Positions 1 through 64,000 of a stretch of 64,000 nt of DNA are shown here, one piece after another. This DNA comes from Candidatus Nanopelagicaceae bacterium (GTDB lineage: Bacteria > Actinomycetota > Actinomycetes > Nanopelagicales > Nanopelagicaceae), in the NCBI GenBank assembly GCA_018883365.1, contig VEQF01000004.1, forward strand, positions 1 to 64,000. Reading direction: 5' to 3'. Position 1 is the first letter of the stretch. Every line of letters begins with the position of its first letter. A program made the translations under genes and the position numbers. A model generated the notes under the pieces. The model saw only the letters and a program-made list of their open reading frames with translations. It was not told the origin of the DNA and made no database searches.

Positions 1-387
1 GTCCTAAAGACTTTGAGTATTCAGAAGACTGGAAAGTTGATTGGGGTTTTAGGTTGTGGTGGCGATCGCGACAAAGGCAAGAGAGCTCAAATGGGACGCG
101 CGCTTAATGAAAACTATGAAATAGCTATTTTCACCAGTGACAATCCAAGAAGTGAAGATCCGGTTCAGATTTTGCAGGAAATGACAACGGGAATCGATTT
201 GAATTCCCAAAGCAAAGTGATTGTTGACCGCGAAGCGGCCATCGAATATGCAGTTTCCATCGCCCAGTCTGGAGATGTTTTAGTTGTGCTGGGCAAAGGG
301 CATGAATCTGGGCAGGAAATTAATGGAGTAGTTACTCATTTTAGTGATCAAGAAACGCTACGCAAGAAAATCAAGGCGCATCTATGA
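1..387 (+). CDS. murE: UDP-MurNAc-tripeptide synthetase MurE, C-terminal part (cut by window start)
   Basis: The frame is open from the first base, so only the last 128 residues are present. MurE is a cytoplasmic ATP-dependent ligase that adds the third amino acid to UDP-MurNAc-L-Ala-D-Glu. The visible part is the C-terminal Mur-ligase domain, with the glycine-rich GCGGDRDKGKR stretch, the DNPR signature followed by SEDP, and a GKGHE motif. DNPR is the known mark of enzymes selecting meso-diaminopimelate, so a DAP-type peptidoglycan is inferred. The stop overlaps the murF start by 4 nt (ATGA), indicating translational coupling in a dcw operon that continues from the left of the window. Confidence 0.95.
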   Translation, partial: VLKTLSIQKTGKLIGVLGCGGDRDKGKRAQMGRALNENYEIAIFTSDNPRSEDPVQILQEMTTGIDLNSQSKVIVDREAAIEYAVSIAQSGDVLVVLGKGHESGQEINGVVTHFSDQETLRKKIKAHL

Positions 388-1787
388 TCAAAATGTCAGC
401 CGAGCAGATTGCTATCGTTGTGAATGGAGCTTTATCTGGATCAGCGGATATATCCGAAACCGCGGAGTTTCAATTTGATTCCCGACAAATTTCCCGCGGA
501 GATGTTTTTCTAGCTTTAGTAGGGGATAACGCAGATGGACATGAGTATGTCTCGGATGCCTTGAAAAATGGAGCTGCACTTTCAATTGTCACTAAACCGG
601 TTTCCGGACCTCATATAGTTGTAAAGGATGTCCTTGCGGCAATAGCTGCGTTAGCGACCTATGTACGTTCTCAACTAACAAATTTAAAAGTAATCGGAAT
701 TACTGGCTCGCAAGGAAAAACAACCACAAAAGATATGTTGAATACAGTTTTGCAAACCGCTGGTCCAACTATTGCGGCGCGAGGGTCTTTCAACAATGAC
801 TTGGGTGTTCCTTTAACCGTGCTGCGCTCAAATCCTCAGACCCGGTTTTGTGTTGTGGAGATGGGCGCTCGTCATGGCGGAGACATACTCGCGTTGACCA
901 AAATCGCTACCCCTGATGTAGGAGCGGTATTAAAAGTAGGTAATGCTCATTTAGGTGAGTTTGGTTCCAGAGAAAAAATCGCTCAAACAAAAGGTGAGTT
1001 AATTGCCGGTCTAAACCCAGGAGCTTTTGCGGTGCTGGGAACTTATGATGAATTCACACCACTGATGGAATTTGCTCCCGGCGTAAAGAAGATTACTTTT
1101 GGTGAAAAACATGATTGCGATGTAAGAGCTGCTGATATTGAATTTCGAGGTGGCTATGCACATTTTGATTTAGTTACTCCAGAAGGACGGGAACCGGTCG
1201 CGCTACGCGTCTTGGGTTTGCATCAAATTCCAAACGCATTAGCTGCAGCTGCAATCTCATACGCATTAGGTTTGAACACCGCAGCAATAGCTGCTGCACT
1301 TTCGATGCATGAAAGTGCGAGCAAATGGCGTATGGAGATTCATGAAGGTGGCGGGTTGCTACTGATAAATGATTCCTACAACGCCAACCCAGAGAGTATG
1401 GAGGCGGCTTTAAGAACCTTGGCCCTGCTCGCACAAGAACGGGGTGGTCGCTCCTGGGCCTTTTTAGGCACTATGCATGAACTAGGAGAGCAATCCGCTC
1501 ACATGCATCAGGAAGTTGGCGAATTAGTAGAGCGGCTAGGAATAGACCACATCGTTGCGATTGGAAATCAAAACTATCTGCAAGGCTTAAACGGTTTATC
1601 CACCGTGAAGCATTATTTTGAGAAGGTGGAAGAGGCTAAAGATCTCATAACGGCATTTGAGCCGGGGGATGTGGTTCTTGTTAAAGCATCCAGGGCGGAG
1701 CACTTTGAAGAGCTCGCAAGTGCTGTAGTTTCCAAAATTTCAGATTTGATGAACCAGGAAATCAAAAATGAAGGAGATGTCAAGTGA
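384..1787 (+). CDS. murF: UDP-MurNAc-tripeptide--D-Ala-D-Ala ligase MurF
   Basis: MurF completes the UDP-MurNAc-pentapeptide in the cytoplasm by joining D-Ala-D-Ala to the tripeptide. The 467-residue length is normal. An N-terminal substrate-binding domain (about 1-100) is followed by the ATP-binding central domain with the P-loop TGSQGKTTT at about residues 107-115, an [10 protein letters not shown] stretch typical of MurF, and a C-terminal domain containing [11 protein letters not shown]. The ATG overlaps the murE stop by 4 nt and the murF stop overlaps the mraY GTG by 4 nt, so it is an internal operon gene. Identification rests on motifs and position between murE and mraY. Confidence 0.97.
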
Positions 1788-2842
1788 GAGGTATTTTGAT
1801 TTCCGGAGCGGTTGCATTTCTCTTTAGTTTTTTTGCCACCCCCGCCTTTATTAAGTTTCTAGCTCGCAAAGGTTACGGACAACAAATAAGAGATGACGGA
1901 CCGAAGACCCATCATGTAAAACGTGGAACCCCCACAATGGGTGGAATTGTTTTAATCTTCGCAACAGTAATTGGATATTTCACTTCACATTTGGCGACCG
2001 GCGCCGAGATTACAGTATCCGCACTTTTGGTAATCGGTTTAATTGTGGGCCTTGGACTGGTTGGTTACCTGGATGACTGGTTGAAGGTTGTAAAGCAAAG
2101 ATCTTTGGGTTTGCGTGCGAAGCAAAAACTTGCCGGGCAAGCATTAGTCGCAGGTGCATTCGGAGTTCTGGCAACTAGGTTCCCAGATGATTTGGGATTG
2201 ACGCCAATGTCAGAGTATTTATCAACGGTTCGCGATACCTCAATCAAGTTAGGTGTTGTGCTGGTTGTTGTTTGGGCAATATTGATGGTTCTTGGAACCA
2301 GCAATGGCGTCAATTTGACCGATGGCCTTGATGGATTGGCCAGCGGAGCTGCGGTAATGTCATTTCTGGCTTTTATTTTGATTGGCGTTTGGAAGTTTGG
2401 TCAGCGTTGTGAAGTCGCTGCCAGCACGAACTGTTATGCGGTACGAGATCCGCTCGATCTCGCAGTTTTAGCTGCAGCACTTGCTGGTTCATGTGCCGGA
2501 TTTTTATGGTGGAACGCATCTCCGGCCCGCATTTTTATGGGGGATACAGGCTCATTAGCTCTTGGTGGCGGATTGGCTGGACTTGCAATGACCCTTAGAA
2601 CAGAGCTGCTACTAATTCCGCTTGGTGGACTTTTTGTCATAATCACAATGTCAGTAATCATTCAAACTGCCTATTTCAAAATTAGCGGTGGTAAACGAGT
2701 CTTCAAGATGGCTCCACTTCAACATCACTTTGAACTTCTTGGTTGGGGCGAAGTAACAATCGTGATCAGATTCTGGATCATTGCCGGACTTTGCGTTGCT
2801 GCCGGCCTCGGACTCTTTTATGCCCAATGGGTGGTTGCTTAA
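1784..2842 (+). CDS. mraY: Phospho-MurNAc-pentapeptide transferase MraY
   Basis: MraY moves phospho-MurNAc-pentapeptide onto undecaprenyl phosphate, forming lipid I in the membrane. The protein has 352 residues with about ten hydrophobic segments. Family hallmarks are visible: a DD pair at about residues 97-98 (LDDW), [10 protein letters not shown] near 177, the [11 protein letters not shown] loop, and PLQHHFE toward the C-terminus. It starts with GTG inside the murF stop. It ends two bases before the murD start, keeping the usual actinobacterial order murF-mraY-murD. Confidence 0.97.
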
Positions 2843-2844
2843 TT

Positions 2845-4203
2845 GTGAGTTTTATTTCGAGTTTGTCTGGAAGCAGGGTATTGGTTTTTGGTGCTGGTGT
2901 TACTGGAAAACCAACTATCGAATTTCTAGAGGACAAAGGAGCAACTCCGCTAGTTGTTGATGAGAAAGTTAGCGGAGCTGGCATTTACGGTGAATTAGCA
3001 GAGTTGGATTTAAAAGATGTAACTCTGGGAATAGTTTCACCAGGCTGGAAGCACGATAACCGATTAATAAAACATGCTATTTCGCAGGGGATCGAACTTA
3101 TTAGTGAGATTGATTTGGCTTGGCGGGTCAAAAAAGAAATCGCGCCAGATCAGCGTTGGCTTGCTCTTACTGGCACAAACGGCAAAACCACTACAGTTCA
3201 GATGGCAGAGGCAATCCTCAATAAAGGTGAAATAAATGCTGCTGCTTGTGGAAATGTCGGTTATACGGCTATTGAGGCGGTGTCTAATTCTGAGGCATCG
3301 GTATTGGTATTAGAGCTTTCTTCATTTCAGTTGGAATGGAGCAATGAGGCTGAGTTTGAATCTGTAGCAATATTGAATATTGCCCAAGATCATATTGATT
3401 GGCATGGAAGTTTTGAAAACTATGCTGCGGCGAAGTTTAAAATCGCAAATAAAGCCGGCAAAGTAATTCTCAACTCTCATGATGATGAAATCGTTAAACG
3501 CTCCAGAAATGTTTCGCAGGATGTTATTTGGTTTTCTCTAGAGACTCCCGCCCTTCACCAAATCGGGCTGGTTGAGAACTTGATAGTTGATCGGGCTTTC
3601 ATAAGTAATGAAGCTGAGGCTTTATGCGAACTATCTGATATTAAGCCCGCGGTTCCGCACAATGTTTTAAATGCCATGGCCGCAGCAGCCCTAGCAAGAT
3701 CAATCGGCGTTACAGCTGACTCGGTGGCGGCAGCGCTGCGAGATTTCAAATTGGATCATCACAGACTTGAGGTAGTTGCTGAGTCAGAAGGAATAACTTG
3801 GATTGATGATTCCAAAGCGACCAACCCTCATGCCGCTGTTGCAGCTCTCCAATCACAGTTGAAATCAATATGGATTGCCGGCGGTCTGGCTAAGGGAGCT
3901 GCCATGGATGAACTTGCACAGCGCTGCGGCGCGCGAATTAAGGCAGCAATTCTTTTTGGTACCGATGCGTCAGTTATCGAAAATGCTTTGAAGCTCCACG
4001 CGCCGGCGGTGCCGATTTACCGTATTGAAGAAGAAGATGGAATCTCTGTGATGCGGGCAGCAGTCAATAAAGCCGGTGAATTGGCACAAAAAGGTGATTC
4101 AGTTTTGCTCGCACCGGCTTGTGCTTCAATGGATCAATTCAAGAATTATGCACAGCGCGGGCAATTCTTTGCTCAGGCAGTTAAGGAGCATTTAAATGTC
4201 TAA
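2845..4203 (+). CDS. murD: UDP-MurNAc-L-Ala--D-Glu ligase MurD
   Basis: MurD adds D-glutamate to UDP-MurNAc-L-Ala in the cytoplasm. I chose the GTG two bases after the mraY stop. The frame stays open upstream, but that extension lies inside mraY and gives non-homologous residues, whereas from this GTG the protein (452 residues) begins with the expected Rossmann strand and VFGAGVTG loop. The P-loop TGTNGKTTT is at about 109-117, followed by a LELSSFQLE motif and a C-terminal stretch LLAPACASMDQF typical of MurD. It overlaps ftsW by 8 nt. Confidence 0.95.
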   Translation: MSFISSLSGSRVLVFGAGVTGKPTIEFLEDKGATPLVVDEKVSGAGIYGELAELDLKDVTLGIVSPGWKHDNRLIKHAISQGIELISEIDLAWRVKKEIAPDQRWLALTGTNGKTTTVQMAEAILNKGEINAAACGNVGYTAIEAVSNSEASVLVLELSSFQLEWSNEAEFESVAILNIAQDHIDWHGSFENYAAAKFKIANKAGKVILNSHDDEIVKRSRNVSQDVIWFSLETPALHQIGLVENLIVDRAFISNEAEALCELSDIKPAVPHNVLNAMAAAALARSIGVTADSVAAALRDFKLDHHRLEVVAESEGITWIDDSKATNPHAAVAALQSQLKSIWIAGGLAKGAAMDELAQRCGARIKAAILFGTDASVIENALKLHAPAVPIYRIEEEDGISVMRAAVNKAGELAQKGDSVLLAPACASMDQFKNYAQRGQFFAQAVKEHLNV

Positions 4204-5374
4204 TTCAAAATCTTTGTTTTCTAGGCCTGCTTCTGCCTACTACTTGATTTTAGGTTCTGTGATTGCGCTGTCGGCTTTGGGGCTTGTTATGGTTCTTAGC
4301 GCTTCATCTGTTACCGCGTTAAATGAATCCGGAAACTCTTTCGCAATTGTGTTGCGTCAGGCGCTTTTTCTAGCTTTGTCTGTTTTGATTGCTTGGGTTG
4401 CTATGAAATTGCGCGTTGAACTTTGGAAGCCTATTGCCCGCTTAGCATTAGTAATTTCCGCCGTGCTCTTGTTATTGCCACAGGTTCCAGGGCTTGGAAA
4501 AACGGTCGGTGGAAATACCAACTGGATTGGCTTTGGTTCGTTCTCGATACAACCGAGCGAGTTTGCAAAATTCGGAATTGTTATCTGGTGCGCCTTGAGG
4601 CTGCGTATCCACGATCAGAGAGCCGAACAAGGTGAGGCTTCAAACGCTGCCAAATTAGTAGTACCCGGAATATTTATGATCATGTTGCTAATTTTGGCGG
4701 GAAGAGATTTAGGTACCGCAGTTGTAGTGGCTGGAATAGTTGGAGGAATTCTTTTTATCGCCGGCATTCCATTGAGGGTTTTTGCAACTTTGGGCGCGGC
4801 TATTGGTGTTGGCTTTGGATTTTTGATTATCACTTCAAGTAATCGAATGAATCGCTTTTCCGCATTTTTTGATCCTTTCGCCGAGGAGAATTACAAAGGT
4901 GTTGGTTGGCAGCAAGCACACAGCATTATGGGATTGGCATCTGGCGGACCATTAGGAACTGGGTTGGGAAGCAGTAAACAAAAGTGGGGAAATCTACCTG
5001 CTGCTCACACTGACTTTATATTTTCAGTTATTGGTGAGGAGCTTGGGCTGCTTGGAACTTTGGTTGTACTAATTTTGTTCGCCTTGTTGATTTTAGGTAT
5101 TTTCCGAGTTGCACTGCGAGCCAATAACTCATTTGAAAGATATGCATGTGCGGGAATTGGGTGCTGGCTTGCTTTCCAAGTAATTCTTAACATTGGAACT
5201 GTAATCAGCGTCATGCCGGTGGTTGGAGTTACCTTGCCATTTATCTCCTACGGTGGTTCCTCATTACTGGCCACATTCATCGCCATCGGATTCGTGCTGG
5301 GAGTTCTGCGTCGCGATCCAGAAATCGCCGCAGAAATAAAAGAGCGAAAAGCGGTTAGAACTGCGAGAGGATAG
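4196..5374 (+). CDS. ftsW: Septal peptidoglycan polymerase FtsW (SEDS family)
   Basis: FtsW is the SEDS-family glycosyltransferase that polymerises lipid II at the septum together with a class B penicillin-binding protein. The 392-residue protein has about ten membrane segments. It carries the SEDS signatures SIQPSEFAKF, an extracellular GWQQAHSIMGLASGG loop, GEELGLLG, and a late LPFISYGGSS motif. The gene starts 8 nt inside murD and ends 4 nt before murG, so its dcw position supports FtsW rather than the paralogue RodA. The C-terminus is short, without the long tail some actinobacterial FtsW proteins carry. Confidence 0.95.
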   Translation: MSNSKSLFSRPASAYYLILGSVIALSALGLVMVLSASSVTALNESGNSFAIVLRQALFLALSVLIAWVAMKLRVELWKPIARLALVISAVLLLLPQVPGLGKTVGGNTNWIGFGSFSIQPSEFAKFGIVIWCALRLRIHDQRAEQGEASNAAKLVVPGIFMIMLLILAGRDLGTAVVVAGIVGGILFIAGIPLRVFATLGAAIGVGFGFLIITSSNRMNRFSAFFDPFAEENYKGVGWQQAHSIMGLASGGPLGTGLGSSKQKWGNLPAAHTDFIFSVIGEELGLLGTLVVLILFALLILGIFRVALRANNSFERYACAGIGCWLAFQVILNIGTVISVMPVVGVTLPFISYGGSSLLATFIAIGFVLGVLRRDPEIAAEIKERKAVRTARG

Positions 5375-5378
5375 CGCC

Positions 5379-6446
5379 ATGTCGCAGCGAATCTTGTTGG
5401 CCGGTGGCGGCACGGCAGGCCATATAGAACCAGCACTTGCTGTTGCAGATGAAATAAGAAAGATAAATCCAAAGTTGGTCTGCGAGTTTCTCGGCACCAA
5501 TGGGGCGCTGGAGCAGATGTTAGTTCCAAAGCGTGGCTATCAACTTCACATGATTAATAAAGTAGTTATGCCACGCTCATTAGGGGTAAAGAATTTCCTT
5601 TTTCCTTTTCAGCTAGCGCTTTCAATTACTCAGGCGCTGAAAACCATGCGCGGTGTTAGCCTTGTGATTGGCTTCGGTGGTTATGTTTCCGCGCCAGCAT
5701 ATCTGGCAGCATTTCTTCGCAAGATTCCGATTGTTATCCATGAGGCGAACGCCAAGCCGGGTTGGGCAAATAAATTGGGACGTAGATTTGCGCAGATTGT
5801 TGCGGTCAATTTTGACTCGGTTCGCCGCGAATGGCCCGGTTCAGTTTTAACTGGAATGCCCATCAGAGAGAGTATTTCTGAGCTACACAATATTGAGGAT
5901 AAATCTGAAATTCGAGCTCGAAGTTGCCAAGAATGGGGATTGGATCCAAAGCGACCAATAGTTGCAGTCTTTGGTGGATCACAAGGTTCGCTGCATATTA
6001 ATCAGGTCATAAAGGATTCGCTGCCACATCTCTCTGAAATTCAGATTCTTCATGCGGTCGGAATTAAAAATGAGTTACCAGAGGCAACTAATAATTACCG
6101 CCCAATGCCGTACTTTCATGACATGGCGGCAATCTATGCCAGCGCGGATTTGTTGATCACCCGCAGTGGCGCCGTTACCTGTTCGGAGTTAACTTCGGTA
6201 GGCAAATTCGCAATTTTGGTTCCGCTACCTCATGGCAATGGAGAACAGTTTGATAATGCAATGGCGCTATCAGCGAATGGGGCGGCGACCATGGTTAAAG
6301 ACTCCGATTTCAATGCAGCATGGCTAAGTACCAATATCGAAGCAGCAATCCAAAAAGCTTTGAGCTTTGCTCCTAAACAAATGGGCGCTAATAGTGATGC
6401 TGCAAAAAGAATTGCTGAGTTAGCGATACAGGTGCTAAATGACTAA
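5379..6446 (+). CDS. murG: UDP-GlcNAc:lipid I GlcNAc transferase MurG
   Basis: MurG is a GT-B glycosyltransferase on the inner face of the membrane that turns lipid I into lipid II. The 355-residue sequence opens with the GGGTAGHIEPALAVA loop that contacts the lipid-linked acceptor. It then has HEANAKPG, a second Rossmann domain with FGGSQGS, and the donor-binding stretch ITRSGAVTCSEL with LPHGNGEQ downstream. All are standard MurG landmarks. It starts 4 nt after ftsW and overlaps murC by 8 nt. Confidence 0.96.
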   Translation: MSQRILLAGGGTAGHIEPALAVADEIRKINPKLVCEFLGTNGALEQMLVPKRGYQLHMINKVVMPRSLGVKNFLFPFQLALSITQALKTMRGVSLVIGFGGYVSAPAYLAAFLRKIPIVIHEANAKPGWANKLGRRFAQIVAVNFDSVRREWPGSVLTGMPIRESISELHNIEDKSEIRARSCQEWGLDPKRPIVAVFGGSQGSLHINQVIKDSLPHLSEIQILHAVGIKNELPEATNNYRPMPYFHDMAAIYASADLLITRSGAVTCSELTSVGKFAILVPLPHGNGEQFDNAMALSANGAATMVKDSDFNAAWLSTNIEAAIQKALSFAPKQMGANSDAAKRIAELAIQVLND

Positions 6447-7842
6447 AGGATCGACAAATTGGACTGGCGTGCATGCCCACTTTGTTGGCATTGGTGGCTC
6501 TGGAATGAGTGGCATCGCACGAATCATGATCGCCAGAGGCGCAAAGGTGACTGGTTCGGACATTCACGATTCAGCTAGCTTGGCCGGACTACGAAATTTA
6601 GGAATCGAGACCTTTGTGGGCCACGATGTAAAGAACATCGCTGGCGCTGATTTTCTAGTTCGTTCCAGTGCAATCCCGGAAAGTAATGTGGAAATTCAAG
6701 AGGCAACAAAACTAAGAATTCCAATCAAGGAGAGAGCACAGGCTCTAGCTGATTTAATGCAGGGCTATCGCTCTATTGCGGTTGCTGGAACTCATGGCAA
6801 AACAACTACTACCTCGATGTTGACCGTCGCCTTACAACATTGCGGAATGGATCCCTCATTTTCCATCGGTGCGACTGTTCGTAATTCGGGTACAAATGCC
6901 CATCAGGGTTCAGGTGATGTTTTTGTAGTTGAAGCCGATGAATCTGATGGATCATTTATTGCTTATCGGCCACTTGGTGCGATAGTCACAAATATTGAAC
7001 TTGATCACGTCGATAATTTTCTTGATCTGAGTGCAATAGATGAGATTTTCGCTGGGTTTGTTTCCACGATTCAACCGGATGGATTTCTCGTTGCTTGTGT
7101 CGATGATCCAGGGGTTCAGCGATTAATCTCAAGAATCAAATCCTCGGATTCTACGAAACTTGAGTTAATCACATATGGTGAAAGCTCCGATGCCGATTTA
7201 AAACTTGACCGGATTTATGTTTCAAATAAAAACGCAGTCGCCAGAGTTACCTTCAAAGGAAGAATTTTGGGCGAAATGGAATTGGCAATTACCGGCAGAC
7301 ATAATCTCTTCAACGCGGCTGCTGCGCTTGCAGTATCGCTCAAGCTTGGGGCGCCGGCTCAAGAAATTCTTGCGGGTTTGAAGCTGTTTACCGGCGCGCG
7401 TCGTAGATTCGAAATAAAGGGCAAGATCAACGGAGTCACGGTAATTGATGATTACGGTCATCATCCAACAGAGGTTCGCGCCACTTTAGAAACCGCCCGA
7501 ATTTATGCCCAAACTGGACGGGTAATAACGATTTTCCAGCCGCACCGCTACAGCCGAACCCAGGCTTTTGCTGCTGAATTTGCGGAATCACTAGCGCTGG
7601 CAGATCACACCTTTCTATTAGAGGTTTATCCGGCAAGTGAAAAACCAATCCCCGGAGTCACTTCTTCTTTAATTTCAAACAAAATGAAGGTTAATGAAGT
7701 TACTTATGAACCTTCTATGCCTGCGGTGGTGGATGAGGTTGCACAAATGGCAACAGCCGGAGACATCATCATCACCCTTGGTGCAGGTGATGTGAGCTCG
7801 CTAGGAAAACTAGTGTTAGCGGCACTCGAAGAAAAGCAGTAA
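6439..7842 (+). CDS. murC: UDP-MurNAc--L-Ala ligase MurC
   Basis: MurC adds L-alanine to UDP-MurNAc, the first peptide step of the precursor pathway. The 467-residue protein shows the N-terminal Rossmann motif HFVGIGGSGMSGIA, the P-loop GTHGKTTTTSM near residues 114-124, the EADESDGSF metal/substrate loop, and IDDYGHHPTE in the C-terminal domain, all diagnostic of MurC. It overlaps murG by 8 nt and is followed 11 nt later by ftsQ. The order murG-murC-ftsQ-ftsZ is the common actinobacterial arrangement. Confidence 0.97.
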   Translation: MTKGSTNWTGVHAHFVGIGGSGMSGIARIMIARGAKVTGSDIHDSASLAGLRNLGIETFVGHDVKNIAGADFLVRSSAIPESNVEIQEATKLRIPIKERAQALADLMQGYRSIAVAGTHGKTTTTSMLTVALQHCGMDPSFSIGATVRNSGTNAHQGSGDVFVVEADESDGSFIAYRPLGAIVTNIELDHVDNFLDLSAIDEIFAGFVSTIQPDGFLVACVDDPGVQRLISRIKSSDSTKLELITYGESSDADLKLDRIYVSNKNAVARVTFKGRILGEMELAITGRHNLFNAAAALAVSLKLGAPAQEILAGLKLFTGARRRFEIKGKINGVTVIDDYGHHPTEVRATLETARIYAQTGRVITIFQPHRYSRTQAFAAEFAESLALADHTFLLEVYPASEKPIPGVTSSLISNKMKVNEVTYEPSMPAVVDEVAQMATAGDIIITLGAGDVSSLGKLVLAALEEKQ

Positions 7843-7853
7843 AAAGAACACTT

Positions 7854-8591
7854 ATGCGAATCGCTAGACGGCCATTATTCCTGCTGAGTATTTTGATTAT
7901 TGCCGCCTCAGCGTATGTGTTGGGCTGGACAAAATTGTTTGTCGTCGAAAAAGTAATCATCGACTCAGCGGACAAAAAAGTTGTCCGTGATGTGATGGCG
8001 AAAATTGATAGATCGCCGGCTGTGGTCAAAATTGGGCAACCGTTGGCCCGAGTCGATAGAAAACAAATTGCAACTAGGTTGCGAGAAATGCTTTGGGTTG
8101 AAAATGTAAAACTTAATCGGAACCTCTTATCCGGCGAGTTACATATTGAGATTTTGCCTCGTAACCCAATAGGAAAATTAGTAGCGAAGGACAGTACAAA
8201 TGTTGAAACTGTGGGTTTCATGGATCAAGATTTGGAGTACTTCTATTTGCCCAGAGAAGCTGTTTTGAGAGCCATCAACTCTGGAGAGTGGAACGATGTG
8301 CCGGAAATATCGTTTCAAAACGACAGTCAAGCGGTACGTCAAGATGTGGCAAATTTGCTGAAAGAGTTGGCGGCGAAGTCATTGAAAGTTGAGCGGGTGA
8401 CCGCAAAAGACCAACTAGCTATCTCCACAACGGCGGTTTTTAATGACAGAAGGTTGGATATCGCCTGGGGAAGTGTCAAAGATATTGATTTAAAAGTAGA
8501 AATACTGCAGCGTTTGATGGAGCTGAAGGCCAACAAAAACGTTAATAATGTAAATCTTTCAAATCCAGTTTCACCAATTGTTAGCCGTTGA
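7854..8591 (+). CDS. ftsQ: Cell division protein FtsQ
   Basis: FtsQ is a bitopic membrane protein of the divisome that links early and late division proteins. The 245-residue sequence has a very short basic cytoplasmic start, one membrane segment at about residues 7-24, and then a POTRA-like domain (about 28-100) containing LWVENVKLNRN and IEILPRNPIGKL, the usual junction to the beta domain. The N-terminal cytoplasmic part is much shorter than in many actinobacteria, where it can be tens of residues or more. Sequence similarity in this family is weak, so position between murC and ftsZ carries part of the call. Confidence 0.9.
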   Translation: MRIARRPLFLLSILIIAASAYVLGWTKLFVVEKVIIDSADKKVVRDVMAKIDRSPAVVKIGQPLARVDRKQIATRLREMLWVENVKLNRNLLSGELHIEILPRNPIGKLVAKDSTNVETVGFMDQDLEYFYLPREAVLRAINSGEWNDVPEISFQNDSQAVRQDVANLLKELAAKSLKVERVTAKDQLAISTTAVFNDRRLDIAWGSVKDIDLKVEILQRLMELKANKNVNNVNLSNPVSPIVSR

Positions 8592-8613
8592 TCCGCTTTT
8601 CATTGCCGAGATA

Positions 8614-8656
8614 CAAACACCTAGAGATAAGAAAAGATTGTTTGTGTCGGTGTTTG
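8614..8656 (+). promoter_or_regulatory. Inverted repeat upstream of ftsZ (possible operator)
   Basis: An 8-nt arm CAAACACC at 8614-8621 has its exact reverse complement GGTGTTTG at 8649-8656, separated by 27 nt. The right arm overlaps the proposed -35 of the ftsZ promoter. This geometry is compatible with an operator or a looping site; no matching regulator is visible in the window. Confidence 0.4.
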
Positions 8657-8682
8657 CTTGAAAGGTGATGCCCGCCTACTTT
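8654..8682 (+). promoter_or_regulatory. Candidate ftsZ promoter (-35 TTGCTT, -10 TACTTT)
   Basis: TTGCTT at 8654-8659 and TACTTT at 8677-8682 are separated by 17 nt, the ideal spacing for a housekeeping sigma factor. Transcription would begin near 8690, giving a leader of about 60 nt that contains a GAGAGG ribosome-binding site before the ftsZ GTG. It lies in the 158-nt ftsQ-ftsZ gap, where ftsZ promoters are common in actinobacteria. Confidence 0.55.
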
Positions 8683-8749
8683 TGCGCGCACAATAAAGGG
8701 AAACTCTAAGTCTAAAGTTGAGAATTAGGGTTCGAAGAGAGGCGACATC

Positions 8750-9880
8750 GTGGCAACACCACAGAATTATTTAGCGGTCATCAAAGTAGTTGGAATTGGT
8801 GGCGGTGGAGTTAACGCAGTTAATCGAATGATTGATGCCGGTTTAAAGGGCGTTGAATTTATTGCGATTAATACCGATGCCCAAGCGCTTCTAATGAGTG
8901 ATGCAGATGTAAAACTCGATATCGGCAGAAAGTTAACCCGTGGTCTTGGTGCAGGTGCTGCTCCAGAAATTGGCAAGCAAGCTGCAATTGATCACACCGA
9001 AGAAATCGAAGAGGTTTTGCGCGGTTCAGACATGGTGTTTGTTACCGCTGGAGAAGGTGGCGGAACTGGCACTGGTGGCGCACCTGTTGTTGCGAAGATT
9101 GCAAAAGAACTTGGTGCATTAACAGTTGGTGTAGTCACCCGTCCATTTAGTTTTGAAGGAAAACGTCGCGCTTCACAAGCTGAAGAGGGAATTGAAAATC
9201 TTCGCAAGGAAGTTGACACTTTAATTGTTATTCCAAATGATCGTTTGCTTTCTATTTCAGATCGATCAATCTCTGCTCCTGAAGCATTTAAAACAGCGGA
9301 TCAAGTTTTGCTTTCAGGTGTTCAGGGCATCACTGATTTAATCACCACTCCAGGTTTGATTAATCTTGACTTTGCCGATGTGAAGAGTGTTATGGATGGC
9401 GCAGGATCTGCCCTTATGGGAATTGGCTCGGCAAGGGGAGAAGCTCGCGCAACCCGCGCTGCTGAGTTAGCAATTTCCTCGCCACTGCTTGAGGCATCAA
9501 TCGATGGCGCACATGGAGTATTGCTTTCAATAGCAGGTGGCTCTGATCTTGGATTGTTTGAAATTAGTGAGGCCGCTGAATTGGTGGCAAAGTGTGCTCA
9601 TCCTGAGGCAAATATAATTTTTGGAACCGTCATTGATGATGCGCTAGGTGATGAGGTTCGAGTAACGGTCATTGCTGCTGGATTTGATGGTGGTGCACCA
9701 AAGAAACTTGAAATGCCGGTGATCTCAACTGCAACACTTAGTGGACAAGCAGATCCAATACCTGCAAATGATCCGATTGCCGTTGCAATGGAAACTCCAG
9801 AACAACCAGCCCGGCGCCGAATCACATTTGAAGAGTTAGTTTCAGAGGATGAAATCGATATCCCAGATTTCATGAAGTAA
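8750..9880 (+). CDS. ftsZ: Cell division GTPase FtsZ
   Basis: FtsZ is the tubulin-like GTPase that forms the Z-ring. The 376-residue protein contains [15 protein letters not shown] near the N-terminus, the tubulin signature [10 protein letters not shown] near residue 104, and the NDRLLSI stretch of the T6 region. After a short linker rich in P, A and E the extreme C-terminus DIPDFMK is the conserved peptide that binds FtsZ partners such as SepF. The GTG start is preceded by GAGAGG and gives the expected N-terminus. The linker is short for the family, consistent with genome streamlining. Confidence 0.98.
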
Positions 9881-9886
9881 GGGTTT

Positions 9887-10594
9887 ATGTCGAGGTTTAT
9901 TTTCACCTCGCGCTCAGGTGGCGTGAGCAATGCCCCCTATAACTCTTTTAACTTGGCCATGCATGTGGGGGATAACCCTGCTGACGTAACTCAAAATCGT
10001 CTGCAACTCGCAGATGACTTTAAAATCCCCGCCACCAATTTATTTTTCATGAATCAAGTACATGGCAAGAAAGTTATTGTCATTGATGAGAAATCTGATT
10101 CCACTTTTGCTCCGGATGCAGATGCTTTGTTTACAACTCGAAAGGATGTTGCCCTAGTAACACTAGTGGCAGACTGCATCCCTCTTTTGCTGGAAAGTCC
10201 ACGCGCTGTTGCGGCGGTGCATGTTGGAAGGAGAGGTCTGGCATTAGATATTTTGCGAGAGGTGTTAAACCTTTTTGAAAGTTGTCAGATCAAAAGCGAT
10301 GAGATTTCTGCTCATATCGGCCCCTCCATTTGTGTTGAGTGTTATGAAGTGGATCAGGATGTATACGATGAGGTTGTAGAACTCGTGCCAGCTGCAAGTT
10401 CGAGTCTTAAATCTGCTTCCGGAAAACCATGTTTAGATATTGAGTCAGGGTTAATTTCACAACTCAACTCAGGTGGGATCAAATGGGAGCGGTTAAAAAA
10501 ATGCACATCTCATGATGATGGTTATTTTTCTTACCGCAGGGATGGCATAACCGGTAGACAAGCTGGCGTCATTTCCTTGATGGGGGCTCTCTGA
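9887..10594 (+). CDS. pgeF: PgeF/YfiH-family purine nucleoside phosphorylase-like protein (peptidoglycan editing factor)
   Basis: This family (YfiH/YlmD, DUF152) is a copper- or zinc-binding relative of human LACC1. Members act on purine nucleosides, and the Escherichia coli protein helps exclude L-Ser from peptidoglycan stem peptides. The 235-residue sequence keeps the three metal/catalytic positions: His in NQVHGKK, Cys in LVADCIPLLL, and His in AAVHVGRRG. The last motif is usually HAGWRG, so two neighbouring positions are substituted. It starts 6 nt after ftsZ, the usual location in actinobacteria and Firmicutes, and is followed after one base by the yggS-like gene. Confidence 0.88.
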   Translation: MSRFIFTSRSGGVSNAPYNSFNLAMHVGDNPADVTQNRLQLADDFKIPATNLFFMNQVHGKKVIVIDEKSDSTFAPDADALFTTRKDVALVTLVADCIPLLLESPRAVAAVHVGRRGLALDILREVLNLFESCQIKSDEISAHIGPSICVECYEVDQDVYDEVVELVPAASSSLKSASGKPCLDIESGLISQLNSGGIKWERLKKCTSHDDGYFSYRRDGITGRQAGVISLMGAL

Positions 10595-10595
10595 T

Positions 10596-11255
10596 ATGGA
10601 TCGTAGATCGGAGATTGCGAGCCGGCTTGATGAGATTAAATCCCAGTTGAAACCTGGCGTGACCCTGATTGTTGTAACTAAGACTTTCCCCGCGAGTGAT
10701 GTGCAATTCCTTTACGACTTGGGGCACCGAGAGTTTGGGGAAAATCGCGATGTAGAGGGATCGGCCAAATCAAAAGAGCTTCCCGCAGATGCGGTCTGGC
10801 ATTTTCAGGGCGGGATACAAAGCAACAAGTTGAAATCGATTGTGGAGTGGAGCGATTTCATACATTCTTTAGATGATGTGAGCCATGCCAAGAAAATCTC
10901 AGAATTAGCTAGAGCCCAAAATAAGAAACAGCGCTGCTTCATTCAAGTAAATCTCGATCAAGAGCTTTCAGCTGGCAGCGAGCGAAGTGGGATCAAACCT
11001 GAATCCCTTGAAGAGTTTGTTGAAGTCGTTGGAGATGAAGCTGGTCTAGAGATAGTGGGGGTAATGGGGGTAGGCCCGCTAAATCAGGATCCTGCCCCGG
11101 CTTTTGCTAATTTGCAGAATGCGAGCCATCGGCTGCAAAACTTAATTCCAGAAGCGCGCTTTATCTCCGGGGGTATGAGTGGTGATTTTAAAGTCGCAAT
11201 GGAGTTTGGCGCGACACATGTCCGATTGGGCAGCTCAATACTCGGTACGCGTTAG
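10596..11255 (+). CDS. YggS/PLPBP family pyridoxal-phosphate homeostasis protein
   Basis: Members are small TIM-barrel proteins binding pyridoxal phosphate without known catalysis; they buffer PLP and affect amino- and keto-acid balance. The 219-residue sequence carries the PLP-lysine context IVVTKTFPASD near residue 30, followed by LGHREFGENR, HFQGGIQSNKLK, and the late phosphate-binding region ISGGMSGDFKVAMEFGAT with VRLGSSILG, all standard. It lies one base after pgeF and 21 nt before sepF, the conserved actinobacterial and Firmicute order. It is slightly shorter than typical members (about 225-235). Confidence 0.92.
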   Translation: MDRRSEIASRLDEIKSQLKPGVTLIVVTKTFPASDVQFLYDLGHREFGENRDVEGSAKSKELPADAVWHFQGGIQSNKLKSIVEWSDFIHSLDDVSHAKKISELARAQNKKQRCFIQVNLDQELSAGSERSGIKPESLEEFVEVVGDEAGLEIVGVMGVGPLNQDPAPAFANLQNASHRLQNLIPEARFISGGMSGDFKVAMEFGATHVRLGSSILGTR

Positions 11256-11264
11256 AACTCAACA

Positions 11265-11270
11265 TAAAAT
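11265..11270 (+). promoter_or_regulatory. -10 element for leaderless sepF transcript
   Basis: TAAAAT ends 6 nt before the sepF ATG at 11277. Transcription would start at or next to the start codon. Confidence 0.55.
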
Positions 11271-11276
11271 TCACCT

Positions 11277-11732
11277 ATGTCAAACGCGCTAAGAAGAATG
11301 ACCAACTACCTAGGTCTAACTGAGGATGACGGAACTGTTCAAGAGTCTGTCAATGTTCGTACCAAGCCGGCCGCACCAGCCAAGCGACAAGCACCTACGC
11401 TAAGTGTTGCCCCTCAGCTTCCAGTTGTCGTTCCAACTGCAGAACCTGCAGCAATTGATCGCATTGTGACAATTACTCCGCGTTTCTACAGTGAAGCCAG
11501 AGCAATCGGTGAGTTTTATCGCGAAGGCAATCCAGTGATTATGAACCTTAGTGACATGGAAGAGTCAGAGCGCAAACGCCTAATTGATTTTGCATCAGGT
11601 TTAGTTTTTGGTCACGCAGGAACAATCGAGCGGGTTACCTCAAAGGTATTTCTTCTATCACCACCAAATGTAATGGTGAGCTCAGAGGATAAAACTGCGG
11701 CTGCCAACGCCAGCCTTTTTAATCAAAGCTGA
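11277..11732 (+). CDS. sepF: Cell division protein SepF
   Basis: SepF anchors FtsZ to the membrane and is essential for division in actinobacteria, which lack FtsA. The 151-residue protein has an N-terminal SNALRRMTNYLGL segment predicted as the amphipathic membrane-binding helix, a proline/alanine-rich linker (about 30-58), and a C-terminal SepF domain (about 60-135) containing ITPRFYSEARAIGE, VIMNLSDM, RLIDFASGLVFG and VFLLSPPNV. No ribosome-binding site is obvious. A TAAAAT hexamer 6 nt upstream of the ATG suggests its own leaderless transcript. Confidence 0.95.
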   Translation: MSNALRRMTNYLGLTEDDGTVQESVNVRTKPAAPAKRQAPTLSVAPQLPVVVPTAEPAAIDRIVTITPRFYSEARAIGEFYREGNPVIMNLSDMEESERKRLIDFASGLVFGHAGTIERVTSKVFLLSPPNVMVSSEDKTAAANASLFNQS

Positions 11733-11744
11733 TCTAGCAACGCC

Positions 11745-12023
11745 GTGATAAATCTGACTAGTTGGATAGTTCTCGCCTTAAATCTCTTTTTGCTCTCTCT
11801 TTTTCTGAGATTGATTTTGGATTACGTGAGAATGTTTAAACCGGGCTGGCGCCCAAGGGGAATAATTCTCCCGCTGGCGGAGATTATCTACATGATCACC
11901 GATAAACCATTGAGTTTTGTGAGACGTTTCGTTCCACCTTTGCGCATGGGTCCAGTTGCGCTGGATTTGTCCTTTATTGTTTTGTTTTTTGGGACACAGA
12001 TTCTTATTGCGATAATTGCCTAA
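11745..12023 (+). CDS. YggT family membrane protein
   Basis: A 92-residue protein with two membrane segments (about 5-25 and 70-90) flanking a basic stretch with FKPGWRPRG and DKPLSFVRRFVPP, matching the YggT family (DUF/Pfam YGGT). The family's molecular role is unsettled; in actinobacteria and Firmicutes it sits between sepF and divIVA and is linked to division or osmotic stress. The GTG start lies 12 nt after sepF. The expected divIVA gene is not found downstream; kynU follows instead. Confidence 0.88.
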   Translation: MINLTSWIVLALNLFLLSLFLRLILDYVRMFKPGWRPRGIILPLAEIIYMITDKPLSFVRRFVPPLRMGPVALDLSFIVLFFGTQILIAIIA

Positions 12024-12034
12024 CTAAAGTTGCA

Positions 12035-12040
12035 TAGACT
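12035..12040 (+). promoter_or_regulatory. -10 element for leaderless kynU transcript
   Basis: TAGACT ends 7 nt before the ATG at 12048. The same hexamer occurs before hisD. Its position argues for the 12048 ATG over the in-frame TTG at 12030. Confidence 0.5.
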
Positions 12041-12047
12041 GCGTTAC

Positions 12048-13313
12048 ATGCAACGCTCAGATGCACTCGCAATTGACGAAAAAGACCCATTACGTCATTA
12101 CAAAAATCAGTTTGTAATTACCGATCCGAACACTTGCTACCTAGATGGCAACTCGCTTGGAAGATTGCCGCACAACACCGTCAAAGTTATAAATGAGTTC
12201 CTAACCCAAGAATGGGGTCCACAGGTCGTAACTGGCTGGGCACATTGGGTGGATGAAGCCCAATCTGTTGGGGACTTAATTGGTCGCAGCGCACTCGGTG
12301 CAGCGGCAGGACAAGTTTTGGCCTGCGATACAACCTCGGTTAATTTCTACCAATTAGCATCAGCCGCGATTAAAGCTCGACCAAATCGGAAAACCATCAT
12401 TATCGATGCCGCGAATTTTCCAACTGATCGATACATCATGCAGGGTTTGGCCAAGCAGCACGGATTGAATTTAGTTGTAATCGATAATGAAGATCCAGCC
12501 ATAGCAGAAAACGAATTGATTACTCCAGAGATTCTAGAAAAATACTTAAGTGATGATGTCGCCTTAGTCAGCTTAGAAGTGGTGCAATATCGATCGGGAG
12601 CAAGGCAGGATATAAAGGCGCTAACAGATTTAGTAAGAGGTTATGGAGCATTGCTGCTGTGGGATGCAGCGCACGCAGTTGGCTCGGTTGCGCTGAATTT
12701 TGATCAAAACGGAGTTGATTTAGCGGTTGGCTGCACTTACAAGTATGGAAACTCAGGGCCGGGTGCTCCAGCTTGGCTGTACGTCGCTAAAGGGATGCAA
12801 AATGATTTACAAGTTCCAATTCAGGGATGGTTTGCACAGCGAGATCAGTTTGCTATGGGACCGGAATTTGAAAAAGATGCAAGCATAAGAGGATTTCAAA
12901 TTGCGAGTCCATCTTTGATGGGTTTGCGTTGCATTAAGTCTGCCTTTGAAATGATTGAAACGGCGGGCATTGATGCGATTGAAGAAAAGGCCGCTCGCGG
13001 CACTGAAATGATGATTGAGCTTTATGAGGCCTGGCTAAAGCCGCTTGGTTTTACCTTGAATACGCCAAGAAATGCAAAGAATAGAGGTGGACATATTTCT
13101 CTTGTTCATCCAGAAGCACAGCAAATTGCCGTAGCAATGCGAGAGCATTCCAATGTAATTCCAGATTATCGGGTTCCAAATTCTATTCGAGTAGCCATCT
13201 CACCTTTGGCAACCTCATATGTTGAGGTGTTTGATGGCTTTGAAAGATTGCGTGATTTGGTTAGTTCAGGAGAGTACAAAAATGTTAAAGCTGGAGGCTC
13301 TCGAGTTACATGA
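12048..13313 (+). CDS. kynU: Kynureninase KynU
   Basis: Kynureninase is a PLP-dependent aspartate-aminotransferase-fold enzyme cleaving L-kynurenine to anthranilate and L-alanine. From the ATG at 12048 the protein has 421 residues, the family norm. It shows YLDGNSLGRLP near the N-terminus, the substrate/PLP region ALVSLEVVQYRSGA, LLWDAAHAVGS (the Asp that pairs with the PLP pyridine), and CTYKYGNSGPGAP with the Schiff-base lysine. An in-frame TTG at 12030 would add six residues. The stop overlaps kynA by 4 nt, so the two form an operon. Formylkynurenine formamidase is not in the window. Confidence 0.93.
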   Translation: MQRSDALAIDEKDPLRHYKNQFVITDPNTCYLDGNSLGRLPHNTVKVINEFLTQEWGPQVVTGWAHWVDEAQSVGDLIGRSALGAAAGQVLACDTTSVNFYQLASAAIKARPNRKTIIIDAANFPTDRYIMQGLAKQHGLNLVVIDNEDPAIAENELITPEILEKYLSDDVALVSLEVVQYRSGARQDIKALTDLVRGYGALLLWDAAHAVGSVALNFDQNGVDLAVGCTYKYGNSGPGAPAWLYVAKGMQNDLQVPIQGWFAQRDQFAMGPEFEKDASIRGFQIASPSLMGLRCIKSAFEMIETAGIDAIEEKAARGTEMMIELYEAWLKPLGFTLNTPRNAKNRGGHISLVHPEAQQIAVAMREHSNVIPDYRVPNSIRVAISPLATSYVEVFDGFERLRDLVSSGEYKNVKAGGSRVT

Positions 13314-14104
13314 CAGAAAATAATGATGCCGCATTGACCTATAGCAACTATTTGAAGGTTGATGAGTTGCTTGATTTGCAAAAGCCATTATCCAGCGGAC
13401 CAGAGCATGATGAATTGCTGTTCATCGTTATTCATCAAACTTATGAACTCTGGTTTAAGCAGCTAATCCATGAATTCATTGCGGCGCAGCGCGCGTTAGA
13501 AAATGGGGAAACACATTACGCACTTGGGTTACTTGGGCGAATTAGAACCATTCTGAAAATCTGTGTTGCGCAAATTGATATTTTGGAAACCATGACTCCA
13601 CTTCAATTCAATTCATTCCGAGATCGACTTGGCGCCTCAAGTGGTTTCCAGTCTGCTCAATTTAGGGAGGTAGAAGCAATCTTGGGTAGGCGCGATCCAA
13701 AGACCGCATCTCATCTCTTAGCTCATGACAAAACCAGAGTTGAAAAACTTATGTCCGGGCCTTCCATTTGGGATAGCGCATTAAAGTATTTTTCTGGCCG
13801 AGGATTTGATATTCCGAAAAATATCTTGGAACGGGATTTCACCAAAAGCTATGCACCATCAACTCAGGTGCAGGATTCACTTCTTAAATTGCACCGGAAT
13901 GATCCTGAAGCTTCCATGATTTGCGAGCGCTTGGTTGATATTGATGAAGGATTGCAGGAGTGGCGATATCGTCACGTAAAGATGGTTGAGCGAACTATTG
14001 GTCAGAAGATAGGTACTGGAGGATCGAGTGGAGCCAAATACTTGGCCTCCACTCTATTTAATCCAGTATTTCCTGATCTATGGGAGATCAGAAGCCAGTT
14101 CTAG
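13310..14104 (+). CDS. kynA: Tryptophan 2,3-dioxygenase KynA
   Basis: This heme enzyme opens the indole ring of L-tryptophan to give N-formylkynurenine, the first step of the kynurenine pathway. The 264-residue protein contains DELLFIVIHQTYELWFKQ, the signature of the family, FRDRLGASSGFQS, and near the C-terminus WRYRHVKMVERTIG followed by GTGGSSGAKYL; the His in YRHV is the expected proximal heme ligand. It is translationally coupled to kynU. The stop codon shares the palindrome CTAG with the stop of the opposing ileS, so the two convergent genes overlap by 4 nt. Confidence 0.95.
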   Translation: MTENNDAALTYSNYLKVDELLDLQKPLSSGPEHDELLFIVIHQTYELWFKQLIHEFIAAQRALENGETHYALGLLGRIRTILKICVAQIDILETMTPLQFNSFRDRLGASSGFQSAQFREVEAILGRRDPKTASHLLAHDKTRVEKLMSGPSIWDSALKYFSGRGFDIPKNILERDFTKSYAPSTQVQDSLLKLHRNDPEASMICERLVDIDEGLQEWRYRHVKMVERTIGQKIGTGGSSGAKYLASTLFNPVFPDLWEIRSQF

Positions 14105-17100
14105 GCCTTTTGCAGCGAAAGCTTTAGACCCAGTTCATCCTCGCTAGTTCCGAGAGATTCATCTCTATTGAAAGACAAAGCTAAGACCTCTTCGCTGATC
14201 CACTGTGCACCAGATTCAATTGCTGAAGCGAACTCTTGCGAGCTGTTCCAGGTAACGTGAATGCGATCGCTGATATCAAAGCCGGAAGATTTTCTGGCAT
14301 CCTGAATTGCACGAATAGCTTCGCGAACAATTCCTTTTGCAATCAACTCTGATGATAGTTCAAGATCTAGCGCCAAACTCTCTCCGGAGTGCGAAGCAAC
14401 AGCCCAGCCCGATCTTGGAGTTTCAGTAATAACCAAATCCTCTTCGAGAATCTCGGCCACTTGATCAGCACCAAATTTAATCTCTGCTTTGCCATCTTTG
14501 CGCACCTTTGAAACTAGAGCAGCAGCATCCGTTCCAGCCAATGCTTTTGCAATTACTTGGACCTCGCCGCCAAATTTGGCGCCCAAGGTACGAAAGTTCG
14601 CCTTGATGGATACATCAACTAAATCGGAACCAGCTGCTGAAAGATCATCTAGCTGTTCAACATTTAATTCATCGGCAATCTGGTCGCGCAACTCTTGGGA
14701 GAGGGATTTCCAGCCAGATGCTGCAATCAATGCCCTTGAAAGTGGTTGCCTAATCTTGACCTGAGATTGTGCTCTTGCAGCACGTCCTAGCTCCACCAGT
14801 CTTCTCGTTAGCGCAACATCTTTTGAAAGCTGCTTGTCGATCAATGCAGAATCAGAAACAGGGAAGTCTGCAAGATGAACCGAGCTCGGAGCTTCTGGGT
14901 TGATGGGACGGACTAATTTCTGCCAGACATGTTCGGTTATAAAGGGAACTAAAGGAGCCATCAACATTGTGAGAGTCGTTAAGCAGTGCTGCAAAGTAGC
15001 AAGCGCTGCTGTGTCACCATCCCAGAACCTGCGTCTAGAGCGGCGCACATACCAGTTGGAGAGATCATCGATAAATGTGGCCAAAGCATTTCCAGCTCTT
15101 TGAGAATCAAAGTTTGAAAGCGCATCATCTATCTCAGCGATTAGTTGATTTAGCTCGCTAACAATCCATCGGTCCATCGTTGAGAGATTGAGATTCGAGG
15201 AAAATGCGGTCGGTTGGTAATTTGATGCTGAGGCATATAGCGATAGGAACGAGACGGTGTTCCAATATGTGAGTAAAGTCTTTCTAACAACCTCGGTAAT
15301 TGCATCATGTCCAACTCGTCTCGCACTCCAAGGAGAGCCTGCGGCCAACATGTACCAACGCACCGCATCGGCACCATGTTGATCCATCAGCGCCATTGGC
15401 TCTAAAACATTCCCCAAATGCTTACTCATCTTGCGACCATCTTTATCAAGAATGTGTCCAAGACAGAGCACCGTTTTATAGGAAGATTTATCAAAAACCA
15501 GTGTTCCAATGGCCATAAGTGTGTAAAACCATCCACGGGTTTGATCAATCGCTTCGCAGATAAAATCTGCAGGGTAGGCCTCATTGAATTTCTCTACTGA
15601 CCCCGGCTTATGCGGGTACCCCCATTGTGCAAATGGCATAGCTCCAGAGTCGTACCAACAATCAATAACCTCAGGGGTGCGCATCATCATCGATGTGCAT
15701 TGAGTGCAATTAAATGAAATGTCATCGACGTAAGGACGATGCAGCTCTAATCCAGTTAGATCTCGGCCAGCTCTAGCTGCTAGCTCTTTTAAAGAGCCAA
15801 ATGATTCTTCATGTGCGTTTTCGCAACGCCAGATTGGAAGTGGCGTTCCCCAATATCGATTGCGTGATAGCGCCCAATCGATGTTGTTATTCAACCAATC
15901 GCCAAATCTTCCAGTCTTGATGGTTTCTGGGTGCCAATCAGTTGCAGCATTTTCCCGCAGCAAGGCCTCTTTAATTTTTGTGGTGCGGATGTACCAAGAT
16001 GGTTGCGCGTAATAAATAAGGGGAGTGTGGCAGCGCCAGCAGTGCGGATAAGAGTGTTCATATTGCTGATGTTTGAATAAGACACCTTTGCTCTTTAGCT
16101 CTTTAACTAAAGGTTTGTCTGCATCCTTGAAAAACATTCCGCCCACAAGGGTTGTTTCATCAGCGAAATGTCCGTTAGGTAAAACAGGATTCACCACAGG
16201 AAGCTCATATTTTCTGCAGCTTTGTAAATCATCGGCTCCAAAAGCTGGAGCTTGATGTACTAAACCGGTTCCATCTTCAGTAGTTACATAATCGGCAAGA
16301 ATGACAAAGTGAGCATCAGGAATTTCAATGAAATCAAAGGGGCGGGAATAGCTGGTTCGTTCTAGCTCTTTGCCAGATAACTTCTGCAAAATCTCAGCGC
16401 CCTCGCCGGCCACAGATAACACCACAGATAACAAAGGCTCGGCAACAACCAATACCTCACTTGGCATTTCTTCAGTTCCGGCAGTTTTCACCGCGATGTA
16501 ATCAACATCTGGATGAACTGCTATTGCGGTATTGGAAACTAAGGTCCATGGGGTTGTGGTCCAGACCAGGAGAGAAGCATTTAAATCTTTTAGCGGCCCT
16601 GAAGTAATTGGGAAACGAACGTAGACCGAAGGATCTTTAACAGTTTCATAACCCTGAGCTAACTCATGATCAGATAAACCAGTTCCGCAGCGCGGGCAAT
16701 AAGGAGCGACGCGATGATCTTGAACTAGTAATCCCTTTTTGTGAATTTGAGACAGCGACCACCAAACACTTTCGATGTACTCATTAGACATCGTCCAGTA
16801 AGCCTCATCGAAATCAACCCAAAATCCCATTCGCTCAGTCATGGTGGTGAAGGCATTCACATGTCGCTGAACTGATTCGCGACACTTATCGTTGAAGGCC
16901 GCGATTCCATATTTCTCTATGTCGCCCTTACCCGAAAAGCCCAACTCTTTTTCAACCGCGATTTCTACTGGCAATCCATGACAATCCCATCCAGCTTTGC
17001 GAATTACATGTTTGCCTTTCATGGTGTGAAAGCGTGGGAAAACATCTTTGAAAACTCGAGCCTCAATGTGGTGGGTACCCGGTAAACCATTTGCAGTTGG

Positions 17101-17256
17101 TGGTCCTTCGAAAAAAGTCCAAGATTCCCCGCCCGATCGAGCACGAACACTTTGATGAAAAACATCTTGGGTCTGCCAGAATGAGAGAACTTCATGTTCG
17201 ATGGCAGGCAAATCGATGGAAGGTGCGAGAGATTTAAATGGGGATGTGTTACTCAT
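14101..17256 (-). CDS. ileS: Isoleucyl-tRNA synthetase, type-2-like, with GTHH in place of the HIGH motif
   Basis: IleS charges tRNA-Ile with isoleucine and edits valine. The start chosen (17256) is preceded by GGAAGGGA at ideal spacing; an in-frame TTG at 17280 would add eight residues without a ribosome-binding site. The protein has 1051 residues, in the range of type 2 (eukaryote-like) IleRS. Landmarks are ANGLPGTHHIEARVFKD near residues 55-71, AGWDCHGLPVE, the editing domain in the 200-400 region, CPRCGTGLSDHE, and DGRKMSKHLGN (KMSKS loop). The class I signature HXGH reads G60-T61-H62-H63, i.e. GXHH with first and third positions swapped. It is transcribed against its neighbours and preceded by a T-box. 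Confidence 0.97.
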   Translation of the reverse strand: MSNTSPFKSLAPSIDLPAIEHEVLSFWQTQDVFHQSVRARSGGESWTFFEGPPTANGLPGTHHIEARVFKDVFPRFHTMKGKHVIRKAGWDCHGLPVEIAVEKELGFSGKGDIEKYGIAAFNDKCRESVQRHVNAFTTMTERMGFWVDFDEAYWTMSNEYIESVWWSLSQIHKKGLLVQDHRVAPYCPRCGTGLSDHELAQGYETVKDPSVYVRFPITSGPLKDLNASLLVWTTTPWTLVSNTAIAVHPDVDYIAVKTAGTEEMPSEVLVVAEPLLSVVLSVAGEGAEILQKLSGKELERTSYSRPFDFIEIPDAHFVILADYVTTEDGTGLVHQAPAFGADDLQSCRKYELPVVNPVLPNGHFADETTLVGGMFFKDADKPLVKELKSKGVLFKHQQYEHSYPHCWRCHTPLIYYAQPSWYIRTTKIKEALLRENAATDWHPETIKTGRFGDWLNNNIDWALSRNRYWGTPLPIWRCENAHEESFGSLKELAARAGRDLTGLELHRPYVDDISFNCTQCTSMMMRTPEVIDCWYDSGAMPFAQWGYPHKPGSVEKFNEAYPADFICEAIDQTRGWFYTLMAIGTLVFDKSSYKTVLCLGHILDKDGRKMSKHLGNVLEPMALMDQHGADAVRWYMLAAGSPWSARRVGHDAITEVVRKTLLTYWNTVSFLSLYASASNYQPTAFSSNLNLSTMDRWIVSELNQLIAEIDDALSNFDSQRAGNALATFIDDLSNWYVRRSRRRFWDGDTAALATLQHCLTTLTMLMAPLVPFITEHVWQKLVRPINPEAPSSVHLADFPVSDSALIDKQLSKDVALTRRLVELGRAARAQSQVKIRQPLSRALIAASGWKSLSQELRDQIADELNVEQLDDLSAAGSDLVDVSIKANFRTLGAKFGGEVQVIAKALAGTDAAALVSKVRKDGKAEIKFGADQVAEILEEDLVITETPRSGWAVASHSGESLALDLELSSELIAKGIVREAIRAIQDARKSSGFDISDRIHVTWNSSQEFASAIESGAQWISEEVLALSFNRDESLGTSEDELGLKLSLQKA

Positions 17257-17455
17257 GTGTTCCCTTCCAAAATCCAACAAGCTAGTGCGCTTTGCACTTA
17301 CTCAGATTTGGAGGGGCGATCTATGACCGCGGTACCACCCGCCTTGCGAACCTGGGAAGAACTTTCACAAAGTTCTTGAGTTCACCACTTTTCTTGATCT
17401 TGCCGTTGGTTCTAGATGAGGCCAAAATCAGCTTTCGGCTCATTTCTTCCAACTC
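17257..17455 (-). promoter_or_regulatory. T-box riboswitch of ileS, translational type with short stem I
   Basis: Reading the minus strand toward ileS: a short stem I (GTTGG at 17453-17449 pairing CCAAC at 17409-17405, enclosing ATGAG/CTCAT), a perfect 9-bp hairpin AAGAACTTT-GTG-AAAGTTCTT (17377-17357), then the T-box core GGGTGGTACCGCGG (17340-17327), which binds the tRNA acceptor end. After it, CCCCTCCAAA (17316-17307) can pair with TTTGGAAGGG (17271-17262), covering the ileS ribosome-binding site with 9 of 10 pairs. The CGCC at 17318-17315 can instead pair with GGCG at 17343-17340, a mutually exclusive antisequestrator. There is no U-run terminator, so translational control is inferred. 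Ile codon AUC occurs at 17417-17415 and 17398-17396; which is the specifier is unresolved. Confidence 0.88.
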
Positions 17456-17582
17456 GCTCGCAGGTGATGGCCTGTTCTATGCGAATGTTTGTGCAAGCTT
17501 TAAAACGGTTTTGCAGGGTCGAAGTCTAGCTCATCGCGAGGCGAGTGGCTTTTATCGATTGAAACCTTTAGCCTTCGCCGTT
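17456..17582. other. Divergent gap between ileS T-box and the DksA-like gene
   Basis: The whole gene-free stretch is 17257-17582 (326 nt). Its left two thirds are the ileS T-box. The remaining 127 nt must hold the ileS promoter (minus strand) and the promoter of the DksA-like gene (plus strand, TAGCCT at 17569-17574). I see no convincing -35/-10 pair for ileS. An open plus-strand frame crosses the T-box from 17292 but its first 97 residues have no recognisable features. Confidence 0.5.
17569..17574 (+). promoter_or_regulatory. -10 element for leaderless DksA-like transcript
   Basis: TAGCCT ends 8 nt before the GTG at 17583 and is one reason for choosing that start. The same hexamer is used at the rpsA and second liv binding-protein promoters. 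Confidence 0.5.
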
Positions 17583-18470
17583 GTGGCATTGAAAAACAAA
17601 TTGTCTTCAGCGGTGGCTAAGTTAAAGAAGTCACCAGCTAAACCTGTTCCAGCCAAAAAGGCGCCAGCGAAAAAAGCACCCGCCAAGAAGCTGCCGGCCA
17701 AAAAAGCACCTGCCAAAAAAGCACCTGCTAAGAAGGCACCAGTAAAAAAGGCACCAATCAAGAAGGCGCCAGCAAAAAAGGAGCCAGTCAAGAAGGCACC
17801 GGTAAGGCCAACACTGGCAAAACCAACACTGGCAAAACCGCCAGTCAAGAAGGCGCCAGCAAAAAAACCTGAGGCCGAAATTATTAAAGGCGCCCACAAA
17901 ACAGCATTGACAAGTAGCACCGCTAAAGGTGGCGCAACAACTATTTCAGTTTACAAACCTGAGGTTGAGGCTAGCGATGTAGTAGTTGTTGAAGAAAAGC
18001 GTTTAGTGCTTCCGCCTCCGATTCGTAAACCAAAGCCGGGGAAAAAGGCACCATCATTAAAGCCAATCAAGGCTGCGCCAGCCCCATTTGTAATTGAAGG
18101 TGAAGAGAACTGGACCGCAACCGAACTAAAGGCAATTCGCGCCGAATTAGCCAAGGACTTAGTTCGTTTGAAAAAAGAGTTAGAGGAAATTGAAAGTGAA
18201 ATGGATGATCTGATCGAGGCTTCAGGTGTTGGAGCTGGCGATGATCAAGCCGATGCCGGAGCAAAGACTTTCGAGCGAGAGCATGAGATTTCTTTGGTGT
18301 ACAACGCTCGTGACATGGTGCTGCAAACCGAGAGAGCATTGGAAAGAATCGATACAAAAACATATGGTCGTTGTGAAGATTGCGGAAATGCAATTGGAAA
18401 AGCGCGACTACAAGTATTCCCTCGCGCAACTCTCTGCATGTTATGCAAACAGAAGGAAGAGCGCCGATAG
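17583..18470 (+). CDS. Histone H1-like tail fused to a DksA/TraR zinc-finger protein
   Basis: From the GTG at 17583 the protein has 295 residues. Residues about 15-95 are a lysine/alanine/proline repeat of PAKKA-type units resembling the DNA-binding tail of histone H1 and of actinobacterial HU-like proteins. A linker follows, then an acidic/basic coiled-coil segment (about 180-220) and a C-terminal DksA/TraR domain with YGRCEDCGNAIGKARLQ and ATLCMLCKQ, a C4 zinc finger. DksA/TraR proteins bind RNA polymerase; the tail suggests an added nucleoid-binding role, which is inference. A DksA-like gene between ileS and lspA is normal in actinobacteria. The gene overlaps lspA by 28 nt. Confidence 0.85.
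   Translation: MALKNKLSSAVAKLKKSPAKPVPAKKAPAKKAPAKKLPAKKAPAKKAPAKKAPVKKAPIKKAPAKKEPVKKAPVRPTLAKPTLAKPPVKKAPAKKPEAEIIKGAHKTALTSSTAKGGATTISVYKPEVEASDVVVVEEKRLVLPPPIRKPKPGKKAPSLKPIKAAPAPFVIEGEENWTATELKAIRAELAKDLVRLKKELEEIESEMDDLIEASGVGAGDDQADAGAKTFEREHEISLVYNARDMVLQTERALERIDTKTYGRCEDCGNAIGKARLQVFPRATLCMLCKQKEERR
17631..17867 (+). repeat. Degenerate 15-nt tandem repeats encoding PAKKA-type units
   Basis: About 15 imperfect copies of a 15-nt unit (CCAGCCAAAAAGGCG-like) encode variations of P-A/V/I-K-K-A/E. A second small repeat, ACACTGGCAAAACC in two copies near 17810-17839, encodes TLAKP twice. Such tracts are prone to copy-number change by slippage. Confidence 0.85.
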
Positions 18471-18958
18471 AGTCGTCACGTGCATTGAGCGCGCGACGAC
18501 TATTTATAGCAATTTCCTGTCTGGTTTTTGCTACAGATTTAGCAACTAAGAATTGGGCCGCAAGTTATTTGCAGTTTCGTGAGCCAATCAAGTTGGTAGG
18601 TGATTTTTTAAAGCTAACTTATGGAACAAACCCCGGCGCAGGCTTCAGTTTTGCTACCGATGCAACGGCATTGCTTTCATCTTTAAAGCTTTGCGTTGCA
18701 GCATTCATCATTTATTACATGCGAAAAGTAACCAATAAGGGATGGGCAATTGGCTTAGCTTTGCTACTCGGCGGTGTAGTAGGAAATTTGTGGGATCGAA
18801 TCACAAGACCTCCAGGGGTTTGGCGTGGTGAGGTTGTTGATTGGATTCAATTACCTAATTGGCCAATTTTTAACATCGCAGATTCTGCAATTGTTTGTGC
18901 CGGCTTACTCTTAACCTTCTTATCCATGAAAAATATTCAGCCAAAGGATGCATCTTGA
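18443..18958 (+). CDS. lspA: Lipoprotein signal peptidase LspA
   Basis: LspA is the membrane aspartyl protease that removes signal peptides from diacylglyceryl-modified prolipoproteins, downstream of Lgt (also in this window). From the ATG at 18443 the protein has 171 residues and four membrane segments. It carries the conserved FATDLATKNWA, TNPGAGFSFA, GGVVGNLWDRI and FNIADSAI motifs, the last two providing the catalytic Asp pair. A TTG at 18485 is an alternative start that still keeps the first membrane segment. The gene begins inside the DksA-like gene and its stop overlaps the rluD TTG. Confidence 0.93.
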   Translation: MQTEGRAPIESSRALSARRLFIAISCLVFATDLATKNWAASYLQFREPIKLVGDFLKLTYGTNPGAGFSFATDATALLSSLKLCVAAFIIYYMRKVTNKGWAIGLALLLGGVVGNLWDRITRPPGVWRGEVVDWIQLPNWPIFNIADSAIVCAGLLLTFLSMKNIQPKDAS

Positions 18959-19890
18959 GCACAGAGCGAGAACGCCGGACCATCCTGGTGCCGCAAGAGT
19001 TAGATGGCGAACGAGTAGATTCAGCACTTTCTAAACTGCTTGAGCTTTCTAGAAGTAATGTCGCAGATTTATTGAATGCGGGCGATGTCCTGCAGGGCAA
19101 AAAGCCTTTATCAAAATCAGATCGGGTTCGAGTGGGAGATCGATTGGTGGTAACCATGCCACTTCCATATGACCCACTTGAGTTACGTCCAACCCCAATG
19201 GAAGAGCTAGAAATTGTTTACGATGATGAAGATGTCGTTGTAGTTAACAAACCAGTTGGTTGTGCCGCGCACGCAAGCCCAGGATGGACTGGACCAACGG
19301 TAGTCGGCGCATTGATTTCACGTGGCTATCGAATTTCAACCTCTGGTCCGCAAGAGCGACAGGGAATAGTTCAAAGACTTGATGCCGGAACCTCTGGTTT
19401 GATGTTGCTAGCAAAAAATGAAACTTCATACACAGCGATGAAGAATCAATTTCGAAACCGAACCGTAAAAAAGGTTTATCACACATTAGTACAAGGTCAT
19501 ATTGATCCAAGTGAGGGAACAATTGATGCTCCGATCGGAAGACACCCAAGAGAGGATTATCGTTTTGCGGTTGTCGCAGATGGAAAACCAAGCATCACTC
19601 ACTACAACGTACTGGAGTATTACACCAGCGCCTCTTTATTGCGGGTGGAGTTAGAGACTGGACGCACCCACCAAATCCGAGTTCATTTCAATGCGCTGCG
19701 CCATCCTCTGGTTGGAGATTTGGCGTATGGAGCCGACCCAGTGCTGGCTGCGCGCGTGGAGCTCAAGCGTCCCTGGTTGCATGCGATCGAATTGACCTTC
19801 ACACAACCATCAACTGATGAGCGCATCACACTTCACGCGCCGCTACCGGCAGATCTGCAACGCGCCTTAGAGCTATTGACTGTTAAGTGA
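18955..19890 (+). CDS. RluD-family 23S rRNA pseudouridine synthase
   Basis: The 311-residue protein has an N-terminal S4 RNA-binding domain (about 10-75, with GERVDSALSKLLELSRSNV) and a pseudouridine synthase domain with GIVQRLDAGTSGLMLLAKN, where the Asp is the catalytic residue, plus LETGRTHQIRVHF. This is the RluA/RluC/RluD group; RluD modifies helix 69 of 23S rRNA, but the exact target here is not provable from sequence. The TTG start overlaps the lspA stop and has AAAGGA upstream. Pairing lspA-rluD is conserved in many bacteria. Confidence 0.92.
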   Translation: MSTERERRTILVPQELDGERVDSALSKLLELSRSNVADLLNAGDVLQGKKPLSKSDRVRVGDRLVVTMPLPYDPLELRPTPMEELEIVYDDEDVVVVNKPVGCAAHASPGWTGPTVVGALISRGYRISTSGPQERQGIVQRLDAGTSGLMLLAKNETSYTAMKNQFRNRTVKKVYHTLVQGHIDPSEGTIDAPIGRHPREDYRFAVVADGKPSITHYNVLEYYTSASLLRVELETGRTHQIRVHFNALRHPLVGDLAYGADPVLAARVELKRPWLHAIELTFTQPSTDERITLHAPLPADLQRALELLTVK

Positions 19891-19901
19891 GCGCAAGGGA
19901 G

Positions 19902-19907
19902 TAATCT
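19902..19907 (+). promoter_or_regulatory. -10 element for leaderless dnaE transcript
   Basis: TAATCT ends 8 nt before the dnaE GTG at 19916. No Shine-Dalgarno sequence lies in the 25-nt gap after rluD within normal spacing. Confidence 0.5.
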
Positions 19908-19915
19908 CACCGCCC

Positions 19916-22900
19916 GTGAGCAAGGGTTTCGTCCATCTACATGTACACACCGAATATTCGATGTTGGATGGTGCTGCTCGGATTGAAACTTTAGCCGCAG
20001 AGGTTGCGCGCACCGGCGATGGTGCAATTGCGATGACCGATCACGGCAATGTTTTTGGTGCTTTTGATTTTTATAAAACCATGAAAAAGGCTGGGGTCAA
20101 GCCGATTATCGGTATTGAGGCTTATGTTGCACCCGAGTCCCGTTTTGATAAGAAACGAGTGAAGTGGGCAGAGGGTGGAGAGGATGATGTTTCAGGTGGC
20201 GGCGCTTATACGCACATGACCTTGTTGGCAGAGGACAACATCGGACTAGCAAATCTTTTTAAATTGTCCTCACTAGCATCCTTGGAAGGTTTTTATTACA
20301 AACCAAGAATGGATCGCGAAATTTTGGCCCAATATTCACAAGGCCTCATTGCCACAACAGGTTGTCCTGGCGGTGAAATTCAAACCCGAATTCGAATGGG
20401 TGCATACAAAGAAGCTCGGGCGGCTGCCGCTGCTTATCGGGATATTTTCGGCGCCGATAATTACTTTGTCGAGATCATGGATCACGGCATTGAAATTGAA
20501 AGGCGCGTTAAAGAGGATTTACTTAAGTTGGCAAAAGAGCTTGGCCTTCCTTTACTAGCAACAAATGATCTGCACTACACCTACGCCGATGACGCAAAGC
20601 ATCATGAGGCTTTGCTCTGTATTCAATCAGGTTCCACCTTGGCAGATCCAAAGCGATTTAAGTTTGAAAATGGCGAGTTTTATTTGAAAGATGCCGCAAC
20701 CATGCGTCGCATTTTCAGCGAAATTGAGTCTGCATGCGACAACACCCTGCTTATCGCGGAGCGTTGCAACACCACGCTTCGTGAAAATGAGAACTTAATG
20801 CCTAAATTTCCGGTCCCATCAGGGGAAACAGAGGACAGCTGGTTAATTAAGGAAGCACATCGCGGACTTAAGAAAAGATTTAATGATGAAGTTCCCGAAG
20901 GTTATGTAGAGCGACTTGATTATGAGCTAGAAGTTATGACCAAAATGGGATTTCCCGGCTACTTCCTTGTGGTCGCCGACCTGGTTTCCCATGCAACTAA
21001 AGAGGGTATTCGTGTAGGTCCCGGACGTGGCTCTGCTGCTGGATCTTTAGTTTCCTATTCACTCGGAATTACAGCGCTGGATCCAATAAAGCACGGCTTA
21101 CTCTTTGAGCGTTTCCTAAATCCAGAGCGAATTTCAATGCCTGATATTGATTTAGATTTCGATGAGCGCCGCCGTGGCGAAATGATTCGCTACGCCACCA
21201 ATAAGTATGGTGATGATCGTGTTGCTCAAATCATCACTTACGGAACCATTAAATCAAAGCAGGCAATTAAGGATTCAACTCGTGTTTTGGGCTATCCGTA
21301 TGCGATTGGTGAGAAGTTAACAAAAGCTTTGCCTCCAGCAATTATGGGTAAAGACATCTCACTTTCCGGGGTTTTCGATAAAGAAAATGATCGATATGCC
21401 GAGGCGCAGGAATTCAGAAATTTATTTGAAACCGATCCAGATGCCAAAACCATCGTTGATATGGCTCGGGGATTAGAGGGTCTAAAGCGCCAATGGGGAG
21501 TTCACGCCGCGGGAGTTATCCTGAGTCGCGAACCGTTAATTGATGTCATTCCCGTGCATCGTCGCGAAGCTGACGGTGCGATTATTACTCAATTTGATAT
21601 GGGAGCCTGTGAATCAACCGGTCTTCTCAAAATGGATTTCTTGGGACTGCGAAATCTCTCGGTTCTAGATGACTGCTTAATTAATATTAAAAACAATCAG
21701 GGCAAAACCATTGTTTTGGAGGATTTGCCTTTATCAGACCAAAAAACTTTCGAACTACTTTCACGCGGTGACACTTTGGGAGTCTTTCAATTAGATAGCG
21801 CGCCAATTAGAGCGTTGCTGCGTTCGATGGTCCCAGACTCTTTCGAGGATATTTCCGCGGTTATTGCGTTATATCGCCCAGGTCCGATGGGTGTTAACGC
21901 ACACAATGATTATGCGGATAGAAAAAACAAACGCAAACGAATTGAGCCCATTCATCCGGAGTTAAGTGAAGCGCTGAAAGACATTCTTGATGACACCTAT
22001 GGATTAATCGTTTACCAAGAGCAAGTTATGGCAATCGCCCAAAAATTGGCGGGTTTCTCACTAGGACGCGCGGACCTATTGCGCAAAGCAATGGGTAAGA
22101 AAAACAAAGAGATTCTAGATAAAGAGTACGTTCACTTTGAAGCAGGCATGAAAGCCAATGGATTTTCCAGCGTTGCGATTGAGGAGTTATGGAAAACTCT
22201 TATTCCATTCTCTGATTACGCGTTTAATCGGGCGCACAGCGCCGGCTATGGAGTGGTTTCTTTCTGGACCGCATATTTAAAGGCGAATTATCCAACGGAG
22301 TACATGGCAGCGTTATTAACCAGCGTTAGAGATGACAAGGACAAGTCGGCTCTCTATTTGAATGAATGCCGCCGCATGGGAATTAAGGTTTTGCCTCCCG
22401 ATGTCAACGATTCAAATGGTGAATACACCCCAACCGGTGTTGATATTCGTTTTGGATTAGCAGCGATTCGCAACGTTGGAGAAAACGTGGTCGCTTCAAT
22501 ATCCAGAAATAGAGATGAGAAGGGTAGATACCAATCATTTGGTGATTTCTTGGCCAAGGTTGATGTTCAAGTTTGTAATAAGAAAACTATTGAGTCGCTC
22601 ATTAAGGCAGGTGCCTTTGATTCGATGGGACATTCCCGCAAAGGCTTGATGAATATTTATCTCGAAGCTATTGACTCCGTGATGGAAACCAAGCGAGCCG
22701 AGTCAATCGGGCAATTTGATTTGTTCGGTGGGGCCAGCGCAACAACAACTTCTGGAATCGCAGGTATAGCCCTAGATATTGATGATGCGGAGTGGGAGAA
22801 GGCGTTATTGCTCTCCTACGAACGGGAGATGTTAGGTCTTTATGTTTCAGATCATCCTTTGCTTGGTGTGGAACATGTTTTGAAATCCGCAACTGATATT

Positions 22901-23425
22901 TCAGTTAGTCAGATTTTTGATGATGGTGTCGGACATGAACAGGTCGTGACTATTGCTGGTTTGATAACCAGCGTCCAGCGCAAAGTAAGTCGCCAAGGAC
23001 AGTCATGGGCCATAGTTACGATTGAAGACTTGGAGGGTGCGATTGATGTGCGCTTCTTCTCAAATACCTATCAACAGCATGCATTGAATCTCATTGAGGA
23101 TCGGATTGTTGTAGTTCGCGGACGTGTTGATAAGAAGGAAGAAACGCCACAAGTTACCGCTTTGGATTTATCGATTCCAGATATCAATCAAGCTCCGATT
23201 GGCCCATTCATCATTCGACTAGAGGCCGAACGTTGCACCCCGCCGGTAGTTGATCGCATGAAAGAGATTTTGCGTTCACATCCAGGAACCCGCGAGGTTC
23301 ATCTCAAAATAGAAGGCGGTAGTAAAAATACGGTTTTGAGACTAGATGATGGCTTAAAGGTGACCGCCTCTCCGAGTTTAAGCGCTGATTTAAAATCAAT
23401 TTTGGGCCCAGATTGCTTGGTTTAG
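19916..23425 (+). CDS. dnaE: DNA polymerase III alpha subunit DnaE
   Basis: DnaE is the replicative polymerase of the chromosome. The 1169-residue protein has an N-terminal PHP domain beginning FVHLHVHTEYSMLDGA and containing MTDHGNVFGAFDFY, with metal-binding residues intact. The C-family palm follows, with GPGRGSAAGSLVSY and PDIDLDFDERRR (catalytic aspartates). Next come the helix-hairpin-helix region and an OB-fold with ITSVQRKVSRQGQSWA near residue 1020. This is the DnaE1 type, not PolC. The intact PHP domain may provide proofreading, as known in mycobacteria; that is inference. The GTG start is likely leaderless. Confidence 0.97.
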   Translation: MSKGFVHLHVHTEYSMLDGAARIETLAAEVARTGDGAIAMTDHGNVFGAFDFYKTMKKAGVKPIIGIEAYVAPESRFDKKRVKWAEGGEDDVSGGGAYTHMTLLAEDNIGLANLFKLSSLASLEGFYYKPRMDREILAQYSQGLIATTGCPGGEIQTRIRMGAYKEARAAAAAYRDIFGADNYFVEIMDHGIEIERRVKEDLLKLAKELGLPLLATNDLHYTYADDAKHHEALLCIQSGSTLADPKRFKFENGEFYLKDAATMRRIFSEIESACDNTLLIAERCNTTLRENENLMPKFPVPSGETEDSWLIKEAHRGLKKRFNDEVPEGYVERLDYELEVMTKMGFPGYFLVVADLVSHATKEGIRVGPGRGSAAGSLVSYSLGITALDPIKHGLLFERFLNPERISMPDIDLDFDERRRGEMIRYATNKYGDDRVAQIITYGTIKSKQAIKDSTRVLGYPYAIGEKLTKALPPAIMGKDISLSGVFDKENDRYAEAQEFRNLFETDPDAKTIVDMARGLEGLKRQWGVHAAGVILSREPLIDVIPVHRREADGAIITQFDMGACESTGLLKMDFLGLRNLSVLDDCLINIKNNQGKTIVLEDLPLSDQKTFELLSRGDTLGVFQLDSAPIRALLRSMVPDSFEDISAVIALYRPGPMGVNAHNDYADRKNKRKRIEPIHPELSEALKDILDDTYGLIVYQEQVMAIAQKLAGFSLGRADLLRKAMGKKNKEILDKEYVHFEAGMKANGFSSVAIEELWKTLIPFSDYAFNRAHSAGYGVVSFWTAYLKANYPTEYMAALLTSVRDDKDKSALYLNECRRMGIKVLPPDVNDSNGEYTPTGVDIRFGLAAIRNVGENVVASISRNRDEKGRYQSFGDFLAKVDVQVCNKKTIESLIKAGAFDSMGHSRKGLMNIYLEAIDSVMETKRAESIGQFDLFGGASATTTSGIAGIALDIDDAEWEKALLLSYEREMLGLYVSDHPLLGVEHVLKSATDISVSQIFDDGVGHEQVVTIAGLITSVQRKVSRQGQSWAIVTIEDLEGAIDVRFFSNTYQQHALNLIEDRIVVVRGRVDKKEETPQVTALDLSIPDINQAPIGPFIIRLEAERCTPPVVDRMKEILRSHPGTREVHLKIEGGSKNTVLRLDDGLKVTASPSLSADLKSILGPDCLV

Positions 23426-23467
23426 TCCCTTTAGATTAATTAGCAGACGCAAAACATCTGCCGGCTT

Positions 23468-23473
23468 TAGACT
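23468..23473 (+). promoter_or_regulatory. -10 element for leaderless hisD operon transcript
   Basis: TAGACT ends 6 nt before the hisD GTG at 23480. A small imperfect hairpin (GCAGA at 23442-23446, TCTGC at 23456-23460) lies just upstream and could be an operator or a weak dnaE terminator. Confidence 0.5.
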
Positions 23474-23479
23474 AGGGCG

Positions 23480-24859
23480 GTGGCGACACCTTCCTTAATG
23501 CGCGAGCTGGATTTAAGAGGCAAACATCTCTCAAAATCAGAGTATCAATCCCTCCTGCCACGCGCCGAAATGGATATCGCAAGCGCGCTAGAACAAATCA
23601 CACCAATTTTGGATGCGGTACAAAATGGTGACGAAAATACGCTCAAGCAATTAAGTTTGAAATTTGATGGCGTTGCGCCTGAGTCAATCAGAGTTCCGCA
23701 GGCGGTTATCGATTCTGCTTTGCAGGAGTTAGCTCCAGCCCTTAAGGCGGTCATTTTGGAATCAATCCGCAGAGTGCGAACTGTGCATTCCGATCAGCGC
23801 CGAGGAATTACTAACACCAAAGTTGTTGATGGCGGAGAGGTTGAAGAACGTTGGATTCCAGTCGATCGAGTTGGACTTTATGTGCCGGGCGGAAAAGCAG
23901 TTTATCCAAGTTCGGTAATTATGAACGCGGTTCCAGCTCAGATAGCGGGCGTTAAAAGCATAGCCCTAGCATCGCCGGCTCAAAAAGAAAATGATGGTTG
24001 GCCCAATAAAACTATTCTGGCAACCTGCGCACTACTTGGCATTACAGAGGTTTATGCCATGGGGGGAGCTCAAGCAATTGCAGCTTTTGCATTCGGTGTG
24101 AAGAGCAGCGTTAATGAAGATTCAACTCAAGTTTTGGAGCCAGTTGATTTAGTAACAGGACCTGGAAATATTTATGTCGCTGCGGCTAAAAGAGCTTTGC
24201 GCGGCAAGATTGGAATTGATTCAGAAGCTGGTCCTACTGAAATTGCAATCGTTGCTGATGAAACAGCACACGCCCATGAAGTTGCTGCAGATCTGATTAG
24301 TCAGGCAGAACATGACACAATCGCGGCGGCCATTTTGATTACTGATTCACTGGAATTGGTCACCGAGGTTCAACGAGAAGTTTCGCTTCGTGCTGCTAAA
24401 ACAAAACATGCAGCCCGCATAACTGAAGCGCTGAGTGGAATCCAATCTGCGATTGTTTTGACTGATGACTTGCAGCAATCTTTAGCAATAGCAAATGCAT
24501 ACGCCGCAGAGCATTTGGAGTTGCAAGTTGCAGATCCTCGAAAAGCCAGTCAAGAAATAAGAAATGCCGGCGCTGTTTTCCTTGGACGATTCACTCCTGT
24601 TTCATTAGGAGATTACTTGGCAGGTTCAAATCACGTTTTACCAACCGGGGGATGCGCCTGCCACTCAAGTGGTCTTTCGGTACAAACCTTTCTACGAGGC
24701 TTGCACTTTGTAAGTTACAACGAGCGAGCTTTAAGGGAGATTGCTGCAGGAGTTATTGCCTTCGCAAACTCTGAGGATCTTCCAGCGCACGGCGAAGCTG
24801 TCGCAACTAGGTTTGAATCAACAGGAGAGCTTCCTAGTTATAAATCAGGGAATAAGTAA
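23480..24859 (+). CDS. hisD: Histidinol dehydrogenase HisD
   Basis: HisD performs the last two oxidations of histidine synthesis, histidinol to histidine, with NAD and zinc. The 459-residue protein includes VDRVGLYVPGGKAVYPS, TGPGNIYVAAAKR, DSEAGPTEIAIVAD and ISQAEHD, then the zinc/catalytic region YAAEHLEL and AGSNHVLPTGG. It is slightly longer than the typical 430-440 residues, mostly at the N-terminus. It opens the hisDCBH-priA-hisFI run and its stop base is shared with the hisC start. Confidence 0.96.
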   Translation: MATPSLMRELDLRGKHLSKSEYQSLLPRAEMDIASALEQITPILDAVQNGDENTLKQLSLKFDGVAPESIRVPQAVIDSALQELAPALKAVILESIRRVRTVHSDQRRGITNTKVVDGGEVEERWIPVDRVGLYVPGGKAVYPSSVIMNAVPAQIAGVKSIALASPAQKENDGWPNKTILATCALLGITEVYAMGGAQAIAAFAFGVKSSVNEDSTQVLEPVDLVTGPGNIYVAAAKRALRGKIGIDSEAGPTEIAIVADETAHAHEVAADLISQAEHDTIAAAILITDSLELVTEVQREVSLRAAKTKHAARITEALSGIQSAIVLTDDLQQSLAIANAYAAEHLELQVADPRKASQEIRNAGAVFLGRFTPVSLGDYLAGSNHVLPTGGCACHSSGLSVQTFLRGLHFVSYNERALREIAAGVIAFANSEDLPAHGEAVATRFESTGELPSYKSGNK

Positions 24860-25953
24860 TGAGCAATCGTTGGCCTCAGTGGCTATCCGTAAATGAGAAT
24901 TTGAAGGATTTATCGCCTTACGGCGCCCCGCAAATACCCGTCGCAATCAGATTAAACACTAACGAGAATCCATTCTCACTTGATTCAGAATTGCAGCGAG
25001 CAATTTTGAAGGAGATTTCAGATCAAGTTTCTCATCTCAATAGATATCCGGATCGCGACGCTGTCGAATTAAGAGAGTTGTTGGCGCAGTTCATCAACGA
25101 GCGTTCTGGCACTAGTTTTTCAGTTGAGAATATTTGGGCGGCTAATGGCAGCAATGAAATCTTGCAAAGTATCGCTTTGGCATTTCAAGGCGATGCCATG
25201 GGTTTCGAGCCTTCATATTCCATGCATCCGCTGATCTCTAAATCAGTAGGAAAAAAATGGATTCCAATTCCAAGATCCAAAGACTTTTCATTCAACCTTG
25301 ACACAGCCATTGCCGCAATTAAGGAGCAGCGTCCTGGATTAGTTTTTCTTACGACGCCAAATAATCCCACCGGCGATTCAATATCGCTTCAAGAGATTGC
25401 TCAAGTTGCGCAAGTCGCTTTGAATGTTGGAGCCCTAGTAATTGTCGATGAGGCTTATGCCGAGTTTTCAAATAAGGCATCAGCGGTGACACTTTTAAAT
25501 CATCATCCAAACTTGATTATTTCGAGAACTATGAGCAAAGCTTTTGCCTTTGCCGGCGCCCGTCTTGGGTACATGATCGCTTCGAAAACTCTAGTAGAAG
25601 CAATGTTGCTTGTTAGATTGCCCTACCATTTAAGTGATTTAACTCAGGCTGCTGCCAGAGCCGCTCTACGAAATAGAGAAAGCCTGCAGCGCGAGGTTGA
25701 GCAACTCAAAGTGAGCCGTGATTCGCTTATTTCAGAGCTCAAAGATCTGGGGTTGCAGGTAATCGATTCAGATGCGAACTTTGTACTTTTCTCTGGATTT
25801 GAAATCCCAGCATCAAGGCTTTGGCAAGATTTAGTTGATAAGGGTGTCCTGATTCGAGATGTCGGGATTCCCGAGCATTTGCGCGTGACAGTAGGTACGG
25901 CTGAAGAAAATCAAGGTTTCATCGCCGCGCTACGACAGATTTTGCAGCGCTAG
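24859..25953 (+). CDS. hisC: Histidinol-phosphate aminotransferase HisC
   Basis: HisC is a fold-type I PLP enzyme transaminating imidazole acetol phosphate with glutamate. The 364-residue protein shows RLNTNENPF at the N-terminus, NRYPDRDAVELR, NGSNEIL, TTPNNPTG, VDEAYAEF, and the PLP-lysine stretch RTMSKAFAFAGARLGY. Other class-II aminotransferases share this fold, but the motifs and place in the his run fix the call. It overlaps hisD by one base and is followed by a 50-nt gap before hisB. Confidence 0.95.
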   Translation: MSNRWPQWLSVNENLKDLSPYGAPQIPVAIRLNTNENPFSLDSELQRAILKEISDQVSHLNRYPDRDAVELRELLAQFINERSGTSFSVENIWAANGSNEILQSIALAFQGDAMGFEPSYSMHPLISKSVGKKWIPIPRSKDFSFNLDTAIAAIKEQRPGLVFLTTPNNPTGDSISLQEIAQVAQVALNVGALVIVDEAYAEFSNKASAVTLLNHHPNLIISRTMSKAFAFAGARLGYMIASKTLVEAMLLVRLPYHLSDLTQAAARAALRNRESLQREVEQLKVSRDSLISELKDLGLQVIDSDANFVLFSGFEIPASRLWQDLVDKGVLIRDVGIPEHLRVTVGTAEENQGFIAALRQILQR

Positions 25954-25990
25954 GCTTCTAATTCGGTAGCAAGTTAAGTTCGCTATGGGG

Positions 25991-25996
25991 GATAAT
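25991..25996 (+). promoter_or_regulatory. -10 element for leaderless hisB transcript
   Basis: GATAAT ends 7 nt before the hisB ATG at 26004, suggesting an internal promoter inside the his run, in the only real gap between hisC and hisB. Confidence 0.45.
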
Positions 25997-26003
25997 TCAC
26001 CTC

Positions 26004-26597
26004 ATGTCGAACCCAAGATTTTCCCGCGTTGAGAGAACTACAAAAGAATCCTCAGTTCTTGTGGATCTGAAAATAGATGGAACTGGTGTCATAGATGTAA
26101 ACACAGGAGTTCCATTCTTTGATCACATGATGTCGCAACTTGGGAAACACTCCGGATTTGATTTAACCATCAAGACAACTGGCGATGTAGATGTCGATTC
26201 ACATCACACAGTAGAAGACACCTCTCTTGCTTTTGGCCAGGCTTTGCGTGAAGCGCTGGGTGATAAATCTGGCATAAGAAGATTTGGAAACTCATTAGTG
26301 CCCCTGGATGAAGTTCTAGTGCAGGTGGCCGTTGATCTTTCGGGCAGGCCTTATTTAGTGCACCGCCAACCTGAGATTGTTGAACTAATCGGCACCTTTG
26401 ATACAACTCTTGGTCGTCACATTTGGGAATCGATTGTGGCCGAAGCAAGAATTGGATTGCACATTCGAGTTTTAGAAGGACGCAATGCTCATCACGTATT
26501 AGAGGCGCAGTTCAAAGCTGTGGCGCAAGCTTTCAAAGATGCGGTCGCGCTTGATTCTCGCACCTCAGGGGTTCCCTCAACTAAGGGCGTTCTTTGA
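26004..26597 (+). CDS. hisB: Imidazoleglycerol-phosphate dehydratase HisB
   Basis: HisB dehydrates imidazole glycerol phosphate using manganese. The 197-residue protein is the stand-alone dehydratase without a fused histidinol-phosphatase domain, as is usual in actinobacteria. Metal-binding motifs FFDHMMSQLGKHSG and DSHHTVEDTSLAFG, and the later NAHHVLEAQFKA, are all present. The stop overlaps the hisH TTG by 4 nt. Confidence 0.97.
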   Translation: MSNPRFSRVERTTKESSVLVDLKIDGTGVIDVNTGVPFFDHMMSQLGKHSGFDLTIKTTGDVDVDSHHTVEDTSLAFGQALREALGDKSGIRRFGNSLVPLDEVLVQVAVDLSGRPYLVHRQPEIVELIGTFDTTLGRHIWESIVAEARIGLHIRVLEGRNAHHVLEAQFKAVAQAFKDAVALDSRTSGVPSTKGVL

Positions 26598-27199
26598 TAG
26601 CAATTCTGGATTACGGTTCTGGGAATATCAGATCCGCGCAGCGCGCCTTTGAAAGAGGTAATCACGAGGTTGTAGTCACCTCTAGTTTTGAGCAAGCACT
26701 TAAAGCTGATGGCTTGGTAATTCCTGGAGTTGGAGCTTTTGGCGCATGCATGAGTGGATTACTTGGCGTGCGGGGAGACGAACTAATAAGAGAGCGACTT
26801 GCTGCAGGTAGAAAAATTTTTGGCATTTGTGTTGGGATGCAAATCCTGTTCTCTCAAAGTGCAGAGCTTTATGAGGGAAAGTCCGTTAGCGGAGTAGGTA
26901 TTTTTCCTCAGCAAGTAAAGAAGTTAGTGGCACCGGTATTGCCTCATATTGGCTGGAACTCATTAACTGATGCTGATAAAAGCGAAACTTTTTCCGGAGT
27001 AGAAAATGAACAGTTTTACTTCGTGCACTCCTACGGAGTTCTAGATGAAGTTAGTAATGCCAAATGCATTTACAGTAATTATGGAAGTGAATTTGTTGCT
27101 GCAGTAGAAACAGAGTTGATTACAGCTACCCAGTTTCATCCAGAGAAAAGCGGTCCGGCCGGATTGCGACTAATAGAAAATTGGGTTAATAGCCTATGA
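26594..27199 (+). CDS. hisH: Imidazole glycerol phosphate synthase glutaminase subunit HisH
   Basis: HisH hydrolyses glutamine and channels ammonia to HisF. The 201-residue class I glutamine amidotransferase has the nucleophile elbow [10 protein letters not shown] with Cys79, the oxyanion-region PGVGAFG, and the catalytic His/Glu pair in TQFHPEKSG. The start is TTG within the hisB stop, so translation is probably coupled. The gene overlaps priA by 4 nt. Confidence 0.96.
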
Positions 27200-27942
27200 A
27201 GCAATTAGAACTTCTTCCCGCTGTAGATGTTCGTGAAGGCCAGGCGGTTCGTTTGGTTCAAGGAGAGTTGGCCGCCCAAACTAATTACGGTGCGCCACTA
27301 GATGCGGCATTAGATTTTCAGAACGCTGGTGCCGAATGGATTCACTTAGTGGACTTAGATGCTGCTTTTGGCACCGGTTCAAATCATCAACTGCTTGCAG
27401 AAGTAATTGGAAAACTTGATATTAAGGTGGAGCTGTCCGGTGGCATCCGCGACGAGGAGTCTCTTGCACGGGCTCTCGCAACAGGTTGTGCCAGAGTAAA
27501 TCTCGGAACCGCGGCTTTAGAAAATCCGGAATGGACCGCGTCAGTGATCTCACGTTTTGGTGATCGGATTGCGGTAGGGCTGGATGTTCGCGGCCATACT
27601 TTGGCGGCCCGGGGATGGACCAAAGAAGGCGGGAACCTTTTTGAAACATTACAGCGTTTAGATGCAGATGGTTGCGCTAGATACGTAGTCACCGATGTCA
27701 ATAAGGATGGAACTCTGCAAGGTCCTAACTTAAGTCTCCTCCGTGAAGTATGCGCCGCGACAAGTAGACCGGTGATTGCATCAGGTGGAGTTTCAAAGTT
27801 GGAGGATCTAAAACAATTGCGGGCCCTGACTGAAATTGGCGTTGAAGGTGCCATTGTCGGAAAGGCTTTGTACGCCGGGGCATTTAACTTGTCAGAAGCA
27901 ATCACAGTTGCATATGGCGATGCAACAGGTTTGGAAAAGTAA
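27196..27942 (+). CDS. priA: Bifunctional HisA/TrpF isomerase PriA
   Basis: This (beta-alpha)8 barrel isomerises ProFAR in histidine synthesis; in actinobacteria the PriA form also isomerises phosphoribosyl anthranilate for tryptophan. The 248-residue protein has [19 protein letters not shown] with Asp11, [41 protein letters not shown] and the phosphate-binding VIASGGVS, closely resembling mycobacterial PriA. No trpF occurs among the trp genes immediately downstream, which supports the dual role, though a trpF elsewhere cannot be excluded. It overlaps hisH by 4 nt and abuts hisF. Confidence 0.88.
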
Positions 27943-28713
27943 ATGACACTCGCCACGAGAATCATTCCCTGTCTTGATGTATCAAACGGTCGGGTAGTAA
28001 AAGGTATTAATTTCCAGAACTTGGTAGATGCTGGCGACCCGGTTGAAATGGCCCAGATCTATGGCGCCGAAGGAGCTGATGAACTTACTTTTCTAGACAT
28101 CACGGCAAGTTCTGAAGGTAGAAAAACTACCCTTGAGGTCGTACGACGTACTGCAGAAGAGGTTTTTATTCCATTGACCGTGGGTGGCGGAATATCTTCG
28201 GTAGCAAATGTTGATGAACTTTTAAGGGCGGGTGCGGACAAAATTTCGATTAATACCGCAGCAATAAAAAATCCCTCTTTAATAAATGAGATAAGTGAAA
28301 GATTTGGAAATCAGGTAATTGTTTTATCCATAGATGCAAAGCGGGGCCGCACTAAGTCCGGTTTTGAAGTAACAACCCACGGCGGTAGAAACGTTACTGG
28401 TATTGATGCATTGGATTGGATTAAAGAATCAATAGATCGAGGTGCAGGAGAAATACTTCTAAATTCGATGGACATGGATGGCACCCGCGCTGGATACGAT
28501 CTTGAGATGATTAGAAAAGTGCGGGAAATTTCCGCAATTCCGATTATCGCTAGCGGCGGAGCCGGCGACATTGAAGATTTCGGAAAAGCGATTGAATCTG
28601 GAGCTGACGCGCTCTTGGCGGCCAGTGTTTTTCACTTTGGAATCTACCGAATTGGTGACATCAAACGGGATTTGTCTCGAAAAGGTTTTTCAGTGCGACA
28701 AGTTGGCATATAG
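27943..28713 (+). CDS. hisF: Imidazole glycerol phosphate synthase cyclase subunit HisF
   Basis: HisF is the barrel subunit forming imidazole glycerol phosphate and AICAR from PRFAR and HisH-derived ammonia. The 256-residue protein starts directly after the priA stop. It shows [15 protein letters not shown] with the catalytic Asp, [19 protein letters not shown], and [14 protein letters not shown] with the second catalytic Asp, then [12 protein letters not shown] for phosphate binding. All are family-typical. Confidence 0.97.
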
Positions 28714-28727
28714 GGCAGGATTAGCAA

Positions 28728-29084
28728 ATGACTTCTAGTTCTAATCCAGAGACAAACAAGGATTTCTTGGCTCGTTTTGAGAGCCCAGACTCACTTCTGC
28801 CTGTCGTGGTGCAAAACATGGAGTCAAAAGAGGTACTCATGCTGGCCTGGGTTAACCAGGCGGCTTTAGAAAACACAATCAAAAGTAAGAACGCAACCTT
28901 TTGGAGTCGAAGTAGAAATGAGCTTTGGGTTAAGGGCGAAACTTCGGGCAACAAGCAGGAGATTGCGGCCATAAAGTTTGATTGTGATTCAGATGCATTT
29001 CTTTATTTAGTTCACAGTCATGGACCGGCCTGTCACACAGGCGAGAACACCTGTTTTCATAAAACGATTGAATTACCGAGATGA
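28728..29084 (+). CDS. hisI: Phosphoribosyl-AMP cyclohydrolase HisI
   Basis: HisI opens the purine ring of phosphoribosyl-AMP, a zinc-dependent early step of histidine synthesis. The 118-residue protein is the single-domain form without HisE. It contains TFWSRSRNELWVKGETSGN, the metal-binding FDCDSDAFLYLV, and GPACHTGENTCF with the zinc ligands. It begins 14 nt after hisF and overlaps trpE by 4 nt, fusing the his and trp runs into one transcription unit. hisG and hisE are not in the window. Confidence 0.95.
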   Translation: MTSSSNPETNKDFLARFESPDSLLPVVVQNMESKEVLMLAWVNQAALENTIKSKNATFWSRSRNELWVKGETSGNKQEIAAIKFDCDSDAFLYLVHSHGPACHTGENTCFHKTIELPR

Positions 29085-30586
29085 GCTTGCTTTCATTAGA
29101 GGAGTTTCGTGAATTTGCCAAGAGCTTTAATGTAATTCCGGTGGCGCAGAGTTTTCTAGCCGATAACGAAACGCCATTGACGCTTTACACAAAGTTAACG
29201 GAGAATCGAGAAAACACATTTCTTTTGGAATCTGCTGAACATGGAGGAGCTTGGTCTCGCTATTCCTTCATTGGAGTATCTAGTGAAGCAACCCTTACTG
29301 AGCAAAATGGTTTAGCGCATTGGTTAGGGGTAATGCCGGCTGGCGCACCGTTCGGAATAGATCCACTCGAAGCTTTTCAAATCGCAAGCAAACATTTGAA
29401 ATCACCGAAAATTCCCGGCCTTCCTCCACTTACGGGGGGATTAGTTGGATATATGGGATATGACGCGGTTCGCCGATTGGAAAACCTGCCAGAAATTGCA
29501 AAAGACGAGTTAAAACTTCCAGAGCTGGCTTTCATGTTGACCACCGATCTCGCTGTTTATGATCACTTGAAGGGTTCGGTGACTCTGATTGCAAATGCAA
29601 TCAATTGGGATGGTTCTGATGCACGAGTAGATCAAGCCTATGAATCAGCTTTATCGAGACTTTCAAAAATGCGGTTAGACCTGCAAAAGGAAATTCCAAG
29701 CACAGTTGCTCAAATTCCCGTGCCGCAAAAGCCGATCTTTGACGCAAATTTCACCAGTGAGGAGTTCCAAAATCGAGTCCTGAAAATTAAGGAAGAGATT
29801 AAGTCTGGTGAAGCTTTTCAAGTCGTTTTATCGCAACGATTTACAATTGATTGCTCCGCTGATGCAATAGATGTTTATCGAATGCTGCGATTAAGCAACC
29901 CAAGTCCTTATATGTACTTGTTCCGTTTTGCCGATGATGTAAATGTTGTTGGTTCCAGCCCCGAAGCGTTGGTCAAAGTAAGTGGAACTGAAGTTATGGT
30001 TCATCCGATTGCTGGAACACGTAAACGCTCCTCGGTGCCGGAGGAGGACTTGCGATTGGGAGAGGAGTTGTTGGCAGATCCCAAAGAGCGTGCGGAACAT
30101 TTGATGTTGGTTGATTTAGGTAGAAATGATTTAGGGCGAGTATGCAGTGCGGGCTCGGTAAATGTCGTCGAGTTTATGCAGCTTGAGCGCTACTCCCATG
30201 TCATGCATATTGTTTCCACTGTTACGGGAGAATTAGCCCTAGAAAAATCCCCGGTAGAAGCGCTTTATGCAGTTTTCCCGGCCGGTACTTTGTCTGGCGC
30301 TCCCAAGCCAAGAGCGATGGAGATAATTGAAGCTAGTGAACCATCGAGACGTGGCATCTACGGTGGAGCGATTGGCTATGTTGATTTTGTGGGAAATCTT
30401 GATACTTGTATTGCGATTAGAACCGCGGTCATTAAATCAGGAAAAGCATACGTGCAAGCCGGAGCTGGAATCGTTGCGGATTCAAATCCCTCCAGCGAAT
30501 ACGAAGAATGTCTAAACAAGGCGGCCGTTGTACTTGCGGCAATCACCGCTGCAAATTTATTAACTGATGGAACGAGTAAGCAATGA
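29081..30586 (+). CDS. trpE: Anthranilate synthase component I TrpE
   Basis: TrpE converts chorismate to anthranilate with ammonia supplied by TrpG, which is not in the window. The 501-residue protein has an N-terminal domain with the LLES motif (near residue 49) that binds feedback-inhibiting tryptophan. The chorismate-binding domain contains FQVVLSQRF, PSPYMYLF, PIAGTRKR, DLGRNDLGRV, FPAGTLSGAPKPRAM and AGAGIVADSNPSSE. It overlaps hisI and trpC by 4 nt each. The membrane protein often found between trpE and trpC in actinobacteria is absent. Confidence 0.96.
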   Translation: MSLLSLEEFREFAKSFNVIPVAQSFLADNETPLTLYTKLTENRENTFLLESAEHGGAWSRYSFIGVSSEATLTEQNGLAHWLGVMPAGAPFGIDPLEAFQIASKHLKSPKIPGLPPLTGGLVGYMGYDAVRRLENLPEIAKDELKLPELAFMLTTDLAVYDHLKGSVTLIANAINWDGSDARVDQAYESALSRLSKMRLDLQKEIPSTVAQIPVPQKPIFDANFTSEEFQNRVLKIKEEIKSGEAFQVVLSQRFTIDCSADAIDVYRMLRLSNPSPYMYLFRFADDVNVVGSSPEALVKVSGTEVMVHPIAGTRKRSSVPEEDLRLGEELLADPKERAEHLMLVDLGRNDLGRVCSAGSVNVVEFMQLERYSHVMHIVSTVTGELALEKSPVEALYAVFPAGTLSGAPKPRAMEIIEASEPSRRGIYGGAIGYVDFVGNLDTCIAIRTAVIKSGKAYVQAGAGIVADSNPSSEYEECLNKAAVVLAAITAANLLTDGTSKQ

Positions 30587-31365
30587 GCGTTCTTAACTCA
30601 ATCGTGGAAGGCGTTTTGCTAGACCTAGAAAAGCGACGCATATCTGATTCTGAGTTAGCCGAGATGATTGCCGTTGCCTCTGCGCCGATTAGTGCCTTAA
30701 ATTCATTACAAAACAAATCTTTTTCTATAATTTCTGAGGTCAAGCGCTCGTCTCCCAGCAAAGGTGAATTGGCGCAAATCCCAAAACCGGAGTTGCTTGC
30801 GCAAACTTATGAAAAAGCTGGTGCTGCGGTTGTCAGTGTTCTAACCGAGCAACAGAGATTTGGTGGATCCTTATCTGATCTTCAAGCGGTGAAGGCAAAT
30901 ATAGGAATTCCAGTCCTGCGTAAAGATTTTGTTGTTAATGAGTATCTGGTTAAGGAGACGCGAGCCTACGGAGCGGATCTAATGCTCTTGATAGTGGCTG
31001 CACTAGATAAATCAGAGTTGAGGGATTTCTATCAACTGGCCGAGGCTCTTGGAATGCAAGTACTTATTGAGGTACATGACCAAGATGAACTGGAGACCGC
31101 TCTTGATTTGAACCCAAAAATCATCGGCGTTAACTCTCGAAATCTGAAGACTTTAGAGATTGATTTAGGAAATTTTGCTCGGCTGCTGCCGTTAATCCCG
31201 AGCCATATTTACAAAGTGGCTGAGTCAGGAATCTCAACGATTGACGATGTCAAAATGGCGCGATCCGCAGGGGCGGATGCAATCTTGGTAGGTGAGACTT
31301 TGGTTAAATCGGGAGATCCGTTCAAGACAATCTCAGATTTTCTGAATATCGACAATCGCGATTAA
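30583..31365 (+). CDS. trpC: Indole-3-glycerol phosphate synthase TrpC
   Basis: TrpC closes the indole ring, converting CdRP to indoleglycerol phosphate. The 260-residue TIM barrel carries the catalytic SEVKRSSPSKG with its lysines, VLRKDFVVNEY, LLIVAAL, IGVNSRNLKT, and AESGISTIDDV plus LVGETLVKS for phosphate binding. It is the single-function form, not fused to TrpF. It overlaps trpE by 4 nt and is separated from trpB by a 16-nt gap. Confidence 0.96.
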   Translation: MSVLNSIVEGVLLDLEKRRISDSELAEMIAVASAPISALNSLQNKSFSIISEVKRSSPSKGELAQIPKPELLAQTYEKAGAAVVSVLTEQQRFGGSLSDLQAVKANIGIPVLRKDFVVNEYLVKETRAYGADLMLLIVAALDKSELRDFYQLAEALGMQVLIEVHDQDELETALDLNPKIIGVNSRNLKTLEIDLGNFARLLPLIPSHIYKVAESGISTIDDVKMARSAGADAILVGETLVKSGDPFKTISDFLNIDNRD

Positions 31366-31369
31366 GCCG

Positions 31370-31375
31370 TAGAAT
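31370..31375 (+). promoter_or_regulatory. -10 element for leaderless trpB transcript
   Basis: TAGAAT ends 6 nt before the trpB ATG at 31382, in the 16-nt trpC-trpB gap. It would allow trpBA to be expressed apart from the his-trp run. Confidence 0.45.
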
Positions 31376-31381
31376 CCAAAT

Positions 31382-32572
31382 ATGGAGCGCACCGAGATTC
31401 TGGGCCACTTTGGTCAATTTGGTGGAAGGTTTGTGCCTGAAGCACTAATCGCTGCTTTGGAGGAGTTAGAAGCCGCCCATGTGGCCGCGAAATTGGATCC
31501 TGATTTTCAAAATGAGTTAGCAGAGCTTCACCGGACCTACACCGGACGCCCCTCAATCATCACTGAAGCAAAAAGATTCGCACAGCATGCAGGCAACGCA
31601 ACAATTTTGCTAAAGCGCGAAGATTTAAACCACACCGGTAGCCACAAAATAAATAATGTACTTGGTCAAGCTTTGCTTACAAAACGTATGGGCAAAAAAC
31701 GAATTATCGCTGAGACCGGTGCCGGACAACATGGAGTTGCATCAGCAACTGCTGCAGCCTTGCTAGGTCTTGAGTGTGTTGTTTATATGGGTGAAGAAGA
31801 TACAAAGCGACAAGCTTTAAATGTTGCGCGAATGAAACTTTTAGGCGCGTCGGTTGTTCCGGTGACTACCGGCTCTCGAACTTTGAAAGATGCAATTAAT
31901 GAAGCTATGCGCGACTGGGTAACAAATGTCGAGTCAACGCATTACTTATTAGGAACAGTTGCTGGCCCACATCCATTTCCAACCATGGTTCGTGATTTTC
32001 ATCGAATTATTGGCGTCGAGGCGCGGGAACAAGTTTTGAATTTGATGGGTCGACTACCTGATGCGGTGTTGGCCTGTGTCGGTGGAGGTTCAAATGCGAT
32101 TGGCATTTTCCATCCATTTATCGATGATGTTGGAGTGCGTCTAATCGGACTTGAGGCAGGCGGATCAGGCGTTGAGACCGGTAAACATGCAGCAACAATC
32201 GTCGGTGGTTCTCCTGGCGTTTTGCATGGAACTCGCTCTTATGTTTTGCAGGATGAAAATGGTCAGACCGTTGAATCTCACTCGATATCTGCCGGCTTGG
32301 ATTACCCAGGGGTTGGCCCGGAGCATGCGTATTTGCATGAGATTGGTCGAGCGGAATATCGAGCAATTACTGATGATCAAGCGATGCATGCTTTTGCTCT
32401 GTTATCCAAAACTGAAGGAATCATTCCGGCTATTGAGACGGCACATGCACTGGCAGGCGCCCTTCAGGTTGGAAACGAACTTGGCTCTGAGGCAATCCTG
32501 CTAATTAATTTGTCTGGCCGTGGCGATAAAGATGTAAAAACTGCCGCTAACTACTTCGGCATTCCACTTTAG
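31382..32572 (+). CDS. trpB: Tryptophan synthase beta subunit TrpB
   Basis: TrpB condenses indole with L-serine using PLP. The 396-residue protein is the canonical TrpB1 type. It opens with [10 protein letters not shown], has the PLP-lysine motif HTGSHKINN with Lys89, [21 protein letters not shown]-type phosphate clamp, and [11 protein letters not shown]. TrpA follows 15 nt later, as expected for the alpha2beta2 complex. No Shine-Dalgarno sequence precedes the ATG, but a TAGAAT hexamer does, which suggests a leaderless internal transcript. Confidence 0.97.
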
Positions 32573-32587
32573 GTTAAAGCTTCATTC

Positions 32588-33379
32588 ATGAACAAAAAAC
32601 TCCAAGCGGTATTTGATCAAGCAAAGTTAGAGAATCGTGCGGCTTTAATCGGTTACATGCCGGCAGGTTTTCCGAATTTGGAGTTTTCAAAAAGGATTAT
32701 TGCGGCAATGGTTGATGGTGGCGTGGACATTGTTGAAGTTGGATTTCCCTACAGCGATCCAGTCATGGATGGTGCGGTAATCCAACAAGCTGCTGAAATA
32801 GCTTTGCAAAACAAAACCTCGCTTCAAGATGTTTTTGAGGTTGTGAATAGCGTCGATGTACCCGCTTTAGTAATGACTTACTGGAATCCAATTGAGCGAG
32901 CAGGTGTGGCTAACTTTGTCGCTGGATTAGCTAAATCAGGCGGAGTGGGAGTTATTACTCCGGATTTAACAATTGAAGAGTCGGCGGAATGGATCTCAGC
33001 AACTAAAGAAAATGAAATTGGGAGAGTGTATGTAGTAGCCCCAAGCTCCAGTGATGAGCGGTTGCCAAAAGTGGTTGATGCCTGTTCAGGTTTTGTTTAT
33101 GCCGCAAGTTTGATGGGTGTCACAGGAGCGCGAACCGCGGTATCAGGCGCGGCTCAACAGCTTGTCGAGCGGGTACGCAAACACACTAATTTGCCAGTGG
33201 CCGTTGGTCTTGGTGTTTCCACTCGTGAACAGGCTGCACAGGTTGCCCAATATGCCGATGGAGTAATCGTGGGCTCAGCTTTCATTAAGTTGGTCTTAGA
33301 GGCTGCCGATGAGAAAGATGCATTGGAACGGGTTAAAGTTCTCGCCTCGGAGCTCGCACAAGGTGTGAGGGGAAAGTAG
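32588..33379 (+). CDS. trpA: Tryptophan synthase alpha subunit TrpA
   Basis: TrpA cleaves indoleglycerol phosphate and passes indole through a tunnel to TrpB. The 263-residue TIM barrel has IGYMPAGFPN, the catalytic VEVGFPYSDPVMDG with Glu50 and Asp61, GVITPDLTIEES, YAASLMGVTGAR, and VGLGVSTREQ with VGSAFIKL for phosphate binding. It lies 15 nt after trpB. It is followed 11 nt later by the DsbA-like gene, then lgt, an order shared with several actinobacteria. Confidence 0.96.
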   Translation: MNKKLQAVFDQAKLENRAALIGYMPAGFPNLEFSKRIIAAMVDGGVDIVEVGFPYSDPVMDGAVIQQAAEIALQNKTSLQDVFEVVNSVDVPALVMTYWNPIERAGVANFVAGLAKSGGVGVITPDLTIEESAEWISATKENEIGRVYVVAPSSSDERLPKVVDACSGFVYAASLMGVTGARTAVSGAAQQLVERVRKHTNLPVAVGLGVSTREQAAQVAQYADGVIVGSAFIKLVLEAADEKDALERVKVLASELAQGVRGK

Positions 33380-33390
33380 AAGGAGCAAAA

Positions 33391-34137
33391 GTGCCAAAAG
33401 AACCGCGTCCTCGTAACGATCGTAAAGTGAAAAATGCCGGAGACACCGTTACAAGAAACATCGTGATTGGCATGGTGGCGCTTGTTGTCCTGTCCGGCCT
33501 TATCTTCACCGTTATCGATAAGCGTGGCTCTTCAGAATTATCGTTGCCTGCAACCATTGAGAGTATTGATTCCTCCAATAACGGAGCGCCTCTGGTTGGC
33601 AAAGTTCTCGAAGAAAATGATTTTGGAATTTCCTTCAATGATGAGAATCCATTTCGTATCGATATCTGGGAAGACTTTCAGTGCCCATATTGCAAGTTTT
33701 TCGAAACCGAGATGAGTGAGTATCTAGAAACTTTGGTAAGAGACAACCAAGCTAAAGTTGTTTATCACATGGCTTCCTTCCTAGGACAAGAATCAGTTCG
33801 AGCGGCTAATGCTGTTAACTGCGCAGTAAGTGAAGGCCGATTTATCGAGTACCACCGTGCTTTGTACGAAGTACAGGCGAGTGAAAACAGTGGAATTTTC
33901 TCCAATAAAAATCTGGTGGAGATTGGAAAGCGATTGGGCATAACGAGCCCGGAGTTTGAAAGCTGCGTTAATGATCAGAAGTTTGCCGACACTGTTTCCA
34001 ATGTCGGAAAGTCGATGAAAGAAAATGGAGTTGAAGGCACTCCAACAGTTTTCATTAATGGAAAACTATGGAATCGCACCAGCGCTGATTTCAAGCTTGA
34101 TGAGTTTAAGGCGGCGGTAGAAGCAGCTAGACCTTAA
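33391..34137 (+). CDS. Membrane-anchored DsbA-like thioredoxin-fold protein
   Basis: The 248-residue protein has a basic cytoplasmic start, one membrane segment (about 23-42), and an extracytoplasmic DsbA-like domain with the active site DFQCPYCKFF (Cys98 and Cys101) and a cis-proline loop VEGTPTVFING. Such proteins make or rearrange disulfides in exported proteins; the exact partner is unknown. No VKOR or DsbB partner gene is in the window. The GTG start has GGAG upstream. The gene lies between trpA and lgt and its stop overlaps the lgt ATG. Confidence 0.88.
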   Translation: MPKEPRPRNDRKVKNAGDTVTRNIVIGMVALVVLSGLIFTVIDKRGSSELSLPATIESIDSSNNGAPLVGKVLEENDFGISFNDENPFRIDIWEDFQCPYCKFFETEMSEYLETLVRDNQAKVVYHMASFLGQESVRAANAVNCAVSEGRFIEYHRALYEVQASENSGIFSNKNLVEIGKRLGITSPEFESCVNDQKFADTVSNVGKSMKENGVEGTPTVFINGKLWNRTSADFKLDEFKAAVEAARP

Positions 34138-34958
34138 TGTTTGCTGCCATTCCATCTCCTGCACAATCACAGTTTGAAGTTGGTCCACTAACTTTTCACT
34201 TTTATGCGCTCTGCATAATTTTCGGAGTTCTTGCTGCGGTCCTAATTGGAAACAAACGTTATGTCGCTGTTGGCGGTCAACGTGGTGTTGTAGGCGATGT
34301 AGCGGTTTTCGCAGTTCCAGCAGGCGTTATAGGCGGGCGGATCTATCACGTCATTACCTCGCCGGAAAAATACTTTGGCGTTGGTGGAGATCCCATCGCA
34401 GCTATTTACATTTGGGAGGGTGGACTTGGCATCTGGGGTGCGATATCCCTTGGTTTCGTCGCCGCCTATTTCGCATATAAGCGGCATCCGAAAAATCTTG
34501 ATATTCCTTTTGCAAAGTTTGCCGACGCCTTGGCGCCCGGATTACTAATTGCACAGGCGATTGGTAGATGGGGAAATTGGTTCAACAAAGAGTTGTTTGG
34601 TCGTCCGCTGGATACACCTTGGGCTCTTGAAATTCCTGTCGCTTACCGCCCAATCGGATATTCAAGTTTTGAAACATTTCATCCAGTTTTTCTCTATGAG
34701 TCAATTTGGTGCCTTTTGGTTGCCATCTTCTTGTGGCGTAGTAGGCGAGTGCGATCTTTGCCTGCGGGAGGCATCTTTGCTGCCTATGTCGCTCTCTACA
34801 GCTTAGGGAGAGGATTTATTGAGAGTGTCCGAATTGATGATGCAAATCTTTTATTCGGCATTCGACTCAACATTTTCACCAGCGTAATTCTTTTTGTGCT
34901 GGCGCTAACTTACATTTTGCGCCGCAAAAATACACAATCAGCTTCGACTCAAGGGTAG
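34137..34958 (+). CDS. lgt: Prolipoprotein diacylglyceryl transferase Lgt
   Basis: Lgt transfers diacylglycerol from phosphatidylglycerol to the lipobox cysteine, the first step of lipoprotein maturation (LspA acts second). The 273-residue protein has about seven membrane segments and the Lgt signatures VIGGRIYHVIT, IWEGGLGIWGA, GRWGNWFNKELFGRP and a late FIESVRID. The gene overlaps the upstream DsbA-like gene by one base and ends 10 nt before the VIT-family gene. Its length lacks the long C-terminal extension seen in some actinobacterial Lgt proteins. Confidence 0.95.
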   Translation: MFAAIPSPAQSQFEVGPLTFHFYALCIIFGVLAAVLIGNKRYVAVGGQRGVVGDVAVFAVPAGVIGGRIYHVITSPEKYFGVGGDPIAAIYIWEGGLGIWGAISLGFVAAYFAYKRHPKNLDIPFAKFADALAPGLLIAQAIGRWGNWFNKELFGRPLDTPWALEIPVAYRPIGYSSFETFHPVFLYESIWCLLVAIFLWRSRRVRSLPAGGIFAAYVALYSLGRGFIESVRIDDANLLFGIRLNIFTSVILFVLALTYILRRKNTQSASTQG

Positions 34959-34961
34959 AGT
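34956..34961 (+). promoter_or_regulatory. -10 element for leaderless VIT-family transcript
   Basis: TAGAGT overlaps the lgt stop codon and ends 7 nt before the ATG at 34969. Confidence 0.45.
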
Positions 34962-34968
34962 TTGACCT

Positions 34969-35676
34969 ATGGGTTTGGAAGAGATACATCTACGCAACGA
35001 AGATCATCGAACACATCGAGCTGGCTGGCTACGTGCTGCGGTTTTAGGTGTAAATGATGGTTTGGTCTCCACCGCTTCGCTAATGATTGGTGTTGTCTCT
35101 GCGCAGAAAAATGATCTTGTGGTGACTGTTGGTTTGGCTGGAATCGCCGCCGGTGCGATGTCAATGGCGGTCGGTGAGTATGTTTCTGTGCGCTCGCAAA
35201 ATGATATTGAAGAGTCAGATCGAAAACTGGAAATTGAACATCTAGCAATTGATCCAGAAGGTGAGTTAGAGGAACTAACTCAAATTTATCAAGCCCGCGG
35301 CCTTACAAGACAAACAGCGCAACAAGTGGCCAGAGAGCTGCATGAACATGATGCTCTTGGCGCGCATCTTCGTGATGAATTGGGCCAGCATGAAGCGACG
35401 AAGGCTCGTCCGCTTCAGGCCGCGTTTGCCTCAGCTATGAGCTTTACCGCTGGAGGTTTGATTCCACTGTTTGGTGCACTCGCCCCTAGCTTGGGCGGAA
35501 AAGCCCTATCAATAATTGGCATGACCCTGATTGGCCTAGTAGTGGCGGGAGTGATCAGCGCGAAAACCGCAGGTTCAAGTATTGCCAGAACCACAGGACG
35601 AATTCTTTTCGGCGGAATTTTGGGCATGGCCATCACCGCATTGGTCGGCCAGGTCGCCCATGTTTCAGGGATCTAA
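34969..35676 (+). CDS. VIT1/CCC1 family membrane protein (putative iron/manganese transporter)
   Basis: Members export ferrous iron or manganese from the cytosol; eukaryotic ones load vacuoles. The 235-residue protein has about five membrane segments, with the family hallmark LRAAVLGVNDGLVSTASL in the first, and AAGAMSMAVGEYVSVRSQND in the second. A cytoplasmic charged helical region (about 80-145) corresponds to the metal-binding domain, and three further membrane helices follow. Substrate cannot be assigned from sequence. It appears to have its own leaderless transcript. Confidence 0.88.
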   Translation: MGLEEIHLRNEDHRTHRAGWLRAAVLGVNDGLVSTASLMIGVVSAQKNDLVVTVGLAGIAAGAMSMAVGEYVSVRSQNDIEESDRKLEIEHLAIDPEGELEELTQIYQARGLTRQTAQQVARELHEHDALGAHLRDELGQHEATKARPLQAAFASAMSFTAGGLIPLFGALAPSLGGKALSIIGMTLIGLVVAGVISAKTAGSSIARTTGRILFGGILGMAITALVGQVAHVSGI

Positions 35677-35699
35677 AAATATTCAACTCATTTAAGTCG

Positions 35700-35724
35700 G
35701 AATAGCCTCTAGACGTCGCTATTC
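35700..35724 (+). promoter_or_regulatory. Inverted repeat upstream of gltB
   Basis: GAATAGC at 35700-35706 and GCTATTC at 35718-35724 are perfect reverse complements with an 11-nt spacer, in the 126-nt gap between the VIT gene and gltB. It could be an operator for gltB or part of a weak terminator; no U-run follows. A second small dyad, GTCCC/GGGAC, lies closer to the gltB start near 35767-35799. Confidence 0.35.
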
Positions 35725-35802
35725 GGCGGAGTTGTTGATAGATTTCGTGTTCTCGGGCCATTGCCGTCCCACTAATCTTCTAGAAAAAAGTAGGGACCAA
35801 AC

Positions 35803-38800
35803 GTGGCAATCAACTCCGCCTTTTCGGCAATCCCAGCTGCTCAGGGTTTATACAACCCGGCAAATGAGCATGATGCTTGCGGCGTTGCAATGGTGGCCAC
35901 ACTTAATAAAGTCGCAACTCATGAAATTGTTGCACAAGGCCTTACTGCACTTAGAAACCTAGAACATCGTGGAGCTTCTGGTGCGGAAGTTAATAGCGGT
36001 GATGGTGCAGGAATTCTCACCAGAATTCCAGATGAGTTTTTCCGCGCCGTTGTTGGTTTTAATTTACCTGATGCTGGCTCATACGCGGCCGGCATTGTTT
36101 TCCTACCAAAGGATTTCGCAAATAAAGCCCATCTCTCAAAACTAGCAAAAGAAGAAGGCTTAGAAATTTTAGGTTGGCGTGATCTGCCAATCAATGCAGC
36201 GTCACTTGGCGCAACGGCGTTATCGGTAATGCCACATTTTGAACAGATATTTGTAGCCAGCGTTGAAGGTTTATCAGATCTTGATCTCGATCGCAGAGCT
36301 TTCTGTTTCCGCAAGAGAGCAGAACATGAACTTTCGATTTATTTCCCTTCGCTTTCTTCACGAACCATTGTCTATAAAGGCATGCTCACAACCGGACAGT
36401 TGGAAGAGTTTTTTCCAGATTTATCTGATGAAAGATTCAAATCACCGCTAGCTCTTGTTCACTCGAGATTTTCGACAAATACTTTTCCATCATGGCCGCT
36501 AGCTCATCCATATAGATTTATTGCTCACAATGGCGAAATCAATACCGTTAAAGGCAATCGAAATTGGATGGCAGCTCGCGAAGCGCTTTTAGAAAGCGAT
36601 TTGATTCCAGGCGACATCAAGCGTCTATTTCCAATCGTGGATCCAGCGGGCAGTGATTCAGCCTCATTTGATGAAGTTCTAGAGCTGCTTTACTTAGGTG
36701 GCAGAACTTTGCCGCATTCGATTTTGATGATGATTCCGGAAGCATGGGAAAACCACGAAACCATGCCAGCTGAGCTTCGTGATTTTTACCGATTCCATGC
36801 CTCTTTGATGGAACCTTGGGATGGTCCAGCATGTGTGACCTTTACTGATGGAAACCAAATTGGCGCGGTGTTGGATAGAAATGGTTTACGCCCATCACGA
36901 TTTTGGGTAACTGATGATGGATTGGTGATTCTGGCGAGTGAAGTTGGCGTGCTAGATGTTCCGCAAGAAAAAGTAGTTCGCAAAGGAAGATTGCAGCCGG
37001 GTCGTATGTTTTTGGTTGATATCGCTGCAGGAAAAATTATTGAAGATGAAGAGATAAAAAGTTCGTTGGCGCAAAGCGCTCCATACGGGGAGTGGTTGCA
37101 TGCTGGAATTATCAGACTTTCAGATCTGCCTGCGCGTGAGCACATCATTTATCCGCACTCATCAGTATTGCGCAGACAGCGCGCTTTTGGTTATACGGAA
37201 GAAGAGTTGCGAGTAATTATCTCGCCAATGGCAAAATCTGGAATCGAACCAATTGGTTCTATGGGCACAGATACTCCAATCGCCGCTTTATCTGAAAAAT
37301 CAAGATTGCTTTTTGATTACTTCTCCCAGCTTTTCGCACAGGTTACTAACCCTCCGTTGGATGCTATCCGCGAAGAATTAGTTACCTCTCTTGGTGGATC
37401 CATTGGACCGGAACACAATCTGCTCGATCCGGGTCCAGCATCTTGCCGTCAGATTTCACTTGCTTTCCCAGTAATTGATAATGATGAGCTAGCAAAGATC
37501 ATCCACGTCAACGAAGAGAATAATCATCCTGGTCTTACCGCACATGTAGTGCGAGGCCTATTCCCGATTGCTGACGGCGGCGAAGGACTACGGGATCGAA
37601 TTGAGGAAATTCGAGCTGAAGTATCTGAAGCCATAAAGAATGGTGCGCGCATCATCGTGCTTTCAGATCGAGATGGAGATGCGGAAAACGCTCCAATTCC
37701 ATCCTTGCTTCTAACCTCAGCGGTTCATCACCATTTAATTAGAGAGAAAACCCGCACCAAGGTTGGCTTGGTAGTTGAGACCGGCGAGGTACGGGAAGTT
37801 CACCACGTCGCATTGTTGATTGGTTATGGAGCTGCTGCGGTAAACCCTTATCTAGCAATGGAAACTGCTGAAGATTTAGTTTTGCAGGGTGTAATTACGG
37901 GAATCACTCCGGAAAAAGCGGTAAAGAACTTAATCAAATCCCTGGGCAAGGGAGTCCTGAAGGTTATGTCCAAGATGGGTATTTCAACCATCGCCTCTTA
38001 CACCGGTGCACAAGTATTTGAAGCTATTGGTTTATCGCAAGCTGTGATCGATGAGTACTTCACTGGTACAACATCAAGATTGGGTGGCGTTGATCTTTCG
38101 GTAATTGCAGAAGAAACAATCGCACGACACCACATCGCATATCCACCTGGAGGAGAGGTTCCTGGCTCCAAGAGACTTCCTATTGGTGGCGAATACCAAT
38201 GGAGACGCGAAGGCGAACCGCATTTATTTGATCCAGAGACTGTATTCACATTGCAACACTCAACTCGAGCAAAGCGATATGACGTTTTTAAGCGATACAC
38301 CACCAAGATTGATAATCAAGCCAAGTCATTGATGACTTTGCGAGGTCTGTTTACCTTTAAAGAAGGAATGCGCAAGCCAATTCCAATTCAAGAGGTCGAA
38401 CCAGTTTCGGAGATTGTTAAGAGATTCTCAACGGGTGCGATGTCATACGGCTCAATCTCACAAGAAGCTCACGAAACTTTGGCTGTCGCCATGAATCGCT
38501 TGGGAGCAAAATCAAACACTGGCGAAGGCGGCGAAGATCCTGCACGTTTCAAGGCAGAGCCAAATGGTGATTCAAAGCGTTCTGCAATAAAGCAGGTTGC
38601 CTCTGGACGTTTCGGCGTCACTAGTGAATACCTAGTTAATGCTGATGACATTCAAATCAAAATGGCACAGGGAGCAAAACCTGGTGAGGGTGGACAGCTT
38701 CCAGGAAACAAGGTTTATCCATGGATTGCAAAGGTTCGTCACTCAACTCCAGGCGTGGGATTAATTTCACCACCACCGCACCATGACATTTACTCAATTG

Positions 38801-40332
38801 AAGATTTAGCTCAGTTGATTCATGATTTAAAGAATGCAAATAAAGATGCGCGCATTCACGTGAAATTAGTTGCTGAAGTTGGAGTTGGAACCGTGGCTGC
38901 GGGCGTAAGCAAAGCTCACGCTGATGTGGTTTTAATTTCCGGCCATGATGGCGGAACAGGTGCTTCACCACTAACTTCGCTTAAGCACGCCGGCGCACCA
39001 TGGGAATTAGGTTTGGCGGAAACACAACAAACCCTTTTGTTAAATGGTTTACGTGATCGTATTGTCGTTCAAACTGATGGGCAGATGAAGACCGGTCGTG
39101 ATGTGATCATTGCAGCCCTGTTGGGCGCAGAAGAGTTTGGTTTTGCGACTGCACCATTGGTTGTTTCCGGCTGTGTAATGATGAGAGTTTGTCATCTAGA
39201 TACCTGTCCGGTTGGAGTTGCCACACAAAACCCAGAGCTTCGTAAGAGATTCACTGGAAAGCCAGAGTTTGTCGAAACCTTCTTCGAGTACATCGCTGAA
39301 GAGGTCCGTGAATGGTTAGCCAAACTTGGATTTAAGACTTTGGATGAGGCAATCGGTCAAGTTGAGTTGCTAGATACTGGCGCTGCTGTTGATCATTGGA
39401 AAGCAAGCGGTCTTGATCTATCGCCAATTCTGGCTCTGCCTTCTGTGGCTAATGAAGCTGCTCGCAAGAACACAACTAAGCAGGATCATGGATTGGCCGC
39501 GGCGCTAGATAATGAATTGATTTCATTGGCAAAGCCAGCACTTGAAAAAGGGGAAGCGATAAAGCTTTCACTTGAAATCAGAAACCGAAATCGCACAGTT
39601 GGAACAATGTTGGGATCTGAAATTACAAAACGTTTTGGTGGCGCGGGGCTTCCAGATGACACTATTGACATAACTTTCCATGGCTCAGCCGGCCAATCAT
39701 TAGGTGCCTTCATTCCTAAAGGCTTGACCTTGAGGCTATACGGCGACACAAATGATTATCTGGGCAAAGGGTTATCTGGCGGTCGTTTGATTGTCAGACC
39801 AGATGAACGCGCTACATTCCCATCAGAAAAAAATGTAATTGCGGGCAACGTGATTGGTTACGGAGCCACAACCGGCGAGATTTTTGTGCGCGGAAAGGTT
39901 GGTGAACGTTTCTGCGTTCGCAACTCTGGCGCAACAGCGATAGTTGAAGGTGTTGGTGATCACGCACTGGAGTACATGACCGGTGGAAAAGTGGTAATTC
40001 TTGGAGAAACTGGAAGAAATCTGGCTGCTGGAATGTCTGGCGGAAGAGCGTTCGTCCTTGATCTCAATCCAAGTCTTGTTAATAAAGAGATGGTAGATGT
40101 TTTGAAAGTTCCGGCTGAACAAGCAACAAGATTGCATGGGCTGGTTTCAAAGTTCTATGCAGAAACTGGATCTGAAGTAGCTCACAAACTCTTGCAGGAT
40201 TGGAATGAAGGATTGCAAAGGTTCTCAATGGTCATGCCAAGAGATTACGCACGCGTACTTGATGTAATTGAAAGAGCAGAAAAATCTGGAAAATCTGCAG
40301 AGCAAGCAATCATGGAGGTGCTAAATGGCTGA
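35803..40332 (+). CDS. gltB: Glutamate synthase large subunit GltB
   Basis: GltB forms two glutamates from glutamine and 2-oxoglutarate, with electrons from NADPH via GltD. The 1509-residue protein begins with a short propeptide; the Ntn-glutaminase nucleophile is Cys26 in [10 protein letters not shown]. The glutaminase domain includes [12 protein letters not shown] and [14 protein letters not shown]. The central and FMN-binding synthase domains follow, with [23 protein letters not shown] and [10 protein letters not shown]. The 3Fe-4S cluster segment has [19 protein letters not shown], and a C-terminal beta-helix GXGXG domain ends the protein. It uses a GTG start and overlaps gltD by 8 nt. 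Confidence 0.97.
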
Positions 40333-41782
40333 TCCAAGAGGATTTCTCAATACCGGAAGAGAGACTCCAAAACGTCGCCCAGTTGATGTGCGTATCCGTG
40401 ATTGGAAAGAGGTTTATGAGGAGCAGGAGTTTGGTGCGCTTCAAAAGCAGGCTAGCCGCTGCATGGATTGCGGAATTCCTTTCTGCCACCAAGGCTGCCC
40501 GCTCGGAAACCTAATTCCTGAGTGGAATGATTTAATTTGGCGCAACGAGAAAAGCGATGCAATCGATCGTTTGCACGCGACAAATAACTTTCCCGAATTC
40601 ACAGGTCGCCTTTGCCCAGCTCCATGTGAAACCTCTTGCGTCTTAGGAATTAATCAAGATCCAGTAACCATAAAGCAGATTGAGCTTCGGACCATTGAAG
40701 AAGCTTTCAACTCTGGAAATGTGAAACCGCTGCAACCAGACCGCATGACCGGAAAAACTGTTGCTGTGATTGGTTCTGGACCTGCTGGATTAGCTGCTGC
40801 ACAACAGCTCACTCGCGCAGGGCATACCGTCGTGGTTTATGAAAGAGCGCCAAAGATTGGCGGGCTTCTTCGTTATGGAATTCCAGAGTTCAAAATGGAG
40901 AAAGCTGTACTCGATCGTCGCTTGAATCAAATGCAGCGAGAAGGAACTAGATTCCGCGCGGGAGTTAATATCGGAACAGATATTTCCGCCCGAGATTTAA
41001 GAAATCGCTATGACGCGATAGTTCTGGCCGTCGGTGCAACTCAATGGCGTGATTTAGATATTCCAGGTAGAGCTCTTAGCGGAGTTCATCAAGCGATGGA
41101 GTATTTACCTTGGGGCAATAAGCAAGCACTAAATGAGTTAACAGAGAACCCGCCAATTAATGCCCATGGCAAGCATGTAATTATTTTGGGTGGAGGCGAT
41201 ACCGGTGCTGACTGCTTGGGCACCGCTGTGAGACAAGGTGCTGCAAGTATCACCCAAATTGAAATTATGCCTCGACCAACGGAGGAAAGACCAAGTACTC
41301 AACCTTGGCCAACATATCCGATGGTTTATCGAGTCAGTAGCGCTCATGAAGAATCAGGGGAGAGGTTGTATTCAATCTCTACCGAGGAGTTCATAGGCGA
41401 TGAATCTGGAAAATTAAAAGCTTTGAAAATTGTTGAAACAAAGCTGGTTGATGGAAAATTTGAAAAAGTTCCTGGCTCCGAACGTGAATTAAAAGCTGAT
41501 TTGGTATTTCTAGCCATGGGCTTCACTGGCGTGGAGAAAAATGAGTTGGTTTCTGGATTAGGTCTGGAACTCGATCAACGCGGCAACATCGCTAGAGACG
41601 CAAATTACCAAACCAATGTTGAAGATGTCTTCGTATGTGGCGACGCCGGCAGAGGACAATCATTAATCGTTTGGGCCATCGCAGAAGGTCGAAGCGCTGC
41701 AGCCGCAGTTGATCGCCAATTGATGGGTCAAACCCAATTACCTGCTCCAATCGAACCAACTGCACGTCCATTAACCGTTTGA
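40325..41782 (+). CDS. gltD: Glutamate synthase small subunit GltD
   Basis: GltD is the NADPH-dependent flavoprotein that feeds electrons to GltB. The 485-residue protein has N-terminal 4Fe-4S cysteine clusters in [17 protein letters not shown] and [10 protein letters not shown]. Next is the FAD-binding [29 protein letters not shown], then the NADPH-binding [15 protein letters not shown], and a late [18 protein letters not shown]. The gene is translationally coupled to gltB and the pair is the standard bacterial NADPH-GOGAT. The gap of 55 nt before pyk contains the pyk -10 element. Confidence 0.97.
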
Positions 41783-41825
41783 TTCAAATCAACTTTTGAG
41801 ATTTCGGTATCAGAGAGAAATGGAA

Positions 41826-41831
41826 TAAAAT
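41826..41831 (+). promoter_or_regulatory. -10 element for leaderless pyk transcript
   Basis: TAAAAT ends 6 nt before the pyk ATG at 41838; the intervening GAAAA is not a convincing ribosome-binding site. Confidence 0.5.
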
Positions 41832-41837
41832 AGAAAA

Positions 41838-43277
41838 ATGCGCCGCGCCAAAATAGTTTGCACGATGGGTCCTGCAGTCGAAAGCCCAGAGAAAGCCGCT
41901 GCGCTCATAGCCGCGGGAATGAATGTGGCTCGCCTCAACCTCTCTCACGGTGGTTACGATGAACACCAAAATCGACTCAATCTAATCCGACAAGCTGCGG
42001 CAGATGCCGGTAAGCCAGTCGCAATTCTGGTCGATCTTCAAGGTCCGAAAATCCGCTTAGGTCGCTTTGAAAATGGCCCTCATGATTTGTCACGTGGCGA
42101 TATTTTCACCATCACAACAGAGGAAATTTCTGGCACCAAAGAAAGAGTTGGAACCACTTATAAAGGACTTCCAGGGGACTGTAAGGCTGGAGATCGGATT
42201 TTGATTGATGACGGAAAAGTTACCGTCGAAGTAATTGAAGTAAAAGGAAATGATGTAATCACCAAAGTTATTGAGCCAGGCCCGGTTTCTAATAACAAAG
42301 GAATTAACCTTCCTGGAGTTGCGGTCTCAGTTCCCGCTATGTCTGACAAAGATAAAGATGATCTTCGTTGGGGATTAAAAGCCGGCGCAGATTTCATCGC
42401 ATTGTCCTTTGTGCGTTCAGCTAAAGATATTGATGATGTTCATGCGATTATGGATGAAGTTGGCGTGCGACTTCCAGTCATTGCGAAAATTGAAAAGCCG
42501 CAAGCGGTAGAAAATCTTGAAGAGATTGTTGCTGCTTTCGATGGAATCATGGTGGCTCGCGGCGATCTCGGAGTTGAAATGCCAATCGAAGACATTCCAT
42601 TGGTACAAAAGCGTTGCGTGACTTTAGCTCGTGAAATGGCAAAGCCGGTTATCGTTGCAACGCAAATGCTTGATTCGATGATTACTAATTCACGCCCAAC
42701 CCGTGCTGAAGCCACTGATTGTGCAAATGCGGTTTTAGATGGCGCAGATGCCCTGATGCTCTCTGGTGAAACTAGCGTTGGAACATTTGCCATCGAAGCG
42801 GTTCAAACTATGGCGCGCATTATTGAAAAGACCGAACAAGAAGCCCTTCATCTAATTCCAGCCTTGCAACACAATCCACGTACAAAAGGCGGAGCGATCA
42901 CCAAAGCTGCAACTGAAGTGGGATCTACTGTTGGCGCGAAATATCTTGCAGCGTTTACGAAATCTGGAGATTCCGCCCGACGAATGTCGCGTTTGCGCAG
43001 CTCCATTCCAATCTTGGCCTTAACTCCTGATGCCGCAACCTTTAACCAAATGTCCCTTTCATGGGGAGTGGAACCTATTTTGACCCCATTAGTCACAACA
43101 ACTGATGAGATGGTTAAGCAGGTAGATGCGATGGTTTTAGAGTCACAACGCGCTTCAAAGGGCGAGTTAATACTTATTGTTGCGGGGTCACCTCCAGGAA
43201 TTCCAGGCTCGACTAATGCGATGCGGGTGCATCAAGTTGGCGATGCTGTAGGTGGTGTGGCTCCGGCATATCGCTAG
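41838..43277 (+). CDS. pyk: Pyruvate kinase
   Basis: Pyruvate kinase makes pyruvate and ATP from phosphoenolpyruvate and ADP. The 479-residue protein shows KIVCTMGPAVESPEK, ARLNLSHG, VDLQGPKIRLG, the B domain (about 70-165), the active-site signature VIAKIEKPQAVENLEEI, MVARGDLGVEMP, TQMLDSMI, and LSGETSVGTF. The C-terminal allosteric domain includes TKSGDSARRMSRLRS. The stop codon overlaps a TAGAAT hexamer (43275-43280) that could serve the tRNA downstream. In other actinobacteria pyk likewise lies near the ANTAR regulator. Confidence 0.97.
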   Translation: MRRAKIVCTMGPAVESPEKAAALIAAGMNVARLNLSHGGYDEHQNRLNLIRQAAADAGKPVAILVDLQGPKIRLGRFENGPHDLSRGDIFTITTEEISGTKERVGTTYKGLPGDCKAGDRILIDDGKVTVEVIEVKGNDVITKVIEPGPVSNNKGINLPGVAVSVPAMSDKDKDDLRWGLKAGADFIALSFVRSAKDIDDVHAIMDEVGVRLPVIAKIEKPQAVENLEEIVAAFDGIMVARGDLGVEMPIEDIPLVQKRCVTLAREMAKPVIVATQMLDSMITNSRPTRAEATDCANAVLDGADALMLSGETSVGTFAIEAVQTMARIIEKTEQEALHLIPALQHNPRTKGGAITKAATEVGSTVGAKYLAAFTKSGDSARRMSRLRSSIPILALTPDAATFNQMSLSWGVEPILTPLVTTTDEMVKQVDAMVLESQRASKGELILIVAGSPPGIPGSTNAMRVHQVGDAVGGVAPAYR

Positions 43278-43304
43278 AATTGGCACGAACACTTTCTCGC
43301 TCCG

Positions 43305-43377
43305 GCCTCGGTACTCCAACGGTAGAGAGGGCAGTCTCAAACACTGCATAGTGTCGGTTCAAATCCGACTCGAGGCA
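43305..43377 (+). tRNA. tRNA-Leu (anticodon CAA), variable arm reduced to 5 nt
   Basis: A full cloverleaf can be drawn. Acceptor stem GCCTCGG pairs TCGAGGC (one G-T). The D-arm is CTC/GAG with a 10-nt loop CAACGGTAGA, the class II leucine-type D-loop. The anticodon stem GCAGT/ACTGC encloses CTCAAAC, giving anticodon CAA at 43338-43340. The T-arm is GTCGG-TTCAAAT-CCGAC, and the discriminator base is A at 43377. CCA is not encoded. Between anticodon stem and T-stem are only 5 nt (ATAGT), whereas bacterial tRNA-Leu normally has a long variable arm. It may be functional, altered or decaying; leucine identity is from anticodon, D-loop and A73. Confidence 0.8.
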
Positions 43378-43378
43378 C

Positions 43379-43972
43379 ATGACAACCGAATCTTCGGCAA
43401 AGTACAGAATCTTGGTCGCCGAAGATGAAACCTTAATCCGCATGGATCTTGTTGAGATGTTGCAAGATGCTGGTTATGAAGTTGTGGCGCAAGCAAGCAA
43501 TGGTCAAGAAGCAATTGATTTTGCAAATGAACATAAACCAGACCTGGCCATTCTCGATGTAAAAATGCCGGTACTCGATGGAATCTCAGCAGCCGAGAAA
43601 ATTATTTCCGTTTCTCCCGTACTTATGCTGACCGCTTTTAGTCAAAAAGATTTAATTGATCGTGCTAACGATGCCGGCGCTATGGCTTATGTCGTAAAGC
43701 CATTCACAATTAATGATCTGCTTCCAGCAATCGAGATCTCAATCAGTAGACATCGGCAGATGAAATCTCTTGAGGCTGAAGTTGCCGATCTCTACGATCG
43801 TCTGGAAACCCGGAAGGTGATAGATCGCGCCAAGGGGATTTTGATGAAGGCGTTAAATCTCTCTGAGCCGGAAGCTTTCTCCTGGATTCAAAGAGCGGCT
43901 ATGGACCGAAGAATTACGATGAAAGAGGTCGCTGAGGCGGTTATAAACCCCTCCACCACGCTTGATAAATAG
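43379..43972 (+). CDS. ANTAR-domain response regulator (PdtaR-like)
   Basis: A two-domain regulator of 197 residues. The receiver domain (about 8-125) has the acidic pair EDE at 15-17, phospho-acceptor Asp60 in ILDVKMPVLDG, the Thr in LMLTAFSQ and the Lys in YVVKPF. The ANTAR domain (about 138-195) has LYDRLETRKVIDRAKGILM and WIQRAAMDRRITMKEVA. ANTAR proteins bind paired hexaloop RNA hairpins and prevent termination. No histidine kinase is adjacent. The ATG is two bases after the last tRNA base, so tRNA 3'-end processing would yield a nearly leaderless mRNA. Similar regulators lie near pyk and polA in other actinobacteria. Confidence 0.93.
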   Translation: MTTESSAKYRILVAEDETLIRMDLVEMLQDAGYEVVAQASNGQEAIDFANEHKPDLAILDVKMPVLDGISAAEKIISVSPVLMLTAFSQKDLIDRANDAGAMAYVVKPFTINDLLPAIEISISRHRQMKSLEAEVADLYDRLETRKVIDRAKGILMKALNLSEPEAFSWIQRAAMDRRITMKEVAEAVINPSTTLDK

Positions 43973-44037
43973 AGATTAAACATCTCATATATTGAAACTC
44001 TATTTCCGTGTTAGAAAATTTAGTTTAAGATTCAACT

Positions 44038-44053
44038 ATCTCAATGCCGAGAT
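44038..44053 (+). promoter_or_regulatory. Hexaloop hairpin with U-run in the leader of the first liv binding protein
   Basis: ATCTC and GAGAT form a 5-bp stem around the loop AATGCC, followed by TTTTT. The loop has A at position 1 and G at position 4, the reported pattern of ANTAR target loops, and the ANTAR regulator gene ends 65 nt upstream. It may equally be a weak terminator for that gene. I could not find a second matching hexaloop. Confidence 0.3.
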
Positions 44054-44074
44054 TTTTCAATTCGAAAGGCAAAA

Positions 44075-45178
44075 ATGAAGAAGATAATTTCAGTATTTAC
44101 CGCCGTAGCGTTGGCGCTCGGTCTTTCAGTCTCATTAACTCCAGCGGCAAATGCAGCATGCAGCGGCAAGCTGAAAATTGCTTACCAAGGACCTCTTACT
44201 GGTTCTGATGCAGCTCTAGGTCTGAACATGTTGCGCGGCGTGCAGTTCGCAGTCAAGAAATCCGGCCTTGATGTTGAGGTCAAAGAAGTTGATGATCAAG
44301 GAGATCCAGCGGTCGCGGGCCCAATCGCTCCTTCAGTCTCACAAGATGAATGCATTATCGGTCTAGTTGGACCTGCGTATTCCGGTGCGTCACGTGTATC
44401 ACTTCCAGTTTATCTTTCAGCTGGTCTGCCAGTGATTACACCATCGGCGACAAACCCAACACTTTTTGATTTCGGCGGAAAGATTTTCCACCGTGCGGTT
44501 CTAACCGATGATTACCAAGGACCTGCATTGGCAAAGTTGGTTACCAATAATGTTAAAAATGCAAAAGTTTTCATTATCAATGATGCCTCTGATTACTCAG
44601 TGGGGTTAGCAAAATTAGTTGGCTTTACTCTTGGATCTAAGGTAGTTGGCAAAGAGACCACTCCAACAGGCACAACTGATTTCACTTCAACAATTGCTCG
44701 CATTAAGAAATCCAAAGCTAACGCGGTTATTTTCACCGGTTACTTCAGCCAAGCTGCTGTCCTTGTAAAGCAAATGCGTGATGCAGGCTCAAAGGCAGTG
44801 TTCGCAGGTGGCGATGGAGTTCTCGATCAACAATTTGTTAAGTTGGCTCGAAAGGCTGCAGAAGGCGCGCTTCTAACCGCACCTGCCGTTCCTTTTGATT
44901 CAGCTAACGCGAAGTTGGCTAAAGAATTCAAGAAGGTAATGGGTTCAGATCCGGGCGTCTACACAACAGAGTCATATGACGCAACAAACTTCTTTCTTGA
45001 GGCAATAAAGAAAGGCAACAAGTCACGTGCCACCGTTCTTAACTACATCAAGAAGAACTCATACAAGGGACTCTCAAAGACCTTGAAGTTCGATGATAAG
45101 GGTGAAGTTGCGGGCGTGGATGTAAACGGATTCGTAATTAAGGGCGGCAAGATTGTGCTGTCAGGTCCGATTAAGTAA
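44075..45178 (+). CDS. Branched-chain amino-acid ABC transporter substrate-binding protein, copy 1
   Basis: This periplasmic-binding-fold protein (Peripla_BP_6/LivJ type) captures branched-chain or related amino acids for the LivHMGF permease downstream. The 367-residue precursor has an N-terminal signal peptide (about 1-27) ending ANAAC; the context PAANAAC gives an A-X-A signal peptidase I site with the Cys just after it, not a clear lipobox. The mature protein contains LKIAYQGPLTG, a DDQGDPAVA loop, GPAYSGASRVSLPVY and ITPSATNPTLFD, typical of LivJ-like proteins. AAAGG precedes the ATG. It is about 86% identical to the next gene by my alignment. Confidence 0.92.
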   Translation: MKKIISVFTAVALALGLSVSLTPAANAACSGKLKIAYQGPLTGSDAALGLNMLRGVQFAVKKSGLDVEVKEVDDQGDPAVAGPIAPSVSQDECIIGLVGPAYSGASRVSLPVYLSAGLPVITPSATNPTLFDFGGKIFHRAVLTDDYQGPALAKLVTNNVKNAKVFIINDASDYSVGLAKLVGFTLGSKVVGKETTPTGTTDFTSTIARIKKSKANAVIFTGYFSQAAVLVKQMRDAGSKAVFAGGDGVLDQQFVKLARKAAEGALLTAPAVPFDSANAKLAKEFKKVMGSDPGVYTTESYDATNFFLEAIKKGNKSRATVLNYIKKNSYKGLSKTLKFDDKGEVAGVDVNGFVIKGGKIVLSGPIK

Positions 45179-45201
45179 AACTCAAGCATTACCCAAGTGA
45201 T

Positions 45202-45235
45202 ACGGGGCGCTTTGGATAATTCCAAGGCGCCCCGT
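45202..45235 (+). terminator. Strong 14-bp hairpin after binding-protein copy 1
   Basis: ACGGGGCGCTTTGG (45202-45215) pairs fully, with one G-T, to CCAAGGCGCCCCGT (45222-45235) around the loop ATAATT. It follows the stop by 23 nt. No U-run follows, as is common for actinobacterial terminators; it might instead protect the mRNA 3' end. Confidence 0.75.
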
Positions 45236-45250
45236 CTTGCTTAGCCAGTC

Positions 45251-45325
45251 CTTTTTCGTGAGCAAAAAAATCTCACATAACGAGAAAGTTATGCCTTTTC
45301 AGCGTCATTTTCCTTGTGGAAAAGG
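45251..45325 (+). promoter_or_regulatory. Two dyads upstream of binding-protein copy 2
   Basis: CTTTTTCGT (45251-45259) pairs with ACGAGAAAG (45280-45288), enclosing a further GAG/CTC. Next, CCTTTTC (45294-45300) and GAAAAGG (45319-45325) form a perfect 7-nt inverted repeat whose right arm overlaps the -35 element. The second dyad is placed like an operator. Confidence 0.4.
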
Positions 45326-45343
45326 CGAGTGTGCCGTTAGCCT
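45314..45343 (+). promoter_or_regulatory. Candidate promoter of binding-protein copy 2 (TTGTGG-18-TAGCCT)
   Basis: TTGTGG at 45314-45319 and TAGCCT at 45338-45343 are 18 nt apart. Transcription would begin near 45350, at the base of a 7-bp hairpin (CTCCCTG/CAGGGGG, 45350-45366) that would cap the 5' end of the mRNA. AAAGG lies before the ATG at 45392. Confidence 0.5.
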
Positions 45344-45391
45344 TCACCCCTCCCTGTCCCAGGGGGCATGATCATGAATGAAAGGCGTTAA

Positions 45392-46495
45392 ATGAAGAAA
45401 GTATCTTCAATCGTCTCTGCAATTGCACTTGCTTTGGGTATGACAGTAGCTCTTACACCAGCAGCTAACGCAGCTTGCACAGGCAAACTAAAAATCGCTT
45501 ACCAGGGTCCATTGACTGGTCCAGAAGCGGCATTGGGTCTAAACGAGCTTCGCGGCGTTCAGTTCGCTGTTAAGAAGTCCGGACTAGACATCGAAGTTAA
45601 GGAAGTTGATGATCAGGGAGATCCTGCAGTTGCAGGCCCAATCGCACCTTCCGTTCCACAAGATGAGTGCGTTGTAGCACTTGTTGGTCCTGCATACTCA
45701 GGAGCATCACGTGTTTCTCTTCCTGTTTACCTATCAGCAGGACTACCAATCATCACTCCATCTGCAACAAACCCAACACTTTTTGATTTCGGCGGAAAGA
45801 TTTTCCACCGTGCGGTTCTAACTGATGATTATCAGGGTCCAGCGCTTGCTCGCTTGATCACATCAAAGGTAAAGAATGCAAAGGTGTTCCTAATCAACGA
45901 TGCAACAGACTACTCAGTTGGTCTTGCAAAGCTTGTTGATTTCACACTTGGTTCACGCATCGTGGGCAAGGAAACAACACCACAGGGAACAACAGACTTC
46001 ACTTCAACAATCGCAAAGATTAAGAAGTCAAAGGCTAACGTTGTTGCTTACACCGGTTACTTCAGCCAAGCAGCTGTTCTTGTTAAGCAGCTACGTGACT
46101 CAGGTTCAAAGGCTGTATTTGCAGCTGGCGATGGTGTTCTTGATCAGCAGTTCGTAAAGCTTGCTCGTAAAGCTGCAGAAGGCGCGCTTCTAACCGCTCC
46201 TGCTGTACCGCTAGAGGCTGCTAACGCGAAGCTTGCTAAGGAGTTCAAGAAGGTTATGGGCGTAGATGCTGGTGTTTACACCACTGAGTCCTATGACGCA
46301 GCGAACTTCTTTATTGCCGCTATCAAGAAGGGCAACAAGGATCGTGCTTCAATCCTTAACTACATCAAGAAGAACTCACACAAGGGACTTTCAAAGACCT
46401 TGAAGTTCGATGAGAAGGGTGAAGTAGCAGGAGTAGATGTAAACGGATTCGTAATTAAGGGCGGCAAGATCGTCCTTACCGGCGCAATCAAGTAA
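45392..46495 (+). CDS. Branched-chain amino-acid ABC transporter substrate-binding protein, copy 2
   Basis: A tandem paralogue of the preceding gene, also 367 residues with no gaps in the alignment and about 50 substitutions. Signal peptide, A-X-A cleavage site with adjacent Cys, and all LivJ-type motifs are kept. Many substitutions are conservative, but the segment near residues 40-50 changes S-D to P-E and M to E, and DSAN becomes EAAN, so ligand range may differ. Codon choice looks more uniform than in copy 1 (for example AAG for Lys), suggesting higher expression. It has its own promoter and a hairpin after it, before livH. Confidence 0.92.
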   Translation: MKKVSSIVSAIALALGMTVALTPAANAACTGKLKIAYQGPLTGPEAALGLNELRGVQFAVKKSGLDIEVKEVDDQGDPAVAGPIAPSVPQDECVVALVGPAYSGASRVSLPVYLSAGLPIITPSATNPTLFDFGGKIFHRAVLTDDYQGPALARLITSKVKNAKVFLINDATDYSVGLAKLVDFTLGSRIVGKETTPQGTTDFTSTIAKIKKSKANVVAYTGYFSQAAVLVKQLRDSGSKAVFAAGDGVLDQQFVKLARKAAEGALLTAPAVPLEAANAKLAKEFKKVMGVDAGVYTTESYDAANFFIAAIKKGNKDRASILNYIKKNSHKGLSKTLKFDEKGEVAGVDVNGFVIKGGKIVLTGAIK

Positions 46496-46539
46496 ATCTA
46501 CCTAGCTAGATTCATAGCTAAAAAGTAGTAACGAAATAT

Positions 46540-46567
46540 CTAGGGGAGCGGGAAACCGCTCCTCTAG
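46540..46567 (+). terminator. Hairpin between the binding protein and livH
   Basis: CTAGGGGAGCGG pairs with CCGCTCCTCTAG (12 bp, one G-T) around a GAAA tetraloop, in the 127-nt gap after copy 2. There is no strong U-run. It probably acts as a partial terminator or mRNA 3'-protecting element, letting the binding protein be made in excess over the permease. Confidence 0.7.
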
Positions 46568-46622
46568 AGTTTCGGAGGTAAGATTCAAAAAGCAGTTCCA
46601 GAACTAAAGCCATAACTCCTCT

Positions 46623-47603
46623 TTGCAAGAAAGCGTGGCCCAAAACAAAATGGATTTCGGTTTACTTTTCTCAGAGTTTCCATCTTTAACATTTGATGGA
46701 ATTGCTCTCGGTGCTATCTACGCACTTATCTCACTCGGCTACACCTTGGTGTATGGCGTACTTCGACTAATCAACTTTGCCCACTCTGAAGTTTTTATGA
46801 TTGGCACCTTCGCAGCGCTAATGGCTTCATCAAACATTATGGGCGTAAAGATTGAGGATGATCCGCTGTCTGGTGGCAAGTTGATATTAACTATCGTTGT
46901 ATGTCTCGTGGTTGCAATGTTGACCTCAGGAATTGTGGCGGTACTCGTGGAGATAGTCGCTTATCGCAGACTTCGTAAGCGCGGCGCAACAAAGCTGGCT
47001 ACCTTGATTTCCGCAATTGGAGTTTCGATCACTTTAGTTGAAGCATTCCGAATCATGACGGATTCTTTACCTCGCGAATTTCCTCGTTTCTTTGAAAAAT
47101 CACTTGTTGCTGAAATCGCAGGTGCGCAAATCAGAAATGACAAGTTGCTGGTCATCTTTGCAGCTGGCTTAATGATGTTTGTATTAGATCGTTTCATCTC
47201 CAAGACCCGAATTGGCAAAGGAATCCGCGCAGTATCCCAGGATGAGCAGACCTCAGTCTTGATGGGAATCAACATTAACCGCGTAGTTACAGTCACCTTC
47301 TTAATGGGTGGATTGATGGCTGGAGCGGCTGCTTTCTTCTATGTCTTGGTTTACGAAAACACCTCATTCCGTGTTGGATTTTTCTTGGGCATTAGCGCTT
47401 TCACCGCTGCTGTGCTCGGAGGAATTGGAAATATTCGCGGCGCATTGGTTGGCGGATTTGCACTAGGTTTATTAGAGGTTTACGGATCAGTCTTACTAGG
47501 TACTGCCTGGAAGCACGTAATTGCCTTCACAATTTTGGTTCTAGTTCTATTGTTGAAGCCGACTGGATTGCTCGGCGAATCGATTCAGCAGGCGAGGGTA
47601 TAG
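46623..47603 (+). CDS. livH: Branched-chain amino-acid ABC transporter permease LivH
   Basis: LivH is one of the two membrane subunits of the branched-chain amino-acid importer. The protein has eight to nine membrane segments and family motifs IALGAIYALISLGYTLVYGVL and INFAHSEVFMIGTF near the N-terminus, plus RAVSQDEQTSVLMGIN, the cytoplasmic loop that contacts the ATPases, and AAVLGGIGNIRGALVGGF. The start is uncertain: TTG 46623 (326 residues), GTG 46635 or ATG 46650 are all in frame, and only dispensable residues differ. livM starts 4 nt after its stop. Confidence 0.92.
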   Translation: MQESVAQNKMDFGLLFSEFPSLTFDGIALGAIYALISLGYTLVYGVLRLINFAHSEVFMIGTFAALMASSNIMGVKIEDDPLSGGKLILTIVVCLVVAMLTSGIVAVLVEIVAYRRLRKRGATKLATLISAIGVSITLVEAFRIMTDSLPREFPRFFEKSLVAEIAGAQIRNDKLLVIFAAGLMMFVLDRFISKTRIGKGIRAVSQDEQTSVLMGININRVVTVTFLMGGLMAGAAAFFYVLVYENTSFRVGFFLGISAFTAAVLGGIGNIRGALVGGFALGLLEVYGSVLLGTAWKHVIAFTILVLVLLLKPTGLLGESIQQARV

Positions 47604-47607
47604 AGAC

Positions 47608-48621
47608 ATGATTAATCTCAGAGATGCCGGAGCAACTTGGTGGGAGAACGCCTCCAAACTAAAGCGCAGATCCTTGGTTGTTTCTTTGGTGGTGTTTATT
47701 TATGCGCTTCCATTCCTTAATAATCCATTGATTAACACCCCAGGCTCCATGTTCGAGTCAGTTCTGTTCTATCCAATAGGAATGTTCGTTTTGCTTTCCC
47801 TTGGTCTAAACATTGTGGTCGGAAAGAGCGGTTTGCTCGATCTCGGCTTTGTTGCCTTCTTTGCAATTGGCGCATACACGATGGGCGTCCTTGGAACTCG
47901 TACGAATTTGAACTTCTGGGAAATTCTTCCGATTGCTATGGGGCTTGCAATGCTCTCGGGTGTTCTGCTTGGTGCGCCTGCGCTTCGCTTGCGTGGCGAT
48001 TACTTAGCAATCGTAACTTTAGGTTTCGGAGAGATTGTTCGAATTGTTGCGGTTAACGAAGAGTTCATTGGTGGTGCACGCGGTATTGCTGGCATCCCAA
48101 CACCGCCAGATTTGTTCGGCATGAAATTCGAAATTCTTAATCCAAAACCCTATTACTGGCTACTAGTGACCATGACTCTTTTGGTTTATTGGGCCGTGCG
48201 TCGAATGGCTGTGCGTCGTCCAGGAAGAGCTTGGGATGCAATCCGTCAGGATGATGATGTTGCGCAATTGATGGGAGTGCCGACTTTCAAGTACAAAGTC
48301 TGGGCTTTCGTATTGGGTGCTGCTGTTGGTGGCGCTGGTGGATGTCTATATGCCAGCCAGATCCTTTCAATCGTCCCCGATCAATTCAGCTTGAACGTCT
48401 CTATTCTGGTTCTAGCCTGTGTCGTTTTCGGTGGAATTGGCAATCCTTTCGGAGTAATGGTTGGCGCAGCAATATTGGCCTACTTGCCAGAAAGAATTCG
48501 ATTCCTCACTCAACCACGTCAGTTGGTATTCGGAATTGTCTTGGTGCTAATTATGAATTTACGTCCTGACGGATTGTTGCCTCGCAAGAAGCGCGAGAAA
48601 TTTGAAAGCGAGATGAAATGA
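47608..48621 (+). CDS. livM: Branched-chain amino-acid ABC transporter permease LivM
   Basis: LivM is the second membrane subunit of the importer. The 337-residue protein has about nine membrane segments, the LivM signature LGLNIVVGKSGLLDLGFVAF near residues 65-84, APALRLRGDYLAIVTLGFGE, the coupling loop RPGRAWDAIRQDD, and a late VFGGIGNPFGVMVGA. It lies 4 nt after livH and overlaps livG by 4 nt, forming a tight permease-ATPase operon. Confidence 0.94.
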   Translation: MINLRDAGATWWENASKLKRRSLVVSLVVFIYALPFLNNPLINTPGSMFESVLFYPIGMFVLLSLGLNIVVGKSGLLDLGFVAFFAIGAYTMGVLGTRTNLNFWEILPIAMGLAMLSGVLLGAPALRLRGDYLAIVTLGFGEIVRIVAVNEEFIGGARGIAGIPTPPDLFGMKFEILNPKPYYWLLVTMTLLVYWAVRRMAVRRPGRAWDAIRQDDDVAQLMGVPTFKYKVWAFVLGAAVGGAGGCLYASQILSIVPDQFSLNVSILVLACVVFGGIGNPFGVMVGAAILAYLPERIRFLTQPRQLVFGIVLVLIMNLRPDGLLPRKKREKFESEMK

Positions 48622-49394
48622 CAAATCGCATACTTGATCTTTCCAACGTAACCATGAAGTTTGGTGGCGTCACTGCGCTCAACAACGTTAATTTCCATGT
48701 AAACGAGGGTGAGATTGCAGCGCTTATTGGACCGAATGGCGCCGGCAAGACCACAGTCTTCAACGTAATTACTGGCGTTTACACTCCAACCGAAGGTGAT
48801 ATCAAGTTTAAGGATCAATCAATTGTTGGTATGAAGCGTCACCATGTGACAAAACTTGGTATCGCTAGAACATTCCAGAACATTCGACTTTTCGGTGAGA
48901 GCACCGCATTGGAAAATGTGATGACCGCAGCAGATGTTCACAATAAAGTTGGCGTTATTGGTTCAATCTTTGGCACGCCTCGTTCTCGTCGTGAAGAGGC
49001 GCGAAGCAAAGAAAAAGCGATGGAACTTTTGGAGTTCATTGGAATTTCAAAACGATCCGGTCAGTTGGCGAAGAATCTTCCGTATGGAGATCAGCGCAGA
49101 CTTGAGATTGCTCGCGCTTTAGCGACTAATCCAGGATTGTTATTGCTTGATGAACCAGCTGCTGGTTTTAACCCATCAGAGAAAAAAGCACTTGCTGAAA
49201 CAATTCGCAAGATTCGTGATGCCGGCTATACGGTACTTCTGATTGAACATGACATGTCTCTTGTCATGGGCGTTTCAGATCGAGTCTCAGTATTAGATTT
49301 CGGCACCAAGATTGCCGATGATGTTCCAGCCAAAGTACAAAACGATCCTCGAGTTATTGAGGCTTACCTAGGAGCGCCGGTCGATGCGTCTTGA
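48618..49394 (+). CDS. livG: Branched-chain amino-acid ABC transporter ATP-binding protein LivG
   Basis: LivG is one of the two ATPases powering the importer. The 258-residue protein has Walker A GPNGAGKTT at about 36-44, a Q-loop region with ARTFQNIRLF typical of LivG, a divergent signature LPYGDQRRLEIARAL, Walker B LLLLDEPAAG, and a switch His in LLIEHDM. The C-terminal segment ends EAYLGAP, also usual for this family. It overlaps livM by 4 nt and livF by 11 nt. Confidence 0.95.
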   Translation: MTNRILDLSNVTMKFGGVTALNNVNFHVNEGEIAALIGPNGAGKTTVFNVITGVYTPTEGDIKFKDQSIVGMKRHHVTKLGIARTFQNIRLFGESTALENVMTAADVHNKVGVIGSIFGTPRSRREEARSKEKAMELLEFIGISKRSGQLAKNLPYGDQRRLEIARALATNPGLLLLDEPAAGFNPSEKKALAETIRKIRDAGYTVLLIEHDMSLVMGVSDRVSVLDFGTKIADDVPAKVQNDPRVIEAYLGAPVDAS

Positions 49395-50112
49395 AGTTAA
49401 GAATCTCTCCGTCTATTACGGCAAGATCGAAGCCCTTAAGGGAATCAGCATTGTTGTAGATCAAGGCGAAATCGTCACACTTATTGGTGCGAACGGTGCC
49501 GGCAAAACAACGACTCTTAAAACAATCTCTGGCCTTCGTCCAGTTACCAGTGGTGAAATCATTTTTGATGGCGTAAACATCAATGATATTCCGGCATATG
49601 AAAGAGCTGATTTGGGAATTTCACAGGCGCCGGAAGGTCGCGGAATTTTCCCTGGTATGACAGTTCTTGAAAACCTCGAGATGGGAAAGTACAACCGTAA
49701 AACTCGTAAGCAAGAGATGTCAGAGGATTTAGCTCGCGTTTATGAACTATTCCCAAGGTTGAAGGAGCGCGCATCTCAAGCTGGAGGAACTCTCTCAGGC
49801 GGCGAGCAGCAGATGCTAGCGATTGGTCGCGCATTGATGGCCCGTCCAAAAGTATTGCTACTGGATGAGCCTTCCATGGGACTTGCGCCGATGATGATTC
49901 AAAATATTTTTAACATCATCACCGAAATCAACAAGCAAGGTGTAACAATCTTGTTAGTTGAGCAGAATGCACAACAGGCTTTGAGCCGTGCGCACCGTGC
50001 ATATGTTCTTGAGATCGGCAAAATTACTAAGGAAGCGAAGGCTAAGGATCTTCTAAATGATCCTCATGTTAAATCTGCTTATCTTGGTACCGGAGCCCAC
50101 GAAATCTTCTAG
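49384..50112 (+). CDS. livF: Branched-chain amino-acid ABC transporter ATP-binding protein LivF
   Basis: LivF is the second ATPase subunit. The 242-residue protein has Walker A GANGAGKTT, the LivF-type ISQAPEGRGIFPGMTVLENL, signature LSGGEQQMLAIGRAL, Walker B VLLLDEPSMGLAP, and a switch region LLVEQNAQQAL in which Gln replaces the second H-loop position as usual for LivF. It overlaps livG by 11 nt. Its stop codon directly abuts the stop of the convergent thioesterase gene, leaving no room for a terminator between them. Confidence 0.95.
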   Translation: MRLEVKNLSVYYGKIEALKGISIVVDQGEIVTLIGANGAGKTTTLKTISGLRPVTSGEIIFDGVNINDIPAYERADLGISQAPEGRGIFPGMTVLENLEMGKYNRKTRKQEMSEDLARVYELFPRLKERASQAGGTLSGGEQQMLAIGRALMARPKVLLLDEPSMGLAPMMIQNIFNIITEINKQGVTILLVEQNAQQALSRAHRAYVLEIGKITKEAKAKDLLNDPHVKSAYLGTGAHEIF

Positions 50113-50532
50113 TTATCGCTCTGCGAGAATTAAGCAGGTGATTCTGGCGGTACAGGTTTTCTCGCCTTTATCGTTGGTAATCTCAACGTTGTAAGTGCAG
50201 AGGGTTTTGCCCAGGGTTACTGCTGTTGCCACTCCGGTTACTACCCCTGACACTGCTGATTTGTGGTGACTAGCGTTTATCTCGATTCCCACAATTCTTC
50301 GGGCTGGTCCAGCATGAAGATGAGTGCCAACCGAACCTAAACTCTCTGCCAAGACAACATTAGCTCCACCATGTAGAAGTCCAAAAGGTTGAGTGTTGCC
50401 TTCTACTGGCATTGTTCCAACGAGACGTTGGGGAGTGGCTTCGATGATTTCAATGCCCATCTTCTTATCCAGGTCTCCACGGCCACGTTCATTGAGAATC
50501 TGCATAAAGTCATTCAAATTGGCGTCAGTCAT
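50113..50532 (-). CDS. PaaI/YbgC-like hotdog-fold thioesterase
   Basis: From the ATG at 50532 the protein has 139 residues; an in-frame upstream ATG at 50553 would add seven. It is a single hotdog domain with the PaaI/4HBT signature QPFGLLHGGANVVLAES, containing the HGG loop and downstream acidic residue used in thioester hydrolysis, and VGIEINASHHKSA. Members hydrolyse aromatic or acyl-CoA thioesters; related MenI acts in menaquinone synthesis, so that role is possible. TACAAT on the minus strand (50545-50540) ends 7 nt before the ATG, suggesting a leaderless transcript divergent from polA. Confidence 0.85.
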   Translation of the reverse strand: MTDANLNDFMQILNERGRGDLDKKMGIEIIEATPQRLVGTMPVEGNTQPFGLLHGGANVVLAESLGSVGTHLHAGPARRIVGIEINASHHKSAVSGVVTGVATAVTLGKTLCTYNVEITNDKGEKTCTARITCLILAER

Positions 50533-50539
50533 GACGCCA

Positions 50540-50545
50540 ATTGTA
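50540..50545 (-). promoter_or_regulatory. -10 element for leaderless thioesterase transcript
   Basis: On the minus strand TACAAT ends 7 nt before the ATG at 50532. It forms a divergent promoter pair with the polA -10 element 26 nt away. Confidence 0.5.
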
Positions 50546-50570
50546 TGCGTCAATCTGCAGGGATGAGCTC

Positions 50571-50576
50571 TAGGAT
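50571..50576 (+). promoter_or_regulatory. -10 element for leaderless polA transcript
   Basis: TAGGAT ends 9 nt before the polA ATG at 50586. Confidence 0.45.
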
Positions 50577-50585
50577 TCGAGGATT

Positions 50586-53144
50586 ATGAAGGCGAAGCTA
50601 TTACTTCTTGATGGTCATTCTTTGGCTTATCGTGCCTTCTATGCCCTTCCGGTAGATAACTTCGCAACCTCCACTGGACAACATACAAACGCTGTCTACG
50701 GGTTTGCTTCGATGATTATCAACTTGATTCGAGATGAAAAACCAACACATATCGCAACCGCATTTGATGTTTCTAGGAAGACTTTTAGAACTGAGAAATT
50801 TCCCGAATACAAGGCCAATAGAGCCTCAACGCCCGATGAGTTCAGATCACAAATTTCTTATATAAATGAACTTTTGGATGCGTTCAAAATCCCTCATTTT
50901 GAGTTAGAGGGATTTGAAGCGGACGACATCATTGCGACCTTTGTAGATCGTTTTGGTTCCGAGGCGCAAATTCTCATCTGCACAGGGGATCGTGATTCAT
51001 TTCAATTAGTGAATGACAACGTGACGGTTTTGTACCCCAAGAAGGGGGTTACCGAATTAGCTCGCATGACTCCGGACGCAGTGCAAGAAAAATATGGCCT
51101 TACTCCGGAGCAATATCCAGATTTTGCAGCGTTGCGTGGCGATCCAAGTGACAACCTGCCCTCCATTCCAGGGGTAGGAGAGAAGACCGCCGCCAAGTGG
51201 ATCCAGGAATACGGTTCACTTAAATCGCTAATTGCTCGAGTAGATGAAGTTCCCGGCAAGGCTGGAGCAGCACTGCGTGATGCATTGGCATCGGTAATTA
51301 CGAATCGCGAGTTAACGCAGTTAAGACATGATCTGCCGTTAGAAATTGCCTTCAAAGATTTAGCTTGGAATGGAATAGATAAATCACATTTGAATCAATT
51401 GTTCGACAAGCTAGAGATAAAGGCGCTAAAGGAGAGAGTCAAAGTACTTTCACCCGAAGGAGAATCAGAAACGGTAGTCAAGGAAAAAACCGTAAAGGTT
51501 GTCGAATTAAGCGCTAAAGAGTTTGAGAAACAACTGGCTCAATCAACTGGATTAATCTCATTGGTTATAGCTGAAGAACATGTTGCAGCTAGTTTTAAGG
51601 CGGGCGAAGTTGCGACAACCATCCTTGCGGAAGTTGCGCAAAGCGTTTTTGGATTTGAGAGATTCATTGTTCATGGTGCCAAACCTTTAATTAGTAGAAA
51701 GTTCCTTTCCCAAGTAGCTGTCGATACCGAGGTTGCGGCCTATCTTTTGAATCCAGGAGCGAGAGATCTTGAAATAGAGGATGTACTTCGCAGATATTTG
51801 GGTGTTGAAATAGAGGTTAAAAACGAAGACTTGTTTAGTGCAAATTGGAACCCGGAAGCCGCTGCTTACTTGGTTGAGCTATGGCAAGTGTTGGAGGGGG
51901 AGCTGGAACGCCACAATGCGCTCAAGCTTTATCGAGACATTGAACTGCCAACGATGCTGGCGCTATCTGAGATGGAAAGTGTTGGAATCGGGATTGACGA
52001 ATCAGCGCTCAAAAAATTGCATAGTTTCTTTGAATCCGAAGAGAAAGCATCGATAAACAACGCCTATAAATCCGTGGGGCATGAGTTCAATGTTGCTTCA
52101 CCAAAGCAGCTGCAAACCGTTTTATTTGAGGAGCTGAATCTTCCAAAGACTAAGAGAATAAAAACTGGCTTCAGCACTGATGCTGAGTCCTTAGAGTGGC
52201 TTTTTGCTACCACCAAACATCCAGTTCTAGAGTCTTTGCTGCGGGTCAGAGAAGTTAGCAAGTTGCGGACCACGGTAGAGGGACTGCTCTCCGCGATTGG
52301 AAATGACGGGCGAATCCACACAACTTTCCAGCAAACGACTACTGCTACGGGTCGACTTTCCTCAACCGAGCCAAATTTACAAAACATTCCGATCAGGACA
52401 GATGAAGGAAGAAAGATTAGGGATTGTTTTGTTGCCAAAGCACCATATGTCGATCTTCTAACTGCAGATTACAGTCAGATTGAAATGCGCATCATGGCCC
52501 ATCTCTCTGATGACAAGGAGTTAATTCAGGCCTTTAAATCTGGAGAAGATTTGCATTCAACAGTTGCTTCGCAGGTATTTGATGTAAAAGTTTCTGAGGT
52601 TGATGCAGAAATGCGTCGCACAATTAAGGCAATGTCTTACGGCTTAGCCTATGGATTATCTTCCTACGGCTTGGCGCAGCAATTAGATATTTCTCCAACT
52701 GATGCAAGCGCCTTGATGGCTAAATACTTTGAGCGTTTTGGTGGTATCCAGGATTATTTAAAGCAGGTAGTTGTGATTGCTCGCGCTCAGGGATACACCG
52801 AGACCATCTTGGGTCGAAGGAGATATCTGCCAGATTTAAATCACGAGAATCGCCAACGTAGAGAAGTGGCAGAGCGGATGGCTTTAAATGCCCCAATTCA
52901 AGGATCCGCTGCAGACATAATTAAAGTCGCGATGCTAAATGTAGACAGAGCCATCAAATCAGCAAAAATGAAATCCAGACTGCTTTTGCAGGTCCATGAT
53001 GAATTGATATTTGAAATTGCCGATGGAGAACATAAAGAGATGGAAGCACTTGTCCGCAGGGAGATGGGAAATGCCTATCCACTCAAAGCTCCACTTGATG
53101 TCAATGTTGGGTTCGGGAAAAGCTGGGATTTAGCCGCTCATTAG
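50586..53144 (+). CDS. polA: DNA polymerase I PolA
   Basis: PolA removes primers and fills gaps in replication and repair. The 852-residue protein has an N-terminal 5'-3' exonuclease domain (about 1-290; LLLDGHSLAYRAFYALP, FEADDIIATF, ALRGDPSDNLPSIPGVGEKTA), a middle region (about 310-480) lacking the DXE-type metal motifs and so without proofreading, and a polymerase domain with TATGRLSSTEPNLQNIP, motif A DYSQIEMRIMAHLS, motif B RRTIKAMSYGLAYG and motif C LLQVHDELIFE. A Tyr occupies the O-helix position that is Phe762 in Escherichia coli. This domain layout is usual in actinobacteria. Confidence 0.97.
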   Translation: MKAKLLLLDGHSLAYRAFYALPVDNFATSTGQHTNAVYGFASMIINLIRDEKPTHIATAFDVSRKTFRTEKFPEYKANRASTPDEFRSQISYINELLDAFKIPHFELEGFEADDIIATFVDRFGSEAQILICTGDRDSFQLVNDNVTVLYPKKGVTELARMTPDAVQEKYGLTPEQYPDFAALRGDPSDNLPSIPGVGEKTAAKWIQEYGSLKSLIARVDEVPGKAGAALRDALASVITNRELTQLRHDLPLEIAFKDLAWNGIDKSHLNQLFDKLEIKALKERVKVLSPEGESETVVKEKTVKVVELSAKEFEKQLAQSTGLISLVIAEEHVAASFKAGEVATTILAEVAQSVFGFERFIVHGAKPLISRKFLSQVAVDTEVAAYLLNPGARDLEIEDVLRRYLGVEIEVKNEDLFSANWNPEAAAYLVELWQVLEGELERHNALKLYRDIELPTMLALSEMESVGIGIDESALKKLHSFFESEEKASINNAYKSVGHEFNVASPKQLQTVLFEELNLPKTKRIKTGFSTDAESLEWLFATTKHPVLESLLRVREVSKLRTTVEGLLSAIGNDGRIHTTFQQTTTATGRLSSTEPNLQNIPIRTDEGRKIRDCFVAKAPYVDLLTADYSQIEMRIMAHLSDDKELIQAFKSGEDLHSTVASQVFDVKVSEVDAEMRRTIKAMSYGLAYGLSSYGLAQQLDISPTDASALMAKYFERFGGIQDYLKQVVVIARAQGYTETILGRRRYLPDLNHENRQRREVAERMALNAPIQGSAADIIKVAMLNVDRAIKSAKMKSRLLLQVHDELIFEIADGEHKEMEALVRREMGNAYPLKAPLDVNVGFGKSWDLAAH

Positions 53145-53184
53145 TCGCGCTGTCAGTCAGAGTCGCGGATGGCAGAACCCCAAA

Positions 53185-53214
53185 TTGACCCGATAGCTCC
53201 CAAGTAAGTAGCCT
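53185..53214 (+). promoter_or_regulatory. Candidate rpsA promoter (TTGACC-18-TAGCCT)
   Basis: TTGACC at 53185-53190 and TAGCCT at 53209-53214 are 18 nt apart, the best -35/-10 match in the window. A start near 53222 gives a leader of about 130 nt before rpsA, with a small CTGG/CCAG hairpin near 53278-53292 and GGAG just before the TTG start. Confidence 0.6.
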
Positions 53215-53352
53215 TACGCTCCGCGCTTGAGAAGCTTGTAGTTCCTCAGACCTAGCAGGAGTTGCCCAATTCGGTCGGCTGGTAAATCCAGATGATTGTT
53301 TCGGAGTCAGTGCTTGAGCGTTACCTACTAGACCATTTCCCCACGGAGTATC

Positions 53353-54696
53353 TTGTCAACTCAAATTTCACTAAACGATATTGGATCAGCAGAAGATTTT
53401 CTCGCCGCAATTGAAGGCACAATCAAAAACTTTAACGATGGAGATTTAGTATCTGGCGTCGTTGTCCAGGTTGATCGCGATGAAGTCCTTCTTGATATTG
53501 GCTACAAAACAGAAGGTGTAATTCCATCCCGCGAACTCTCTATCCGTCACGACCTTGATCCAAGCGAATTGGTAAAAGTTGGCGACCGAGTTGAGGCTCT
53601 TGTTCTTCAGAAAGAAGATAAAGAAGGAAGATTGATTCTTTCCAAGAAGCGCGCTCAGTATGAAAAGGCATGGGGCGAAATCGAAGGAAAGAAAGAGCGC
53701 GACGAAGTAGTCGTTGGAACCGTAATTGAAGTTGTTAAAGGTGGTCTGATTGTTGATATCGGACTTCGAGGATTCTTGCCAGCATCATTGGTTGAAATGC
53801 GTCGCGTTCGCGATCTTTCTCCATACATCGGCAAGCAGGTCGAAGCTCGAATCATCGAACTTGATAAGAACCGCAACAACGTTGTTCTTTCCCGCCGTGC
53901 ATACCTTGAGCAAACTCAATCCGAATCACGCACCACATTCCTAAATCAGCTACAAAAGGGTCAGGTTCGTACCGGAGTTGTTTCCTCAATTGTTAACTTT
54001 GGTGCGTTCGTAGATCTTGGTGGAGTAGATGGACTAGTTCACGTCTCCGAGCTATCTTGGAAGCACATCGATCATCCAGGTGAAGTTGTCGCTGTTGGCG
54101 ATGAAGTTACCGTGGAGGTCTTGGAAGTTGATTTTGAGCGCGAGCGCGTTTCACTTTCACTAAAGGCAACCCAAGAAGATCCATGGCAGGCATTTGCTCG
54201 CACCCACACCATTAATCAGGTGGTACCGGGCGAAGTAACCAAGCTTGTGCCATTTGGTGCATTTATCCGCGTATTTGATGGCATTGAAGGCCTAGTTCAC
54301 ATCTCTGAATTAGCTGAACGCCATGTTGAAATTCCAGAGCAGGTTGTGCAGGTTGGCGACCAGCTATTTGTGAAAATTATTGATATCGATCTAGAGCGCC
54401 GTCGCATCTCTCTTTCATTGAAGCAAGCTAATGAAGGACATGATGTCGAGGTGGAGGCTTTTGATCCAACTCAATATGGAATGCCAGCTCGTTACGACGA
54501 GAACGGAAACTTCATTTATCCAGAAGGTTTCGATCCAGAAACTCAAGAGTGGAAGCCTGGCTTTGAAGCGCAACGCGAAGAGTGGGAGCGTCAATACGCT
54601 GAAGCCCAAGCTCGCTTCATGGCACACAAAAAGCAAAAGGCTGAGGCGCAAGCCGCAGATGCTGCTGCAGCTGCTACCACCCCTGAAGCTGAATAG
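53353..54696 (+). CDS. rpsA: Small ribosomal subunit protein S1
   Basis: S1 binds mRNA on the 30S subunit and helps load structured or SD-poor messages. The 447-residue protein has four S1 (OB-fold) domains at about 33-105, 118-185, 203-275 and 290-362, with repeats of the G-A-F-V/I-D/R core such as NFGAFVDLGGVDGLVHVSELS. Actinobacterial S1 usually has four domains rather than six. The C-terminal tail is acidic and alanine-rich. It starts with TTG after GGAG. The long leader and strong promoter suit a highly expressed, possibly self-regulated gene. Confidence 0.96.
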   Translation: MSTQISLNDIGSAEDFLAAIEGTIKNFNDGDLVSGVVVQVDRDEVLLDIGYKTEGVIPSRELSIRHDLDPSELVKVGDRVEALVLQKEDKEGRLILSKKRAQYEKAWGEIEGKKERDEVVVGTVIEVVKGGLIVDIGLRGFLPASLVEMRRVRDLSPYIGKQVEARIIELDKNRNNVVLSRRAYLEQTQSESRTTFLNQLQKGQVRTGVVSSIVNFGAFVDLGGVDGLVHVSELSWKHIDHPGEVVAVGDEVTVEVLEVDFERERVSLSLKATQEDPWQAFARTHTINQVVPGEVTKLVPFGAFIRVFDGIEGLVHISELAERHVEIPEQVVQVGDQLFVKIIDIDLERRRISLSLKQANEGHDVEVEAFDPTQYGMPARYDENGNFIYPEGFDPETQEWKPGFEAQREEWERQYAEAQARFMAHKKQKAEAQAADAAAAATTPEAE

Positions 54697-54714
54697 TTTC
54701 AAGAAAACAAAATT

Positions 54715-54752
54715 CTGGGCCTCGATTGATTCGGGGCCCAGTTTTATTTTTG
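54715..54752 (+). terminator. Intrinsic terminator of rpsA
   Basis: CTGGGCCTCG (54715-54724) pairs with CGGGGCCCAG (54732-54741) around ATTGATT and is followed by TTTTATTTTT. This is the clearest U-run terminator in the window. Confidence 0.9.
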
Positions 54753-54756
54753 TAGG

Positions 54757-54762
54757 TAGGCT
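54757..54762 (+). promoter_or_regulatory. -10 element for leaderless coaE transcript
   Basis: TAGGCT ends 7 nt before the coaE GTG at 54770, immediately after the rpsA terminator. Confidence 0.5.
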
Positions 54763-54769
54763 TTAAGGC

Positions 54770-55378
54770 GTGCTTAGAGTTGGATTGACCGGCGGAATTG
54801 GCTCCGGCAAGAGTTCAGTTGGCGAGATTCTTCAGGAGCTCGGAGCTGTCGTAATTGATTCAGATGATCTAGCTAAATCAGTTATCGAACGAGGAACTGA
54901 TGGTTTTGAACAGGTAATTGCAGCCTTTGGCGATGAGATTTTGTCTTCCGGCGAGATAGATAGATCGAAGCTGGCGGCACAGGTATTTAATGATGAAGCA
55001 AAACGAAGAAAATTGGAATCAATAATCCATCCCTTGGTTAGAAAAGCAGCCGAGGAGCAATCAAAAAACCTTCCCGATGATGCAATTGTGGTTAATGAGA
55101 TTCCACTGCTATTTGAAACAAATGGTGCCAGCCGTTTTGATTTCGTAATCTCAGTTAGTACCAAAGATGAGCTTCGAGTGGCTCGACTCAAACAGCGCGG
55201 AATGAAAGATTATGAAATAGCGCAACGGATAGCCGCGCAGGCAACTGACCAGCAGCGGGCGAGCATTTCTAACGCCGTTATTGAAAACAATGGTTCGATA
55301 GATGCTTTGGCCGCGCGGGTGCAGAAGGTTTGGGACGAGCAGTTAATTCCAAAATTAACAGACCAGGCGGTTAAGTGA
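54770..55378 (+). CDS. coaE: Dephospho-CoA kinase CoaE
   Basis: CoaE phosphorylates dephospho-CoA, the last step of coenzyme A synthesis. The 202-residue P-loop kinase begins [17 protein letters not shown], the expected Walker A, followed by [20 protein letters not shown] and [10 protein letters not shown], the conserved substrate-binding motifs. It is the single-domain form, without the C-terminal GrpB-like extension found in mycobacteria. rpsA-coaE-uvrB order is typical of actinobacteria. It overlaps uvrB by 4 nt and starts a coaE-uvrB-uvrA-uvrC transcription unit. Confidence 0.96.
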
Positions 55379-57459
55379 TGGTAAGAGCGGTAACCGCTAC
55401 ACCTAGGGCTGATAAACCTTTTGAGGTAATTAGTGATTTCAAACCAGCGGGTGATCAACCTGAGGCCATCAGGCAGTTAACAGAGCGGGTTAATCGAGGC
55501 GAAAAAGATATTGTCCTACTCGGTGCAACTGGAACTGGAAAATCTGCGACCACTGCCTGGTTAATTGAGCAAGTACAACGACCAACTTTGGTACTGGCGC
55601 CGAATAAAACCCTAGCTGCCCAATTAGCAAATGAGTTTCGTGAACTTCTACCTAACAACGCGGTTGAGTACTTCGTTTCGTACTATGACTATTACCAACC
55701 AGAGGCTTATGTTCCACAGACCGATACCTTTATCGAAAAAGATTCATCGGTTAACTCCGAGGTCGAACGTTTGCGTTATTCCGCTACTTATTCGCTTTTA
55801 ACTCGCCGTGATGTTGTCGTAGTAGCTACGGTGTCTTGCATTTATGGACTCGGAACACCGCAGGAATACATAGATCGCATGATTCATATTTCGGTCGGGG
55901 ACAGCATTGATCGAAATGTGCTTTTGCGTCGGTTCGTAGATATTCAATATAAGAGAAATGACATGGCTTTCGAGCGCGGAACTTTCCGGGTTCGGGGCGA
56001 TACCGTTGAAATTATTCCGGTCTACGAAGAGCTAGCTATCCGGATAGAGATGTTTGGCGATGAGATTGAAAGATTGACCACTCTTCATCCCTTAACTGGA
56101 GAGATAGTAAGTGACGTAAAAGAGGTATTCATCTTTCCAGCCACCCACTACTCAGCTGGACCTGAGACTATGAAGCGAGCTATAGCTGACATTGAAAGCG
56201 AGTTAGCAGTTCGACTCCAAGAATTAGAGAGACAAAACAAACTTTTAGAGGCCCAACGCCTGCGCATGAGAACCACCTTTGATATTGAGATGATGCTTCA
56301 GCTCGGCTTTTGCTCTGGTATTGAAAATTACTCCAGGCACATAGATGGTCGTGCTCAAGGATCTCCACCTAACTGCTTATTGGATTATTTTCCGGAGGAT
56401 TTTCTCTGCGTGATTGATGAATCACACATCACGGTTCCACAGATTGGCGCCATGTTTGAAGGAGATGCTTCGCGCAAGCGGACCTTAGTCGAACACGGCT
56501 TTAGATTGCCAAGTGCACTTGATAACCGACCACTCACTTTCAAAGAGTTCTTGGAGCGAACTCCACAGAAGGTTTATCTCTCAGCTACTCCGGGCCCCTA
56601 CGAAATGGAAAAGAGCGGCGGAGAGTTTGTAGAACAAGTTATCAGGCCGACCGGATTGGTTGATCCGAAAATTGTGCTTAAGCCAATTAAGAATCAGATC
56701 GATGATTTGATGAATGAAATTAGAATCCGGGCCGAGAAGAATGAACGAGTTTTAGTCACAACACTCACAAAGAAAATGGCAGAGGATTTAACAGATTTCT
56801 TTACCGATGCCGGAATAAGAGTTAGATATCTGCACTCTGAGGTAGATACGCTGCGCCGAGTCGAGTTACTTAGGGAGCTGAGACTAGGTGAATATGATGT
56901 TTTGATTGGTATCAATTTGCTTCGCGAAGGTCTCGATTTACCAGAGGTATCTTTAGTGGCAATTTTGGATGCGGACAAGGAAGGCTTCTTGCGCTCGACC
57001 CGTTCATTGATTCAGACCATTGGACGCGCAGCACGAAATGTTTCCGGTGAAGTGCATATGTACGCCGACAATTTGACCGATTCAATGACTCGAGCTATTG
57101 ATGAAACCAATAGACGACGAGCAAAACAAATTGCTTATAACCAGGCGAATGGAATTGACCCACAACCCTTGCGGAAGAAAATCGCAGATATCACCGATCT
57201 GATTGCTGAGGAAAGTGATGACACCGACACATTACTGGCTGGCAAGAAGCGCCGTGCTGCTACGGAAACCCCTGTTGGAGTGCATGCAAAATCACTTGTC
57301 GCTTTGCCTCGCGCTGAGCTACTAGGGCTAATAGAGTCGCTTTCTGAACAGATGAGAAATGCTGCCGCAGAACTTCAATTTGAATTGGCGGCCAGATTAA
57401 GAGATGAGATCAAAGAGTTGAAGCGCGAGTTACGAGCTATGGAAGAGGCGGGTATCTGA
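55375..57459 (+). CDS. uvrB: Excinuclease ABC subunit UvrB
   Basis: UvrB is the damage-verifying helicase-like subunit of nucleotide excision repair. The 694-residue protein has Walker [16 protein letters not shown], the beta-hairpin [20 protein letters not shown] that clamps damaged [14 protein letters not shown] in the DEAD-like position, the helicase motif QTIGRAARN, and a C-terminal UVR domain (about 650-690) that binds UvrC. It overlaps coaE by 4 nt and shares one base with the uvrA start. Its length is normal. Confidence 0.97.
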
Positions 57460-60296
57460 TGAGTGCAGATCGCTTAATTGTCCGTGGTGCCCGCGAACAC
57501 AATTTGAAGAATGTTTCTCTAGATTTGCCGCGAAACGCGATGATTGTGTTTACGGGGTTATCTGGATCAGGTAAATCATCTTTAGCTTTTGACACCATCT
57601 TTGCCGAGGGACAACGCAGATATGTAGAGTCTTTATCCGCTTACGCCCGACAATTCTTGGGTCAGATGGATAAGCCAGATGTTGATTTCATTGAAGGTTT
57701 ATCACCTGCTGTATCAATCGATCAAAAGTCTACTAACCGAAATCCGAGATCCACGGTCGGAACCATCACCGAGGTTTATGACTATCTACGCTTGCTCTTT
57801 GCCCGCGCCGGAAAGCCACATTGCCCTGAGTGCGGGAAAGCAATTGCAAAACAAACACCACAAAATATCGTCGACCAAATTTTAGAACTTCCTGCAGAAA
57901 CCAAATTCCAAGTCTTAGCTCCAATGATTAGAGCTCGAAAGGGAGAGTTTGTTGATCTTTTTAAAGATCTAATATCTCAGGGGTACTCCAGAGCTAGAGT
58001 CGATGGAGTGACAGTTGCTTTAGCTGAGGCTCCAAAGTTGAAGAAGCAGGAAAAGCACACAATTGAAGTAGTGGTGGATCGTCTAACCGCTAAACCAGAT
58101 GGAAAGCAGCGGCTAACAGATTCAATTGAGACCGCATTAAAGCTGGCAAATGGTTTGGTGACACTTGAATTTGTTGATGCCAAAGGAGCTGAAAAAGAGC
58201 GCACCTACAGCGAACTACTTGCTTGTCATGATTGCGGTTTGTCGTTCCAGGAAATGGAGCCACGTTCTTTCTCCTTCAATTCGCCATTTGGAGCTTGCGC
58301 GGAATGTACAGGCATTGGTTCAAAGCTTGAAGTTGATGAAGAGCTGGTAATTCCCGATGATTCTTTATCTATTGCAGATGGCGCAATCGCGCCATGGTCT
58401 GGTGGGCAATCAGCGGATTACTTTTTAAATCTTTTAGTGGCTCTTGCTGCCGATGTTAAGTTCTCAATAAATACCCCGTGGATCAAACTTTCTCAGAAGG
58501 CAAAAGATGCCATTTTGAATGGGTATGAGTACGAGGTGCATGTTAAGTACAAAAACCGTTATGGAAGAGTGCGAAATTACTCCACGGGCTTCGAGGGTGT
58601 TAAACCATTTATCGAGCGTAGACATGCTGAGACCGATAGTGATTACAGCCGGGAAAAGTATGAAGCTTTTATGCGTGAGACGCCCTGTCCAGCTTGTAAA
58701 GGAAGTCGTCTCAAGCCAGAGGTTTTGGCGGTAACTCTCGGCGGTAAAAACATTGCAGAGATTTGTGAATTATCAATTGAGGATTGTGCCAAATTCTTAA
58801 AAGAGTTGAAGTTGGCATCACGTGAGGCGAAAATCGCGGAACGGGTTATGAAAGAGGTTCATGCCCGACTCGGCTTTCTTTTAGATGTCGGCTTGGAATA
58901 CTTAACCTTAGCGAGACCTGCGGCGACGCTTTCTGGCGGTGAAGCTCAACGCATCAGACTTGCAACTCAAATCGGCTCAGGATTAGTTGGAGTTCTATAC
59001 GTGCTTGATGAGCCGAGTATTGGTCTGCACCAACGAGATAACAAACGCTTAATTGAAACTCTTACCCATCTTCGGGATTTAGGAAACACTTTAATTGTTG
59101 TCGAGCATGATGAAGAGACCATTCGTACCGCTGATTGGATTGTAGATATTGGACCGGGTGCTGGAGAGCATGGGGGAGAGATCGTCGTTTCCGGCGATTA
59201 CCAAGCATTGTTGGATTCCAAAAAATCAATCACGGGAGCATATATTTCAGGTCGCTCCAAAATTGAAATTCCAGCGCAGCGACGTGCAATAAATCCAAAG
59301 CGCAGCCTGGTTATCAAAGATGCTAAAGAAAACAATTTGAAGAACTTAGATGTCACCATCCCGCTGGGCGCGTTAGTTGCCGTTACTGGAGTTAGCGGTT
59401 CAGGAAAGTCAACGTTGGTTAATGACATTTTGTACTCAGTTTTGGCTAATAAGTTAAATGGAGCGCGTATTGTCCCCGGTAGACATCGCACCATAACGGG
59501 AATCGATCATCTAGATAAGGTCGTACATGTAGATCAATCGCCAATTGGCCGCACACCTCGCTCGAATCCAGCAACCTACACTGGAGTATTCGACAAGATT
59601 CGTGCGCTCTTTGCCGAAACCAGCGAGGCTAAAGTCCGTGGCTATCAACAAGGCCGATTTTCTTTTAACGTTAAAGGTGGCCGCTGTGAGAACTGCGCGG
59701 GAGATGGAACTATCACCATCGAAATGAACTTCTTGCCTGATGTTTATGTGCCATGCGAAGTTTGCCATGGAGCGAGATATAACCGTGAAACTCTCGAGGT
59801 TCATTACAAAGGTAAGACCATCGCAGAGGTTTTGGATATGCCGATTGAAAAAGCGGCGGAATTCTTTGAATCGATTCCAGCCATTCACCGTTACTTGAAA
59901 ACTTTGTGCGATGTTGGCTTGGGATATGTGAGACTCGGTCAGTCTGCTCCTACTCTCTCTGGCGGTGAGGCGCAGCGCGTGAAGTTAGCTACTGAATTAC
60001 AACGCCGTTCAACTGGAAGAACTATTTATGTTTTGGATGAACCAACAACAGGACTTCATTTTGAAGATGTAAGAAAGCTTTTGATGGTGTTGCAACGTCT
60101 GGTTGATACCGGAAACACAGTAGTAGTCATCGAACATAATTTAGATGTCATCAAGTGTGCAGATTGGGTACTAGATCTCGGACCAGAGGGCGGGTCCGGC
60201 GGAGGAACTTTGGTGGCTGAGGGAACTCCAGAGAGCATTGTTAAAGTTAAGTCGAGTTACACCGGAAAGTTTCTGGCAGAGATCCTTAAGAAGTAA
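57459..60296 (+). CDS. uvrA: Excinuclease ABC subunit UvrA
   Basis: UvrA finds DNA lesions and loads UvrB. The 945-residue protein has two ABC ATPase modules, with Walker [12 protein letters not shown] near residue 32 and [11 protein letters not shown] near 643. Signatures [18 protein letters not shown] and [15 protein letters not shown] are both present. Zinc-binding cysteine sets appear in [39 protein letters not shown] and CEVCHGARY. It shares one base with uvrB and ends two bases before uvrC. Having uvrB, uvrA and uvrC adjacent is tighter than in most bacteria. Confidence 0.98.
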
Positions 60297-60298
60297 CA

Positions 60299-62212
60299 AT
60301 GGCAGATCCCGCGTCCTACCGCCCAACTGATATTCCTGACGAACCCGGGGTCTATCGCTTTTTTGATCAGAATGACAAAGTTATTTATGTTGGCAAGGCT
60401 CGCTCCTTAAAAAATCGCCTCAATTCATACTTTCAGAAAAATGTGGGAGAAAAAACCTTTCGCATGATTCATGCCGCAAACCGCGTTGATTGGACCGTGG
60501 TCGGAACTGAAGTTGAAGCTTTGCAGCTTGAGTTTACCTGGATAAAAGAGGAGAAGCCGCAGTTCAATGTGCAGTTTAAGGATGATAAGTCCTATCCCTA
60601 TTTGGCCATATCGCAGGATGAAGAGTTTCCGAGAATTTTCATCACGCGTCGATCAAAGAGAAAGGGCGTAGTTTATTTCGGACCTTTCACTCATGCATGG
60701 GCGTTGAGATCCACATTTGATGTACTTTTAAAACTTTTTCCAGTTCGCTCCTGTTCAAATGCAAATTTCGAGCGGGCTAAAAAAATTAATCGACCATGTC
60801 TTTTAGGAGACATCGGTAAATGTGCCGCACCATGTGTGGGACGGGTTTCATCAGAGGAGCACCGAAAGTTAGCCAAGGATCTGCAGAACTTCATGTCTGA
60901 TGGTTCTGCTGACATCGCATCGGAGCTGCGTAAAGAGATGGAGGCCGCTTCAGAGGCGCAGGAGTATGAAAAAGCTGGCAAACTGCGAGATCAACTGGTT
61001 GCACTTGAAAGAGCAAGTGAATCAGCCAATGCAGCGATTTCTGACTCAATCAGCGCCGATTTTGTCGCCTTGCATCAGGACATAACCCATGCCGCTGCAT
61101 CTATTTTCCGAGTTCGCAAAGGCAGAGTTATTGGTTCAAAATCCTGGATCGTTGATTTGAGCAATATCCCAGAAGAGACTCCTTTGTTGGAGGTGACTGT
61201 TAATCAAATCTACTCAGAGTTCGAACCTGCTAAAGAAATTCTGGTAAATCTTGAGGTAGATGGCGAGGTTTTATCTGACTACATGTCCGATAAATTTGCT
61301 AGCAAGATAACCATTAGAAAGCCGGAACGCGGCGAGAAATCCGAGTTACTCGATACTGTCAAGCGGAATGCTCATCATGCGTTAGTTCAATTCTTAAGTA
61401 AGCGGGCCAATGACGCAGCAGTAAGCGGCAAGGCGTTAGAGGATCTAGCTACGGCTCTTAGGATGGAAGAGCTTCCGCTGCGGATTGAGTGTTTTGATAT
61501 CTCAAACATTCAGGGCACCTCAGTGGTGGCTTCAATGGTGGTTTTTGAAGATGGTCAATCAAAAAAGAGTGAATACCGAAGATTTGGAATAGATGACAAA
61601 GAAGAGTTCGATGACACCAGAGCTATGCATCATGTGATTACTCGCCGCTTCAAGAGGTACTTGGCGGAGAAGGATTTGGATTTAACTGAAATAGAACTTT
61701 CTGGGGGAGAGAGACCGAAATTCGCTTACCCTCCTCAGCTGGTGATTGTTGACGGTGGACGTGGTCAGGTAAATGCTGCCGCAAGGGCTTTCTCTGAATT
61801 GGGAATTACCGATATAACTTTAGTTGGCTTGGCAAAAAGACTTGAAGAAATTTGGTTTCCAGGTGAAAGCTATCCAATTATTTTGCCAAGACATAGCGAG
61901 GCTCTTTATTTGGTGCAGCGAATTCGCGATGAGGCGCACAGATTCGCGATTACCTTTCATCGCTCTAAGAGATCGAAGCTGATGTTGGAATCCCTTTTGG
62001 ATGAAATCCCATCATTGGGCGAAGTTAGGCGACAAGCACTTTTAGATAAGTTTGGCTCAGTTGCTGCGCTTAGAAAGTCAAGCGCTAAAGAGATTGCTCA
62101 GATTCCGGGAATCGGGGAGAAAACAGCTGAGTCGATTTGGAATTCGGTTTCGGCTAAAGAAGCTAGTGAGTATGTAGACACCCAAACCGGAGAAATAATC
62201 ACCAATAATTAG
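60299..62212 (+). CDS. uvrC: Excinuclease ABC subunit UvrC
   Basis: UvrC makes both incisions around a lesion. The 637-residue protein has an N-terminal GIY-YIG nuclease domain (GVYRFFDQNDKVIYVGKAR, about 15-95), a cysteine set with CLLGDIGKCAAPCVG, a UVR motif near 205-235 that meets UvrB, the RNase H-like 5' nuclease domain (ECFDISNIQGTSVVASMVVF and VIVDGGRGQV), and C-terminal helix-hairpin-helix repeats ending IPGIGEKTAESIW. It follows uvrA after two bases and is followed by a 51-nt gap before rapZ. Confidence 0.97.
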   Translation: MADPASYRPTDIPDEPGVYRFFDQNDKVIYVGKARSLKNRLNSYFQKNVGEKTFRMIHAANRVDWTVVGTEVEALQLEFTWIKEEKPQFNVQFKDDKSYPYLAISQDEEFPRIFITRRSKRKGVVYFGPFTHAWALRSTFDVLLKLFPVRSCSNANFERAKKINRPCLLGDIGKCAAPCVGRVSSEEHRKLAKDLQNFMSDGSADIASELRKEMEAASEAQEYEKAGKLRDQLVALERASESANAAISDSISADFVALHQDITHAAASIFRVRKGRVIGSKSWIVDLSNIPEETPLLEVTVNQIYSEFEPAKEILVNLEVDGEVLSDYMSDKFASKITIRKPERGEKSELLDTVKRNAHHALVQFLSKRANDAAVSGKALEDLATALRMEELPLRIECFDISNIQGTSVVASMVVFEDGQSKKSEYRRFGIDDKEEFDDTRAMHHVITRRFKRYLAEKDLDLTEIELSGGERPKFAYPPQLVIVDGGRGQVNAAARAFSELGITDITLVGLAKRLEEIWFPGESYPIILPRHSEALYLVQRIRDEAHRFAITFHRSKRSKLMLESLLDEIPSLGEVRRQALLDKFGSVAALRKSSAKEIAQIPGIGEKTAESIWNSVSAKEASEYVDTQTGEIITNN

Positions 62213-62263
62213 CGGCGTAATTGATGATTGCAAGATGCTTGACAGTCAGGAGATGATGCGGGC

Positions 62264-63136
62264 ATGGACCGCGAGATAGTTCTGGTAACTGGCATGAGTG
62301 GAGCGGGTCGTTCAACGGTAGCCCACGCCATGGAAGACCATGGTTGGTATGTGATTGACAATTTGCCTCCTTCTTTATTGCTAGCGGTCTTTGACACTAC
62401 TGAGCGGACCGCAGATAAATTGGCGGTAGTAATCGATGTACGCGGACGGCAGTTGTTTGATGATTTAAACCGCTCGCTTTCAGAGTTGGCTGAACGCGGG
62501 ATAGCTCGTCGCATCATCTTTGTGGATGCTGCAGATGATGTGCTGGTTAGAAGATTTGAATCATCACGCAGACCCCATCCACTACAAGGAAATGACCGGA
62601 TAGTTGATGGCATTGAAAAAGAGAGAGAAAAGCTTCGTGAGCTGCGAGCGGGAGCGGATTTAGTAGTTGATTCCTCCCAGTTAAATGTTCACCAACTTGA
62701 AAAGAAAATATCAGAGCTATTTTCCACTGTTGAGACCGCATCTCTGAAGGTGAATGTTCTTTCCTTCGGATACAAATATGGATTACCGGTTGATGCCGAT
62801 TTAGTAATGGATTGCCGATTTATCCCAAACCCGCACTGGGATCCAGAGCTGCGACCAATGAATGGTCTGGATAAAGAGGTAAGTGACGCGGTTTTGAATG
62901 CAGAGAGCGTTGGAGAATTTTTGCAGAGGTACATGGATCTGTTTCAGAGCGTTGGTAAAGGTTATTTGAGAGAAGGAAAGAAATACATAACTCTGGCAAT
63001 TGGCTGCACCGGTGGCAAACACCGCAGCGTTGCGGTTGCAGAGGAGTTAGCACGGCGGATAAATGGAACAAAGATTGACAGCGAGCATTCAGTCTCTGCG
63101 CACGCAATTCATCGTGATCTAGGTCGCGAGCGGTAA
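62264..63136 (+). CDS. rapZ: RapZ/YvcJ family nucleotide-binding protein
   Basis: The family binds ATP/GTP; in Escherichia coli RapZ steers decay of small RNA controlling glucosamine-6-phosphate synthase, while in Gram-positives its role is less clear. The 290-residue protein has Walker A VTGMSGAGRSTVAHAM near residue 8, DNLPP, a DAADDVLVRRFESSRRPHPL stretch, and a C-terminal domain with VMDCRFIPNPHW and IGCTGGKHRSVAVAE. The trio rapZ-yvcK-whiA is conserved in Gram-positives, and the first two are visible here. A TTGCAA/GATGAT pair (62228-62233, 62252-62257) could be a promoter. Confidence 0.94.
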   Translation: MDREIVLVTGMSGAGRSTVAHAMEDHGWYVIDNLPPSLLLAVFDTTERTADKLAVVIDVRGRQLFDDLNRSLSELAERGIARRIIFVDAADDVLVRRFESSRRPHPLQGNDRIVDGIEKEREKLRELRAGADLVVDSSQLNVHQLEKKISELFSTVETASLKVNVLSFGYKYGLPVDADLVMDCRFIPNPHWDPELRPMNGLDKEVSDAVLNAESVGEFLQRYMDLFQSVGKGYLREGKKYITLAIGCTGGKHRSVAVAEELARRINGTKIDSEHSVSAHAIHRDLGRER

Positions 63137-63143
63137 ATTTGAC

Positions 63144-64000
63144 ATGCAGGAAAAGCCTAAAGTTGTTGCCCTTGGTGGTGGGCACGGTTTAGCAGCCACA
63201 TTAAATGCTTTAAGGCTGATAACTCCTAACCTAACCGCGATTGTCACCGTTGCAGACAATGGTGGATCAAGCGGAAGATTGCGGGACGAGTTTGATTCTC
63301 TGCCGCCCGGTGATTTGAGAATGGCGTTAGCTGCGTTATGTGCCAATGATGAGTGGGGTAGAAGCTGGGCAGAAATAATGCAATACCGATTTACCTCCGA
63401 AGGTCCTCTGAATGGACATGCACTTGGAAATCTTCTACTGACCGCACTTTGGGATCGTGATGAAGATCCGGTAGCAGGGCTAGATAAAGTGGGTGCGCTA
63501 TTAAAAGTTGTTGGAAGAGTTTTACCAATGGCGCTTCAGCCTCTAGATATCGAAGGCGTATTCAAAAGTTGGGATGGCACCCATGTTGTAAGAGGTCAGA
63601 AAGAGGTGGCGATTAGTAAAGGATCACTGGAGGATCTCAGACTTATTCCTAGTGATGCGACTCCGACCAGTGAAGGTTTGCAAGCGCTAGCTGATGCAGA
63701 TTTCATAACAATCGGGCCGGGATCTTGGTTCTCAAGTGTTTTGCCACATGTTCTGGTCAAACGCCAACTTGCCGCAATAGAGCAATCAAAAGCAAAGAGA
63801 ATTTTGGTACTTAACTTAGATGCAACCATCAATCATTCTGGTGATGAATTTGCAGGCAGTTCACCGGCGGAGCATCTACGGGTTCTGCAGCGATTTGCCC
63901 CTAATTTAAGGTGCGATATCGCTTTGATTGATGAGTCTATTGCAGCCCAAGCCACAGTTTTGCCGGAGCTAGAAAAATTAGTCCAGGACATGGGGGGAAA
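63144..64000 (+). CDS. yvcK: YvcK/CofD-like protein (cut by window end)
   Basis: The frame is open to the last base, so about 285 residues of an expected 310-340 are present. YvcK binds UDP-GlcNAc in Gram-positives and is needed for growth on gluconeogenic carbon and for cell shape, with links to peptidoglycan precursor supply. Visible motifs are VVALGGGHGLAATL at the N-terminus, VTVADNGGSSGRLR, LPPGDLRMAL, LNGHALGNLLLTAL and FITIGPGSWFSSVLP, all typical of the family. It starts 7 nt after rapZ. whiA would be expected just past the window. Confidence 0.94.
   Translation, partial: MQEKPKVVALGGGHGLAATLNALRLITPNLTAIVTVADNGGSSGRLRDEFDSLPPGDLRMALAALCANDEWGRSWAEIMQYRFTSEGPLNGHALGNLLLTALWDRDEDPVAGLDKVGALLKVVGRVLPMALQPLDIEGVFKSWDGTHVVRGQKEVAISKGSLEDLRLIPSDATPTSEGLQALADADFITIGPGSWFSSVLPHVLVKRQLAAIEQSKAKRILVLNLDATINHSGDEFAGSSPAEHLRVLQRFAPNLRCDIALIDESIAAQATVLPELEKLVQDMGG

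Follow-up and report, generated by a model that had tools for sequence, protein, structure and literature searches.

tRNA-Leu commonly serves to exemplify class II tRNAs. A review of tRNA identity published in 2023 describes cytosolic tRNA-Leu as long-armed and gives no exception, while also reporting that variations in the arm of E. coli tRNA-Leu are tolerated and that human mitochondrial tRNA-Leu(UUR), which has no arm, depends on A73 and A14 (PMC9976931). For Mycobacterium tuberculosis, a paper from 2024 names long variable loops for tRNA-Leu-2, -3 and -5 only, which implies short loops in the remaining leucine tRNAs, but these are not discussed (PMC11541572). A short-loop mycobacterial tRNA-Leu(TAG) has been treated as a departure from normal: it reads CUA and is an extra copy in an HNH-containing tRNA cluster beside a normal one (PMC6582537). 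A CAA-anticodon tRNA without a long arm has been described too, as a recent anticodon mutant of tRNA-Met that is hardly expressed (PMC8450103). Full-text literature searches gave no explicit statement that UUR codons are read by class I tRNAs in Actinobacteria; subscription papers were mostly outside this search, and an earlier description is possible. Since annotation routinely labels these genes as tRNA-Leu, no more than the generalisation would be new.

The window, the whole stretch of 64 kb analysed here, has one single tRNA, identified by ARAGORN as tRNA-Leu(caa) at 43305-43378; the Rfam tRNA model gives a full-length match to 43305-43377 of the plus strand (54.1 bits, E 7e-9). The gene is intact, 73 nt long and does not encode the CCA. 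Read by parts, the tRNA is GCCUCGG UA CUC CAACGGUAGA GAG G GCAGU CUCAAAC ACUGC AUAGU GUCGG UUCAAAU CCGAC UCGAGGC A. All pairs are formed in the acceptor, anticodon and T stems, the D-stem is CUC/GAG, and the anticodon loop CTCAAAC holds the anticodon CAA (43338-43340, plus strand; ARAGORN), which decodes UUG. The 10-nt D-loop (43317-43326, plus strand; CAACGGTAGA) is of the leucine type, with C13, A14, A15, G18 G19, 20a and A22; for comparison, the D-loop of the genome's own class II Leu(GAG) is GAATTGGCAGA. The variable region consists of the 5 nt ATAGT (43348-43352, plus strand), ending with U48, the partner of A15, and the Rfam match places the discriminator A73 at 43377 (plus strand). Anticodon loop, D-loop, discriminator, paired stems and 5-nt variable region had all been named in the original prediction and were all confirmed; the combination of class I shape and leucine-type D-loop is supported by ARAGORN, the Rfam match and the predicted fold, and the class I assignment also by a dedicated covariance model (R1, below).

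With a variable region within the 4-5 nt of class I tRNAs and an otherwise complete cloverleaf, the tRNA lacks the long arm of about 10 nt or more that marks class II. It does have the core of a class II bacterial tRNA-Leu, whether of the E. coli type or the genome's own GAG and UAG tRNAs: a 3-bp D-stem, unpaired 13-22, A14, the GGYAGA D-loop, the A15-U48 pair, A73 and the same codon box family; it differs in the 5-nt variable region that replaces the arm and in position 13, which is C rather than G. Animal mitochondrial tRNA-Leu(UUR), leucylated without an arm and identified mainly by A73 and A14 (PMC9976931), has the same class I shape, and charging in the same armless state is likely for the window tRNA; however, the mitochondrial tRNA is organellar, whereas the window tRNA is encoded on a bacterial chromosome, folds into a well-paired cloverleaf and has class II CUN isoacceptors alongside. 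The short variable loop is shared with those implied for some leucine tRNAs of M. tuberculosis and with the mycobacterial tRNA-Leu(TAG), which also has an actinobacterial host but, unlike the window tRNA, is not the sole isoacceptor (PMC6582537). Among annotated phages, T5-like coliphages (for example AKFV33) encode a tRNA-Leu(UAA) whose variable region has 5 nt, and the cyanophage P-SSM7 has a class I tRNA-Leu for UUA; these UAA-anticodon tRNAs share the class I shape and leucine D-loop elements, but are phage-borne, belong to other hosts and, in the T5-like phages, read GTTTT in the variable region and differ at the end of the D-loop.

The cloverleaf is also the minimum-energy fold of the window tRNA (z -2.6 relative to shuffled sequences, of which 1 in 200 was equally good), with a weak D-stem. 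A sequencing error or an alternative fold that hides a long arm, either of which would have returned the gene to the usual shape, can be ruled out: the same shape is found in genus and family relatives, several of them with the identical tRNA, and the cloverleaf is the best fold. There are also none of the signs of a tRNA pseudogene, such as broken stems, relaxed constraint or an intact copy elsewhere.

The leucine tRNAs of the draft genome (1.25 Mb, 41 contigs, 92.6% complete, 33 tRNAs) are limited to CAA (the window tRNA), UAA, UAG and GAG. Leu(UAG) and Leu(GAG) have kept extended arms. The only Leu(UAA) (L023) is itself class I, its variable region being 5 nt long, and thus not the normal reader of UUG that had been envisaged. 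A complete relative from the same family (G024; one contig, 38 tRNAs) has the identical leucine set, again with both UUR tRNAs in class I form. A second, class II tRNA-Leu(CAA) was found neither in the draft genome nor in the complete relative, nor beside the class I CAA in 14 genomes searched with a pattern that misses some tRNAs. With CAA and UAA both class I and no other UUR tRNA in the set, UUA and UUG are read by class I tRNAs alone; absence from an assembly that is 92.6% complete is weak evidence by itself, but the complete relative makes up for it.

To what extent this tRNA occurs elsewhere was addressed with the covariance model R1, which was built from 8 sequences, the window tRNA among them. 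R1 scores the window tRNA, as a member of the model, at 97.9 bits and the genome's own Leu(UAA) at 88.7 bits; every other tRNA of the genome reaches 53.4 bits at most. The window tRNA thus belongs to a class I tRNA-Leu(UUR) group whose scores far exceed those of any non-UUR tRNA. No parent of the class I form is singled out by R1 (53 bits for Arg(CCT) and Asn, 43 bits for the class II Leu(UAG)). Matches are present in 177 of the 197 genomes of the class, mostly one or two each (E <= 1e-12), which contradicts the earlier view that such a tRNA is unusual outside some mitochondria. At the stricter threshold of 1e-15, 51 of 197 genomes sampled from the phylum have matches, including families outside the class. 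Named genomes with a class I Leu(UUR) include Mycobacterium, Nocardia, Rhodococcus, Corynebacterium, Bifidobacterium, Streptomyces (CAA), Nocardioides and Planktophila.

Outside the Actinobacteria, a few tRNAs of this type are found in metagenome bins named Rokubacteria, Planctomycetota, Chloroflexaceae, Deltaproteobacteria, Gemmobacter and Christensenellaceae, some of which may be prophage or misbinned. Class II matches exist beside the class I ones in the Rokubacteria bin (UAA) and the Chloroflexaceae bin (CAA); in the Deltaproteobacteria, Planctomycetota, Christensenellaceae and Gemmobacter bins, class I UAA alone was seen. The Chloroflexaceae MAG has a tRNA array on the minus strand of L338, in which class I genes for Leu(UAA) and Leu(CAA) lie about 250 bases from each other; given the class II CAA match elsewhere in the same genome, this array looks phage- or plasmid-like. 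Viral contigs contain at least 120 stretches matched by R1, and 119 of the 120 listed are tRNA-Leu according to ARAGORN. These contigs (L163-L282) are rich in class I tRNA-Leu(UAA/CAA) genes, and several of them have two (L173, L181, L208).

The two forms replace each other between genomes. Ten genomes in which R1 had no match were checked within the class, and all ten have extended-arm UUR tRNAs, eight of them for both anticodons and two for one. Class I and class II tRNAs for the same UUR anticodon were found together in 0 of 14 genomes of the class, in a pattern search that misses some tRNAs and gives a partial view; in the same search, two genomes (G025 and G035) have a class I CAA and a class II UAA. 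In one genus with genomes of 6-10 Mb, which we infer to be Streptomyces-like from this size and its bldA-type UAA tRNA, Leu(CAA) is class I only in 6 genomes, class II only in 7 and present in both forms in none: one isoacceptor thus occurs in either shape among congeners. It is fairly probable that bacterial tRNA-Leu is not universally class II, that most Actinobacteria have the class I UUR form, as do some bacteria of other groups and many phages, and that the forms have replaced each other repeatedly in either direction, even within a genus, possibly by way of phage-borne copies.

Covariation was analysed in 135 distinct actinobacterial sequences and in 120 viral ones, the latter being among the matches listed; A14, G18, G19 and A22 were preset by the search pattern. 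In both sets the stems remain paired with several pair types each, more than in shuffles, which ignore shared ancestry; the compensatory changes in relatives that had been proposed as a check are therefore present across the 135 actinobacterial sequences. The 15-48 pair is A-U in 127 and G-C in 8 actinobacterial sequences, that is in 135 of 135 (shuffle maximum 127/135), and A-U or G-C in 113 of the 120 viral sequences listed (shuffle maximum 99), with shuffles that ignore shared ancestry in both cases. C13 is found in 135/135 actinobacterial and in 118 of the 120 viral sequences listed.

The tRNA gene lies between two genes on the same strand, both named from sequence knowledge: upstream a gene at 41838-43277 (plus strand), which we take to be the pyruvate kinase gene pyk, and downstream a gene at 43379-43972 (plus strand), presumably for a PdtaR-like response regulator of the ANTAR type. 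A candidate -10 box of the tRNA (TAGAAT, of the form TAnnnT; 43275-43280, plus strand) lies 24 nt upstream of it and includes the stop codon TAG of pyk in part or whole. Similar boxes are present at the same place in many relatives; a sigma-70 scan gave no support for TAGAAT as a -10 box. The start codon of the regulator, ATG in the window, is 1 nt beyond the tRNA end. Of 42 loci with this arrangement of genes, 35 have the regulator's ATG or GTG at exactly this distance from A73 and the rest at 12-139 nt; the 35 are related to each other and include some redundancy. No terminator-like site was found between the tRNA and the regulator gene. The conserved spacing suggests a leaderless regulator mRNA made by tRNA processing: tRNA and regulator are likely to be transcribed jointly, and 3' processing of the tRNA, by RNase Z, would cut this transcript into tRNA and leaderless mRNA. 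Further downstream, the window has two tandem genes for very similar substrate-binding proteins of 367 amino acids (44075-45178 and 45392-46495), followed by apparent branched-chain amino acid permease and ATPase genes.

This 1-nt junction would fit a decaying or recycled tRNA gene with a non-translational job, for example as 5'-end processing signal for the regulator mRNA, with UUG being read by another tRNA. Such an explanation is highly improbable, as the sole other possible reader of UUG, the UAA tRNA, is class I as well and the tRNA is conserved phylum-wide with compensatory changes, mostly without the regulator as neighbour. Of the three options offered in the original prediction, a purely non-translational role and a decaying gene both conflict with this conservation and covariation, with the absence of any other UUR tRNA from the complete relative and with the heavy use of TTG; the functional minimal tRNA-Leu is the one supported. 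A dual role, in translation and as a processing signal, is possible. The missing arm, usual in descriptions of tRNA-Leu, could also mean that the tRNA is charged with a different amino acid and that UUR codons are reassigned or ambiguous, but we regard this as extremely improbable: D-loop, A14 and A73 are of the leucine type, and in sister genomes a class II Leu(CAA) takes its place. Moreover, in an alignment of LeuRS over 30 actinobacterial genomes, the residues of the other genomes (TTR-coded ones excluded) were Leu in 59% and 65% at the genome's TTA and TTG sites, respectively, with no other amino acid above 7%; CTN sites were Leu in 63-80%. Codon reassignment is hence unsupported, and the anticodon CAA reads a codon that means leucine. 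TTR codons make up 186 of the 428 leucine codons (43%) in nine window genes, a heavy, ordinary load on the class I tRNAs.

Co-adaptation of the short arm to the loss of the leucine-specific domain from LeuRS is also very unlikely. The genome has a single bacterial LeuRS of 818 amino acids (L162, 156-2612), in which QGMV is almost directly joined to MSKS; T. thermophilus LeuRS has about 40 extra residues at this position, and its leucine-specific segment is absent from the genome's enzyme, a point in favour of co-adaptation. However, two genomes (G027 and G053) combine a segment-bearing LeuRS with class I leucine tRNAs, and a third (G046) has a LeuRS without the segment, no class I match and a class II Leu(UAA): among the genomes sampled, there is no association between the short arm and the loss of the domain. 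The class has two kinds of LeuRS, as seen in L162 and L403-L431: a compact one without the segment, such as the genome's own, and a long one with it, the latter in open frames of about 920-1200 amino acids.

We are thus highly confident that the window encodes a working tRNA-Leu(CAA) from the chromosome of a streamlined, probably Nanopelagicaceae-like actinobacterium, with class I build and presumably charged by LeuRS in its armless state. The tRNA reads UUG and, together with the short-armed tRNA-Leu(UAA), covers all UUR codons; one LeuRS would charge both along with the two long-armed CUN isoacceptors. Recognition is likely to rest on features common to both shapes, namely A73, A14, the D-loop (AA..GGYAGA) and the 15-48 pair, with the variable arm being dispensable. 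This would fit the tolerance of E. coli tRNA-Leu to arm variations and the use of A73 and A14 by the armless human mitochondrial tRNA-Leu(UUR) (PMC9976931). That T5-like phages infecting E. coli carry the short form suggests that the LeuRS of this host accepts it as well. The best explanation is that the window tRNA is ordinary and essential, and that its leucine identity probably resides in A73, A14 and the D-loop/15-48 core, not in the variable arm.

The short variable region of this tRNA is real, against the textbook and ordinary for the phylum. Since class I is the usual form of UUA/UUG tRNAs across most of the sampled Actinobacteria and many phages, the general class II rule for bacterial tRNA-Leu needs correcting: most Actinobacteria sampled, including Mycobacterium, break the long-arm rule for UUR codons. 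This is relevant to work on LeuRS and on tRNA-targeting toxins in mycobacteria, and a warning to annotators who regard an armless tRNA-Leu as suspect. It also provides a natural experiment on what LeuRS reads, and congeners with either a class I or a class II Leu(CAA) allow a direct swap test. If true, the repeated replacement of class I and class II forms would show in nature that bacterial LeuRS needs no variable arm.
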